64,000 bases of DNA from Cystobasidiopsis lactophilus (taxonomy: Eukaryota; Basidiomycota; Agaricostilbomycetes; Agaricostilbales; Chionosphaeraceae), in contig BCIO01000005.1 in NCBI GenBank assembly GCA_001599975.1, positions 806,001 to 870,000 on the forward strand, in the 5' to 3' direction. The notes beneath the pieces are model-generated. The model did no database searches. It saw only the letters and a list, made by a program, of their open reading frames with translations, and was not told the origin of the DNA. How positions within the stretch are numbered: the first letter of the stretch is position 1; every line of letters starts with the position of its first letter. The translations under genes and the position numbers were made by a program. This document shows, in pieces, positions 1-64,000 of the stretch.

Positions 1-1
1 C

Positions 2-754
2 TTCAAAGCGCCGTTACAAGACAACATCCTCCGCATTCAGTGCGAAGCCGACGCCTTCCAAATTGTCCTGCAATCAGCGGAGGGGGAGGAGCGGCGACAC
101 CTGCTTCCCAGCATGCGATACATTGTGGTGCGGCCGGACCCCATCGCCCAAGCGCATCCCTTCGCAGCGCCACGACGCATTTTTGCTGGTCTCCTGATTC
201 CGCTGTATCCTTGCACCGCTGAAAACATAGCCCGGCCCGTCCCCTCGCCCAAAATCCACCGGATTGTGGACGCGTGCAGGAGCGGACTTGCTGCCGTGCA
301 CCGGGCTGGCTTCGGTCACTGCGACATCAAGCCGTCCAACATCTTCGTTGCTCAGGATGGCAAGCTAGTTCCCTGGTTTCCCATGAAGGTCACCAACTAG
401 CTATCATCAGGCACCTACGTGCTGGGAGATTACGGCTCCATGTGCCCGACCGGAGAAGAGCCATTCGAGCTCTCGGACGGGTTTTTGCCGGTTGACTACA
501 AGCAAGAGATACTGAACCACAAGGCGGGGCCCGATCTCGACAGGCTCCTGCTCGTCATGACCGCGCTGTACTTGGCCGGCGAGCTCGATGACCATATGGC
601 GGCCAGAGAGGAGAGAGATCGTCTCACGATCCAAACGGCATTCAGTCGCATTGATAGAATCACCTTTCGAGACCTTCGCAATTCCCTGCGGGAACTTTCG
701 TCCTCCATCACCTGTAGGCAGTTTCGCGATCCACAAGATACGAACGTTTGTTGA
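2..754 (+). CDS. Protein-kinase-like gene, 5' end cut by window edge
   Basis: Two exons, 2-359 and 411-754; the first is open to the window edge. Exon 1 carries the catalytic-loop motif HCDIKPSNIFV, and exon 2 opens with LGDYGS, a DYG variant of the kinase DFG motif, followed by a helical C-lobe-like stretch (LDRLLLVMTALYLAGE). Reading straight through meets a stop, but a 51-nt intron with a GC donor (gcaagc) and a CAG acceptor joins the two motifs exactly as in kinases (AQDG-TYVLGDYGS). The chain ends soon after, so the C-lobe is short for a kinase. Substrate unknown. It could be an active serine/threonine kinase or a degenerate one. Confidence 0.6.
360..410 (+). other. GC-AG intron in kinase-like gene
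   Basis: The donor is gcaagc and the acceptor is atcag. Removing these 51 nt fuses the HxDIKPSN and DYG motifs in frame with kinase-like spacing. No GT donor nearby gives the right phase. Confidence 0.6.
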
Positions 755-937
755 CCCACAACAAAGTGAACCCACCCCGAAGTCCTCCTGCTTTCCCATC
801 GGTGTCAAACGGATAGGTGTTGTTTCAGGGAAGATGTAATTAAACCGGGAAACGGATACTACCTCAAGCGTGTGAAATAATCGCGGTGGCAAAGTCTTTT
901 GAGTTCTGCCATTATTCGGTCACACTATGCTAGCGCA

Positions 938-971
938 ACTACTGCTCATCAAAGTCCACCTCCCCGCCTTC
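938..971. repeat. 34-nt copy shared with 4032-4065
   Basis: Identical over 34 nt to 4032-4065. In both places it is the 3' end of a minus-strand gene and is read in the same frame, giving GGEVDFDEQ and a TAG stop. Confidence 0.9.
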
Positions 972-1371
972 AGCAAGGTATGGCGGAGGTGGGATCGGGT
1001 CAGAGGGCCAAAGCTTGTTCGCTTGCCGCAAGACGTTTTGCTATTGGCCCCCAGCGGCATTCAGCACATGCAAACAGAAGTTTGATTAGGGAACGAGGAC
1101 CAACGTTGATGCCGTAGTCCAGCGCAATGCCCATGAGCGAGTCTGTCTTGGCGACCAAGTGAATGATTGAGACCCGATCACCCTTGCCCTGCTCTACGCG
1201 CACTTCATCCAACGACCGTCTGGTGTTGAGGACGGGCAAGGACTCGAACGAGAAGTTGTTGGACGCCAAACGACGCAGCGAAGGCCGCGAGGCTTCCGGG
1301 TTGAGGTAGGGCGAGAAGCTCAGTGGCCCGGCGTCTGCGGCGCTGGAAGGGCCGGCTGCTGCTGGTAGCAT
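939..1371 (-). CDS. Small LysM-domain protein
   Basis: Exons 1371-1105 and 1040-939 give about 122 aa. The C-terminal half is a LysM fold: RVSIIHLVAKTDSLMGIALDYGI in pieces, then NQNVLRQANKLW after the intron. The intron (1104-1041) has a gttggt donor and an aatag acceptor. I see no signal peptide, so it resembles intracellular LYSMD-type proteins more than secreted chitin-binding effectors. The start is the first in-frame ATG; an upstream exon is possible because the frame stays open to about 1434 without an ATG. The last nine residues and the stop match the end of the RSC7-like gene at 4033 through a shared 34-nt stretch. Confidence 0.65.
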
Positions 1372-1532
1372 GCCATTGGCTCTTTCGGCAACCTCAGAAG
1401 CTCGTTTGGGCGGGACAGTGGTGCTCGGGGTCAAGAAGTTCGCATTGCGGCTGGCTTGGTGACCTCCGCCTCAGATTCGACTTGCGGGCTAGACAATCGG
1501 ATCAAAGTGCATAGCTAGACGAGTTCTGACGT

Positions 1533-3306
1533 TCACAACAACTTGAGCAGCTCAGGAATGCTTTTGATGTTGCCCTTCGCTTCGAAGAGCTGGGTGTGAA
1601 TCCGCTTCGCCTCTCGATGGCCAGACATGAGAGCACCGTGAACGCTCGCCAGATGATCGCGGTCAGCTGTATCTCAGATTTGAGCGAGTAGAGGAGACAG
1701 TTCCACCACCACAAGAACGCACTCGCTTCGCCAGCAAAGCCTAGTTTGCCATCCCAAAGAGGCTTCGAAAGCTCCCTGAACTGAGCGCGACACATAAGAT
1801 TCCTAAAATAAAATAGAAGATCAAACAAGAGAGAAGGTGGGCTCACATCGTATGCCGACGGACGTTCGCCTGCATCGTGCACAGAAGCGTCCCAACGAGG
1901 GATGTACGAGTAGGAGCCTCCGGCTAAAGGATCACAGCGCCATCGAGTGACCAGGCACTTCTTGGGTGTTGCAGGCTTGATAAGATGAGGTATGCAACTG
2001 GTCGCAATCTTGTGTGCCCAAGTTTGGGCGTCGGCGTGCGATAGCTTTTCGACCTCTTCCGCCGTCTTGCCACCGAACTCCATGATCAGAATGGGACGGC
2101 TGTACTGAGCAGAGAAGGCCGCGCAGTTGACGGTGGCCACAGCTGTGACAGGCCAGTTGGTATGGGGAACCCAACAGTTGCGCGGCATCAAATACAGCTG
2201 AGTGTCTTGGGTTCTTTGAATACATCACCAGCAAATCAGGGTGTGCTTAGGCTCGTTCGATCATAATGAGCATACAGCCACCATGCATGCTCGTAGATGA
2301 GCACAATCTTGTTCATAAGGCCCATGCCAAGGCGATTGATGCTGCGCCAGCGAGAATTCGGAAGAGGGGGAACAAACGCTACAGAATTGAGTTTGAGAAC
2401 GCCTAGAGGTATTGTGCAGACGCAGGCGGACATGATATGAACTGAAGCGGAGTGCTTGATAGAAAGCTGCACGCTGTTGGAGAGTTCGTGGATGGCGGTC
2501 ACCTCCGAGTTCAGGTGACACAAGAAGCGACCTGTCTTCTTTAAGTGTCCGACGATGTCATGTATGAGTTTTTCGTAGCCATGAATCAGGAACGCGTCGA
2601 GGCCGGTGCACTCTCTCTCAAGGCCCCAATATCGCAGGGAGACTTTGGAGCTCTCGGCTCCAGCATACGGCACCCAAGACTGAAGTAGGTCACGGGCCAT
2701 GCGCTCTTCCTGATCGGTAAGGTTTGGAAATGAGTCAGGTCGCTCCAAGTAGGACTCCAAAGATTCCGAGAACAGCCTGAAACTCCTAGCGGTGGCTGTA
2801 AGCCTGTCTCGCGGGTCTAAAGATCTGCCAGCCTACTTGTTCGGGTCGCGCAGGAATGCATTCGCGTATGCACGAGAGCCATCGAAATAAGCCGAGTGGG
2901 CCGCTTGGAGCACCTTTCGGCCTTCGGCCGTCTGGCTGTAGTCGGCAGTAGATCGGCCAGAGAGGGCAGGAAATACACCTGCACTCACTTCGGTGTAGAC
3001 AAAGGGATACGGGTCGACGAATCTTGTCGTCAGCTCCATCAAGGGGTTGTCCGTTGCCCCATGCACCCAGGCAGCACCAAGATCAACTTGAGACTCTTCG
3101 TCGGTATGGATCCGACCACCGAGGCGTTCTCTAGCTTCAAAAAGAACGACATGGTCTGCTTTGAAAGTCTCAAGATCCGCCGCCGCCTGCATTAGAGGCT
3201 CGAACTAACGGCCAGCTTCGCAGAGAGCCAAAGCGGCCCAAAGGCCAGCTATTCCTCCGCCAACAATGCCGACCGTTCCATGCATCCCATACGAAGGCAT
3301 ATTCAT
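1533..3306 (-). CDS. FAD-dependent amine oxidase (polyamine oxidase/LSD-like)
   Basis: Six exons: 3306-3210, 3155-2837, 2785-2276, 2213-1847, 1780-1723, 1666-1533; 494 aa. The N-terminus has the dinucleotide-binding motif GIVGGGIAGL, then FEARERLGGRI across the first junction, and DLGAAWVHG. The middle has the substrate-domain pattern TIPLGVLKLNSV, and the C-terminus has the FAD-binding FAGEATDRDH. The family oxidises amines such as polyamines or methyl-lysine using FAD and oxygen. No SWIRM or tower domain is present, which favours a polyamine-oxidase-type enzyme over a histone demethylase. An in-frame stop precedes the chosen ATG. It lies just upstream of the LysM gene on the same strand. 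Confidence 0.85.
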
Positions 3307-4032
3307 TTGAGGTCAAAGGAGCAGCACAGATTGCAGAAAGAGCCTTCTTCCCAGGCTCAACAGAGTCGGAAGGTCTAGGCAGACTGAAAATGAGAGTTGA
3401 CGGGCAAGGATTTAAATGCAAGAGCGGTCCGAACCGAGGCAAAAAGGCCGAAGCGAGTCGAATCGGTCCTAGGAGACGGCTTCACGTCCGAGCCTTCTCA
3501 AGGGACGGCTGTACACCTTCTCGCCGACTGCAATGGGGCAGTGACCAATGGGTCAGGCATCGGCGCGACACACCAATTGGATGAAGATGAACAGCACAGC
3601 GACAAAGATAGCATGCGGCCAGCAGGCAGCGGCTGAGCCAGGCGAATGAGAAGGGCAGATCAAAGACCCATTCTGATGGAAGGAGACAGAAGGTGTCCAA
3701 GAGTCATAGGAGCAAGGCACGACGTTAGAGCAGCGCTACAAGGTTAAGGGGCAAAAGAGCAGCGGCATGGGGCCTCATGGGGCCTCATGGGGCAGAGGCC
3801 GAGGATCGCCTCGCAAATGGGCGAGAGATCTTCTGCCGAAGCTTCGCCTGGACACTGAAGCGTGATGGCCTTGACGGCTCAATATCAGACAGCTCAAGCA
3901 TGGCGAAGGGATGGCCTCGGTTGGTCGGGAGCAAGCGTCGGTGGCGTCTCCTCTGCCACTGAATGCTGAACGGCACATGTGGCAAAAGGGCTGCCGCCTT
4001 CAGATTTTACATTGAGCGAGAATGAACCACGA
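3307..4032 (-). other. Intergenic region, amine oxidase promoter
   Basis: 726 bp between the amine oxidase start and the RSC7-like stop. No ORF here shows family motifs. It contains a short tandem repeat of catggggcct at 3766-3793 (2.8 copies). Confidence 0.5.
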
Positions 4033-4065
4033 CTACTGCTCATCAAAGTCCACCTCCCCGCCTTC
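4032..4065. repeat. 34-nt copy shared with 938-971
   Basis: Second copy of the repeat, at the 3' end of the RSC7-like gene; similarity stops abruptly on both sides. Confidence 0.9.
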
Positions 4066-5599
4066 CCTTGAGAACATGAACGAGCCGGGGACCTGCGGCC
4101 AGCCCCTGGCCTCGAGCACATTCTCCGTCTCCGCGTCCAGCTCAGTTTCCAGCACCGACCGAGACACAAAGTCGACCGTGTACACCCCTCGTTTGTGCAG
4201 CTTGTCGAGCTCCTCCGGCGTCAAGCCTTCGACCTGCGGGCGCGAGTCCACCGCCTTGAACTCGGCCGAAGTAGCTTGGGTGACCAGCCGGACATGCGGA
4301 AGGTGCGTGTGGGTGTCGTATCGCCCCAAGGGACCATCCAGAGACGACAAGAAGGGAGTGGTTGGGGTGGCGGGCGTTGGCATGGGCGAGGGCTGGATGG
4401 AGGACAAGGGTGAGTCGACGTCCATGGCGTTCTCGTCCTTGATCGCAGGTACTTCTTGGACATGCACTTGAGGCGGCGAAGGATTCGGGTTGTTCTTGAG
4501 CTTGGTCTCCTCCGCCTCCAGCTCCTGCGCCTGCTGCAAGGACAGTGGGACTTTGACCATGTTCGACGCCCGCCAGCGCGTGATCTCCTTGTTGGTCTGG
4601 TTGATGGCCTGGGCGTATTTCAAGCACCAGTCGGTGGGCGTGAATGGGCCAGGCCGGCGCTGCTTGGCCGCCGGATCCCACTTGGCGAAGGGCACGTATG
4701 AGGCGGGGCCGAACTGGGTGCGCTTGTCCTTCGTGTCGTACTGATTGAAGAGGTCTCTGGAGGCAAAGGTCGAGGACAGCCCTCCCGCGCCGCTTTTGGC
4801 CGCCTCCTTGACCTCCTCCACCGGCGCGGACGGCTTTTCGTAAGGCTTCATGGCGGCTGAAGCGCCTGACACGAACCCAGCGTTGATGGCTGCTTGCTCG
4901 TAGTAGTCGTCGATGACAAACTTGCCGTTCTTGACGAAGCGGGCGCCCATGAGCTTGTAGGCGGTGCGGCAGGTGATGAGGGAGACGTTCTTGTGCTTCA
5001 TGTTGTGGTGGATGCGGCCGGTGCTGATGAAGTGCTCCTTCTCGGCCTTGTTGCACGTCGTCTTATACGTCAGCGGGTTCTTGCGGTAGAAATCAAGCGA
5101 GTCGCGGAAGCCGGAGGCGTGGGCGGCGTCGATAGCGAAGAGGTACTTTTTGTTGGGGTTGGCTCGATTTGGCAGCGTAAAAGTCTGAAAGATGAACTCC
5201 CGGCCTGTGATCCTGGGTCAGTCTTGATCTCTTTTAAGGGGACGAGGTCATGGGGGGCGCACCACCGAGCAAGTTGCCATTGATATCAATCTTCTCCTCG
5301 CCCTTGGGATCGTCGTCCAGCACCAGCTCATCCTCAAAGATCTTGTAGCGGCGGCCCTTGATGACCTTGAACTTGGCGCCCGGCTCAAACTGGTCGTCCA
5401 CGTCCACGTAGAGGTCGTCTGGCGGCGTCTCTGCCCGGCTGTGCATCCCGCTGTACAGGTCATCATCCAGGCTGTAGCTCGCGTCCTGGTCCTCGTTGTC
5501 GATCAGGTCGTACACGTTGCGCATGGCGTGCCGACTGGTCGCAGGCGGGTTCTTGCGCGGGCGGCCCCGTTTGCGAGGCAGCGGAGGTGGGCTGTCCAT
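4033..5599 (-). CDS. RSC7: RSC7/NPL6-family chromatin-remodelling complex subunit
   Basis: Two exons, 5599-5263 and 5204-4033, separated by a 58-nt intron; 502 aa. An AT-hook-like KRGRPRKNPP lies near the N-terminus, followed by an acidic stretch. The conserved family core runs GRRYKIFEDEL, REFIFQTFTLP, HASGFRDSLDFYRKNPLTYK, then TCRTAYKLMGARFVKNGKFVIDDYYEQ in pieces. Rsc7 and Swp82 are accessory subunits of the yeast RSC and SWI/SNF nucleosome remodellers. The C-terminal third is proline-rich and poorly conserved. Divergent from the methyltransferase-like gene. Confidence 0.85.
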
Positions 5600-6036
5600 C
5601 GCTGTTCGATGCCATGGTCAGAACGCAGTTCGAGACACGAGATAGAAGGCAACAGGCCACGAACTGATGCTCTCCGACTCCCTGCGAATGATGAGGATGG
5701 GTGGTGAGCTCCATTGTTTGTCCATGGCTCCTCAAGGTGGACGTACGACTCCGAGTCTGGGATGATGGGCCTGCTCTTCCGCGCTGGAATCTTGATCATT
5801 CTGGAACCCGCTTCAAAGCTCGGCCAATTCAAGGGGAGAACCACGGGATGCGACTTGTCAAGATCTCGCTCGCTGGGCTCCAAGAAAATTGTTTTGGAGC
5901 GCATCCGCGTTATTATGCTCTCGCTATAGCATCAAGCCCATCGCGGTTCTGCCTGGCCGCCTAGACGCACACCCTAGAAACACACGTTAGATTGCTCCCC
6001 TTAATCCTTGCACATTTTTTTGGCCCGGTCGAGATC
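5600..6036. promoter_or_regulatory. Divergent promoter region, RSC7-like and methyltransferase-like genes
   Basis: 437 bp between two divergent start codons. I see no clear TATA box and no coding motif. Confidence 0.45.
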
Positions 6037-7313
6037 ATGCTCTCCTCCCTCCTGCCTCCTCCTCGCACTCGAGACGCGCCGCAGCTCCTAGACTTGCTCC
6101 AGCAGACAGATTCAATATTGCAGTCCGATGAGAATGTCGTGAGTCCTTGCCGGAATCGTTCGAAATTCGCCACCCCGCTGAACCATTTTTCATGCAGGAC
6201 GATTTTGAAAAGGAGTTCGCCACTCGGTGGACTTCCAGGGTCTTGGCTTTGGCAGAAGAGCAGGGCGAGGACGACGAGGACTGGTCGCGCGTCAATGAGG
6301 CCGCGTCCAACGTCCTCCTCAAGCTAGCTGGCAAGTCGGCCGACACCACGTTCTCCCTCGACCGCTCTTTCACCTTCAATTACAAGTCGCCTTTCGTGGT
6401 CCAAGACGACCAGCCTTTCACTTTGACCATCCACGACGGGGCGGACGTGATCGGCACTCAAACTTGGAACTCAGCTCCCATCCTCGCCCAACGGCTCGCC
6501 ACTGGCCCGCTGGACTTCTTCTTCCCAGTGTTTCAGCAGCGGCTAGCAACTACCACGCCTCCGGACAGCCGGCCATCTACCCCTGCTTCTTCTGCATCAC
6601 CGGCTGCAGACTTTCGCATTCTGGAGATCGGCTCTGGCACCGGCGTCTTAGGTCTGGCTGCCGCCGTTGTCCTGGCGCGCATGTTGGAGCAGCACCAAGG
6701 CCCTTCCAGAAGAGTAGAGCTGGTGCTGACCGACTACCTCGACGAGGTGCTGGTCAACCTCTCCAAGAATGTCGAGACGAACCGGCCTCTGTTTGACTCG
6801 GCCCAGTTGGACGTCAAGGTGGAAAAGCTGGACTGGCGCTGCCCGGAAGAGTCGAACGTCAAGGGCAAGTTTGACATCTTGCTGGGGTCCGACCTGGTGT
6901 ACGAGGTGCTGCACGCGTTTTGGGTGCGGGACATCGTGGCGCTCTTCCTCCTTCAGCCGCCGCCTCTTCCAGCTCGACGAATGCCTTTCACTCCGCCCAT
7001 CTCTCCCTTGCCTTCCAGGTGCTCCTCGCCAGCTCCACCAGCGGCGCTCGACCTCGTCCAGCCCGTCTTCCACCTCCTCCTCCCGCTTCGGCCCACCTTT
7101 TGGCAGGAGTCCAGCACGGTCCACCGTCTCTTCAACTCGGTCTTTGTCCCACCTCAAGTGCTAGAGTGCGATGTGCCCAATCGATCCGGCTCCAACACGC
7201 CCGCTTTGGAGGCGGAGAAGCCCTCCCGGCTGACGGTCAAGCGCAAGGAACGCATGCCCGGGTTCGGCCAGGGCTGCACCGACTACGAGTACCTGGCCGT
7301 CGTTTGGAAATAA
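6037..7313 (+). CDS. Lysine-methyltransferase-like protein (METTL21/Methyltransf_16 type)
   Basis: Exons 6037-6138 and 6198-7313; 405 aa. SAM-binding motif I is ILEIGSGTGVLGLAAAVVLA, preceded by the family segment GTQTWNSAPILAQ, with the acidic post-I motif ELVLTDYLDEVL and LLGSDLVYEVLH. This family methylates lysines in translation factors and chaperones; the target cannot be told here. A proline-rich insertion of roughly 45 residues sits between the VALF and VFHLLLPLRP strands. It has no stop but could be a retained intron. Confidence 0.75.
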
Positions 7314-7505
7314 GGTTCTCCTGTGTCTGCAATTTGGGTCGGGTTCCGATCTTTAAGCCATCCTCCATGTCGGCCCGTCCGACGCATTTCGAGCCTCACT
7401 GCGCAATTTCTTTCTCGCGCCACCATCTTTGGCGATAGCTCTGCTTCCGTGAGTCTGAATTGCCTTCTGTCGGGCTTCGAGGGCTCAAAAGTCGGCTTTC
7501 AGCGA

Positions 7506-8897
7506 ATGGCGACCCTCATCACCATGCCCGCCGAAGTGCTCCAGCGGATTGCAGGCTTCCTTCGACAAGCGTCGGAACGGCGGTTGCACTTGAACCTCGC
7601 TGTGAATGTCACATTCGAGATGCCCGTCGCGTACCTCCTCGTTTGCCGCCAACTTGCCGCCATCATTCGACCAGCCCTGTGGCGCCAGCTCCTCATTGTT
7701 GTCATGTTCGACGACTCACCCTGTGGCGCCCACGTCGCTTCCCACCAATTCATCATTCAGCGCTTGGCTTCCTGTCTGGCCTCGCTCCAGCGCCCGCGAC
7801 CTTTCCTCTGCCCTTTGAGCGTCCGAATGGTCTTTTGCTCTTCGATAAAGGGCATCTTTCGACCTCAACTGGCGTTGCAATGCGTCCAGATGCTCTTCCG
7901 CTCTTCGATTTTCCCAGGGGAGGACGCTGTGGTCGACTTGGATTTGGTCCTGCGCAACGGCGGCTTCGTGTTTCCCGATATTACCTCCTTACCAGACTTT
8001 CGATCTGACTGGTTGCGCTCCATTCACATCGTGGGCGATATATCCGCGGCTCCGGAGGCTTTGGAGCGCTTCCTTCATCTCGACATGTTTTCGCGGCTGG
8101 TGCAGGTCGAAGTCGAGTCTCAACCTGCCGCCGTCTTTGTCAAAGGCCAGAAACTCTTTAGGGCTCTCGGATCCGACGATGACTGTACGTGGGGTATCAA
8201 CGAGGGGGCAATGGAGTTGAGGGCGGCAGTATTGGCGTTGGATGGCGAGCACCCAATGAGTGGCGGCGTCGAAGGCCGGCAGCAGGTCGCAGAATTTTTC
8301 CGGCAATCTCACACTTCTTTGCACACTCTGGCCGCAACAATGTTTGCGTCTGGCACGGGATTCTCGTGGGCACATTTTATGGCCATGCTTCCCACCTCTT
8401 CCCTCGTCGACCTTCACCTGTCGATGCGCTTCGACTCGCCCTCTCTCGATTCCTTCAGCGGATTCAGCTGGAAATCCCTCAACGGCTTGACGGCACTTAC
8501 CTTCCTGCACATCGAAGTTCACCGGGCCTTTTCCAGCTCAACTTCGGCGACTGTTCCGCACTTCCTGACCTTTTCGGGATTCGACCTTCCGAACGTGACA
8601 ACATTGAAGCTGTATGCGATACTTGCTTCCAAAGCATTATCGGACGAGGATCTTTACATCGACGATTTGGTAGTCGATGCAGCAAGAGGTCGACCTTGCG
8701 CCTTGCGAGCAGTGGAGGATGTCGCCATCGCCGTTTTGTTCTCAATCAAGCAAGTGCTGGCGGCCAGCTTCTTGCGGTCTTTGCAGCACCTCACCCTGAG
8801 CTTGCCGGTATCGCAGCAGGCCGTCGTCGAGGATTTAGCAGCGGTATGTCGAGAGCGCGAGATTGACCTCTCATGGTCGACGGCTGCCCTTCTGTGA
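7506..8897 (+). CDS. F-box-like protein of unknown target
   Basis: Single exon, 463 aa. The frame is open from further upstream, but 7506 is the first ATG. The N-terminus TMPAEVLQRIAGFL, followed by YLLVCRQLAAIIRPALWRQL, has the spacing of an F-box. The rest is leucine-rich and irregular, with repeated LVDLHLS or TALTFLHIEV segments, as in fungal F-box/LRR proteins that pick SCF ubiquitin-ligase substrates. Similar N-termini occur in the genes at 13519 and 52537. Confidence 0.6.
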   Translation: MATLITMPAEVLQRIAGFLRQASERRLHLNLAVNVTFEMPVAYLLVCRQLAAIIRPALWRQLLIVVMFDDSPCGAHVASHQFIIQRLASCLASLQRPRPFLCPLSVRMVFCSSIKGIFRPQLALQCVQMLFRSSIFPGEDAVVDLDLVLRNGGFVFPDITSLPDFRSDWLRSIHIVGDISAAPEALERFLHLDMFSRLVQVEVESQPAAVFVKGQKLFRALGSDDDCTWGINEGAMELRAAVLALDGEHPMSGGVEGRQQVAEFFRQSHTSLHTLAATMFASGTGFSWAHFMAMLPTSSLVDLHLSMRFDSPSLDSFSGFSWKSLNGLTALTFLHIEVHRAFSSSTSATVPHFLTFSGFDLPNVTTLKLYAILASKALSDEDLYIDDLVVDAARGRPCALRAVEDVAIAVLFSIKQVLAASFLRSLQHLTLSLPVSQQAVVEDLAAVCREREIDLSWSTAALL

Positions 8898-9560
8898 CGA
8901 AGAGAGGCCTTGTCTGGCGGTTCGCTGCCCTCTCTGGGTGATAGGCTTAGCGTACGAGTTAGCAGAAAACTCCCGCTTGCCAGTGGATTCGGTGGCGGCG
9001 TCGTTCAAATTAGTTCCTGTACATGCCACGAAGTCAGTTGATAACCACTCGTTGCAGAACACTTGTAGCTATAGGCGTGAAAGAGCTGGCGGGACAGAAT
9101 TAGTCCCTCAACCCGCGCCGGCCAACTTTGCCACCCGGAGCAACACTGCGACCTGATTGAAACTGTGCGGTGCCTCCCCAGTCCCTCCAATGCTTTGAAG
9201 ACGCTGCCCGTGCCATTATTGCAGCGTATAGGACTCCACGTTTTGTGCCCAGACGGCGGTCCTTTCAGATTTGCCTTGCTGACACGCCTTTTCGTTGCTT
9301 CTTGCCGCCTTTGCGCCAGTGGACGCTTGATTTGACCGATATTGAAGATGGATGCGGGTGTTTCATTAACGAAATATTTATCGACGCGCCGAGGCTGCGG
9401 CTTTGCCGAATCAAATTGCCAACACCCGACGATCGTCGCTGTTGTTTTCTCGGACTTCTTTGTTTCCTACATAGAATTTAGAAACAGTGAACAGTTGTGG
9501 TCTCCTGCACAGCAACGACCACGAACGACTTGTCATCTCGCCGAGTCCGTGAAGAGTCCG
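8898..9560 (+). other. Intergenic region
   Basis: 663 bp between the F-box-like gene and the secreted-protein gene. A 103-codon frame at 9170-9481 has no motif and no upstream context, so I do not call it. Confidence 0.4.
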
Positions 9561-11200
9561 ATGTTGCTCCTTTTTCATTTAAGCTTCCTTGCCGTCGCTT
9601 TGGGGCTGGCTTTGCCCGTCGCCGCTGTCGGGACCGACGCAGATAGCACTCAGCTCGAGAGACGCTTCGTTAGCTATGGTCGTGGCCTTGCAGAACTGCG
9701 CGCCAGAGGGTATGAACCAGGCAAGCGCCGCAAGTCCACTTCCAAGAAAGGTACTCTCCTTGCATTTCCCCCATACCCCTGTACTCACCCAGACGCTCAG
9801 GCAAGAGCGGCGTGGACATTCCTGTGGCCATTGTGAAGAAGAGCTTGAAAGGCTGGGAGGAAAGCTGGGACAAGCTCTTCCCTGGCTTCACTTTGGGTGA
9901 TCGCCACCATCCTGGGGGTGTGGACATCGCGAAACGTGTTTACCTCAGTGAGTGCACACTCTCATGCGGATGCGCTGGGAAAGCTGCTGAGGCCCTGAAA
10001 AGCGCCGGAGGAGGTGGCACTGCAGCAACGAGTGGTGGCGTCACTCTATGGCACTGCTCGAGTCAACATCCTCCATCTATTCATCGACGATTTTCACAAG
10101 ATCTTCAACAAGCGAGGACAACGACTGCAGCGCACTGTTGACATCGACGCCGTGTGGCAGTCTTTGGGCAGCTACATGGGCAAGAGCCTCTATACTTACG
10201 TGACCAAGTATTCGGACCTGGAGCAGCTGCACAAGGTGGCCAACAAGAAGGGCTATGTCGAAGCAAGGACGCTCGCATTGGAAATGGGAGAGTCGACCAT
10301 TACCTCAATCAGTGCCTGGCTCAAGGACATCACGCAACTCGGTGAACTACAAGAATGGGAACAGTCGGCCCGATTCAACAAGCGGGCCGCCAAATTTCCA
10401 GCGTACGAGCCGGGTACGTCGGCCGCTTCTTTGCAATTGAGCTGAAAAGCTAAGGCTTGCGCCCAGACGCTGGACTTGACCTCATCTTTGAGAACGCTAG
10501 AGCAGGCTTTCACTTATTTGACGAAGGGTGGAAGTATATGTTTAACAAGGGATTGTTCGCGCGAGGTACGTTGTTCCAGCCCATCGACGGGCGTGTAGCT
10601 GAAAGCGAATTTTAGGTGGCGCGCAGAAGCGCAGCCCCGTTCTGTGTACGATCATATATCTCTTGTGATCTTACGCGTGCCACTGATACTCGCACAGTGG
10701 AAGTCTTTGACGTCTCTTTGAAGCTCGTCTTGAAAGCTGTCGACTCGCTCAACTCTATTTGGCACACCACGTTACCTCACGAGGTCCAGAGAGGTGCGGG
10801 GCATCCGAAATAGTTGGAATTAGTGGCTCACGAGCTCTATGCTGCAGTCCGCAAACGAGATTTGAGCAGTCGGCATCGACGCGCTCTCCGTGAATAAGTT
10901 TCGCTGTGCTTCGCCTATCACAGAATCTAACGTCGCCCGACAGCCCCTATGTCTGGCTCCAGTCCTCCCACAATCGATCGCGAGGACGTTTGGGAGAGCC
11001 TGGGTTACTACATGGCAGCGGGGCTCTCTGACTGGCTGCAAGACTTCAGCGTCAAGGCCAACCTTGAAACAATCTCATCCAAGGGCAAGATCAGTCGAGA
11101 CGAGCTCGTCATCCAGCTAGGCAGCTACATTCTCGCCACAGTAACGGAGTACTTGGATGCCTTCACCGAGCCTGACCAGTTTCGCAAGTTGATTGACTGA
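9561..11200 (+). CDS. Secreted protein of unknown function with an internal duplication
   Basis: Eight exons: 9561-9750, 9801-9947, 10003-10413, 10467-10565, 10616-10645, 10698-10793, 10848-10889, 10944-11200; 423 aa. All introns are 50-55 nt and phase-consistent. Residues 1-23 form a signal peptide (hydrophobic LLLFHLSFLAVALGLALPVA), followed by a basic, possibly dibasic-processed segment ending GKRRKSTSKKG. Two regions resemble each other: IDAVWQSLGSYMGKSL in exon 3 and REDVWESLGYYMAAGL in exon 8, each followed by about 45 similar residues. No catalytic motif is recognised. Exon 5 is only 30 nt, so that junction is less sure. Confidence 0.7.
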
Positions 11201-11559
11201 TCGCCACTTTCGTTAACCCAATCTACATCTCCGTGTGTAAGTCGCTTTGGAACGACGCATCATTGACTAATGCACACGCATGTTCCCGTCCAGACGCTGG
11301 CTGATAGCTTGTCTCGATGGCGCGCGGTGGCAAAAGCGCGCGGCGTAAGGATCAAACTTGGCTTCGTGCTTGGGTTGTATGGGCTTCAAGCGCGAAAATC
11401 CCAATGTGTGCTCGAATGTTGTTCATAGGATGGCCAAAAGCGCCCATTGCCAAACTGCAAGGCTTTGAGTGTGAGCGGACCACGGCTTCGCCTCGGCCAA
11501 AAGCTTCAAAATTTCTTTGCGCGAGCTGGGAGTTGACCAGCAACGGTTCAAACGATGAG
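11201..11559 (+). promoter_or_regulatory. Intergenic and RPC34 5' region
   Basis: 359 bp upstream of RPC34. The RPC34 frame stays open through most of it, but 11560 is the first ATG that begins family-like sequence. Confidence 0.4.
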
Positions 11560-13305
11560 ATGGCACCCAAGAAGTCGCAGCCCGTAGCATCGACCTCCAC
11601 GATGCAGGCCGACGCCGACGGCGCCCGCTCCAAGATGAAGAAGTTATCGACTTTGGAGAAGAGGGTGTACGAAGTCGGCCAGGCGCACACGGCCATCTAT
11701 GATGAAGTGCGTCTGTGATTGCCAGTGTGTACGAGCAGTACTGACAGTCCATTTGCAGAAGCCATTGAGCCAGGAAGAGCTGATGCGCGGGCTGGGCGAG
11801 CCCGAAATGACTCAGGAGATCCTCGATGCTTGCAACTCGCTCGTCAAAAAGGTGCGTCTCTTGTCGTCTATGCTCATTAATAGCTTCCTAACGACTAGGC
11901 GACGACCGCAGCGGCTACTGGTGCAAATGTCGGTGCGGACTGGCGAAGTCTCGTACCAAGTCGTGGACAAGAAGACGGCTCAATCGTGCGTTTGGCTCTG
12001 CCTTGCTATATATTCCAAGTATTAAACCTCGTCCGAATGCAGCTCTGGGGCTCTGACCGACGAGGCCAACCTCATTTTGGATCACATTCGCCAAACGGGC
12101 GACAAGGGCATCTGGTCTCGCACGCTCAAGATGACCACCAAGCTCGCGCCCTCCGTCATGAGCAAAAGTCTGAAACAGCTCGAAGGTGCTAGGCTGATCA
12201 AGACGGTCAAGAACGTCAAGGTGCGTTTTGTAACTGCTAATAGCTCGAAGAGCTGCCTCTGAACGAGACTTGGGCAGTATCCCACTCGCAAGATGTACTT
12301 TTTAGAAGAGGTGGTGCCGTCGATAGAGATCACTGGCGGCCCATGGTACAGCGGCTCCGACCTGGACGTCGAGTTCATCGAGAAGCTCCGTGAAACTTGC
12401 CTCAACATCATCCGCAAAGCTGTGCGTCCCTTTTCAATTCCCGAAAGTATCAGGGGCCTGACTGACAGCTTGTGAGATAGACCAACTATCACAAAAAAGG
12501 AGAAGCGCCATTATACCCAGAAGCCTACACGCCTTACCTGCCCAACGCCCATTTCATTGCCGAGCAAGTGCAGAACTCGGGCATCAGCACGGTGGCTCTC
12601 ACGGCCAGCCACATCGAATGCCTGCTCGAGATCCTCTTGCGTGACGAGGAGATTGAGCGCATCCGAATCAGGAGAGAGGAGGGCGACTACGATGTCGAGA
12701 CGGACTCGAAAAAGCGGAAGCTCAAGGCCAACGGCGCCGAGCGACCGAACAAGAAGGCCAGACGGGAACCGGGAGACGAGGAGGAAGACTCGGACGCCAT
12801 CGACGACCAATCCGACATAGGCGACTTCATCGAGAACGACGAGGACGACTTTGACGGGGGAGCGGGCGACGACGACTACGGGGAAGGGTCTGCGCCCAAG
12901 AGGCCCGCTCGAGCTGGTCCGCCCAACCGAGACAAGTACTACTACGTCTACCGCGCCATCAGCCACACCTACACCCACTCGTCCAGCATCCTCATCGGCC
13001 TCACCGACACGCCCTGCGGCGTCTGCCCAGTCGCTTCGGCCTGCGACAACCGCGGCAAGCCCTCGTTCGAAGATCGCTCGCTCAACGCCGTCGGCGCCGT
13101 GGCCATGTCCTCCCGCCTGCCTTCCAAGATGTCCACGGCGATGAGGGAAGAGCAGCTGCTCAAGCTCAAACCGCCAGGCAACATCGTGGTGGACGAGGCC
13201 TCGCCTTGGGTGGGCGGCGGCACACGGGGCAAGCAACGCATTGGCTTGATCAACCCCAAAGACTGCACCTACTTCAACAAGTGGCTCGGCGAAGTTGCCG
13301 AATAG
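11560..13305 (+). CDS. RPC34: RNA polymerase III subunit RPC34 (RPC6/POLR3F)
   Basis: Six exons: 11560-11706, 11759-11851, 11912-11985, 12043-12220, 12278-12421, 12481-13305; 486 aa. Tandem winged helices show as LTDEANLILDHIRQTGDKGI and IKTVKNVKYPTRKMYFLEE. The middle GGPWYSGSDLD.EFI and TASHIECLLE segments are typical. The C-terminus has the cysteine set of the RPC6 iron-sulphur module: PCGVCPVASAC, then KDCTYFNKWL. The subunit links Pol III to TFIIIB and helps open promoters. About 74 residues separate the third and fourth cysteines, against roughly ten in human. An acidic lysine-rich insert lies before DKYYYVYRA. All five donors are GTGCGT. Confidence 0.92.
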
Positions 13306-13518
13306 CTTCGAGCTTCCTTTTCGTCGCTGAAAGCACGGGCCCTCCTCTCCCTACCCCTCCAGAACCTTCTCTTCAGAGGATTCTGATTTTAGCATGACTT
13401 TCCAATCCGTGTAGATATCCTTGCATCTCATAACACGCCGGAGACCTCCTTCCTCCGCAAATAATTCACATAGCTACACGACGATTTTGACTTCTAATTA
13501 ACTCTTCGTTGCCACACA

Positions 13519-14819
13519 CTAGGCAGTTCTTAAAACGGCGATGGGTGGGCGAACACTGCCCAGAATGGCGAGGGTCGCTGCATCGTCCAGCGTGGTGCTT
13601 GAGTATCGAAGGCTGAGGATGACCTTCCGAAGTCTTGGCAAGTGCTGATTGATCTCCATCAGCGCGCCCGGCATCGGAGTCCGAAGAACGCCCGGGTGCA
13701 GCTCCAACTCTTCGACGTTGGGCGGCAAGAGGCGCTTATCGACCAATGCGTCCAGTAAGGCCCAGCGAGGCGTGCTCGAGTACGAATGTAATACGAGCCG
13801 TCGGACGGAGGTCATGAGAGGGAGAATCTTGGGGAGTAGCTCGTCGCGCGCGACCGCCACCAAAGTGAGGGCCGTGAGGAGGGCGGGGTCGACGCCGTTC
13901 ATGGACGGGTTGGACAAGTTAGGCCGGGCCATCCACACCGCTTCGAGTTCTAGCTGCTTGCGGTTTGGGAAGAGCTGCAGGAAGAAGGCGAAAGGAGCGT
14001 GCGACGTTCCCGGATCCTGCTGCAGCTTCAACCGGTCCAGCCTCTTGCCCAGCTTTTCAAAGTTTTGCAAGGTCGAAGGTGGTTTCTTGGAATGTAAGAT
14101 AGAAATAGAAAGGTCTGATTCGCCATCGTCAGCGGCCGTGTATGTCAAATGAGTAAACGAAGTCCAGTAGGGACCAACCTTTTAAGCAAGGCAAGAGGGC
14201 AGCGAAGTGTCGGATGCGCGATGGACGAGCGTCGACCACGTACTCGATCTGAGGGCGCACTTTTTGGTCAGGACGCCTGGAATTCTTTCGAGGAAACACC
14301 AACCTCCAGAGTTGTAACATTCTGCAGGCAATTCTTTTCCAAGCGGAGTTTGGGTGCGAGTTTCAGCGCATTGTTGGATAAAGATCTTCGTGAGAGCACA
14401 CTTAGGCTAAGGATGGGCGCTAGACAGTTCAGTGCGAGGGTGCTCACAGTTTTATTAGATTGGGCATCAGCTTCAACATTTCGACCAGGACCTCCTTCTG
14501 CGATAGATCGGACTCGTCGGACAGAGCATCGATGCCACTGTGCGCCAGCATTAGATCCAGAAAACCCGTCGAGCCCGAGATCGGTTGCATACAGCAGGAG
14601 CGTGAGGGTAAAGCGGCCATAATCTTTGTCGCGCAGAACAGCCACAAACTTGTCAAGACGACTTGCAGACCAATATTCCCGGAACGAAATCTGGGCAAAG
14701 AGGCGCTTCGTGGCGGGCAGCTGCCAGACTGTCGAAACTCGAGAGAGGGTCACAAGGTCTGGCACGGCAAAGCTACCGGCGTCCAGAATGAGCTCGACTA
14801 TGTCGATAGGCAAGTCCAT
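13519..14819 (-). CDS. F-box-like protein
   Basis: Five exons: 14819-14593, 14537-14448, 14400-14300, 14259-14179, 14114-13519; 364 aa. The N-terminus MDLPIDIVELILDAG, then LVTLSRVSTVWQLPATKRLF, has the F-box pattern. The rest is leucine-rich with LRR-like spacing (VEELELHPGVL, LRKVILSLRYSS). The first intron is 55 nt with a ctaat branch site. The second acceptor is ambiguous between 14407 and 14401, both in frame, and the third intron is only 40 nt. Divergent from CPA1. Substrate unknown. Confidence 0.65.
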
Positions 14820-15119
14820 AGCATGGTTTGAGCTGCTTTCTGAGAATGCCGAGTCTGCTCGCGACCACAAGCTGGCTGCCGCTGAGAAAGAGGGAGTCAG
14901 GCCGCAAAAAACTCTTCTGAGGCCGACCACGCTGATTCGTTGATGTTCACTGTAAGTTCGAGGTCCTGGAGCGTCGAGGACGTTGCTAAGAGTGGCGCGC
15001 GCAGGACGTCGTCGCTCAAGACTACTTGTCGGATCAGATATTCAAGAACCGGCTGTTTTAGAAGCGCAAACCCCTTCTCGCGCTCCCCTTGCATACTCCC
15101 TCCTCTTCTACCACTCAAA
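14820..15119 (+). promoter_or_regulatory. CPA1 promoter and leader with spliced attenuator uORF
   Basis: 300 bp between the divergent F-box-like start and the CPA1 ATG. It contains the uORF below, so only about 123 bp is left for a shared promoter. The uORF stop lies 58 nt before the CPA1 start, a spacing that suits ribosome stalling control. Confidence 0.7.
14943..15061 (+). CDS. Arginine attenuator peptide uORF (spliced)
   Basis: ATG at 14943, exons 14943-14951 and 15005-15061, joined across a 53-nt GTAAGT-CAG intron; 21 residues. It contains QDYLSDQIF. In Neurospora arg-2 and yeast CPA1, the leader peptide with the core QDYLSDH.W stalls the ribosome when arginine is high and lowers synthesis of the downstream enzyme. 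The core Asp-Tyr-Leu-Ser-Asp is kept. The tryptophan that follows in both model peptides is phenylalanine here, and His is Gln. Unspliced, the ATG frame differs from the attenuator frame, so splicing is needed to make the peptide. Confidence 0.85.
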
Positions 15120-16725
15120 ATGGCCTTTGTCTCGCTGCGGGCCTCTGCCGGCCGGAGCACCCGCCTCGCGCGCCCAGCTCTGGCGAGCCGCGCCTTGGCC
15201 ACGGCCGCCCAGGACGCCTTCCCCCATCTCAAGAACAAGCTTGTCGAGACCGATGGCCAGCCTGCTGCCCTGCGCCTCAAGACCGGCGAGGTCTTCAAAG
15301 GCACCAGCTTCGGTGCCAACCGCTCCGTGTTCGGCGAGACCGTTTTCTCCACTTCGATCACCTCGTACACCGAGTCCATGACCGACCCCTCTTATCTCTC
15401 TCAGCTCCTCGTCTTCACCACTCCCATGATCGGCAACTACGGCGTGCCGGCCAACAACCTCACCGCCGATCAGGCGCAATCGGGTCCGAACGTCTTCTTG
15501 GAGTCGGATGGAATCAAGTGCGCGGGCGTGGTGGTGTCTGATGTCGCGGCTCGTTACTCGCACTACCAAGCCGTCGAGAGTCTCTCGGAGTGGTGCGTGC
15601 GCTACAACGTGCCAGGCATCACTGGCGTTGATACCCGCGCCATCACCTCCCTGCTCCGCCAACAGGGCTCGACGCTGGGCAAGCTGGCCATTGGAGCTTC
15701 GGAAGTCGACAAGCCCGTCGAAGACTCCGAGTACTGGGACCCATCCAAGGAAAACCTCGTGGCCCAGGCTTCGACCAAGGAGGTCTACACCTTGAACCCG
15801 GAGGGCGACGTTAAGATTGCGCTGCTCGACTTTGGCGCCAAGGCCAATATTGTCCGCTCCCTCGTCAAGCGCAACGCCGCCGTCACCGTCTTCCCTTGGG
15901 ACTTTGATTTCAATACGGTCCGCGACGACTACGATGGGCTCTTCCTCTCCAACGGCCCTGGTGACCCGATCCACTGCACCAAGGCTGTCGTCAACGTTCG
16001 CAAGACGCTCGACGAGTGGCGCAAGCCCATCTTTGGCATCTGCATGGGTAACCAGATCTTGGGCCTGGCTGCCAAGCTCGAAACCTACCGCATGACCTTT
16101 GGCAACCGCGGCCACAACCAGCCCGTCCTGGCGCTGGCTTCGTCTGGTTCCATCGTCGCTGGCCGCGTCTATATCACGAGCCAGAACCGTGAGTGCCTGT
16201 CTTGGTGCATGCACATTCATGAGCTAATACCTGCGGCCCTCAGACCAATACGCTCTCAAGCTAATTGACCCCTTCCCGGAAGGATGGGAGCCCTGGTTCA
16301 TCAATGCCAACGTACGCTGATTCCTCAGCGATTCTGCTGCCCCACATGAGTCTGAAATGTCTTTCAGGACTCGAGCATCGAGGGCATCAAGAGCACCAAG
16401 GAGAGCGGCAAGCTGGTCTGGGCTGCTCAATTCCATCCTGAGTGAGTGCTTTGATGCATCCATCGTCTGCACAGCTGGTAATGATGTCAACCACCCCTTA
16501 GGTCTGCTGGTGGCCCCTTGGACACAATGTGAGTGGAACGCGGTTGGCCGTAGCTTTGCACAACTGATGTTATCCCATGGCCTTTCTCACAGGTCCCTCT
16601 TTGACGACTACGTCGGAGTCTGCCGCGCCCTTAAGAGCGGCGGTGACTCGTCTTCCCCGAGCGCCATCTTCCACGCCCCGGTCCACAAGCTCCACCGTGG
16701 CCGCACCATTGCTGTTGCCGCTTGA
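15120..16725 (+). CDS. CPA1: Arginine-specific carbamoyl-phosphate synthase, small (glutaminase) subunit
   Basis: Five exons: 15120-16188, 16244-16311, 16368-16441, 16502-16528, 16593-16725; 456 aa. The first 30 or so residues are rich in Arg, Ser and Ala with no acid, a likely mitochondrial presequence. The class I glutaminase shows FGICMGNQ with the nucleophile cysteine, GHNQPV, and the catalytic HPE of FHPE; GGPLDTM and FDDY follow. It releases ammonia from glutamine for the large subunit, making carbamoyl phosphate for arginine. Exon 4 is only 27 nt but restores the conserved SAGGPLDT segment. Regulation by the upstream attenuator is very likely. Confidence 0.95.
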
Positions 16726-17325
16726 TTCACTTCTCAACCGGCCCTTGTACTACTCCGACGCATCATTCGCATCCCTCGCCTAATCGGAAGGCTTTTCTTC
16801 CTCTCCTCCTGCGGGCCCAGCTTCCCTTCGCTTGTGTCCAGGCCGCCAACGGCCTTCTTCTGCCGCTTCAAACTCACTGCAACAACCTCGTACGGCTCGA
16901 CTTTCGACCTCAGCACACAGTTCACCACCTTGACGACTTGTCACACCCGAAAAGCAGAGTCGATCTGCCCCTGCAACCCTTAGAAAGCTTCCCTTAGAGC
17001 GCTTTGCACCTCTCTTCGCCCCTTAGAAGCAAGAGACGCGCAACAGCGGACGGGCCCGGTCCATAGCCAGAACCCACTAGTCTTGCAAAACCTGTTCACA
17101 AGGCCGTTGCCGTGCTTGCTCCGCCTCCAAGTCGTAGGCGGCGAATTCGACGGCCTGCAACCCTTGCACACTTGGCCCCTTTGCCTCTGCTCCGCTTCAG
17201 GCTTGGTCTGAGAGTGTTTTAAGACCCAAGCCAGCGCCTGACAACGCGGCAGCCGCCCCGGAGCGAGCTCCGACCCCTCGGTCTTGCCGCCAAAGGTTCT
17301 GGAGGTCCGGCTTGGCTCGAACGCT
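16726..17325 (+). promoter_or_regulatory. Intergenic region and CHD1 promoter
   Basis: 600 bp between CPA1 and CHD1. A long minus-strand open frame overlaps it but lacks motifs and runs into CHD1 exon 2. Confidence 0.4.
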
Positions 17326-22986
<5,661 letters not shown>

Positions 22987-23289
22987 TGGACTGTATTGGC
23001 CAGAGCGCGGGCAGCTTATCTCACAGGGCTGGTGTGTAAATCTAGACTTTCTCTCTGCATTGGTTGCCACATCATTTCTTTCACCATTCGCAAAGACCGG
23101 TGCGACATTGCAATTCATGTGTGCCGCGGATTGCCCATGACGAGACTGGAGCCGACGGCGAATGCTTGAAACTCCGGTTGCTGCCAAATCCCTGGACCCC
23201 GAGAGAAAGTCCGATCCATCGCTTGCGAGAGCCCAATCGCAAAGCTGGCTAATGATCGCCATGAAAGTATCTCGGGCGCTTGGGAGGAA
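22987..23289. other. Convergent intergenic region
   Basis: 303 bp between the stops of CHD1 and the unrecognised minus-strand gene; nothing coding seen. Confidence 0.4.
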
Positions 23290-24896
23290 TTAAGAGGAGG
23301 GGCCATCTTGAACCGTCATGCTCTCGATCCTCTTGAGGGGCGACTCTTGATCCCAAGCTTGACCTCGATCTGGTCGCTTGCCAGCCCCCGACATCTTGAG
23401 AGCCTGTGGCATCCTATAGATGTCGGGAATGGGGGATGGGCGCCAAGCAGCCGCCGAAATTGCTTTTCCCATGGGAGTTCGGCTTGGCAAAGGTGTAAAG
23501 ACAAAACGATGGTCCCGGGCTGAGCGCTGCTTGGCCGCTGTTGGCCCCAGTTCAGCGAAGTATTCTGTGGTCTCGAAGGTGCCGATCACATCCCCAGGAT
23601 CCAGAACATATGCGCTGAGAGAGAATGTGGATTGAGCATTGAACCATTTGGAACCAAACAGCAAGTCCGAGTCGCCGTCGGCCAAGGCCTTCGAGCTGGT
23701 CATGAGGGTCGCGTTGGTGACTCGGCGCAGAAGTCGTTGATTCTTGAAATTGCCGGCCACAATGAGCTCCAACTCTTCTTTGGTCCAACCTTCGTCTTCT
23801 TTGCAACCTGAGGAGCCGAATTAGCAATCGAACACAAACGTGAGCGAAGAAAGCGCACAGGGTCGGATGAGAGCGATCCCGCCCTCCAGAATTTCCATCA
23901 TGAATTCGCCGAGTTCTGCCTCGAGACGATACGCTGCAGGCTGTTCTTTGACTAGGCCTTGGAGATAGGAGCCACAAAGGCGCTCCGGAGTAGCAAAGTC
24001 TCGGCCATTGAACTGAAGGCTGTGTCGGCCATGCTTGGATGAGTACAACAGCAGGAGCAAGACCTACCAACGTAGCAACGCCGTGGAGGCTCTCGCGTAG
24101 GGCCAACCCGGTGCACGTTACATCAACGACATTCAAAGCTTCTGCTCGCTGTTTCGGACTTCCAAACTCGTCGAAGATAGAGTGCAGCTTTGGGACGATG
24201 GGCGTGAAGAACACGCACGGGGTGGCGATGCGTCGATCGTAAAAAGCTAATTCGGCAGGCGGCTGTGGCACATTTTGTGAGCGTGTACATCATCATCCGC
24301 TCTGGTGGCGGCACTCGCCTGCTCTTCCGCAGCACCGGCTTCCTCCTCCTTCTCCTTCTCCTCCCCCTCGCTCTCCATATGCATAGGGATATCGATACTC
24401 TTATGTTTTGCAGGGTCAGAATAATTGGGCAGATGCAACGAAGGCACCAAATGGCACTCACTTCGCCGTTCTCTTCCAGGCTCGATACTTCTGTTATCAT
24501 CGCGATCTGAGTGCTCGCCAGCCACAAGCGCACATTCTTGAGTCCTTTTATCGCTTCTGGGTGGTGAGTCTGCCAGAAGTTGGCTGTATAGTTGTTGCAG
24601 TGCTGTTCAAGATCAACGTCTGGAGGAAGCTCCCCTGCCGTTGTCACCCATCCACTGATGATTGGGCCGTAACAGCGCCATAAAATGAGATCTCGAGAGA
24701 TGGCTAGAGTGGACAATGCTCTGTGCGCGGCCCAGACGACACGAGAGGCTGTGAAGGTTGGCGCCTCTCCCGCTTCGAACGCGGCCGCCGTCGTGTAAGT
24801 TGGGAACACGCCAATCTTGACATCCTCCAAAACCCGAAGACGCTGAGCACGCTCTGCGATGAGCCGACGTATTTCTTGGAGAGGGTCTATAGACAT
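23290..24896 (-). CDS. Conserved-looking protein of unknown function
   Basis: Five exons: 24896-24462, 24399-24319, 24262-24072, 24019-23859, 23807-23290; 461 aa. No family is recognised. The N-terminal third is helical (PLQEIRRLIAERAQRLRVLE), followed by a Glu/Lys-rich linker (EGEEKEKEEEAGAAEEQ), a folded-looking middle, and a basic proline-rich tail. No signal peptide or membrane segment. The intron at 24318-24263 has a GC donor (gcgagt). Its exon phases all agree, which argues for a real gene. It runs in the same direction as the next three genes to the right. Confidence 0.6.
24263..24318 (-). other. GC-AG intron
   Basis: A 56-nt intron with donor gcgagt and acceptor cacag. It joins EEQ to PPAELAFYDRR in phase 0; without it the frame ends in a stop. 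Confidence 0.6.
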
Positions 24897-25063
24897 GATG
24901 TCGTCGACTCAGAGTGAGAACGGTTCTCGCCTCGCCACCGAATTTCTTGAGTCATCTCAAGAGAGAGCCGGCAATTTCAACTACATGCGGGCTGCAGAAT
25001 GATGTGATACAAATCTTAGCGCCACTCGCCTTCCTCCAAACCGCCTAATGACCCGACCCACTT

Positions 25064-26181
25064 TCACCACTTCCTGTAATCCAGCTCCTCTTCAGGGGGC
25101 AGGATAGGCATTGAATCACCTCTCATGAAACGAAGAATATTGGAATGGATAGATCGCGTGTCCAAGCCCGAGACGTGCATGACATGTTTGCCGTAGTGGG
25201 ATCGCAAAGAGACTTTGGATGAGGCGCATGCGTAGGGCGAAAAACGAGTGGTCCTGACACAGGGAGACGAGTCGCGCATCGTTCTCTTGGCAACGGGCTC
25301 CGAGGGCGAGACTCGAGCGACGCTGGTGTCGAGGCAGAAGCCGTTCGGCTCGATGTGGTGGAGCCAGCCATCAGGATGGCCAGGATGCAGGCGCTTGTAG
25401 AAGCTGATGCCGAGCACGAGTTCTTTGAACAGGCGATTGTCACCGCTGACCTTGCTGAGGATGCTCTGGCGGTGGGCAAGCAACTTGTTCAAGGGCAAGT
25501 CAAGGTAGAGGCAGTTTTCGATGAGGGCTTGGATGGCGGATGCTGCATTCTTGGAGTACATGTCTCGCGCCTTGTCGGTGAAGTAAGTTGTCCAAGCCTC
25601 GCGACTCAATCGGGGAAACTTGCTTCGCTTGAAGCCGACCAGTTTGAGTAGGTGCTGGTACAGGTGAGGTTGAGAGATAAGGGGGAACTGTTGTGCACGG
25701 ACAGTAAGCTTTGGATTGGCTCACGCACGGCAGGAAAACGTTCTTGGCAGTCTGGACGAATCAACGACGAGTGCCTTCAGCCCTTTACTACGCACAGACT
25801 TCATTGGACGGCTCACAGCGTATGGCTTCGACCAGCGGGTAGGGCGTGCCGTCTGGGCCCAGATCAGGTTGCTCGAGGTAGGTCTTGAGGATCCATTCCT
25901 GGCGAGGCTGCTTCATGAGGCAGGCCTGCTTGAGCGGGAAGGAGGCAAAGGCGAAGCAGCTCACCACGGGCTCGTAAGCGACAGGGCAGATCTTCTCAAT
26001 CTCGTCCAAGAAGTGCTGTTAGCGAGTCGTTCAATAGGTCGAATCGTCTCGACGAGTCCTTGGGACGAACGTAGAGGATGGCAGCGCTGGCTCGCGACTT
26101 AAATGAGCTGCCTCGTTCAGCGGGTCGCAAACGGGCCGAAACGCACAGCTTGGCCTCATCTTCGAGCATGTCGGACTCCAT
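25064..26181 (-). CDS. Protein of unknown function
   Basis: Five exons: 26181-26147, 26107-26071, 26015-25800, 25751-25725, 25654-25064; 301 aa. No family is recognised. Exon 3 carries DEIEKICPVAYEPVVSCFAF and exon 5 a helical stretch, WTTYFTDKARDMYSKNAASA; the C-terminus is PPEEELDYRKW. The second intron (26070-26016, 55 nt) is needed to keep frame. The first (39 nt) is a multiple of three and could be retained. A TATAAAAG lies 127 nt before the start. The small exon 4 (27 nt) is supported by a strong gtgagc donor. Confidence 0.55.
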
Positions 26182-26307
26182 AACGACCAGGAAACGACCA
26201 AAATGCGGGACAGCTGGGTGGTGGCTTGCGGAAGAATTGAGCGCTTTGAAGTTCGCCGCTGTCAGGCGCGACAGCAGCAGCTTGCGGGTCTGGCAACCGC
26301 AGTGGAG

Positions 26308-26315
26308 CTTTTATA
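26308..26315 (-). promoter_or_regulatory. TATA box
   Basis: TATAAAAG on the minus strand, 127 nt upstream of the start chosen for the gene ending at 25064. An in-frame stop just downstream of it shows coding has not yet begun. Confidence 0.45.
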
Positions 26316-26401
26316 AGGCTTGCTTGATGACGACAGAGATGGACCGCGGCCTCCGAGTCGACAGCACATGCAGAAGGGTCAAATTGATACAAAGGAGCCT
26401 C

Positions 26402-26915
26402 TCAAGACAGCTTCTTCTGCCCGGCCTCTTCCATGCCGTCGCACCCCACCAGTTCGCCAGCTTTCTGTTCGAACTTGCCCAGGTAACCCCCAGTGGCGTC
26501 TTGGGCCGAGGGCGGATGCGCTTCCTTGTAAGCCTTGAGCTGTTCGCCACAACGATCCCGTGTCAGCTGCTTTGCCCTGCTCCAGGATAAAGGCAACCAA
26601 GCAAACCTCTTCTCCTCCTTCCTTCGTAGCCTCTAAGAGATTGTCGAGATCAAAAGCGAACGCGGAAGAGAGAGGGGGAACACGCACGAGCACCAGCTTG
26701 CTTCCAGTCCTCGCCCGCGATGCCCCCGACAGCTTTCTGTTACGCTCAGATTAGCCACACGACTAGAAAGATGAAGGTCGGGCTCACATCGAAAGCTCCC
26801 TGGACGAGCTTGGCGTGCCCTGAGATGAGCCCGGGTCTGCGGCGAGGCTCAATCAGCCAACGTCCTCCATTATGAGTCGTGGAACGCACTCTGCTGAGTT
26901 GGCTGGGTTGGACAT
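26402..26915 (-). CDS. CsbD-like small hydrophilic stress protein
   Basis: Five exons: 26915-26890, 26836-26788, 26736-26694, 26632-26607, 26566-26402; 102 aa. It reads GLISGHAKLVQGAFDKAVGG, a tryptophan-containing GEDWKQAGE, then GKFEQKAGELVGCDGMEEAG. Repeated Gly-Lys-hydrophobic helices of this kind mark fungal CsbD-like proteins, small polar proteins often linked to stress responses. The function is not well defined. The last intron is only 40 nt. Half of this short gene is introns, and every junction keeps frame. Confidence 0.7.
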
Positions 26916-27126
26916 GTTGTTCGATGCTACAGGGCAAGAGATAATCGCCCAAAAGGTGGAGGTGGGAAAGTGACGCAAGAGAGGCGCTTCCCGTTCGGCT
27001 CCATCCAGAATGCGCTACAGAAGTGCTGCTCCGGGTCTTGGGAGCTCTTTAAGATGGTGTCGTAATAGAGAACAAGGTCGACAGAACAACAGGACAATAA
27101 AGACGAGAGCAAAATAAGGGACCGGA

Positions 27127-28467
27127 TTAAGAGCCTTGGAGCTGGGCTACCTTGTCTTGGTACAGCGTGTACCACTCGGGCGTCAAGCTGCCCCGGTCGG
27201 TCAAGAAGCAAGCGACATCGTTGGAGGACGCGATGGTGCGCTCGTACTGGGAGACCAGCTGGCCTTGCTGGAGCACGTTGAAGATGATCGTAGTGCCGGC
27301 CGGAATGGAGGCGCCCCAGTTGTAGGAGCCAGCGACATCGGTTCCTGGCCAAGACTCCACTTGCCGGTTGACCGATTTGTCCAGGAGCTGGAAGTCGAAT
27401 CGGCCTGACTGTGTTGAACTCCACGAGTAGGTCAAGGTCGAACACTGCGGAATCGTTTCTGCGCGAGACCTATAATGAGTTTTCATCCTACGATACAGCG
27501 GAACGAAAGAAACCAACGTGGCAAGACAAGGGTAGCAGCGCCGGCTATGAGAACTCCCATGTTCCCAGGGTTTCCTCCTGAGTTGTTAGAACCCGAGTTG
27601 TCAGAACCCGAGTTGTTGGACCCCGAGTTGTTGGACCCCGAGTTGTTGGATCCAGAGGTGGAAGTGCTGCCAGGGGAGGAAGTGACGGTCCGGGTGACAG
27701 TGGCGCCCGCCGCCGCCGCAGAGGCAGGTGATTTGGCCGGTGTTGAGGTTGCCAGAGACGTTCCACCTGACTGGGCGAGCAGAGTCGGCGCAATGGTACC
27801 AGACACGGAAGTCGTCGTCAAGCAGTCCGTGGAGGACGAGTTGGAGTCAAGAGCGGCCGAAGTTGCGTCTGTGTGCGAACGAGTGCCTCAACATGCGGAA
27901 TCGAATGAGAGAAAGCTCCAAAAACGCACCCGAGCTACCATGTTTGCGAGCCAGAATTTCGATGGAGAGGACGACGGCGAGGGCGACTGCGGCGGCGACA
28001 CAGCCCAGGCCGAAGATGATTGACCTCCGCCAGCGGCGCCAAAACATTCTCGGCCCCGTCGTCCGCCACACCATGCCCCCAAAGTGCGGGTCGTCGATGA
28101 GCTTGATGTCGAGCTTGCCTTCCTTCGAGTACTCAAATGGAGCCTAATAATTGTGAATCACACCCAAAAATCAATCACCGATGAGGCCAGATTGTGACGG
28201 CCCACGAGGGGCACAATAGAGACGCACAATGTTTTCGAGCTGCTTGAAATCCTGGCTGGCCAGCTCTTTGGAAAAGGTGTGGTTGGCGCGGACGGCGGAG
28301 GTGGCGACGTTGTTGTGGGCAAAAGGGTCAGAAGCGTTGGAGTAGAGCTTGACGGCGGTGCGCCAGTCCAACTGCGTCTCGTCCTCTGGGCTGAACAGCT
28401 GCTGCGCTTCCTTGGAGCTCAACACAGGCGCAGGCACCAGTCCACTCCCTCTCGTTCCGCTCGCCAT
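27127..28467 (-). CDS. Single-pass membrane protein with Ser/Asn-rich repeats
   Basis: Four exons: 28467-28228, 28143-27930, 27868-27518, 27458-27127; 378 aa. A polar N-terminal domain of about 110 residues is followed by basic WRRWRR and one membrane segment (SIIFGLGCVAAAVALAVVL), suggesting a type II topology. Next come a Ser/Thr-rich stalk, the GSNNS repeat, and a C-terminal domain beginning TIPQCSTLTYSW with Tyr-rich strands. A surface protein or wall sensor is plausible, but no family is recognised. The first intron, 84 nt, is set by a strong gtgcgt donor. Confidence 0.65.
27580..27654 (-). repeat. 15-bp tandem repeat coding for GSNNS-type units
   Basis: Five 15-bp units close to gagttgttggacccc on the plus strand. 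They lie in frame in the stalk of the membrane protein and encode SNNSG-like repeats. Two adjacent units are identical. Confidence 0.9.
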
Positions 28468-29146
28468 TTTTTTCAGAGGACGCTGCTGCTAGAAATGGTC
28501 GTTGCCAGTCACATGAAAGGGGAGAAAAGCAAGCATGCTCCAAAGGGCCACGAAGGCAGAAGCAAGACGAAGGCGAACGAAAGCGTGCGCCAATCGGAAG
28601 ACGTTCCCACGGCGAAAAGCCAAAGGCGGGCGCTTTTGGCTCTCCTGTCCTGCAACGGCCTTAAGACACGTCTCGAGCTCTTCGTCTTCACGACCAGGTT
28701 TGAGGGTGCTCAAGGGGCAAGTTGCATGTGATAAGACAGCAGCAGGGCCCAAAACGAGGTCAAAGAGTTCTGAAACCGCGTCGGGAGTCCGAAAGCGAGG
28801 AGGCCAAGCAGTGCGTTGCATCGCGTTCAGCTGAGCGTCGATTGTCCCAAATCCTTCAGCAGCAAGCAGCAAGAGACAGGCAAGGGGAGGAGAGGATGGC
28901 TAAAGGCTAAAACGGGACTAATGAGCTCGGCGCGTCGTTTGTTTACAAAACTTGAAGCTTGAAGAGCCGAGGTCTGGCTGTGATTTGTGACTTTTGTAGC
29001 CTTGCGAGCACCATCTCTGAAGATTTACGCGTCCCTTTTGGGCCAGCAAGCGAGAGACAGGCCAAGCACTGCCACTTCGACCGAAGGCGAACAGGCTCGA
29101 GCGGCGAGCGCCATCTACTTCCTTGGACCACCTCGGCCATCTCCAA
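28468..29146. promoter_or_regulatory. Divergent promoter region
   Basis: 679 bp between the start codons of the membrane protein and the unrecognised plus-strand gene. No coding signal seen. Confidence 0.4.
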
Positions 29147-30749
29147 ATGTCGACGCTGAGCGACAGGCGCTTAGGGCGGCCGATGAGCTCGCTGCACCCC
29201 ATCAGCGCGAGCGCAGGGCCGAGCAGCCGGTCCACGTCGCCCTTGCCCTCTCCGAATGGCATCAACAATGGCCGCCAGCTGCAGTACCCGTTGCCCTCGC
29301 CCTCGCGCGCCAACACCTTCCGGCCTCAGACGCCCTCCAGGCAGAAGTCGCCCTTGCCCCCGGCCACGCCAACCTCGTCCAGGCCCAAGCTGGACGCCGC
29401 CGTGCCAGCCAAAACGGACCTGGATCGCTTCAAGGCGCTGGCCACCGCCTTCTACTACTCGCACGACCAAGAGGCCGGCAAGCAGCTCGAGTCCACGCTG
29501 AAGAACGTGCCGTCGAGCCACCGGAGCGAGTACAGCCGGCTGCAGGCGCAGGTTCGCGCGGACTTTCACCGCGACCAGGAGCGGACGAGGCGGATGGCTT
29601 TGGGCTCCCAGCTGCGGGCGTGCGAGCCAGGTTCGCTGTTGCGCGCTAAGCTGGGCATTAAGGCAGGGTCTTTGGACGGGATGAGGTCCACCAGGGCCAG
29701 GCAGGTCAGGAAGGACCAGCTCGCCGCTTTCCTCGCTTCCTACGCCCTGCCCAACTTCCCTGGACCGCACCCGTTCATCAGGTCCCTCTACGCCGTCCTC
29801 CTCTTGCAGTCCTTGCAGCCCAACCAAGGCGGCGCCGGTGGTGCGTTGCTGCTTCTTGCCCATTCCGCTTTCTGTTTTGAATGCTGACGTCTGAGTCTGA
29901 GCGCACAGCCCACCTGGTCGAATGGGATATAGACGATGCTGTCTTCTTGGAGGCTGGCGGACCTGGCTTCCTGCAGGAAAGCGTCGACCTACTCAAAGGC
30001 GTGCGTTCGGATTGCCTTTCAGTCTCTTCCTATCAGATGAGACTGAGATTTTGCCCTCGCTCATAGTACCTGGGCTTCGAAGAGCGCATCAAGGACATCC
30101 ACTCGTCCTCGCTCTCCCGCACCTCCTCCGTCTCTTCGTCCGCCTCCGAACTCCCACCCATGTCCCAGCGCGACCTACCTTTGCGCACGGTGGCGCCCCC
30201 TCAACCACTGTCCCTTTCAAGCCGGAATCGGTCCACCTCTGACCCTTTCTTGGACCCGTCTGCGAAAAAGACGACGACCGCCACGGAGGCGTCTTCCAAC
30301 CCTCACGCGCCTCTGCTCACCACCTCGGCTATCATCCCGCCGAGCCCGCCCACTTCCAGGCACATCTCATCCCCTTCCTCCGCCTCCACCATCGCGCCTC
30401 TGACCACCCGGACCTTCACCTTCACGCCCGTGCTGACCAACCCGGAACTCAAGGCGCTCCTGAAGCTGTTCCCCAGCCACATCAGGAACCCGTCCCCCGC
30501 CAGGTTCAAGAGGGGCAGCATGAACAAGGTCAAGGAGATGGAGGAAGGCAACGCGGCCGCCGCGCTCGAGATCAGCATCTTGGGCGGCCATGGCGTCCTC
30601 CGGCTAAGCGTGAGTTCGGTCTTCTTTTTCCTTCGAAGAGTCCTTTCTGATCAAGCTGTTCCAACTCGCAGGCCAAGCCAAGGGACATGGGCTTTAAAGG
30701 CGGCTTCTGGGAGCGCTTCCTCGCCTGGCTCGCCGCCCTTTTCAGCTAG
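29147..30749 (+). CDS. Ser/Pro-rich protein of unknown function
   Basis: Four exons: 29147-29840, 29909-30000, 30067-30609, 30672-30749; 468 aa. The N-terminal 85 residues are Ser/Pro-rich and probably disordered (SPLPSP, PATPTSSRP). A helical, charged core follows (LDRFKALATAFYYSHDQEAG, then LRAKLGIKAG) with HLVEWDIDDAVFLEAGGPGF. A second Ser/Pro-rich stretch leads to a conserved-looking C-terminal tail, MGFKGGFWERFLAWL. No family is recognised. All junctions keep phase. It converges with LSB6, the two stops being about 120 bp apart. Confidence 0.65.
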
Positions 30750-30870
30750 ACCTCTCCGTCGCCACCAAAATTTTCGGTCTTTCCTTCTTCACTTTGTCCA
30801 CTCTGTTTCTGGTCCTATCTTTCTTTCTTTCGAAGACGTGTCTGTGGCCTTCTCCTTACATCCGCGCCTG

Positions 30871-33664
30871 TCACAATATCGATACCCCCCTCCCCCCAAA
30901 AGCGGATGCCAACTCATCTTCATCAACCAAATTTACATCAAAAACCTTCTCAACACATTCCACCGGGCCCTCTCTCTTTTCTGTTGCACACATCACTTTC
31001 TGCAATTGCATCTCAGAAGAAATCGGTTTATAGGCAGACATGCGAATCTCTTTCATTGCAGCAACAACCCGATGTGATTTGGATGAGTCGTACAAAAAAG
31101 TGAGGAGGATGATTTCGATGGAGAAAATACAGCGCAGATGCAGAGCAGATGATGGAGAGGTTCTAGCAGGATGCAAAGGTGGGTCGTTGAAGGACGACTT
31201 CAATGCGCTGCGGGCAAGCAAGCCTTTCAATCTGAGCGACTTGGGAAGACGGCGATCGGAGCCCACCTCGACGACCACTTTGGAAGGCTTCTTGGGCTGG
31301 CTGTCGTCCTCTTCTTCGATGGTCGGCTTGGAAGGGATGTAGCCCGAGGAGCTCATCCGCCCGTGGTTCTTCACCCAAGGCCCACCAGTCGATTGGAAGC
31401 GGCCGCTCATCTTCGGCCTGCTGAGCCCCGGCCCTGCACCTTGGGAGTTGCTCCTCGGGCGGAACAAGTTCGTCGTGGGCGGGACGGCGCTGGTGCCGAT
31501 GTCGGACGTCTCCAGCAAGGAGATGCCGGAGAGCGAGCTGTTGATATTTTTGGCGCTGCTCAGTCGCCGTGGCGAGGAGGGGGTGGACATGGAGGTCGGC
31601 AGGTCGGACATGGACCTCCGGGACTTGTCGGGCTGCTGGGAGAGCCGGGGAGAGGAAGAGGAGATCAGAGGTTGGGTTTCAGTCGGCACCGGGACTTGGG
31701 CAGGTGCCAACTCAGGTGAGGTTGGAGCGGAGTCCGGTGGATTGGAGGAGACGTCGTCAGCGGGTCGGTCGATGTAGTCGTCCCACACCAAGAGGGAGAT
31801 TCGTTGGCAGAGCTCCAGCGGGCCTGGTTGACAAGCATCAGCGCATGACCCGCTTGAGACATAGATAGACGGACCTTCTTCCGGATCTCGAAGGCTTTGG
31901 ACCAAGTTCAAGGCTTGGCCTTTGAGAACGGCGATCTGCCTTCGGAACATCGAGTTGTTGAAGTCGGGGTCTCTTTGGAAGGTTTTGCGCAAATCCGTCA
32001 CTAAGCTCTCCCACCAAGTTTTATCGGTGAGAAGTGGAAGGAAATGGTCCCTTGTCGCTTGAGACCAAGGCAAGCCGATCATGGACGCTGGAAGCCAGAG
32101 CCAACTGCGATGTGCGGAGGGCGCCTCAGCAACAGTGCTCCGAGGGGCGGATTCAGAACTTACCCGTAGGAGTATGAGCGCCATCCTTTCGGGTGATGAT
32201 GAGGGAAGGCCAAAGAGTTGTCAATGGCGGCACTGGTGGGGTGTAGTCAGCTTTGTGCTCTCGTCTGCAGGTCGCAAGAAACGAACATGTGGACGTGTGG
32301 GCCTTTGGAGGGCTGCCTGATCGAGGCCGCGTTCCGAAGTGCTGGTCTCTGGAGGTCCGACATGGCCTCGGAAGCGATTGGCTGAGAGTCAATCACGTTG
32401 GACTGCTCGGCGGCCTTTGCGTCGCCAGGGCAGTATCGAATCATGAAGTTGTCCAACCCGCGGTCCGTGTTCCGCATAATCCAGTCCAGCACAACGAGCT
32501 TCTCCAGCTCTTGTCGGCAGTCTTGCATGAGCGGCTCGGTCCAAAAGAAGGGCGGCTTGTGTTCTGCTAACGGCGTCGCGTCGCCATCATCAGAAAAGCG
32601 CTCTTCTTCGTCCCAGTAAACCTCCTCTGCTTCGGCTTTGCCACATAGCCCTTGCATTCGAGACATGATCTTGAAGCCCCTGCGCTTGTGCTTGGTGGCC
32701 TTCTTCAGAGTGTCCGCGGGCAGCCGGCCAGGCCTGAGCCAATGTCGCTCAGCTACCTCGCGCAGGCTTCTCAACGACGGCGGCTCACCATGGATGGTCT
32801 TTGAGAAAGTCCGTGGCGTCCGTGAAGCCAGTCAGAAAGCATTGAAAAGACCCGATCTTCTCAGGCAGCGGCTTTGGCTTCTTGGGGTTCGCTGCCCGCT
32901 GCCGGTCCATCCAATCATAAAAGAAGCTCTTGCTGGAGAGTGACACCGCTTCCGTGTGTGGTACAATGAAGGTCTGCAGGTGTTGGTCCAAGACGCAAGC
33001 CGCCACTTCGGATAGGTAGGAGAGGTTGGGTATCTTCACGGTCGCACATAAGACCGGCTACGATACTGGTAAATGTTAGCACTCACTAAGCAGGCGCGGC
33101 CGAAGCCAGTCAAAGGGGCCAAAAAGTTGCGATGGAACCACTTGATCCATTTTGGGTTGAGCTTGCCGTATGGCTCTTCATCCTTCGGTTTGAAAATCCC
33201 AAGGACCTCTCTTTCCCTAGTCATCGCGAAGTAGCTGCCGCTGCTGCCCTTCGAGTTGAGCCTCGGGTGGACGTCTTGGCGGTTGCATTAATTTAGGACG
33301 CTTGGGGGAACGAAGGCCGTCACTCACCATTGACAATGGCCTCCTCGACCTGTCGGACGACCCGTTGGAAGTCTCTTTCCGTCAAGGCAGGCTTGTGGTC
33401 GAGCGAGCGCGCAAAGCCAGCATGGTGCGCTCGCTGAGCTGAATCGTCGCTGAGCGCCTCGAAGATGCTGTCGTACAGCTCGTACGCCTCTAGCCGCTTC
33501 GACTTGTCCGATCTGCTTTTGGAAATGGCCACGAGCCAGCTCTTGAGGCCTGCGTCCAGCTCGGCGAGCAGCTTCCGGTGCGTTGGCGCCGCCCTATTCG
33601 ATTCAGCGGTCGACAGCGCATCCGCACCTGCCTCCGAGTCCGGCAACCGCGAATACGTGGCCAT
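30871..33664 (-). CDS. LSB6: Phosphatidylinositol 4-kinase type II
   Basis: Seven exons: 33664-33328, 33274-33087, 33033-32789, 32733-32287, 32232-32164, 32104-31875, 31823-30871; 822 aa. Family hallmarks in order: NSKGSSGSYF (nucleotide-binding loop), GIFKPKDEEPYGKLNPKW, CLIPNLSYLSEVAA, WIMRNTDRGLDNFMIRY (catalytic loop), HIAAIDNSLAFPHHHP (metal-binding DNS), and RSYSYGWLWLPAS. It phosphorylates phosphatidylinositol at the 4-position on endosome and vacuole membranes. The C-terminal 300 residues are Ser/Pro-rich and far longer than usual. The last 70 or so codons may belong to a 3' UTR or a missed exon. Confidence 0.92.
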
Positions 33665-34548
33665 GTCTACTTGAGACTGCTCGCAGAGGGCATCGAAGCA
33701 AGCACGGGGTGGCGTCTGGCGGACAAGGAGCGGCGAATCCCTCTTGGAGCGGGTCGACGACTTGCGCGCTCATGGGTCTCTCGAATGCTTGATGCCTGTC
33801 TGGATGCTCTCTTGGATGCCTGCTCGCGCCCTATGACTGCGTTGTAGCTTCCGTTTCGCTTGAAAGATTTCAGCTGCGACCTTACCCGCTTCAAGCTTAT
33901 CACTGGAGCTGGACAAATTGCTTTTGAAGCATTCGGGGCTCAGCTGCGCGGACTCGAGCTTGTCATGGCAGGTGTTTCGGTTGGTTAACGAGAAGGCCTA
34001 ACACTTTGTCCATAGCTGCTGAAAATCACATTGAATGAGCAGGGCGTTTTTCGATTCCGCGTATATTGTCCTGCACTCAAGCAAGGGCTCAAGAACGCAG
34101 AACAGAATGCGCCTGTGTGTCAAGCTATGGTGTGAAGAATTATTCAGCTTGGAATCCGACCGAGAACGAGGTGTGGTTCTACTCTTGGCCCTTCTCGAAG
34201 ACTGGCGCTGCGAGACCCCGGTCTCCTTAGGCAATCCTCTGTACTTATGTGGGCCTAGAGCTAGAGGTGCTACAAAGGGCCAGTAGACTCTTTGAGGACG
34301 GAAGAGACGGAGAAGGCTGCTGCTCTCAGCGAACAAAATTGAAGCGATGTGCGGAGTCGCCACTAGCACCAGACTCCGGACAAAGGGAAAGGAGCTTAGC
34401 ACTGATGTCTCTCTCCTTCTTGTACGGAAAACAGATTCGTGTCGTATAACCACTCGGTCATCAATTCCACTTTTGCCACCTCGAGGCGCTCAACTTTGCC
34501 TCCGCACGTCGACTTGGGACCGCAAACACTTTGTTACCGGCTGCGACA
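33665..34548. promoter_or_regulatory. Divergent intergenic region, LSB6 and ATG3
   Basis: 884 bp between two divergent starts. No frame with motifs and no clear repeat seen. Confidence 0.4.
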
Positions 34549-36009
34549 ATGAGCCACGCCCTGCAGTCGCTGTTCTTCTCTGCGCGCGAGTACCTGAGCC
34601 CAGTGCTGCGCGACTCCAAGTTCAAGGAGCATGGCCGGTTGACGCCTGAGGAGTTCGTGGCCGCCGGCGACTTTCTCGTGTGAGTCTCCCATTGGCTTGT
34701 GTTGCAGTCCACAACAAAGCTGAGGCGAGCCCTGACTGCAGCTACAAGTTCCCAACCTGGTCCTGGCAAGCGGGCGACAAGGCAAAGGCCAAGGACTACC
34801 TCCCTCCAGACAAACAATACCTCGTGTCGCGCAATGTGCCCTGCCTGCGCCGAGTGTCGACCATGGTGTACACCGACGACGATGAGGACGCGGAGACGAC
34901 GGTGCACGACGCCGAGGGGGACGACGCCGAGGACTGGGTCGCCACGCACACCAACAGAGGTATGTGCTGGCGCCGTCCTCCTGTTCGTCTTCTTGGCCCT
35001 GACCTCATAGTCGCCGCCCAACAGCGACCTCCGATCTGCCCCATGCTACATCCATGCCCTCAATGGACGACATCCCAGACGTTTCAGATGCGGAAGCCGA
35101 CGCCCTGGCGGCCAAAGCGACCGGCCTCTCCATCTCTTCCGCCACCACCCCTGCGACCACGACCAGCCAGACTGTTCCGGATGAGATCCCAGATATGGAC
35201 GACATCCCAGACATGGACGACGAAGCGGGCGCGGGCGGCGGAGTGCAGGAGGTCGAGGACCCAGCAGCGCAGGTGGCTGAGCAGCAGCAGGCGGCCAGCA
35301 CCAACGCCAACTTGGTCCAGCTGCGCACTTATGACTGCTTGATCACTTATGACAAATACGTGCGTTGCTTGCCTCGCCCTTGACATCCGTATTGCCGCTT
35401 GAGGCTCATATTTCGCGCGACTCGCTTACAGTATCAAGTGCCGCGGATGTGGCTGTCAGGATACGACGAGCACCGCAAGCCCTTGCCGCCCGCTCTGGTC
35501 TTCCAAGACATCTCGCCCGACTATGCCCAAAAGACGGTCACCGTCGAGTCCTTTCCCAACCTGGCCAACGTCACGATGGCCACCGTGCACCCGTGCAAGC
35601 ACGCCAACGTGATGAAAAAGGTCATCGACCGCGTCAACGCCAGCTTGGTCGAGCAGCAACGCAGGGAGCTTGGCGGCGGAAGTGAACCGGCGGCCAAGGA
35701 GAAGAAGAAGGGCTGGAGCGTGACCGGCGTCGTCTCCAAAGCCGTGTCGTCAGGCAAAAAGGACAAAGAGGACGAGGCAGAGCAGATCGAAGGCCTGAGA
35801 GTGGACCAATGTGCGTCCAGATTTGCCTTGAATCAGACAGACCTCAAGCTGACGGTGCATGTGATGGCATCAGATTTGCTCATCTTCCTCAAATTCATGA
35901 GCTCAGTGGTAGGTGGCGAACAGCTCTTTGTCATGACAATAACTGACGACTGGCCTGTCAGATGCCCACCATTGAGGTCGACGCCACCAGCTCGTTCGGA
36001 ATGGCCTAA
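34549..36009 (+). CDS. ATG3: Autophagy E2-like conjugating enzyme
   Basis: Six exons: 34549-34679, 34742-34959, 35025-35359, 35432-35810, 35874-35908, 35962-36009; 381 aa. Family marks: an amphipathic N-terminus ([20 protein letters not shown]), [27 protein letters not shown], the acidic flexible region, [20 protein letters not shown], the active-site HPCKHANVM with catalytic cysteine, and [19 protein letters not shown]. Atg3 moves Atg8 from Atg7 to phosphatidylethanolamine during autophagosome growth. The exon-5/6 junction (35-nt exon) restores the conserved tail. Converges with ribokinase. Confidence 0.95.
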
Positions 36010-36183
36010 GAAGATTCTTTAGAGCCCTTTACACCCACCAAGATACCCTCATTCTCTCCCCTCGAGGTCCCTATTATGTTTCGCATCTTTTTGCCCCCAG
36101 AGTTCACCTTCTTAGAAACTCATTCCCTTCACGACACTTCACGAAACCAAGACCCCTTGTAATCATGCCTTCTCTCTCAAGTT

Positions 36184-37334
36184 TCAAAGACTTTGCAATC
36201 GGCCCTCTACTTCATTTAGAGTTGGCATGCTCTCTAACGCGCCCCGCTTCTCCACCGCCATGGCTGACGCTTGCTGGGCCAGCTTGAAGATGGCAGCCAT
36301 GCTTTCTGAGGTGGGCTCCGAAGTGGCCAGCTTGGAAGCGAGGTAGCCTGTGAAAGTATCGCCTGCTCCCGTCTTGCTCATACCAAGATGAGATCGGGAA
36401 GTCATTGGGGGAAAACAAGGATGGCCGCTCACCGTGTCCACCACCGGGTTCAGCAACTTGCCAGCCGGAGCTTCCACCGCCCAAAGAGGCTGCCCGTCTT
36501 TTCCAATCTCTGTTGATTGCCCGTAGCACCCTCTCGGTCCCTTGGTAACCACCACATTGCCCTTGAGCTTCAAGCTGGCCGCCAACTTTGGAATGCTCGC
36601 CGCCAAATCCCCTCTGCTCTTCTCGCCCGAGGCCACCTCCAGCAAAGCAAACAGCTCCTCCTCATTCAGCACCAACCAGTCCACCTTGGTCCAGTCCAGG
36701 GAGGAGCACTGCTTCTGGGTCGGGATGGGCGAAGGGTTAAAGAGGGTGGTCAAGCCGGCCGCCTTGGCTTTGGCCAGCGCAGCCTGGGTGTGTTCGAAGG
36801 GGATCTCATTTTGAAGAACCAAGAGGCTGTAGGAGGTGAAGTCGGAGGGCAGGGAGGGCTCGGCGGCAAAGTTGGCGCCTTGGACGAGCAGGATGCAATT
36901 GTCGTGCGTTGCTTCTGAGAGCTGGATGATGGCCCTTCCCGTTGGTAGCTGTATTTCACGCCTTCCAGTCAAATCGACAACTCGATATGGGAGAAGCACG
37001 AGCTTACATCCGCTTCAGTCTTGACCAGCGTGGTGTCCACTCCGACTGTGGGTGTTGAAGATCAGAAGGAACACACCAGAGCGTCTTAGTAGGGCCAACA
37101 CTCACAATCTGTCAAAGTATCCTTGAGGAAAGCGCCGTCTGTGCCAATGTGAGCCGCCAGGGCGACCTTTTGGCCTGACTTGGCAATGGCCACCGCGACA
37201 TTGGCTCCTTTGCCTCCGGCCCGCCTGGAGTACGCCGTAGAGCTCAAGGTCTCGCCCTCTTGAACGATGTGCGGCACGTCCAGGAATTCGTCAATGTTCA
37301 CGCTCGAAACGACGAGAACCGCATTGTTGGACAT
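36184..37334 (-). CDS. RBK1: Ribokinase (PfkB family)
   Basis: Four exons: 37334-37106, 37045-37008, 36948-36433, 36372-36184; 323 aa. Motifs: GGKGANVAVAIAKSG (PfkB signature 1), GTDGAFLKDTLTDFGVDTT, NPSPIP, WLVLNEEE, VVVTKGPRG, and across the last junction VVDTTGAGDTFTGYLASKL (signature 2 with the catalytic Asp). It phosphorylates ribose for entry into the pentose phosphate pathway. The last intron (60 nt) is a multiple of three without stops, so retention would insert 20 residues right at the catalytic motif. Divergent from NSA2, 216 bp apart. Confidence 0.95.
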
Positions 37335-37550
37335 TGCGCTTTCGGGCGCGTTTGGCGGGTGGCGCTGGCGTGTGAACTTGTTCTGAAGCTCTGAAAAGAG
37401 GCTGGGCAAATTATGATGCCGCTGATCGGGAGGAGCAGAGTCGAGCACGGCAGGCCAAGCCGAAGCGTGTGATGGAGGACGCCCCTGGCACAAAACTTCA
37501 ATCCTCGTGAAATTGCTCCAAAACTTTTCGAGCAGCAGCCACGACACGAA

Positions 37551-38515
37551 ATGCCGCAGAACGAATATATTGAGGAGCACATCAAGGTGAGTCAATGCTT
37601 AAGCATGCACCAGTGGATCGCAGGTGGCTCAAAGCGGTCTACGAACAGCGCCATGGGCGGCGGCTCGACTTTGAGGAGAAAAAGCGCAAGAAGGAGGCTC
37701 GCTCGTCGCACAAGGCTTCCTTCCTGGCCCAGAACCTGCACGGCAAGCGGGCCAAGCTCCTCCACCAGAAGCGCTACGCCGAGAAGGTCGAGATGCGCAA
37801 GCGGATCAAGGCGCACGAGGAGCGGGACATCAAGACGAAGGACGCCGCTGCCTCACCGGACGGCGCCCTACCCGCCTACCTGCTCGACCGCGAGGGGCAG
37901 AACAACGCCAAGGCGCTGTCTACCGCGCTCAAGGACAAGCGGAAGGAGAAGTCGGCCAAGTTTGCGGTGCCTTTGCCAAAGGTCAAGGGCTTGGCCGAGG
38001 ACGAGGTGTTCAAGGTCATCAAGACCGGCAAGCGGAAGCAGAAGGGCTGGAAGCGGTTGGTCAACAAGGCCACCTTTGTCGGCGAGGGCTTCACCAGGAA
38101 GCCGGTCAAAATGGAGCGCTTCATCCGGCCAATGGCGCTGCGCTACAAAAAGGCCAATGTCACTCATCGTGCGTTCCGCTTTGCCCTTGATTCCACTCAT
38201 TGGATACCTTGCTGACTGTTTTGTCGCACAGCCGAGCTCAAGGCCACCTTCCAGCTGCAAATCATCGGCGTGAAGAAAAACCCGTCCTCCCCCATGTTCA
38301 CCCAGCTCGGCGTCATGACCCGCGGCACCATCATCGAAGTCAATGTGTCAGAGCTTGGCTTGGTCACCACCGGCGGCAAGGTCGTTTGGGCGAAATGTGA
38401 GCCTTTGCCACGCCGATGATTTCTGGCCACTTGCTGATCTCTTTGTCACCCAGATGCTCAAGTTACGAACAACCCTGAGTTGGATGGATGTATCAACGCG
38501 GTTCTACTCGTCTAG
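37551..38515 (+). CDS. NSA2: Ribosome biogenesis protein NSA2
   Basis: Four exons: 37551-37586, 37649-38168, 38232-38396, 38454-38515; 260 aa, close to the yeast length. It reads [50 protein letters not shown], and [20 protein letters not shown], all family-typical. NSA2 is an rpS8-related factor of pre-60S particles needed for 27S pre-rRNA processing in the nucleolus. The first intron directly follows the 12-codon exon, as expected from the conserved N-terminus. The stop codon lies inside a 17-bp tandem duplication. Confidence 0.96.
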
Positions 38516-38546
38516 AGAGCTCCCTGGCGTAGAGAGCTCCCTGGCG
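38513..38546 (+). repeat. 17-bp tandem duplication spanning the NSA2 stop
   Basis: Two exact copies of tagagagctccctggcg, back to back. The first begins with the NSA2 stop codon, so the duplication leaves the protein unchanged. Confidence 0.95.
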
Positions 38547-38732
38547 ACACCACTTTCGAGACGGCGGCATCTTAGTTTTGGGCTTTTCGGCGGCGGCATC
38601 TTTGCACTTCCTCTGTACATTCCCCTTCTTGCATTTCAATAGAGACGACCACCATGTACACTCTCATCTCTTCTGCGTTTCTTTCACTGTTGAGAAGATA
38701 CACCTCAAAGCCGGAGGTGCCTGAAGCATGAT

Positions 38733-41700
38733 TTAGTCGAACCCTCCCTCTGACCCTTTAGCCCCCAAATGACACCATGTCAGGCCTTCCAAGCTGGAGA
38801 CGCTGACTACCTTCTCTTCACCGGGCATCAAGTCAAACCCGTTGTCGTCCTGTGCGCGGTTCAGCACCAAGCACTTGATCGGCTTCTCTGTCCTGATTCG
38901 GACGCTTCGTGTACTGGCCGGCGATATCCGTAGACTCGAATCTTTTGAATTCGGCAAAGAGAGATATTTGAGGCTGCGGAAGGAAAGCGAGCCGTCTGAA
39001 AGACATCGGTGACAACGCGTAGATAAAGTGAGACGTACGGTTGCGGCCAATCGCAAAAGCGAGACAGGATGGCACCCTCAGAGTCATACAGTGAGGCACG
39101 CACGATTTGGGAGCTGGCGTGGCGGTCGATGTTGAAGTCGAAGAGGTTCGTCGACCCATTTGCCACCAGGTCGACTTCGAGCTCCGCAACGAGAGTCCTG
39201 CTCCCTTCTAGGGTGAAGGTCTCTACCACTAATAGCGCCGCTATGACAGGGGTGAGCAGATTGGAAGAGGCCCAAATTTGGATTCGGTGCCGAGAGCTGA
39301 GCGATGTGTGGTCGAGTTTGTGCTGACGCATGAGCAGAAATTTGACTGGCAGAATGGACGGAGCCAGGAGCGTAGTGACTAGTAGAAGCTTCAGAGCGTG
39401 TGAGGCTGAGCCGACGCGAGTGATTTAGCATAATGGCACTTACGAGGAACTGGATGTCCCACTGAAGCGGCATTTTCCAGCTAGCTCACCTGGTTAGCGA
39501 TCGATGTTTTCGAGTTAGGAAAGAGGGCCTTTACGCTTGCTGCAAAACCAACAAGGTCTGGAACAACCAATGGCCAAGGACTCGAAGCCCAGTATCAAAG
39601 CGACTGTCCATTCGAAGCTTGTTTTCGTCAAAGGGGCAACAATCACAGCCCGAAAAACACCATACACGTCAGAAATGGATGATCTACTAACTCCAACGGC
39701 AATTGGGGTAGAGGCTTGCTTGACAGCAAAGTAGGCTGGCTTTCGGTGGCCCGTGTTATCGATCAACGACCTTTCAACAAGGCTCAAGAGGACGGTTGAG
39801 TCTTTCAAGAGACATTCATTTACCAACTGATCGCTGGGCCGACGTCATTAAGTTGCCAGCAGAGGATGCCGCCAACCTGTGGATGGAGCCAGCTGAATTG
39901 ACGCCGCCACGTCGAATAGGCGACGGCCATCGCTTCACTTTGCAGCTATGGGAACTGAATTATTCCAAGTGACTGTATGAAATGCAAGAACCCACGAGTT
40001 GGGTAAGGTATGCAAACCTTTGATCGTGCGAGCGCGTCTTAGACAAGACATGCACAGCGGAAGGCAGCGCCAGGCTTACTTGTTCATATCTAACGAGACT
40101 CTATGATTCTCTATCACATATAGTAGCAGCCACAGGTTGCCTGACCAAGCCTTTTGCAGCTCTAGTCAACCCTTCAGAATCGGTGGCGAATTCGGGATTG
40201 AGACACTCACCCGCTAAGCTCTTAGACCATGGGTGCTTCGAGTCACATCCTAGCCCAAGAGCCTCAAGATTTGGGAAGGATTGCATCCCAAACTCTGAGA
40301 CGAATCGACCGCCCAACTCGGGATAGCTTTGGAAGGCTTCTTGACGCATACCCCATACTGGCATTTGTCCAGTCAGACGAAACCTAACATCTGAAACCGA
40401 CAAAGATATCTACCGTTCCATTGGTGCACATCGCCTGTGAACGGGTCATTGCACCCCTTGTCGCCGTGTGGTGACCCATCAATGTAAGGCAAACAATCAT
40501 TTGCGCATGAAGAGACGAGTCCCGGCAATAAGTTTCTGTAGATAATCGATGCTGGCACACTCGGAGAGTTGACAAATTGTGCGAACACTGGTACGAACGG
40601 CAGTCAGGAGACTGTGATAACGGGAAAAAAACAGACACTCACTCCAATCTTCATTGCTAGGCGACAGGTTCAACGTTCATCGAAGTCCTTGGAATAAAAC
40701 ATCAGACTTACTTTCCAGCCAAGAGGACCACTGAAGGGTGGGAGCGGACTCGGTCGATGAGCTGGCGGGCTTCAACTTTCACATTGGCCAGATACTGATC
40801 GTGAGCCGGATACAGGCCGCAAGCAAATGCAAACTATCTCCGAACTTAGCTAAAGGTATCTGGGCCAAATCAAGGGACCACTGACATCTTGCCAGACCAG
40901 CTAGACAGCACCTCAGAATTATTTTTTTGTGAAAGAATGTCGCTCACGATCCCTTTCTGGTCACATAGATCGTAAAAACTTCTTGGAGGGTATGCACCTC
41001 CAGCCCAAGCGCGAATCATGTTCTGGTTGCCTTCTTTCGCCGCGTTTAACAAAGCTTCATAGTCACAAGAACGGATTTGAGTCGAATCGTAGGCCATGGG
41101 TATCATATTGCTACCGAGGCACAGCACACTTTCGTTGTTGATCCGAAAGAAGAATGACCGGCCAGGTTGGTCAGGGAAAGGCATTTGACAAAGTTCGACT
41201 CGTCGAAAGCCAACATGTTGTCCAGCTTTGCGAAGGATTTTCCCGGTCATCTGTAGCAGAGTCGAGAAGTGCGTCTAAGTTTTGCAATCAAACTTACAGT
41301 CTCGATTACTTCCAGTTCAACTCGATACAGCGGTTGTTGGCCGTGAGAATGTGGCCACCAAAGCCGGACCAGGTTCCGGAGGTCTCGCTGCAACGACACG
41401 CGACCTTCGGACACGGTCAATTCCTCTTCAAAAATACGACACCCATGGTCGTCGCGGAGCGAAGCCTTGGCCGTAACCGTACACGCGCTGGACACAATAG
41501 CAGTCAAGTTTAAGGCAGGTCGCAGACAGGCATCCACCTCAGCCCGAGGGAAGCTGTACACCTGTGACCCTCCGTATTGTGTAAACGACGCCATGGAAGC
41601 TTACAAGTCAGTGATTCGAGCCTGGCCAATCCGCAACTCCACATCGCCAAGCATGCCCATCAGCAGGCGGCGATCGCCCCAATCCCACCCATAGTGGAAG

Positions 41701-42346
41701 GCTGGTTTCCTGATGTAGAGACGGCGGGGATCACCGTTCCAACACTTCAACTTGCCGTATTTTTGCCTGTGGACATCCTTAGCGTTGCGTGCTAGGCTGG
41801 CAGGCCTGGCCCCAAAGTGCCTCACTCGAGCTCTGTACCTCGATCCACAGTGCTATGAAATACGACGACCAAAGTATTTTGAAGCTGTATCAATGCCGTG
41901 ACATCCATCCTACTACGGTCAAGGAGATAGACACAAGGCAAGACTGGCCCGGCCTCACTCGTACTCCAGAAACGCATTGTTTGCCTCCAGCAAGTCTTTT
42001 CCATTCTGTCTCTGCTACTTCAGACTCGCCCAAGACCTCAAAGGCTATGGACAGACCAGCAGAACAGTCGCAAATGTATCAAGACCGGCAAAGCACAAGA
42101 AGGCTACCTCTCCTGGATTTAGACTGCGGGCTGGAAAGGTGCACTTGTAGATCCAATCATGGCGTGCAACATCTGGATAGCAGCATGAAGCGACACAACG
42201 CGGAATCACGGAGCGGCCTATGGACCTTCGATTTCGGAGGGCAGTTGTCGGCCCAGGACAGCATGGACAGGTCTCAAGGGCAGCAAACATGGATGCCACG
42301 TCGATTGATCATTGCTACTGGCCAAAACCCAGCCATCCAAAAGCAT
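38733..42346 (-). CDS. Beta-mannosidase, glycoside hydrolase family 2
   Basis: Intron-dense, roughly 17-18 exons. It starts MLLDGWVLASS at 42346. Checked junctions give LPSEIEDVARHDWIYK, FAGLDTFATVLLNGKDLL, DPRRLYIRKPAFHYGWDWG, LCLGSNMIPMAYDS, DLCDQKGILVWQDFAFACGL, VLLAGNNEDWMFAQFV, HQWNVWGMRQEAF, GRFVSEFGMQSFPN, YLTQLLQSEAMAVAYSTWRR, ILCWQLNDVGPAISWSLIDN and CDWPQPLKYLSLPN. The NNED and SEFGMQS segments hold the acid/base and nucleophile glutamates of this family. It removes terminal beta-mannose. No signal peptide, so probably intracellular. The stretch at about 39300-39690 is unresolved. The N-terminal jelly roll looks short. Confidence 0.88.
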
Positions 42347-42483
42347 TTTGGGAGTTGATGTGTGCGGTCAAAGTGTGGTAAATGGGCGGCGCTGCTTGCT
42401 TCGATGCATCGAGCGTTACATATGGGTCACGAGGCTTTGCGCATTGCAGTTGAGCTTTCAATATCTAGTTGACGCGTCCAGAT

Positions 42484-43454
42484 TTAAGGCGAACCCTCCG
42501 TCGCCAGCTTGGCTATATCCGCGACGCCAAAGCACGAGGCATCCCCTTTGCCACCTTTGTCGGGCCAGTTTCTCAGCCCTTGGTCACCATGCAGGGCTGC
42601 ATTGATCATGGCGTCGGCCAGTTCAGGAGCGGGGTTGACATAGTTGAATGGACGGAGCAAGCTCCATGCCGTGCGCATTGCTGCTTTCTTTGGCAAGGAC
42701 CAGGTCGGCTTTAGCTGGCTGGGAACAATGGCTCCAGCACGGCTGTCGATCAATCAGCGTCTCTTTTCAATCCGCCTCTTCCAGTTCGAAGAGGACGCAC
42801 AAGCTGTAGACCTTAAGCGGAAGAGTGTCAGCGAGGTCCGACAGCGCAACCTCCGCTTGTCCTGCATCACGTTCAAGTCGCTCAAGCTCGAAGGTCTGAT
42901 GAAAGTGCGGTAGGATAATGCCACCGACCTTTGACGCGCGGGTAGAGCTGGCGAGCACCTTGTTGATTCGCGCCTCCGCCTGAAAGGTAGCAGAAGACCT
43001 GGAGGAGACCATCAGGTCCCGAGACACATCCGTCTTGGGACAGAACTGACGAAGTTCTTGCGCTCGGGAGAACGAGGAAGAGCCGCAAACGCTTTCGCGG
43101 CCGCCACAGGATAGTCGAGCGTGACCTTGCGATAGTCGCGTTCCGTTACCCCAACTGAGGACATGCTGTTCGTCCAATAATGAGACCCAACTGATCGTCG
43201 ATTAAGTAGGGAGCGCACCCTTGATCCCAAATGCAGGCATCGCAGCCTTCCAGCTCCTTCAAGACTTCCGGGGGGTATGAGCAGTAGTCCGCGTGAATCA
43301 CCACTTTGAGCTTCGGGTGTGTCGCTGGAAGATCAGAAGGTAGTGGCCGTCTTGAAAGAACGACGACCTTGTCAATCGCAGAGTGAGCTAGAGCACGGCG
43401 CAAGGCATCAGCGCCGGCATCGCCAGTGGCTCCCGTCAAGCAGATTTTGAACAT
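42484..43454 (-). CDS. NAD(P)-binding Rossmann-fold protein (NmrA/HTATIP2-like)
   Basis: Five exons: 43454-43219, 43165-43047, 42979-42929, 42861-42801, 42742-42484; 241 aa. The N-terminus is MFKICLTGATGDAGADALRR with the GxxGxxG cofactor motif, then VVVLSRRPLPSDLP. The middle reads GMSSVGVTERDYRKVTLDYP with the Y-x-K-like position and KNFVSGG. LYPRVKGQAEVALSD and VYSFRAGAIVP follow, typical of atypical short-chain epimerases. Substrate unknown. Two 67-nt introns flank a 51-nt exon. It sits 137 bp upstream of the beta-mannosidase on the same strand. Confidence 0.8.
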
Positions 43455-43927
43455 TCGAACGCGCGGTGAGATGGTGGAAGAGAACAAGAAACTTCAGAAA
43501 CTTAAGTAGAACCGAGTCAAGGGGCTGACGATCCCTCTCGGCCAAGAGTCGGACTCGGGCATGGCTCTCGGCAGGCAGCGGCGTTGTTGGCGTGGCTTCT
43601 GAGATCGCTAGGCGGTAGCGCCGGCTGTCAGACACTCGCTACTGACTGGGAGAAATATCATAGAAACAATCCATGGCAGAAAATGGGGGGCCTATGGGTC
43701 AAGACTGAAGGCTTCAAGGGCCAAATTATGTGGCGACGATCAAAGAAGGCTGCAGTGGCTCTCTAGCGCAAGCTAGCGGGCAGCAGCAAGCAGCAAATGC
43801 ATTCCAAGAGCATGTCAGATGCATTAGAGAACCAAAGGTCGAGTCAAAGGCAACCAAGGTTTGAAGAGCAAGCGGCTGGCCAGGAGAGAGAGAGCGACAA
43901 GCTTGGAGTCGGTCGGCGAGTCAGTTT
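43455..43927. promoter_or_regulatory. Divergent promoter region, Rossmann-fold gene and MetRS
   Basis: 473 bp between divergent starts. It holds short agcag runs near 43780 and no coding signal. Confidence 0.4.
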
Positions 43928-46477
43928 ATGCTAAGGAGGCTGCACACGATGGCCATTAGAAGTGGAATCGAACTGAAATCATTCGCCAATGCCCAAGGCA
44001 AGGTGTAAGCGTCCCTGACCTGTCTGTTCGCCGCTTGAAATTGACTCGGTGCACCAGGCTGCCTGCCAAGGGCGAGCAGAACGTCTTGATCACCTCTGCG
44101 CTGCCTTAGTGGGTTCCTTACATTTATAGTAGTATCACTATTGATTGCGACTATGCTCCACAGCGTCAACAATGCGCCGCATCTGGGCAACATCATGTTC
44201 GTGCCCTACTCTTTGGCCCATCCCGCTCCCTCTGACCTGTTGCGCGGCGAAACAGTGGCTCAACACTCAGTGCTGATGTGTGGGCTCGGTACAACCGGCA
44301 GCGCAATAGAAGGACCCTGTACATTTGTGGCACGGACGAGGTGCGTTTCAGAACCTGCCTTCTTTTGACCCGCCCATGGCCAATGATGCTCATACGTAAC
44401 TGCATCTAGTACGGAACCACCACAGAGACCAAGGCACGGGCGGATGGCGTCTCCCCCAGGCAGCGTGAGTCACTCATTCGAGCTCCAGTTCTTCAACATG
44501 AACTAAATAGTCCACCTCGCAGTCTGCGACCGCTACCACAAAGTCCACGCCGACGCATACGCTTGGTTCGACATCAGTTTTGACCACTTTGGTCGCACGA
44601 GCACCGAAGAGCAGACTAAGTAGGCTTGAAGTCCTCTGCTTGATATCCTTTGCGCAACCTAATTGAGGTGACCGCTGCCCGCAGGATCTGCCAGTCCATC
44701 TTCACCAAGCTGTACGAAAACGGCCACCTCGAAGAGAAGTCGACCCAGCAGCTGTTTTGCGAGACGCACAAGAAGTTCCTTGCCGACCGTTTCGTTGAAG
44801 GCACCTGCCCGCACTGTGGCTACGACGATGCTCGCGGCGACCAGTGCGACAAGTGCACCAACCAGCTCAACCCCATCGAGCTGATCAACCCCCGCTGCAA
44901 GCTGTGCGACGAGCCGCCGGTCGTCAAGGACTCAACGCATCTGTTCATCAACTTGAAGGAGATGCAGCCCGCTGTGGCCGACTTTGTTCTCAAGTCGCAA
45001 TCCAATGGAATCTGGTCTGATAACGCCCGCGCCATGACCAACGCCTGGCTCAGGGGCGGGCTCGAGAGTCGCGCAATGACGAGAGACTTGGAGTGGGGTG
45101 TGCCAGTGCCCATCAAAGGATGGGAGGGCAAGGTCATGTATGTCTGGTTCGACGCTCCGATCGGTTATCCTTCCATTACGGCGGCCTACACCGAGGAATG
45201 GGAGCGTTGGTGGAAGGATCCAGACAACATTCGCCTTGTCCAATTCATGGGCAAGGACAACGGTGAGCTCGTCGCTTTCCTGCCTTCTGGACGCCTCTTA
45301 TCAATGCCAATTTGCGAGCAGTGCCGTTCCATACCCTGCTCTTCCCCGCCTACCTCATCGGCACGAACGACGTGTGGACCATGCTGGACTCCATCTCCAC
45401 CACTGGTGAGCTCTCAAGCTGCCGCCAAGCCTCAATCGAAGCCTGAACGATGCATCTACAGAATATCTGAACTACGAGGGCACCAAGTTCTCCAAATCGC
45501 GCAATGTGGGAGTGTTTGGCGAGAACGCACGGGACACGGGCGTGGCAGCCGACGTCTGGCGGTACTTCTTGCTGGCCAGCCGTCCAGAATCGTCCGACTC
45601 GCAATTCCTCTGGCACGACTTCATTTCCCGCAACAACACCGAGCTACTCAACAACCTGGGCAACTTTGTCAACCGTGCGTTGAAGTTCTTGGCGAAGCAC
45701 TTTGACTCTGTCTTGCCGGATCCAGCACAAGGAAGCACTTCTACTCCTGAGACCTTCGAGTACTTCTCCGGCCCGCTCGAGGCGGAACTGGTCAAGGAGG
45801 TCAACACCGTGCTGGAGAGGTACATCCGCGACATGGAGCTCATCAAGATCAAGGCCGGCTTGGACGCCGTCATGGCCATCTCTGCGCTGGGCAACGCCTA
45901 TCTCCAGAACGCAGGCCTGGGCGACAAGTTGCTCGCCGACCCAGCTCGCTGCGCCACCGTCTTACTCACCGCCGTCAATCTCTACTACCTCATCTCTGCT
46001 CTTGTGGCCCCATTTCTCCCGGCTACCTCCAAAGGTATCCTCGAACAGCTCAACCTGCCTGCCCGCGCCATTCCGGAGACGTTCACATCGGACGTCTTCC
46101 CCGGCCACAAGCTCGGCAAAGCCGGCTACCTCTTCACTCGAATTGACCCGAAGATGGAAGATGTCTGGAGGAAGCAGTTTGGCGGGCGAGGAGCAGGATC
46201 GGACGCTCCAGATCCGATTGTCAGCGGAAAGCAAGCGAAGAAGCTGGCCGCCAAGAACAAGAACCCTGCTCCAGCTTTCGAGGGACCAAAACCTCCAGAG
46301 ATGGTGGTCCTTGAAGAGAAGATTGCTCAACAAGGAGAGCAAGTTCGGAAGGTCAAGGCGGGCGAGGTTGAGGGCGGCGTGGTGGCGACGGAGGTGGCGT
46401 CGCTATTGGCGCTCAAGACGGAGCTCAACGGCATGATTGAGCGGCTGTCCAAGAGCAAGCTGTCGACCCCAGCTTAG
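43928..46477 (+). CDS. MES1: Methionyl-tRNA synthetase, cytosolic type
   Basis: Nine exons: 43928-44004, 44058-44108, 44164-44196, 44256-44340, 44410-44464, 44523-44619, 44685-45262, 45322-45405, 45462-46477; 691 aa. Catalytic signatures: [19 protein letters not shown] (HIGH region, rebuilt across an intron), [16 protein letters not shown], two zinc knuckles (CPHC and CDKC, then CKLC), [11 protein letters not shown], and KFSKS for KMSKS. It attaches methionine to tRNA. The C-terminus is Lys-rich ([12 protein letters not shown]) with a helical tail. There is no GST-like N-terminal domain. A second in-frame ATG at 43949 would drop the basic MLRRLHT extension. Confidence 0.95.
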
Positions 46478-48437
46478 ATCGGTTCTCTTTAGATTTGATC
46501 ACTTGCAACGGCTTGGGAAACGATTCATCATAGGCTCGAAGCGCGAAATTGTCTTCATTTCTCTGTCTTCTAGCCTGTTAATGCACGAGATGACCTCCAG
46601 AGTTGGTCATGGCTCTGAAGAATCGCCAGAGAACAGTGTTGCATAAGACCAAAGACTTTGCCCACGCCCATTTGCCACTTGGAGCCCGACCCAAACTGAT
46701 AGTTGCGCACCAGATGACGACGGGCCCAGAGTCGGCCGTCCAAGACTCTGGGCCCGGATTGATGCCTATCATGAGTAGCAATGAGAACCTGGCCTGAGAA
46801 TCAATCAAGCAACTCACAGAGGCCCGGTGCGCAACGGGCGGGAGAAGAGGAAAGCGCAAACGACACCGCCGCGAATTCGACAGCTCTTGGAAAGCTATTT
46901 TGACAACGGCCTCTTGAAAACCTTTTGAAATGCAGCTTGAGAGGTCTCCAAATTGCTGTTAGACCGCTATCACAGATAGCTGTTGGAAGTCGCTGTGAAA
47001 GCGTTTCGAGCGCTTTTCCCGCAACAGCCTTCCGAGGACTCTTAGGATCTCTCTGTAAATGCTGCTGCTCAATTTCTGTTGGTTTTGACCCGTGTAGACA
47101 GTAAACAACGGAACGTCATCGACTTCGCACTAAAAATTTGGCGCCATTTGCGCCATCTCCTCTTGCCCTGCTTCAGCGATGACTTCGACTGCGAACGTCC
47201 CATCCCTGGCAACTGCTTCCTCATCCCATTGGTAGGCAGACTTGCACTCCGGACCCCTGCGTCGAAGGCACCGAGCTTGGCAACATTTGTTCGAGACTCT
47301 TGCGATTGGGTAGGGAGAAGTTCTGAGTGCCAGATGTGTCCCACCCTTAGGCGCCTCTATCCTATTGCGAGCAATGCTTAGGACTATCGCCGCAGCTCTC
47401 TTATGGCTGGGTGGAGCATGCAGGTGTGCTACCTTCTCTGCTGCGTCAGTCGTCATTCCCTTATGCATGATCTCGATTCCACAGACTCCCATTTAGTTCC
47501 GTCATTCGTGGTCGCTCAGCAAAGAAGGTGGGTTGTGATACCTCTGCGCTCCCAGGTTGAGCTAAGGACTTGTTTGCAGACCAACGCCACCAGGTTTCAA
47601 GTCCTTCCCGTTTCCCTTTATTCCACGGATGCACAGTAGCTGGGCTCTTGCTGCAACTCAACTGTGAACCTTCTTGATCTTCACGCCGCCAATTGAGATC
47701 CATAGAAAGAACGTTTGGAGCGAGAATTTGAGAGCACCTCTGAAGAGGCTCTTGACAGAAAATTTGGAAACGCTCTCAAAAGCGGCCTTTCAAGAGGCTC
47801 TTGGTTTCCGGACGAATTTCTTTTGTAACGCTGTCGAGACAACGCTCTCAGAGATCGACCCATAACTCTTCGATTCCTTTCAAATCCGCGGCAGTGGACA
47901 TGAATGCAGCTTTTACAGTTCTGCCTCAACCTGCCCTGTGCGTGGCACGACACAAGCGCCGTACCTAACGCAGGGGCCAAGGAGCCTTGGCCAACCTCTT
48001 CTTTGGCGGGATGGGACCAACTAAATTCGAGTCCGACCTCGGTGGCAATTTTTTTTTCTTGCGACCGTTCAAGTTGGCCTTGGAGAAAGAAAGCACAGTA
48101 GTGATCCGACAGGCCTATTGATGGGGAGTATCGGCGTCTAAGAAGTGGCTCAGTTCCCTTGCAAGAGTCTACGAAACGATCATGATCTCGAAATGCGTTT
48201 ACTGTGATGACCCAAAGTGATAGCAGTGCATGACCAACAATGATGATATTACAAGGAGGGAGGCCATTTGCAACCCAAGAAAGGATCCCAACTGTTTTAC
48301 GAAAGTGAGGCGAAAGGTGGGGGAAACGAAATGGCGAGGTCGCGTATTGTAGTCCTCGGCGGAGTGGAGAAAGATGTGACAAGGATAAGGAGATGTAGGG
48401 CGAAAAAGTTGTTACAAAGGGGTGGAGTCGTTATCGT
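46478..48437. other. Long intergenic region, possible degenerate inverted repeat
   Basis: 1,960 bp, the longest gap in the window. A 233-codon minus-strand frame (47681-48382) shows no motif or fold and is not called. Around 46905-46970 and 47735-47810 are stretches that resemble each other in opposite orientation; the best block is gcctcttgaaa against tttcaagaggc. Part of the right end is probably the 3' UTR of the CTI6-like gene. Confidence 0.35.
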
Positions 48438-51169
48438 TCAGTCGGAGGAGCCGGTGGGAGCTACCGCCGTAATGTGCAAGGATGAGGTGCGCGCTGGGGT
48501 GGGCGTGAACCACTTCTCTTGAAACTTGATGAGCTCGCGGGAGAGGTCGTCCATCATGACGCAACTGGACGCCTCGGTTGGGCTGGTCAAGGGGGCGATG
48601 CCGCCGAGGCTGGGCGAGAGCATCATCTCTTCGTTGAATTTGGTGCGTTCGGCCATCTCGACTTGCACGCGGGTGAGGTAGTCGAGCATGGTCTTGGTGC
48701 GCTTCTTCATTTCTGGGATCGTCATGCGCTTGGTAGGGTAGCGGATCTTGGTCGGCGGCTCCAAGGCGTTTGGCGCCCTGGAGCCTGGCTGCTCGGTGGA
48801 GGAGGACGAGATGGAATTGGATGGCGAAGCGGCTGAAGAGCCCGCTGTGGTGCCGTCGAAGGTTGGGACGGACAGAGGAATGGGCGTGGGATTGGGCAAA
48901 AGGTGGGCGAGGTGCGAGAGATGGTCGGGCAATTGCCAACCCAGGTTCTCGACCGAGTTGGAAGCCACTTCTTGGGTGCTAGGCAAGGTTGGAGTGCCCT
49001 TCGAGGCAGGGAAGCCCTTGCGAGGGCCTTTGCCAGGCGGCTTGCGAGCGGCGGGGGCAGCTGGGGCGGAGGGGGTGGCGCCTGACGACGCTGGCTCTTT
49101 GGCGGCGCCTCTTGTGCCACCTCGACCACCGACGCCTCCGCCTCGACCTTTGCCTCTGATGGCGGGCGCGGTGGTGACGGACGTAACCGACTTTTCGTCG
49201 TCGGAGCCAGCTCGAGACATGGCGGCGGTCGAGATGGCGCGCTTGCTGGCTGAGCCAGGACCGCCACGAGAGACACCTCGACGCCAGCCACCTCGACCGC
49301 CACGCTTGGCCGGGGTGGGAGCTGGTGGTGCTGTATCGCTGGGAGGCGAAGGCGCAGAGGGCACCGGGCTGGATGGGGCGACCACACCAAGTCTGTGGGT
49401 ACAGAAAAGCCCGCCTTTCAACAGATGCTCGCATATGAAAGGTCAAAGAAGTCAAACGCACAGCTCCTCGTCGTCCTCAGGCGGTGGTGGCACAGGGTCC
49501 GCCTTCTTGGGCCTCTTCCACCGGCCGCGTCCTACGCTCTTGGGCGTCGTCTTGTTGCCCACCGCCGCAGTTTCAGCAGGTTCGTCCGGCTCTTCGATGA
49601 CGGCAGGCTGCTGGGCCTTGCGCTTGCGGCGGGCGGGCAGCTTGGGGGCCTCTTCCTCGGACAAGGGCTCTGGCAGGTCGTTGCTGGCGTCGGCCATCTC
49701 GACGTCCTGCAGCGCCTTGGACGAGTCGGGCTCCTCCGTCTTGGCTTGGATCAAGGGCGTGTCTTCCTCGTCATCTTCGACGCCTTCCTGAGAGGCGCCC
49801 GAGTTGTTTTTGGGCGAGGGCGGGCTCGAGTCGGCGATGCCCGCGGCGGCCTTGGAAAGACGCAGGGCTTGGGCCAGGTTCTCCTCGTAGGCGGCGTCGC
49901 GCGAGTTCATGGTGGACCGCTGGCGAGGGGCGCCGCGGGTCGAGGTGGAGGCTGACAGAGCGGCATAGGTCTTGCTGGTCGACCGGGCATGCGTGCCCCT
50001 GGTCGCGGAAAGAGGGGTAGGGCCGGTGAGGGATGAGCCTGCAGGAGCTGCTGTAGAGGGCGCAGTGGGAGCGGCCGAGGTGTCGCGGCTGGAGGACTTG
50101 TCCCTGGCGGCGGCCGGTGGGGAGTCTTCGGCCTTTGTGGTGTTCGCCGACTTAGACCGCTTCCTGCTGCCAGAGGACGACGACGCGGGCTTTTGGCTGT
50201 CTTCGTCGTGGGAGACCTTGGCTGAGTCGTCGGTGGCGATGGGAGCCGCTGGCGGAATCACTGGCGACTTTTGCTTCTTGGCGGGGGACTGGCGTTGCCG
50301 CTTGAGGAAGCCCATGGGGTGCAGCTCGGGGCGGCATTGCTCGCAGTAGTACGTGTCGGGGCACTGATCCTCGTCGTCCAAGCCCATGCACAGGCCGTGC
50401 TGCCAGACCTTGCAAATGTCGCATTGGATGAAAAAGTCGGCCTCCTCAACGTCTGCAGATTGTTTTAAATTTTTGCGCGATTAGCCTTGCATTTCGACTT
50501 GATTAAGTGGTTATCGAGCTCACCAGTCTTGCCGCAAGGGCAACGAGTGGAACCGCTGCTGTCCTCGGCCGCAGCGGACTCGTCGAGGTCAAGGTCCATG
50601 GCAGAAGCCGTCGTCTCGGCCTCGTCGTTTTCTTGGGCGGCGGCGGCCCCCCTTCGGGTGCGCTTCATCTTCGGCTTGCTGGCAGAGGTGGAGGCCGCCG
50701 AGGGAGCGGGCGGGTGGGCGTCAGAGGCCGAGTGGGAGGCCCTTCGCTTGGAGCCGCCGCGCATATTCTTGGCCGTGCCCGCTGCTTTGGGCGCCGCCGC
50801 TGTGGTCGCTGCTGGCTTAGACGCTGGCTTGGCAGAGACGGAGGGCGGCTTGGGCGGAGCAGCGGTGCTTCGGGTTGAGCGCTTGCGGCTCATGGCTGGC
50901 GACGAATCGCTCTCGTTGCCGTCCTCCTTGTTGTCCGGAGGCGGGAGGGTGACGGCCATCTCCTCGTCGACTGGCGCTGGTGCAGCTGGCTCTTCTGCAG
51001 CTGGCGCTTCAACGACGGGGGCCACAGCTTCGGGTTCAGCGGTGGGGACCTCTTCGATGGGCAATGGAGCTGGTTCAGGAGAAACCGGGCGGGAGCCTGA
51101 AGGCGCTCTCTTGTGAGCGAGCGCGGACAATAGGCCATCAATGAGGCACTGACCTGCTGTGGTGCTCAT
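48438..51169 (-). CDS. CTI6: PHD-finger protein, CTI6-like (Rpd3L histone deacetylase complex)
   Basis: Three exons: 51169-50524, 50452-49462, 49392-48438; 863 aa. The PHD finger spans the first junction: RCPCGKTGEDVEEADFFIQC, then DICKVWQHGLCMGLDDEDQC, then YYCEQCRPELHP, a full C4HC3 zinc set. Yeast Cti6 has the same PHD with the trailing CKPELH, binds H3K4me3 and joins Rpd3L to Tup1. The rest is low-complexity Ala/Pro/Ser with RG-rich runs (RGGRGGWRRG, RGKGRGGGVGGRGG), and the C-terminus is helical (MLDYLTRVQVEMAER). The Ala/Glu-rich N-terminus could hide an unseen small intron. Confidence 0.75.
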
Positions 51170-51565
51170 GGCTTTGACTTGGCGATGAAGGGGATCTCGG
51201 GGGGCGGCAGGTTGAAGGGCAGCAGGAAAAAGGGTCTTGGGCTGTGATTTGCGCTCAAGGACAACCTGGGCAAGGCTCCGGAGGCCGGGCTTGGGGCTGC
51301 TGCGTGTCGCTGAGCTCTTTTAAGGGGTGGAAGAGGGATTGGGAGCGGGTTCAGATGGTGGACCTGGGCAGAGCCATTCTCATGCGCCCTCTCGGCTCCG
51401 ACTTGGGAAGCCAACCCGCGGCGCGCCCTCAAATCCTCGACGCGTCAAATGGGCAAAAGTGCATGCTAGACGCCAGTCTAAAGATGGAATTCATGATTGG
51501 AAGCACAGAAGGGGGAATAGATAGAGATTGCCAGGCCGTCGCAACGAAACCGCCCGACCCATTTT
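51170..51565 (-). promoter_or_regulatory. Intergenic region upstream of CTI6-like gene
   Basis: 396 bp between the CTI6-like start and the stop of the small acidic protein. Nothing coding seen. Confidence 0.4.
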
Positions 51566-52228
51566 TCATGCAGAGCGCTTGCTGCCAAACTTGGACACTG
51601 GCGAAGTGACGACAGATGCCGCAGGGGTAACAGTGAAGAAGCCAGCAAAGGAGGGAACTGTTCATGGAAAGGTTTGGAGGGCATCAGCTTCCTCGCCACC
51701 CAGTTGAGTTCCGAGAGAAGAAAGACATACGGCCCAGGAGAGCTCCAATAGCAGCTGGGTTCGAGGCATCCCAGGTGGCATTGTTGCCGTAGACGTTCAA
51801 AGCGGCTTGAGGGCGAGGGATCGGCCTGGCAGGCGGGGCGTCGGCCACAGTGCCGTTCAACGCGGCCTCGTCGTCAATGTCCTCATCTTCCATATCGTCA
51901 TCCTCTTCCTCCTCTTCTTGTTCTCGCTCAAAAGTTGTAGCTTGCTCGTTTCTGAACGAAGCCGCCGTCTTGGGGGAGAAGGGCGTGTCCGGCTCTTCAA
52001 TGAATCGAATCTCGCCTTCCTCCTCGGGTTCTGCCATTTAATGCCCCTCCGTCAGCTTGTGCAGCAGAGGAAATACGTCAAGAGCAGGGAGCGCCCACCA
52101 AAGAGGGAAAGCAGGACAGAGTCGTCAAGCGCCTTTTGCTCCGCCACCGAAATCGGAGACTCGATGCCCTGGGCCGACTTGCCAAGCGAGAAGTCAAAGG
52201 TAGGCGATAGAGCAGTGCCACACAGCAT
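51566..52228 (-). CDS. Small acidic protein of unknown function
   Basis: Three exons: 52228-52099, 52030-51731, 51657-51566; 173 aa. The two introns (68 and 73 nt) turn three separate frames into one: SVLLSLF joins EPEEEGEIRFIEEPDTPF, and AAIGALLG joins LPSFAGFFTVTP. A run of about 20 Glu/Asp residues lies in the middle. The C-terminus is hydrophobic then basic (VSKFGSKRSA). No family is recognised. An alternative model starts at the ATG at 52037 and omits the first exon. Confidence 0.55.
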
Positions 52229-52536
52229 GATTCGTTCTCGAAGATGGATCAACTGGGTTTAAGAGACGGTGGCCGGGAGGAAAAGAGAGGTCGGCAAGAG
52301 GGCGTCGCCCAGGCGTCGAAAGGCATCTCCCTTTGTCGGTGTTTCCCGAACGGCCAGCGGTTCTTGAGACTACCTTGACCTTGGATATGCTCTTGAGATG
52401 GCGAGGAACTGCCTGGCCAACCAAGCCGCCCGTCCCAACCAGAGGCCATCTGGTCACTATCCTCCTCAGGTTGAGCAAGCCACCCAAAACACACCCTCCG
52501 AATTCAGATTCGGCTCTGTATTCCTTGCCACGAGAG
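52229..52536 (-). other. Short intergenic region
   Basis: 308 bp between the F-box gene stop and the small acidic protein start; it presumably holds the latter's promoter. No feature seen. Confidence 0.35.
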
Positions 52537-54277
52537 CTACTGCGCGTCGTTACCGCTGTTCTGGCTCCCACCGTCGGAGTCTTCGTCGCCTTCCTCGCTG
52601 GCACCGCTTTCTTCATCGTCACATTCTTCATCGTCACTTTCTTCGTCGTCCCTTTCTTCATCGGAGCCGAGAGCGTCGTCCGAGTCGCCCCCATAGGTCT
52701 GGCACGAAATAAGCTTTCGTTCGGTCTTGCCACGTAAGGGAAGGGGACCCACGCTTCTTATAATGACACAATTGACGCCCAGTTGTCCGCATTGGCGCTC
52801 CAATGGAAACGTGAGCAACCAAGGCCAAGCCGATTCGCTAGCACAATTGGTGAACCAGAACTCGGCCAGCGCTGGGAACTTGTTCGGAGCTTCGAGGATG
52901 GCAAGTGTGTTGAGGACGACAGTCGGAAGGAGAAAATCTTCTGAGCCACAGTGAATTTTGAACGTCTTGAGATGCGGCAAAGCTGGCAGGCGGTGAAGCT
53001 GGACAAAGCCTTCGCTTTTCTGGGCCTCCATCGCTTCCTCGAGGGAGCCGAAGTCGTCGTGATCGTCCCATCCACCCAGGCGAGGGCGCATAAGAAACTT
53101 GATGGACAGCTCTTCGAGGCAGGTGAAGTGCTCCAAGGCAGCCCAATCAATGTCGGTAAGACGCAGGCTCGATATGTCGCCAGCAATGTAGCAAAGGCTA
53201 ATCTCGAACGTCGCGAGGAGAGACGGGAGATGTTCTACGGCAGCGACCCAGTCTAGGGTATTCGAGTCTTCATACTCCATCGTGTCGGTTGAAAGGGAAA
53301 CTGATGACTTCTTCCCGGCTGAACCTTGAACCTCCTCTAGCCTTCGCAGTGGCGGAGCTCCGTGAGCGCTGTCGCGCTCGGGTCCATTCTGCGAGGTGAG
53401 GACAAGGTTGCATTGCCGAAAAGACAAGATTGGGCCGACCGCGCTCGAGGTGACCTCCCACGTACATTCTTCCATGTACGGCGATGAATCGTATTCGCAG
53501 GGCCCTAGCGAAAATCCAATCGAGCTGTCATAGCTGCGAACGAACTGAAGTTGCTTGAATTGGTCCAAAGGCAGTCGAACGGGCGTGTCGCGTAGCAGAT
53601 CAACGCTGTCGCATCGGTGGAAGGAGAGCTCGAATATGCGTAAGGGATCGACGAATGGCAGTTCAAAGAATGCCGCAATGTAACTGGGATGGGAGTTCGC
53701 TAAGCGGACGGAAATTCGAAGGCGGTCTTGATTCATCAAAGGCGATGTCAGAAGATGCTTTATTTGACACTGCGCTTCTGTCGCAGAGGGCAGACTTAGA
53801 GCGTCCAATCTAAGGATTCGGACGTATTGGAGAACTGTCGCCATACATTAAATTGTTGACCCCAGCAGCAAGAAAGCACTGCACCTCTGCCATGTGGCTT
53901 GCGGCGGAAGGACAGCGGCGCTTTGCTTTGTTCTTTGGGCAGACACCCCGTGGTATCGAGACGAAGGGTTAGACTCTCCCACAAGACGGGCATGAAGGCA
54001 GCACATATTTGACGGCTCGTATAGGCTGCCTGGCTGCGGCGCTGCACGTCAAGGAAAACTTTAGGCTTGCAGTCTGGCCCAGGGTGCCTGGTGGTCACAT
54101 CGGGAGGGTCGCGTTCGCCAAAGGCGCTGAACTTGGTGTATTCGCCAATGCGTTGTAAGACTTCGAAAGGCAGATCAAGCAGCCCAATCGGCCTGGCGCG
54201 TTTCTTCAGTTTCTTATAGCACCTAGACGCGAATGTGCTTACTTCCTCGACTTTTGTGAGCGTGCTCGCCGAGCCAT
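52537..54277 (-). CDS. F-box protein with acidic C-terminal tail
   Basis: Three exons: 54277-54243, 54192-53885, 53834-52537; 546 aa. It opens with a basic MARRARSQKSRK, then the F-box PIGLLDLPFEVLQRIGEYTK with TSRQICAAFMPVLWESLTLR. A leucine-rich body follows (LPSLLATFEISLCYIAGD, LEELSIKFLM), and the protein ends in about 40 mostly acidic residues (DDEESDDEECDDEESG). Both introns are exactly 50 nt. As in the genes at 7506 and 13519, it may select substrates for SCF ubiquitin ligase; which ones cannot be told. Confidence 0.7.
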
Positions 54278-54951
54278 GGTCGCGTCGGATCAACAAATTA
54301 ATTGGCGAGTGCCAGTGGCGCGCCCAGTGCAAAGGTGGCGTGTGGGCTTCAATTAGATCCTCCGCACTCCAGTGTCACCGTGCATAAGAATCCGAGGCAG
54401 GAGCGAGGCAGGAGTTGTTCCGGACAGTGGTGGCGAAAGCAACGGTCGCCTGGCCTGTTGCTGGCCGCAAATCTTGCCAGGATCAGGTCGGGGTCTTGCC
54501 GCTGCGTCCAGTCTTCGCATAAGCCTTTTATGGACACGCAACACAAACGCAAAGCGATCCAGACGAGAATGTCGCCGGCGGGCACGAACTCTTCGGCCTC
54601 AGGTGTAAACCGGGCGGCACTTTGCAGCTGCAAGGGCGCTCAAGGGACGATTTCGACGGGAAGCTTAGATTGACATGATATTACAATGGCCTGAAGACGA
54701 ACAGCCTCCAAGGAAATAGTCCATGCTGAACAGAAAAGAGCGTCGGCACAGGTGGAGTCTCCATCCATCACTGCCAGCTCTTGCCCAAAGGAAGCCACGC
54801 GGGGCCCAGGGATAATCGGATGCTTAGATGCCGTCGGCGCGACAATTAACCTTAATTGCTTTGATTTGGGGATCGTCTTGAAGGGGTTGCGGTGGTGCGG
54901 ATCTTGAGGGGTATGGCGAACTGAACAGAGAGGTGCTGCAAGGTTGCGCTT
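54278..54951. other. Intergenic region
   Basis: 674 bp between the F-box gene start and the GH26-like stop. It includes a short direct repeat, cgaggcaggag, near 54395; otherwise nothing seen. Confidence 0.35.
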
Positions 54952-57286
54952 TTAGATCGCCAGCATGCCGATGATGAGGCAAAGCAGCGATGCGAGGACG
55001 GGGAGCAGGTAGAAGTCCAGCTTGGTGCTGCCAGAAGACACGTTGAGGACGGCGCCTGAGGGTGTTGCCGTCGCCGCTGCGGCGCCCGTCGGCGCATTCG
55101 TTGGCAGGGTTGTGACCGTGTTGGTGCCTGAGGGCGCCGGTGAGCTGTACGAGGTGAACGTCCAGGTGACGACTTCGGTGCCGACGGTGACGACCGAGGC
55201 CATGGTGGTGACGAGCACCGGGTTGGTGGTCGGCAGCGCCGTGTTGTCCACGCCCGGCACGATGGAAGCCGTAGCCATCGGGAAGCGGGTCGACATGTCG
55301 TTGAGTGCGCCGGCAAAGGCGTTCGCAATGGCCGTCTTGTTCGACTGTAAATGGGGCACAACCATACATTGAGCTTCAAGTCGTCCCAAAAGCAGATACG
55401 CAGCGCACCACGCGGAAGTCCCGAAGATCTGAGCCGTTGCCATCGACCTCAGTTCTGATGGCAAGTACTCGATCAGCTCGTATTCAAAATGAGGAAACGA
55501 AAACGGTGAGCACGCACTTTTCCTGCTCAAAGATGTTGATGACCTTGATTTGGGGGTACATGTCCAGGTACGTGTCGTTGGTGATGCAGTCCTCCCAGAA
55601 TCCTTGCTGGACAGCGAGCTGGGAAGAGCCGCCGGACACGTCCAAGTGGTAGGCGGCGCCAGTCTCGGAGATGGTGCACGGCAGGTTCTTGGACGCGCAG
55701 TAGCTGTTGTAAAACTCGGTGTACTGGGTGCCAGCTGCTCGTTTTGTCGGTCAGATTCAAGCGCCACCAGAACAAAGAACGGAGACACCACGCACTGTAC
55801 GAGTCCAAGCCCTTGAGCACATCGGAGCAGAAGCCGGCAACTTGCGGTTGGTTCAAGTTTTGATACTGATCCTCAATGAGCTATGTATATAAGGAGACGG
55901 GGAGAGTGGGGGCTCACGTTTGGTCCTTTGTAGTAGCTGTGAAGGAGAGGAGTGGTCAGCTTCGTGCAACAGCAGCTCAAGGCCTATGCTCTCAACTCAC
56001 GATGAAATGCCGGCAGCATCGACATACTGCAAAAGAAGGTCAGCCACGATGCTCGTCAATGTCTCGCGCAAGGTCAACTCACTTCATCACCCTGTCCAAG
56101 CGCTCGACCATCAGCCACCAGTCCAATCGCAAGAGCACAATGAGAACTCACGGGCCAGTAAGGAGCATACGCATCGTCCCCGCTGTCCAGCTGGTTGTTG
56201 TTGTTGGTGTCCAAAGCCGTCTTGTCCGCTTTCGACCTGGTCGCACCACCTGATGAGTTCGGCGTCTCCGACACCTCTTACGCACGAAAGCCTACTTGAT
56301 TTGCGACAGTGAAGTGCCATACGGGTCTGCATTTGAAACGAGTAAGCTTTCCGCTTTCTCCGAATTTATTTTGGGGGCGGTCTAAATAAACATACAGCCG
56401 ACTGAGAGGTTGGGAGACCAGACCAAGATGGCAGCGGGCGCGATCTGCTTCATGATGGTGTGCATGCGGATCCAGAGGGCCTTGAAAGCGGCCGGCTGCT
56501 CTCCGCTGCGAGTTGGTGCCAAGGCGTTTCAGCTCACGACTTTCTCCTCCGCGGATACGAGGCCAACTCACTAGACATTCCATGCGCCGTTCATTTCTGC
56601 GCACCATGCATGAGTGGGAAGACCCGGAAAAGAGCAGAGGGAAGGAGGGAAACGCACCTGGCAAAAATCGAAGGTAAACAGTCCGCCCGGCGGAGGTGTA
56701 GCTGGCGATCTGGCTGGCCAAGGCGACCAAGTCTCCGTCAGTGACCGCCGGGATGCCATCGTCCGCATAAATAGTGAGCCAATAGTTGGCGTTGGTCTGT
56801 GGGGTCCAAGGAACAAGCAAGTGAGCTGGGGCCCTTTCTCCCAAGCCAAAAAATCGCGCCAAGACCATACGTTTGTCCAGTCGATCAAGTACATGAACGC
56901 CGGCCATCCAGTGCCCAGGACATAGTCGTAAGGAGCCAACGGGATCCTCTGGCCGTCTGCGCGGTGCTCAAACGTTAGGGCCCAAGGTCAGGGGTCAACG
57001 GACTTGTGAGCGGAAAGCGTACATTGGTAGATGGGCAGGGACAGGTTCAAGCGCTTGTTCATAGCTGCTGGCGTGTCCGAGAAGCCTTGTGCTCCGTTGA
57101 CCTGTTCGGAGGCAAGATGAGCATACGCTGCGGAGGGAGCGAAGAGGGCCACCACCGTACCCAACCGCCAACGTAAACCTGACCCGCTGGAGGCCACGCC
57201 GGGAGAGCATCGCGCTTGCTTAACTTTGCAGCAGAGGCGGACAGGGCCAGCACGAGGGCCGTGAGCGTGAGCTGGGGAGTGAACAT
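54952..57286 (-). CDS. GPI-anchored glycoside hydrolase, GH26-like
   Basis: Intron-rich, about 14 exons. A signal peptide (MFTPQLTLTALVLALSASAA) is followed by YDYVLGTGWPAFMYLIDW, then TVYLRFLPEMNGAWNVYGEQ across a junction, with the likely acid/base Glu. Further on are FKALWIRMHTIMKQIAPAA, ILVWSPNLSVGYPYG, a calcium-loop-like LDTNNNNQLDSGDDAYAPYW, PGDEYVDAAGISSYYKG, PCTISETGAAYHLD (candidate nucleophile Glu) and EVDGNGSDLRDFR. The C-terminus is Thr/Ser-rich and ends in a hydrophobic LLPVLASLLCLIIGMLAI, typical of GPI anchoring. The order resembles GH26 mannanases and related enzymes. Substrate is inferred only. Confidence 0.75.
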
Positions 57287-57644
57287 TTATAGGACGCCTG
57301 AAAAGAAGGGACGGCGCAGAAGGAGGCGGAGTAGGTCCCTGTCTTGATTGAGAAGGAGTAATCCGACGCTCCGGGGAGACTGGGCCAAGTGTGTAAAGGA
57401 GTGTAGTGAAGCCCTAAGAGCTTCTGGTCGGTGTCGTTTGGCTGGAGGAGAGCACACAAACAAAAACAAGAAGACGATCAGTTTTTGTCTTTTCTTTTCC
57501 GGTCTGCCCAAATTTTCACTTTCTTTTCCCAGTTTGCTCGAGTGAGCTCAAAGTATTCGTTGCCAGCACCAGCCAGCACCGCCATTGCTCTTTTGTGCGT
57601 TGGTGTCCTAGCAACTCGGGATAAAACTCAAATGCGATTCCTAG
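57287..57644. promoter_or_regulatory. Divergent promoter region, GH26-like and PPR genes
   Basis: 358 bp between two divergent starts, pyrimidine-rich near 57480-57540. No clear box identified. Confidence 0.4.
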
Positions 57645-60089
57645 ATGCAAAGATGCGCTCGGAAAGGCAAAACGCTGGTCGGCAGATGCCAGGCGCACTC
57701 AGCCGCAGCGATCAAGCCCAAGCGCCGTTTGGCACCCAGCCCTAAGTGGCCAAAGCCCCAAAATGCGTACAACGAGCTGAGGAAGCTGGTCACCCGCTAC
57801 CCTTACCCATTGTCTGCGAACGTCGAAGGCTCAGAAGCCTCCATCCACCGCGCCTTGGTCATTCTGAAATCCAATCGGCCGGACAAGGAAGATTGGGTGT
57901 CCAGCTTGCAGGCCACCGTCCAGAATGCGTTCGACAGCGGCGAGCTATCGAATTTGTTGCCGAGCACAAAGCGAAAGCTGATCGACTATGCTTTGACTGC
58001 ACCTCGCGACGCCCCTCAGCCTACAGAAACAATACAAGAGATGGCGCTGGCCGCCGTTTGCAAGCAGCGCGGTGGCGTCACGCCGGAAGCGCTGTCCCAG
58101 CTCTTGGCTCAGACGGTGACGCCTTGGATTTGGAGGCGCATACGACACCGCGAGCCAGAGCGTGCCGTGGCTTTATGGAAGCGGCTACTGGCCATGCACA
58201 CCACCAAGAACGAGGACGGCTCTTCGACCCAAACCGAAGTCGTCCACCTGCCCGTCCACCTCTTCAACGCCTTTGTGGTCGCCCACTCCCTCCTACCCGA
58301 GGCCAATTTCCGGCCTTTCCTCCTCGACTTCTGCCCAAGCATCAAACTCCTCAGCCGCTCCGAAAGCGCCTTCCTCGATCAGGGCCAGTTCGAGCCTCTG
58401 ACCCTGGCCAACTTCAGCTCGCCTTTAAATCGCATCGAGGTCCAACGGGCGAGGACGTGGATCAAGCACGCCGAGCTGGCTTGTTTGTGGTGCCAGGAAG
58501 GCAAGGACGGCCATGGTGTGACCGAGGGCCAAGGGTTGAAGGCGCGCGTGCGGCGCTGGGGAGACTGGGGCTTTGCTGGCCTCTTGAAGCGGGCCTCTCG
58601 GGTGATGATGGAGGCTCGACAGGAGGACAAGAATCTCAAGATGACGCCTTGGTTGTTCACTCGGTGGGAAGACCCGCCGGTTGGGACCGCCTTGCCCGAG
58701 GAGGAGGAGAAGGACAAGAAGAGCAACCGCGGCGACCTGGCAGAAGAGCCGGACATCATGCCTCGGCGGAAGAAGGTGCCATTTCAAGTCGAGTTGGCCG
58801 AGTCCCGAGAAGCACTTCAGAACGCTACCTTCACCCCAGACCTGGTCGCCTCGTTCCTCATCTCCCAGCTGCGCATCGACGCGCTGAACGACGCTTCCTG
58901 GTTGTGGACCAGACTAGAGTACGCCAAGCTGCCGCCGACCCAGCTGCTCTACAACGCCTTCATCCTCGGCCACGGCAGGCGAGAGGATCCCGACGCGGCC
59001 CAGCGCGCGTTTGACACCATGGAGCAAGTGGGCTACACAGCCGGGGCCTACCCCCTGGCCTTGCTCGCCCGCGCCTACTTTGACGCCAACCGAGAAGTCG
59101 AGGGCTTCGAGTTGGTCCGCCGGCTGCTCAGCGAGGACAAGTACAAGCCGGTGCCGATCGATGTGGTGAACCGGCTCGTCCGGGCCATCCTGCGCAAAGG
59201 GTGGATCAGACAAGCTTGGGAGTTGCTGGACCGGCTGCCGACCGAAGGCGCCACCGCCCCGAGCGTGTACACCATCAACGCTTTCCTCGATTCGGCCGTC
59301 AAGCGGAAAGCGTTCGACCCGGACGGCTACCAGCGCACGCTCGGGCTCTTCCCCAAGTTCCACATCCAGCCCGACGTGGCCAGCTACTCGATCATGATCG
59401 CTGCTTTCTTGAAGGACGACAACCTGCTGGAAGCCGAGCGGATGCTGGATCAACTCTCCTCCTCCGGCCTACCCACCACCGCGCGCATTTATGGCTTGTT
59501 TATCCACTACTTTGTCAGCCGAGCCTACCCTGCCGAATTCACCAAGGCCTTCCAACTGCTCAACCAAATGGAAGCCGGCGGGCTGCACGCCAACGAGTTC
59601 ATCTACACCGACCTCATCCGCGCTTTATGCATCACCCCGTCCTACAAAGAAGAGGATCGCCACCGCGTTATGCCTGGGGTGCCAGACCATCTCAACAGGG
59701 CTGGGGAGCTCCTGGCTCGAATGCGAAGCCGAGGCATCCAACCCAACTCGGTCGTCTTCAACTCGCTCATCGCTGCCAATCTGGCTTGGGGGACTGAACA
59801 AGGGCTGGACGAAGCGATGGCTTTATTAGGCCTAATGCTCAATCGGAAAGGACCGAGGTGGCAAGTCGACCGCGGACCGGGGCCATCGACGTGGTACCTG
59901 ATGCTCAACGCGTTGGTGGGCGCTGAGAAGTGGAAGGAGGCAAAGAAGGTGGTGCAGCAGATGCGCGACGTCGGCTTCATCCCGCAAGACGCCGGCTTGA
60001 TCCGCCTGGTCGATCGGGCTGTGGCCTTTCAAGGTGACCCCTTCGCCACGGCCAAACGTTCAACGCAGCGTCGACCTTTCCAATCTTGA
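57645..60089 (+). CDS. Pentatricopeptide repeat (PPR) protein, probably mitochondrial
   Basis: Single exon of 814 aa, unusual in this intron-rich window. The first 35 residues are rich in Arg, Lys and Ala without acids, a likely mitochondrial presequence. PPR-type helix pairs recur in the second half: LLYNAFILGHGRREDPDAAQ, YPLALLARAYFDANREVEGF, YTINAFLDSAVKRKAF, SYSIMIAAFLKDDNLLEAER, RIYGLFIHYFVSR, FIYTDLIRALC, and VVFNSLIAANLAWGTE. Such proteins bind organellar RNA and act in its processing or translation. The target is unknown. It ends 18 bp before the stop of the convergent small gene. Confidence 0.85.
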   Translation: MQRCARKGKTLVGRCQAHSAAAIKPKRRLAPSPKWPKPQNAYNELRKLVTRYPYPLSANVEGSEASIHRALVILKSNRPDKEDWVSSLQATVQNAFDSGELSNLLPSTKRKLIDYALTAPRDAPQPTETIQEMALAAVCKQRGGVTPEALSQLLAQTVTPWIWRRIRHREPERAVALWKRLLAMHTTKNEDGSSTQTEVVHLPVHLFNAFVVAHSLLPEANFRPFLLDFCPSIKLLSRSESAFLDQGQFEPLTLANFSSPLNRIEVQRARTWIKHAELACLWCQEGKDGHGVTEGQGLKARVRRWGDWGFAGLLKRASRVMMEARQEDKNLKMTPWLFTRWEDPPVGTALPEEEEKDKKSNRGDLAEEPDIMPRRKKVPFQVELAESREALQNATFTPDLVASFLISQLRIDALNDASWLWTRLEYAKLPPTQLLYNAFILGHGRREDPDAAQRAFDTMEQVGYTAGAYPLALLARAYFDANREVEGFELVRRLLSEDKYKPVPIDVVNRLVRAILRKGWIRQAWELLDRLPTEGATAPSVYTINAFLDSAVKRKAFDPDGYQRTLGLFPKFHIQPDVASYSIMIAAFLKDDNLLEAERMLDQLSSSGLPTTARIYGLFIHYFVSRAYPAEFTKAFQLLNQMEAGGLHANEFIYTDLIRALCITPSYKEEDRHRVMPGVPDHLNRAGELLARMRSRGIQPNSVVFNSLIAANLAWGTEQGLDEAMALLGLMLNRKGPRWQVDRGPGPSTWYLMLNALVGAEKWKEAKKVVQQMRDVGFIPQDAGLIRLVDRAVAFQGDPFATAKRSTQRRPFQS

Positions 60090-60107
60090 ACAACGAGCAT
60101 TGATATC

Positions 60108-60797
60108 TCAATCCAATAACATGGGCAAGGTCCAAGTCCAAATCTTGATGGCCACGCCGCCCACCACCAGGGCTTGCCACCTCCTCTTCGCCGCCAGTCC
60201 AGCGACTGCCCCGGAGGATTTATGGTGTTGCTCCTCTTGCCATTCATCATAAGGCTCGCTCTCTTCCTCCTCTGGGAACAAGACGCAATCGTCTTCCCAT
60301 CTTTGCGCGTAAGTCTCACTTCTTCTCGGACTTGGCCAAGGGAGACAAAAGCTCACTGTTGCCTAAAGGACCCATGTCGTCCTCTGACCCATCGTCCGCT
60401 TGCGGATTCACGTCGTTGTAGCATCCGGCTGGCAAGGTCTTGGTGGAGTGCTCGGCCGATTCCGTCTTGCTTCCCCCTTCCTCGCCCTCTTCGCCAGGCT
60501 CCTCGCCCTCAGTTTCGTGCACGGTGGCAGTGGTCGTGGCGCCTATGGTCGTCGAAGTCCCACCGTCTTCGCCACCTTCCACGACGGCCTACGAGGGAGA
60601 GTCAAAGAGGATCTCAGAAGCCGGTGGCAACTGGAAGGGCTTACGGGGTGTTCCGCTCTCTTAGTCGGCAACGCCCTGCCCAAAGTCAAATGTAGACTTG
60701 TCGAAATCAAGCAGATGCAAATCCATGCCTTCATCGCTGTTGCAAAACCATCATCGTCCCTGCCCTCTTGGAAGCGCGAGAAGATGCCAAGGCCCAT
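60108..60797 (-). CDS. Small acidic secreted or membrane protein
   Basis: Three exons: 60797-60645, 60588-60357, 60271-60108; 182 aa from the first ATG, or 161 aa from the ATG at 60734. From the second ATG the N-terminus is a good signal peptide (MKAWICICLISTSLHLTLG). A Gly/Glu/Thr-rich acidic body (ETEGEEPGEEGEEGGSK) leads to KRRWQALVVGGVAIKIWTW, a possible C-terminal membrane segment. No family is recognised. The 85-nt second intron is set by phase. Its start faces the MIM2-like start only 35 bp away. Confidence 0.5.
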
Positions 60798-60832
60798 TCC
60801 CCTTGTTCTCTCCTCTGGCGTCCAACGTTGCA

Positions 60833-61271
60833 ATGGCCAACAGACCGGCTTATCTAGATCCTAATGCACTACCCAAGTTCCCCAGCTTTGTCACTTTCTC
60901 CAACGACCTCGACTCGGACTCGGATGGGGGCAGCTCTGAGGATTCCGAGATGGAGGAGTACCGCGCCTTGCAGGCTGAGTGGGATGAGAACATGAAGCAG
61001 TTCGCGCGTCCTCTACACCATCAGTGGGCCTTGAGCTGATGGGAGTGCGGGTTCGCCAACAGGTTGCAGATGATTTGCTCAGTCGTGCTGCTGCCCTACG
61101 TCGGCAAGTTCTTGGGTCGGAAACTGGCTTACTACCGTGCGTCCTCACTCCATCTATATCTTAGCTGGTATTGGTAGCCAAATACGACGCACAGTGTGGG
61201 GGAAATACCTCGACTTCGGGCTGGTTGGCATGCTCAGCTTTTGGAGTCGGGCCAAGCCGTCAGGGTACTAG
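60833..61271 (+). CDS. MIM2: MIM2-like mitochondrial outer-membrane import protein
   Basis: Three exons: 60833-61023, 61063-61136, 61195-61271; 113 aa. The N-terminal half is acidic (DLDSDSDGGSSEDSEMEEY). The second half is one membrane helix flanked by the conserved pattern VVLLPYVGKFLGRKLAYYLW, then GKYLDFG. This resembles fungal Mim2, which with Mim1 inserts helical proteins into the mitochondrial outer membrane. The family is small and weakly conserved, so the assignment rests on this one segment and the overall layout. The first intron is only 39 nt. Confidence 0.65.
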
Positions 61272-61422
61272 ACCTGGCTTCCTGCGCACTTGTAACACTA
61301 CCATAGACCTAGACACTACCTGTACACAACGCCACAAGTCTCCAGCCAACCTGACGAGCGCGGCATCGAGCGCGTTGCCACTCTTGCCCCCAGAAGACCA
61401 CGTCGCCCGGAGTTCATTAGTC

Positions 61423-63508
61423 ATGCTACCTCTGCCCTTGCTGGCGCTCATCACCCAGGCATTGGCGCTCAAGTCCAACTTTAAAACACAGGAGCGCTCC
61501 TCCTTCTTCCAGGAAGTCTTGTCCGACCACGCCAACCAAAACTACTGCAAGCCCTCAGGTGCGCCTGCCTGTCCCCTTTCTGCCACGTTGACAGCTGGCT
61601 CAGCGGTCATTGCGCGCAGGCATCATTGAAGATGCGTGCTGCGACTACCAAACCATCGAGTCGACCAACGCGGACCTGCATTCCCAGCTGCAAGACCTGG
61701 TCAAGAGGGACTACTTCAAGTATTGGAAGGTCGACCTCTTCCGCGAGTGCCCGTTCTGGCAGGAGGACGGCTCGTGTATGAACAGGGCGTGCGCGGTCGA
61801 GGAGCTGGACGAGGCGCACATCCCGGCGAAATGGAGGATGGAGAGTCTGTCGGAAGTCGAGAGAGTCAATGATTCCCTCAACGTGGTGCGTTCCTTGCCT
61901 CTACCTTCAGACAAAGCCCTTGTCTTGACTTATTGTGAGCACACACAGCCACTGGAGGAGAAGGAAGAGACGTGCTACTTTCGCGACTCTGACTTCTGCC
62001 GAGTCGAAGACGTCCAGCCTTTATCACCCTCAACTTCCGCTTACTACGTTGACCTCACTTCCAACCCAGAGCGCTTCACCGGCTACGCTGGGCCCTCAGC
62101 ATCGAAAGTCTGGAGGGCAATCTACGAAGAGAATTGCTTTGGGGCCAAGATCAACTTTCAAGATCCCACCCGCGGCTCCCAATCCGGTGGCGTGCCCTTT
62201 GCCCACCTTGGACCTGGGCCACTAAACCCACTCTTTCAATCCCTGGCTGGACCAAGGGACGAAGCGGAGGAAGAGCAGTGCCTGGAGAAGCGCGTCTACT
62301 ACCGCCTCATCTCTGGCTTGCACGCTTCCATCTCCATCCACATCTGCGACGAGTACCTCGACCAGTCTACCGGGCTTTGGTCCCCTAACTTAGACTGCTT
62401 CATCTCCCGCATCGGCGAGCACCCGGAGAGGCTACAAAACGTCTACTTTGACTACGTCGTCTTCTTAAGAGCGTTGGGCAAAGCAGCGCCGTATTTGAAG
62501 AACTACGACGTGTGCTCAGGGGATGAAGAGGAGGATGAACGGACGAAAGTGGCATTAGGGAAGCTGCTGGATCGAGCGGCTGGGTGTGAACCCACGTTCG
62601 ACGAGACGGGCTTGTTTGCCGATGCACAATCTGCCGTGAGCCCGTTCCCTCCTCTCAGTGATCCAACATCATCTCACTTTCGTTTGTCGGGATCGGTCGC
62701 AGGTGTTGAAAGAGGAATTCAAAGCCCACTTTCGGAACGTGTCTCGCATCATGGACTGCGTGGGGTGCGACAAGTGCCGCCTCTGGGGTGGCTTGCAGAT
62801 CACTGGGCTTGGGACGGCGCTCAAGTTGCTGTTCGAAGCTCCGGACTGTTCACCCGGAACTAAAGATTGGTGAGGCGTTCTTTCTCACCTCAAAGTCTCG
62901 TCAGCGGATGGTATTGATGCAAGTGGGTACTCCACAGCGGACTGGATTTGAAGAGGTCAGAAGTGGTCGCGTTCATCAACACGCTCAACCGCCTCTCCGA
63001 ATCGCTAGCGGCCATCGAGAAGTTCAGGCAGCTCTGGGCCGAGCGCCAAGCTGCCACCACTGCAACTAACTCCGGGGTAGTCAAAGCGGCAGAGGAAGTG
63101 GCGTCTGCTATTGATCAACTATCCCCACTAGCGCCGGTCGCACCAGAGGAGACGGTGTCGCCACCTCAAGAGTCGAAAGAGCCGCCCGTGGCAGCAAAAC
63201 CTCAGAGCATGGCTTTCGACCCAACCAAAATCCGGCCTCGAATGGCCATGCGGCCCCCTGGCCAACCTCAAGACTTCCCCAGCCGACCGCGCCGGTCCAA
63301 GCCGTCCTTCCCACCCCAAAAAGTCGGGCCTAACGTGTTCGCCCCCCGTGAGCCGGCGACGGACGAGCAGCTGGCCGAATTGGACGCCGGTGTGTGGTTA
63401 ATGAAGCTCGCCCAGGCGTGTCGGGAGTCGTTCAGAAAGTGCTTGAGCTATTTAACGGCGAGGCTGGGCCTCAAGGGAGAACTGGTCGCGGATCACAAGG
63501 AGCTTTAG
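61423..63508 (+). CDS. ERO1: ER thiol oxidase Ero1
   Basis: Five exons: 61423-61558, 61620-61885, 61949-62635, 62703-62869, 62938-63508; 608 aa. A signal peptide ([20 protein letters not shown]) is followed by the shuttle-cysteine region near [11 protein letters not shown], then [55 protein letters not shown], and the active-site [20 protein letters not shown]. Ero1 uses FAD and oxygen to reoxidise protein disulphide isomerase in the ER. The C-terminal 150 residues are a proline-rich extension ([15 protein letters not shown]) and end without an obvious retention signal. Confidence 0.95.
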
Positions 63509-63668
63509 AGTGCCACCTGCTCCTACTATGCACACTATAGAGAGATTGTGGTTACACGAGAGAACGACTGTCTTTGCATGCTTTGCATTTTATAGAACCC
63601 AGACCCGCACGAATTTGGCACGAGGAAAGAAACTCCCTCTGGCGGAGCATACAAAGTCTTTGGGCCTT

Positions 63669-64000
63669 TCAAGTATAAGAAGTGCGACCTCGGTCTAACT
63701 GCTGCAACAAATCGAGGATCCGGCCTGTGTTGAGCGCGATAGGGACGTTGAAGGTGAGAGGTGGGAAGGTGAAGAGCGGCTCTGGTGAAGTGGCTGCTGG
63801 TGGCAAGGGGGCTTCCGTCGTTGGGAATTCCCCAGTGGCTACCTCAGGAACGACGGCAGGTGAGAGTGAAGCGATCTGTTGAGCTGGGGCTGGGGCTGGG
63901 GCTGGGGCTGGGGCTTGGGCCGGAGCTGGGGCAGGCGTGGAATGCTCGATGCCTTCCATCGAGATTGGTTGGTCTGTCGCGCCCAGATTGGGTAGCGATA
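63669..64000 (-). CDS. Pro/Ala-rich protein, cut by window edge
   Basis: The minus-strand frame is open from the right edge to a stop at 63669. It contains an (Ala-Pro)n run, then TFPPLTFNVPIALNTGRILD and DLLQQLDRGRTSYT at the C-terminus. An ATG at 63959 lies inside the open frame, so the true start may be there or beyond the window. No family is recognised. Confidence 0.45.
   Translation of the reverse strand, partial: SLPNLGATDQPISMEGIEHSTPAPAPAQAPAPAPAPAPAQQIASLSPAVVPEVATGEFPTTEAPLPPAATSPEPLFTFPPLTFNVPIALNTGRILDLLQQLDRGRTSYT
63883..63931 (-). repeat. Hexanucleotide repeat (gggctg-like)
   Basis: About five near-perfect gggctg units and a few variants, coding for the Ala-Pro run of the edge gene. 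Confidence 0.85.

Follow-up and report, generated by a model that had tools for sequence, protein, structure and literature searches.

The window analyzed, a 64,000-nucleotide stretch of the Cystobasidiopsis lactophilus genome, contains an arginine-type carbamoyl-phosphate synthase small-subunit gene preceded by a leader in which a short upstream open reading frame (uORF) is predicted to be assembled by splicing. Joining five predicted exons produced a clean 456-amino-acid translation that contained the Pfam domains CPSase_sm_chain (E = 1.4e-42) and GATase (E = 2e-25) and whose best PDB sequence matches were carbamoyl-phosphate synthases. Judged by its sequence, the gene at 15120 is CPA1/arg-2. 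The first 34 residues of the encoded protein were basic (a single acidic residue, net charge +4); mitochondrial presequences are often basic, and the CPA1 N terminus would in this respect resemble one. In the whole genome (22.1 Mb, 8 contigs), a second CPSase-small-chain-like region was found on contig 1 (2254220-2255128), which was 41% identical to CPA1 and probably corresponds to the pyrimidine-pathway enzyme. A divergent ORF (14268-14819, minus strand) showed a weak F-box-like match (E = 0.056, under the cut-off), and its ATG lies only ~300 bp from that of CPA1, leaving a short intergenic region. A long ORF elsewhere in the window (19627-20877, plus strand) contained SNF2-helicase-like motifs and, by eye only, resembles a CHD1-type chromatin remodeller. 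Two exons of the acetyl-CoA synthetase of this genome had PDB chain 5ifi, a Cryptococcus protein, as their best and second-best match, respectively, which hints at basidiomycete kinship but is no proof of it. The features of the CPA1 gene and its leader are as follows.

14894-14899, minus strand: TGACTC hexamer
14943-14951, plus strand: exon 1 part of the uORF, ATG TTC ACT (MFT), in the context TTG-ATG, with a purine absent at -3
14943-15119, plus strand: unspliced frame (ORF list), 59 stop-free codons into CPA1, a potential N-terminal extension
14952-15004, plus strand: predicted intron (splice-pair scoring), 53 nt, phase 0, GTAAGT...GCTAAG...GCAG
14987-14989, plus strand: TAA in frame with the core and 5' of it, in unspliced RNA
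15005-15061, plus strand: 3' portion of the uORF (exon 2), DVVAQDYLSDQIFKNRLF plus the stop TAG, with a Pfam Leader_CPA1 match (residues 8-18) under the cut-off
15017-15034, plus strand: putative attenuator core QDYLSD (pattern search and translation)
15037, plus strand: final intron base at an alternative acceptor, belonging to the second-best splice pair
15062-15119, plus strand: spacer of 58 nt from the uORF stop to the CPA1 ATG
15120-16725, plus strand: CPA1, arginine-type carbamoyl-phosphate synthase small subunit, 456 aa (Pfam domains, PDB sequence matches, and splice scoring)
15120-16188, 16244-16311, 16368-16441, 16502-16528, and 16593-16725, plus strand: predicted CPA1 exons, chosen from sequence

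The spliced uORF (14943-14951 joined to 15005-15061) encodes 21 residues, MFTDVVAQDYLSDQIFKNRLF, followed by TAG at 15059-15061, 8 codons past the QDYLSD core. All coordinates of the original prediction, which had placed a 21-residue uORF with QDYLSD 58 nt 5' of CPA1, were reproduced. Both strands of the 22.1-Mb genome were searched with a QDYLSD pattern (serine as TCN only) and with a wider core pattern (any serine codon and a broader residue 4), and each produced one match, that in the CPA1 leader; the reversed control of each pattern had no matches in the genome. The number of QDY[LI]SD matches expected by chance was about 2.3e-6 per 300 nt and 0.34 per whole genome. Codon use in the spliced uORF was gene-like, with 19 of 1621 short ORFs scoring as high.

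Among 24736 Pfam models, Leader_CPA1 (PF08252) was the peptide's only match up to an E value of 1 (E = 0.045; 13.6 bits, short of the curated 18.5-bit cut-off), and with a profile of 23 positions, missing that cut-off is not decisive on homology. A six-frame, intron-blind search of the genome with PF08252 produced no matches, which is unsurprising because the peptide is split and scores below the threshold. The peptide had no matches to PDB sequences up to an E value of 10. Very probably, the leader peptide represents a diverged arginine attenuator peptide (AAP), and we infer that its uORF lies within the transcribed CPA1 leader.

In the unspliced sequence, the reading frame of the core is interrupted by TAA 14987-14989, and a script check of the nine codons between this stop and the core (14990-15016) found neither ATG nor near-cognate starts, so that the whole core would be reachable from such starts only once the RNA is spliced. 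This bears out the earlier proposal that the ATG and the core are joined only by removal of a 53-nt intron. The candidate intron (14952-15004) ranked first of the 224 GT/GC-AG pairs in 14820-15119, with a score (20.1) above that of 45 of 76 reference introns, and 0.4% of 14639 sampled background pairs scored as high. A splice pair as good was held by 55 of 2000 shuffled leaders, which makes the pair alone moderately unusual; the intron by itself is unconvincing for this reason, and it is the joint fit of the intron, ATG, core, and stop that convinces. Stretch 14952-15004 is predicted to be removed from the mRNA, which would make the AUG-initiated frame continuous.

Reference introns were drawn from 264 kb of the genome, the window included, using gene-like codon use flanking a frame break in place of RNA. 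An intron search with any GT donor produced 253 raw junctions and was too noisy, and donors were narrowed to GT[AG].G[TC], with which 77 junctions were obtained from 1693 sites (76 introns after merging). With two control donors, junctions arose at 20 of 2706 sites for one and at 10 of 2855 for the other, so that roughly a twelfth to a sixth of the reference introns may be false; the set is also biased by the donor-type restriction and by a length ceiling of 85 nt. The median reference length was 60 nt (5th to 95th percentile, 52 to 72), and CTRA occurred close to the 3' end of 46 of the 76 introns; a control stretch contained it in 11 of 76. The second-best splice pair in the leader (14952-15037, score 17.5) would delimit an intron of 86 nt, a length that the 85-nt ceiling places outside the range on which the reference set can judge. 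Splicing to the acceptor at 15037 would excise the core without a frameshift, and the uORF would shrink to 10 residues, MFTIFKNRLF.

The unspliced ORF that begins at ATG 14943 extends to 16268, and the 177 nt (59 codons) that precede the CPA1 ATG are in frame with it. The original prediction of a core-less uORF in unspliced RNA proved wrong, since this frame (14943-16268) has no uORF stop and enters CPA1; intron retention would give a leader-CPA1 fusion with 59 additional residues and no separate uORF. Splicing would leave 124 nt between the uORF and CPA1 AUGs and put them in different reading frames. It follows from the sequence that any unspliced cytoplasmic mRNA would bypass the attenuator and encode an N-extended CPA1.

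From 14820 onward, four ATGs were found, at 14823, 14846, 14943, and 15120 (that of CPA1). The base at position -3 is T at the uORF AUG and A at the CPA1 AUG, which fits leaky scanning past the former. A start-context model built from 43 long ORFs, itself a weak model, scored the uORF AUG as average (21 of 43 reference starts were lower), and the 43 reference starts showed no purine preference at -3, so that leaky scanning past the uORF AUG is no more than a possibility. A possible further uORF (14846-14920; MPSLLATTSWLPLRKRESGRKKLF and a stop) lies upstream of the AAP uORF. Its ATG has A at -3 and a context score of 2.65, versus -0.09 for the AAP AUG, and it would be relevant only if transcription begins 5' of it.

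Folding of the unspliced leader RNA (14900-15160) was no more stable than that of shuffled sequences (z = +1.69; 195 of 200 shuffles were at least as stable), so that an RNA-structure switch is not indicated. The sole Rfam match in 14700-15300 was on the opposite strand and scored below the cut-off (15.9 bits; cut-off, 80). The minus-strand TGACTC at 14894-14899 corresponds to a Gcn4/CPC1-like core; as a possible Gcn4/CPC1-like site in the CPA1 leader it is weak evidence, because 23 such hexamers occur on the two strands of the 64-kb window.

Relatives of the CPA1 protein were sought in two sequence collections. One locus in viral_contigs encoded a match (46% identity), and at least 593 stretches in genome_contigs matched, at least 584 of which encode a relative. 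The best 80 of these at least 593 matches were all titled bacterial (43 to 49% identical) and were for this reason useless for comparison of fungal leaders; no fungal CPA1 relatives were present in the viral_contigs match or among those best 80. Two AAP DNA patterns had no matches in viral_contigs.

The locus resembles the AAP of Neurospora arg-2 and yeast CPA1 (PF08252) in having a short uORF 5' of an arginine carbamoyl-phosphate synthase small-subunit gene, a QDYLSD core that includes the critical Asp, and a stop shortly past the core. It may differ in the predicted intron after codon 3, and it differs in the Pfam score below the cut-off and in an unspliced frame that fuses to CPA1. The AAPs of Neurospora and yeast have Trp and His where this peptide has Phe and Gln, two replacements that had been pointed out in advance and are present in the translation. 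The position three residues past the core, Trp-19 in Neurospora, is occupied by Phe, which may weaken the arginine response, and Gln-Ile-Phe-Lys stands in place of the His-Leu-Trp-Arg of the Neurospora peptide. In Neurospora work of 2010 ascribed to Spevak, this Trp is reported to be essential, and the reported essentiality rests on Ala and Pro substitutions.

Published systems offer further points of comparison. In fungi, the AAP is described as stalling the ribosome at the uORF stop when arginine is high, with ribosomes leaking past when arginine is low (PMC11550727). The Cryptococcus report attributes a conserved AAP uORF to CPA1/arg-2 orthologues, Cryptococcus included, and, citing Hood 2007, describes it as a verified repressor of a reporter in Neurospora extract (PMC7049704). 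The Cryptococcus CPA1-homologue uORF (CND01050) is, like the one here, a leader uORF, and is called a conserved AAP there; in both Cryptococcus species it was strongly ribosome occupied with the main ORF repressed, and mRNA of the CPA1 homologue rose 5-fold in a upf1 deletion (PMC7049704). Cryptococcus introns average 63 nt in genes and 118 nt in leaders and 3' UTRs according to the same report (PMC7049704), and the 53-nt uORF intron is closer to the former. The conserved aspartate reported as critical to AAP function (PMC8370653) is present in the QDYLSD of this leader. An arginine-responsive peptide that resembles the AAP and depends on one Asp is described for the uORF of Toxoplasma ApiAT1, which, unlike CPA1, is an arginine transporter gene in a parasite far from fungi, and its authors state that any function shared with the AAP would be convergent evolution (PMC8370653). 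An intron inside an AAP uORF or read-through from an AAP into CPA1 was not seen in the literature searched, which covers the primary AAP papers in part, so that the AAP-uORF intron is at most a candidate novelty.

The reading favored here, to which a probability of roughly 0.77 was assigned from the sequence evidence, is that the CPA1 leader carries an AAP uORF with a small, ordinarily spliced intron in it and that arginine-dependent stalling on this uORF represses CPA1. On the spliced mRNA, some scanning ribosomes would initiate at the uORF AUG and produce the 21-residue peptide. With high arginine, the nascent QDYLSD-type peptide would stall the ribosome at the uORF stop, blocking scanning to CPA1 and probably exposing the CPA1 mRNA to nonsense-mediated decay, whereas with low arginine, ribosomes would leak past or resume and CPA1 would be produced. 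Were the intron retained, the uORF AUG would read into CPA1, and the unspliced mRNA would escape attenuation. The original interpretation held in part: an AAP-type uORF whose ATG and core would be joined by splicing does precede CPA1, with Gln and Phe at the two replaced positions, but the account given of unspliced RNA did not hold; splicing and the arginine response are put forward as predictions.

A purely coincidental hexapeptide match and splice pair, with no AAP in the CPA1 leader, is highly improbable. The missed Pfam cut-off and the equally good splice pairs in 55 of 2000 shuffled leaders would be compatible with coincidence, but the ~2.3e-6 QDY[LI]SD matches expected per 300 nt, the uniqueness of the core in the genome, and the fit of gene, frame, spacing, and stop all argue against it. 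Less remote, and still doubtful, is a real and spliced uORF that has lost its arginine response through the Trp-to-Phe change and a different C-terminal end and now exerts modest constitutive repression of CPA1. The replacement of a residue reported as essential in Neurospora and the subthreshold Pfam score point in this direction; QDYLSD is nonetheless intact, codon use is gene-like, Phe is a conservative aromatic change, and the reported essentiality of Trp was based on Ala and Pro substitutions.

Splicing was also considered as a regulated second switch, in which intron retention or splicing to the 15037 acceptor would drop the stall peptide and CPA1 would be made despite arginine, either N-extended or behind the core-less 10-residue uORF. 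This was judged unlikely. It is consistent with the 59 open codons into CPA1, with a second-best splice pair that removes the core in frame, and with the basic charge of the extension (+9), which is like that of mitochondrial presequences. An open in-frame leader is, however, compatible with chance (probability of 0.044 from leader composition, or 0.086 from genomic ATGs, as 1843/7171 = 0.257, divided by 3), and 202 of 1000 stop-free shuffled leaders were as basic as the extension. The codon score of the extension was noncoding-like (-0.137, where the opening 59 codons of CPA1 scored +0.263) and unremarkable, with 373 of 1843 open ATG frames scoring as low or lower, and the main splice sites of 14952-15004 are not weak, being ordinary to good. 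The leader-CPA1 fusion is probably not selected, and regulated splicing of the leader, which the original prediction had raised as a second switch, is conceivable but unsupported. That a single AUG has two fates chosen by splicing, an arginine-sensing stall peptide or an un-attenuated CPA1 extended by 59 residues, is similarly a long shot; if true, splicing would set both the gain of arginine feedback and the N terminus of CPA1.

Under the favored reading of an ordinarily spliced AAP uORF, the C. lactophilus leader would contain a stalling-peptide control element of the classic type that comes into being only through splicing; ORF scans of unspliced sequence would on that account miss it. The natural Trp-to-Phe change would offer a ready test of how much peptide the stall needs, and the layout of the leader would make a splicing-dependent bypass of metabolic feedback directly testable.
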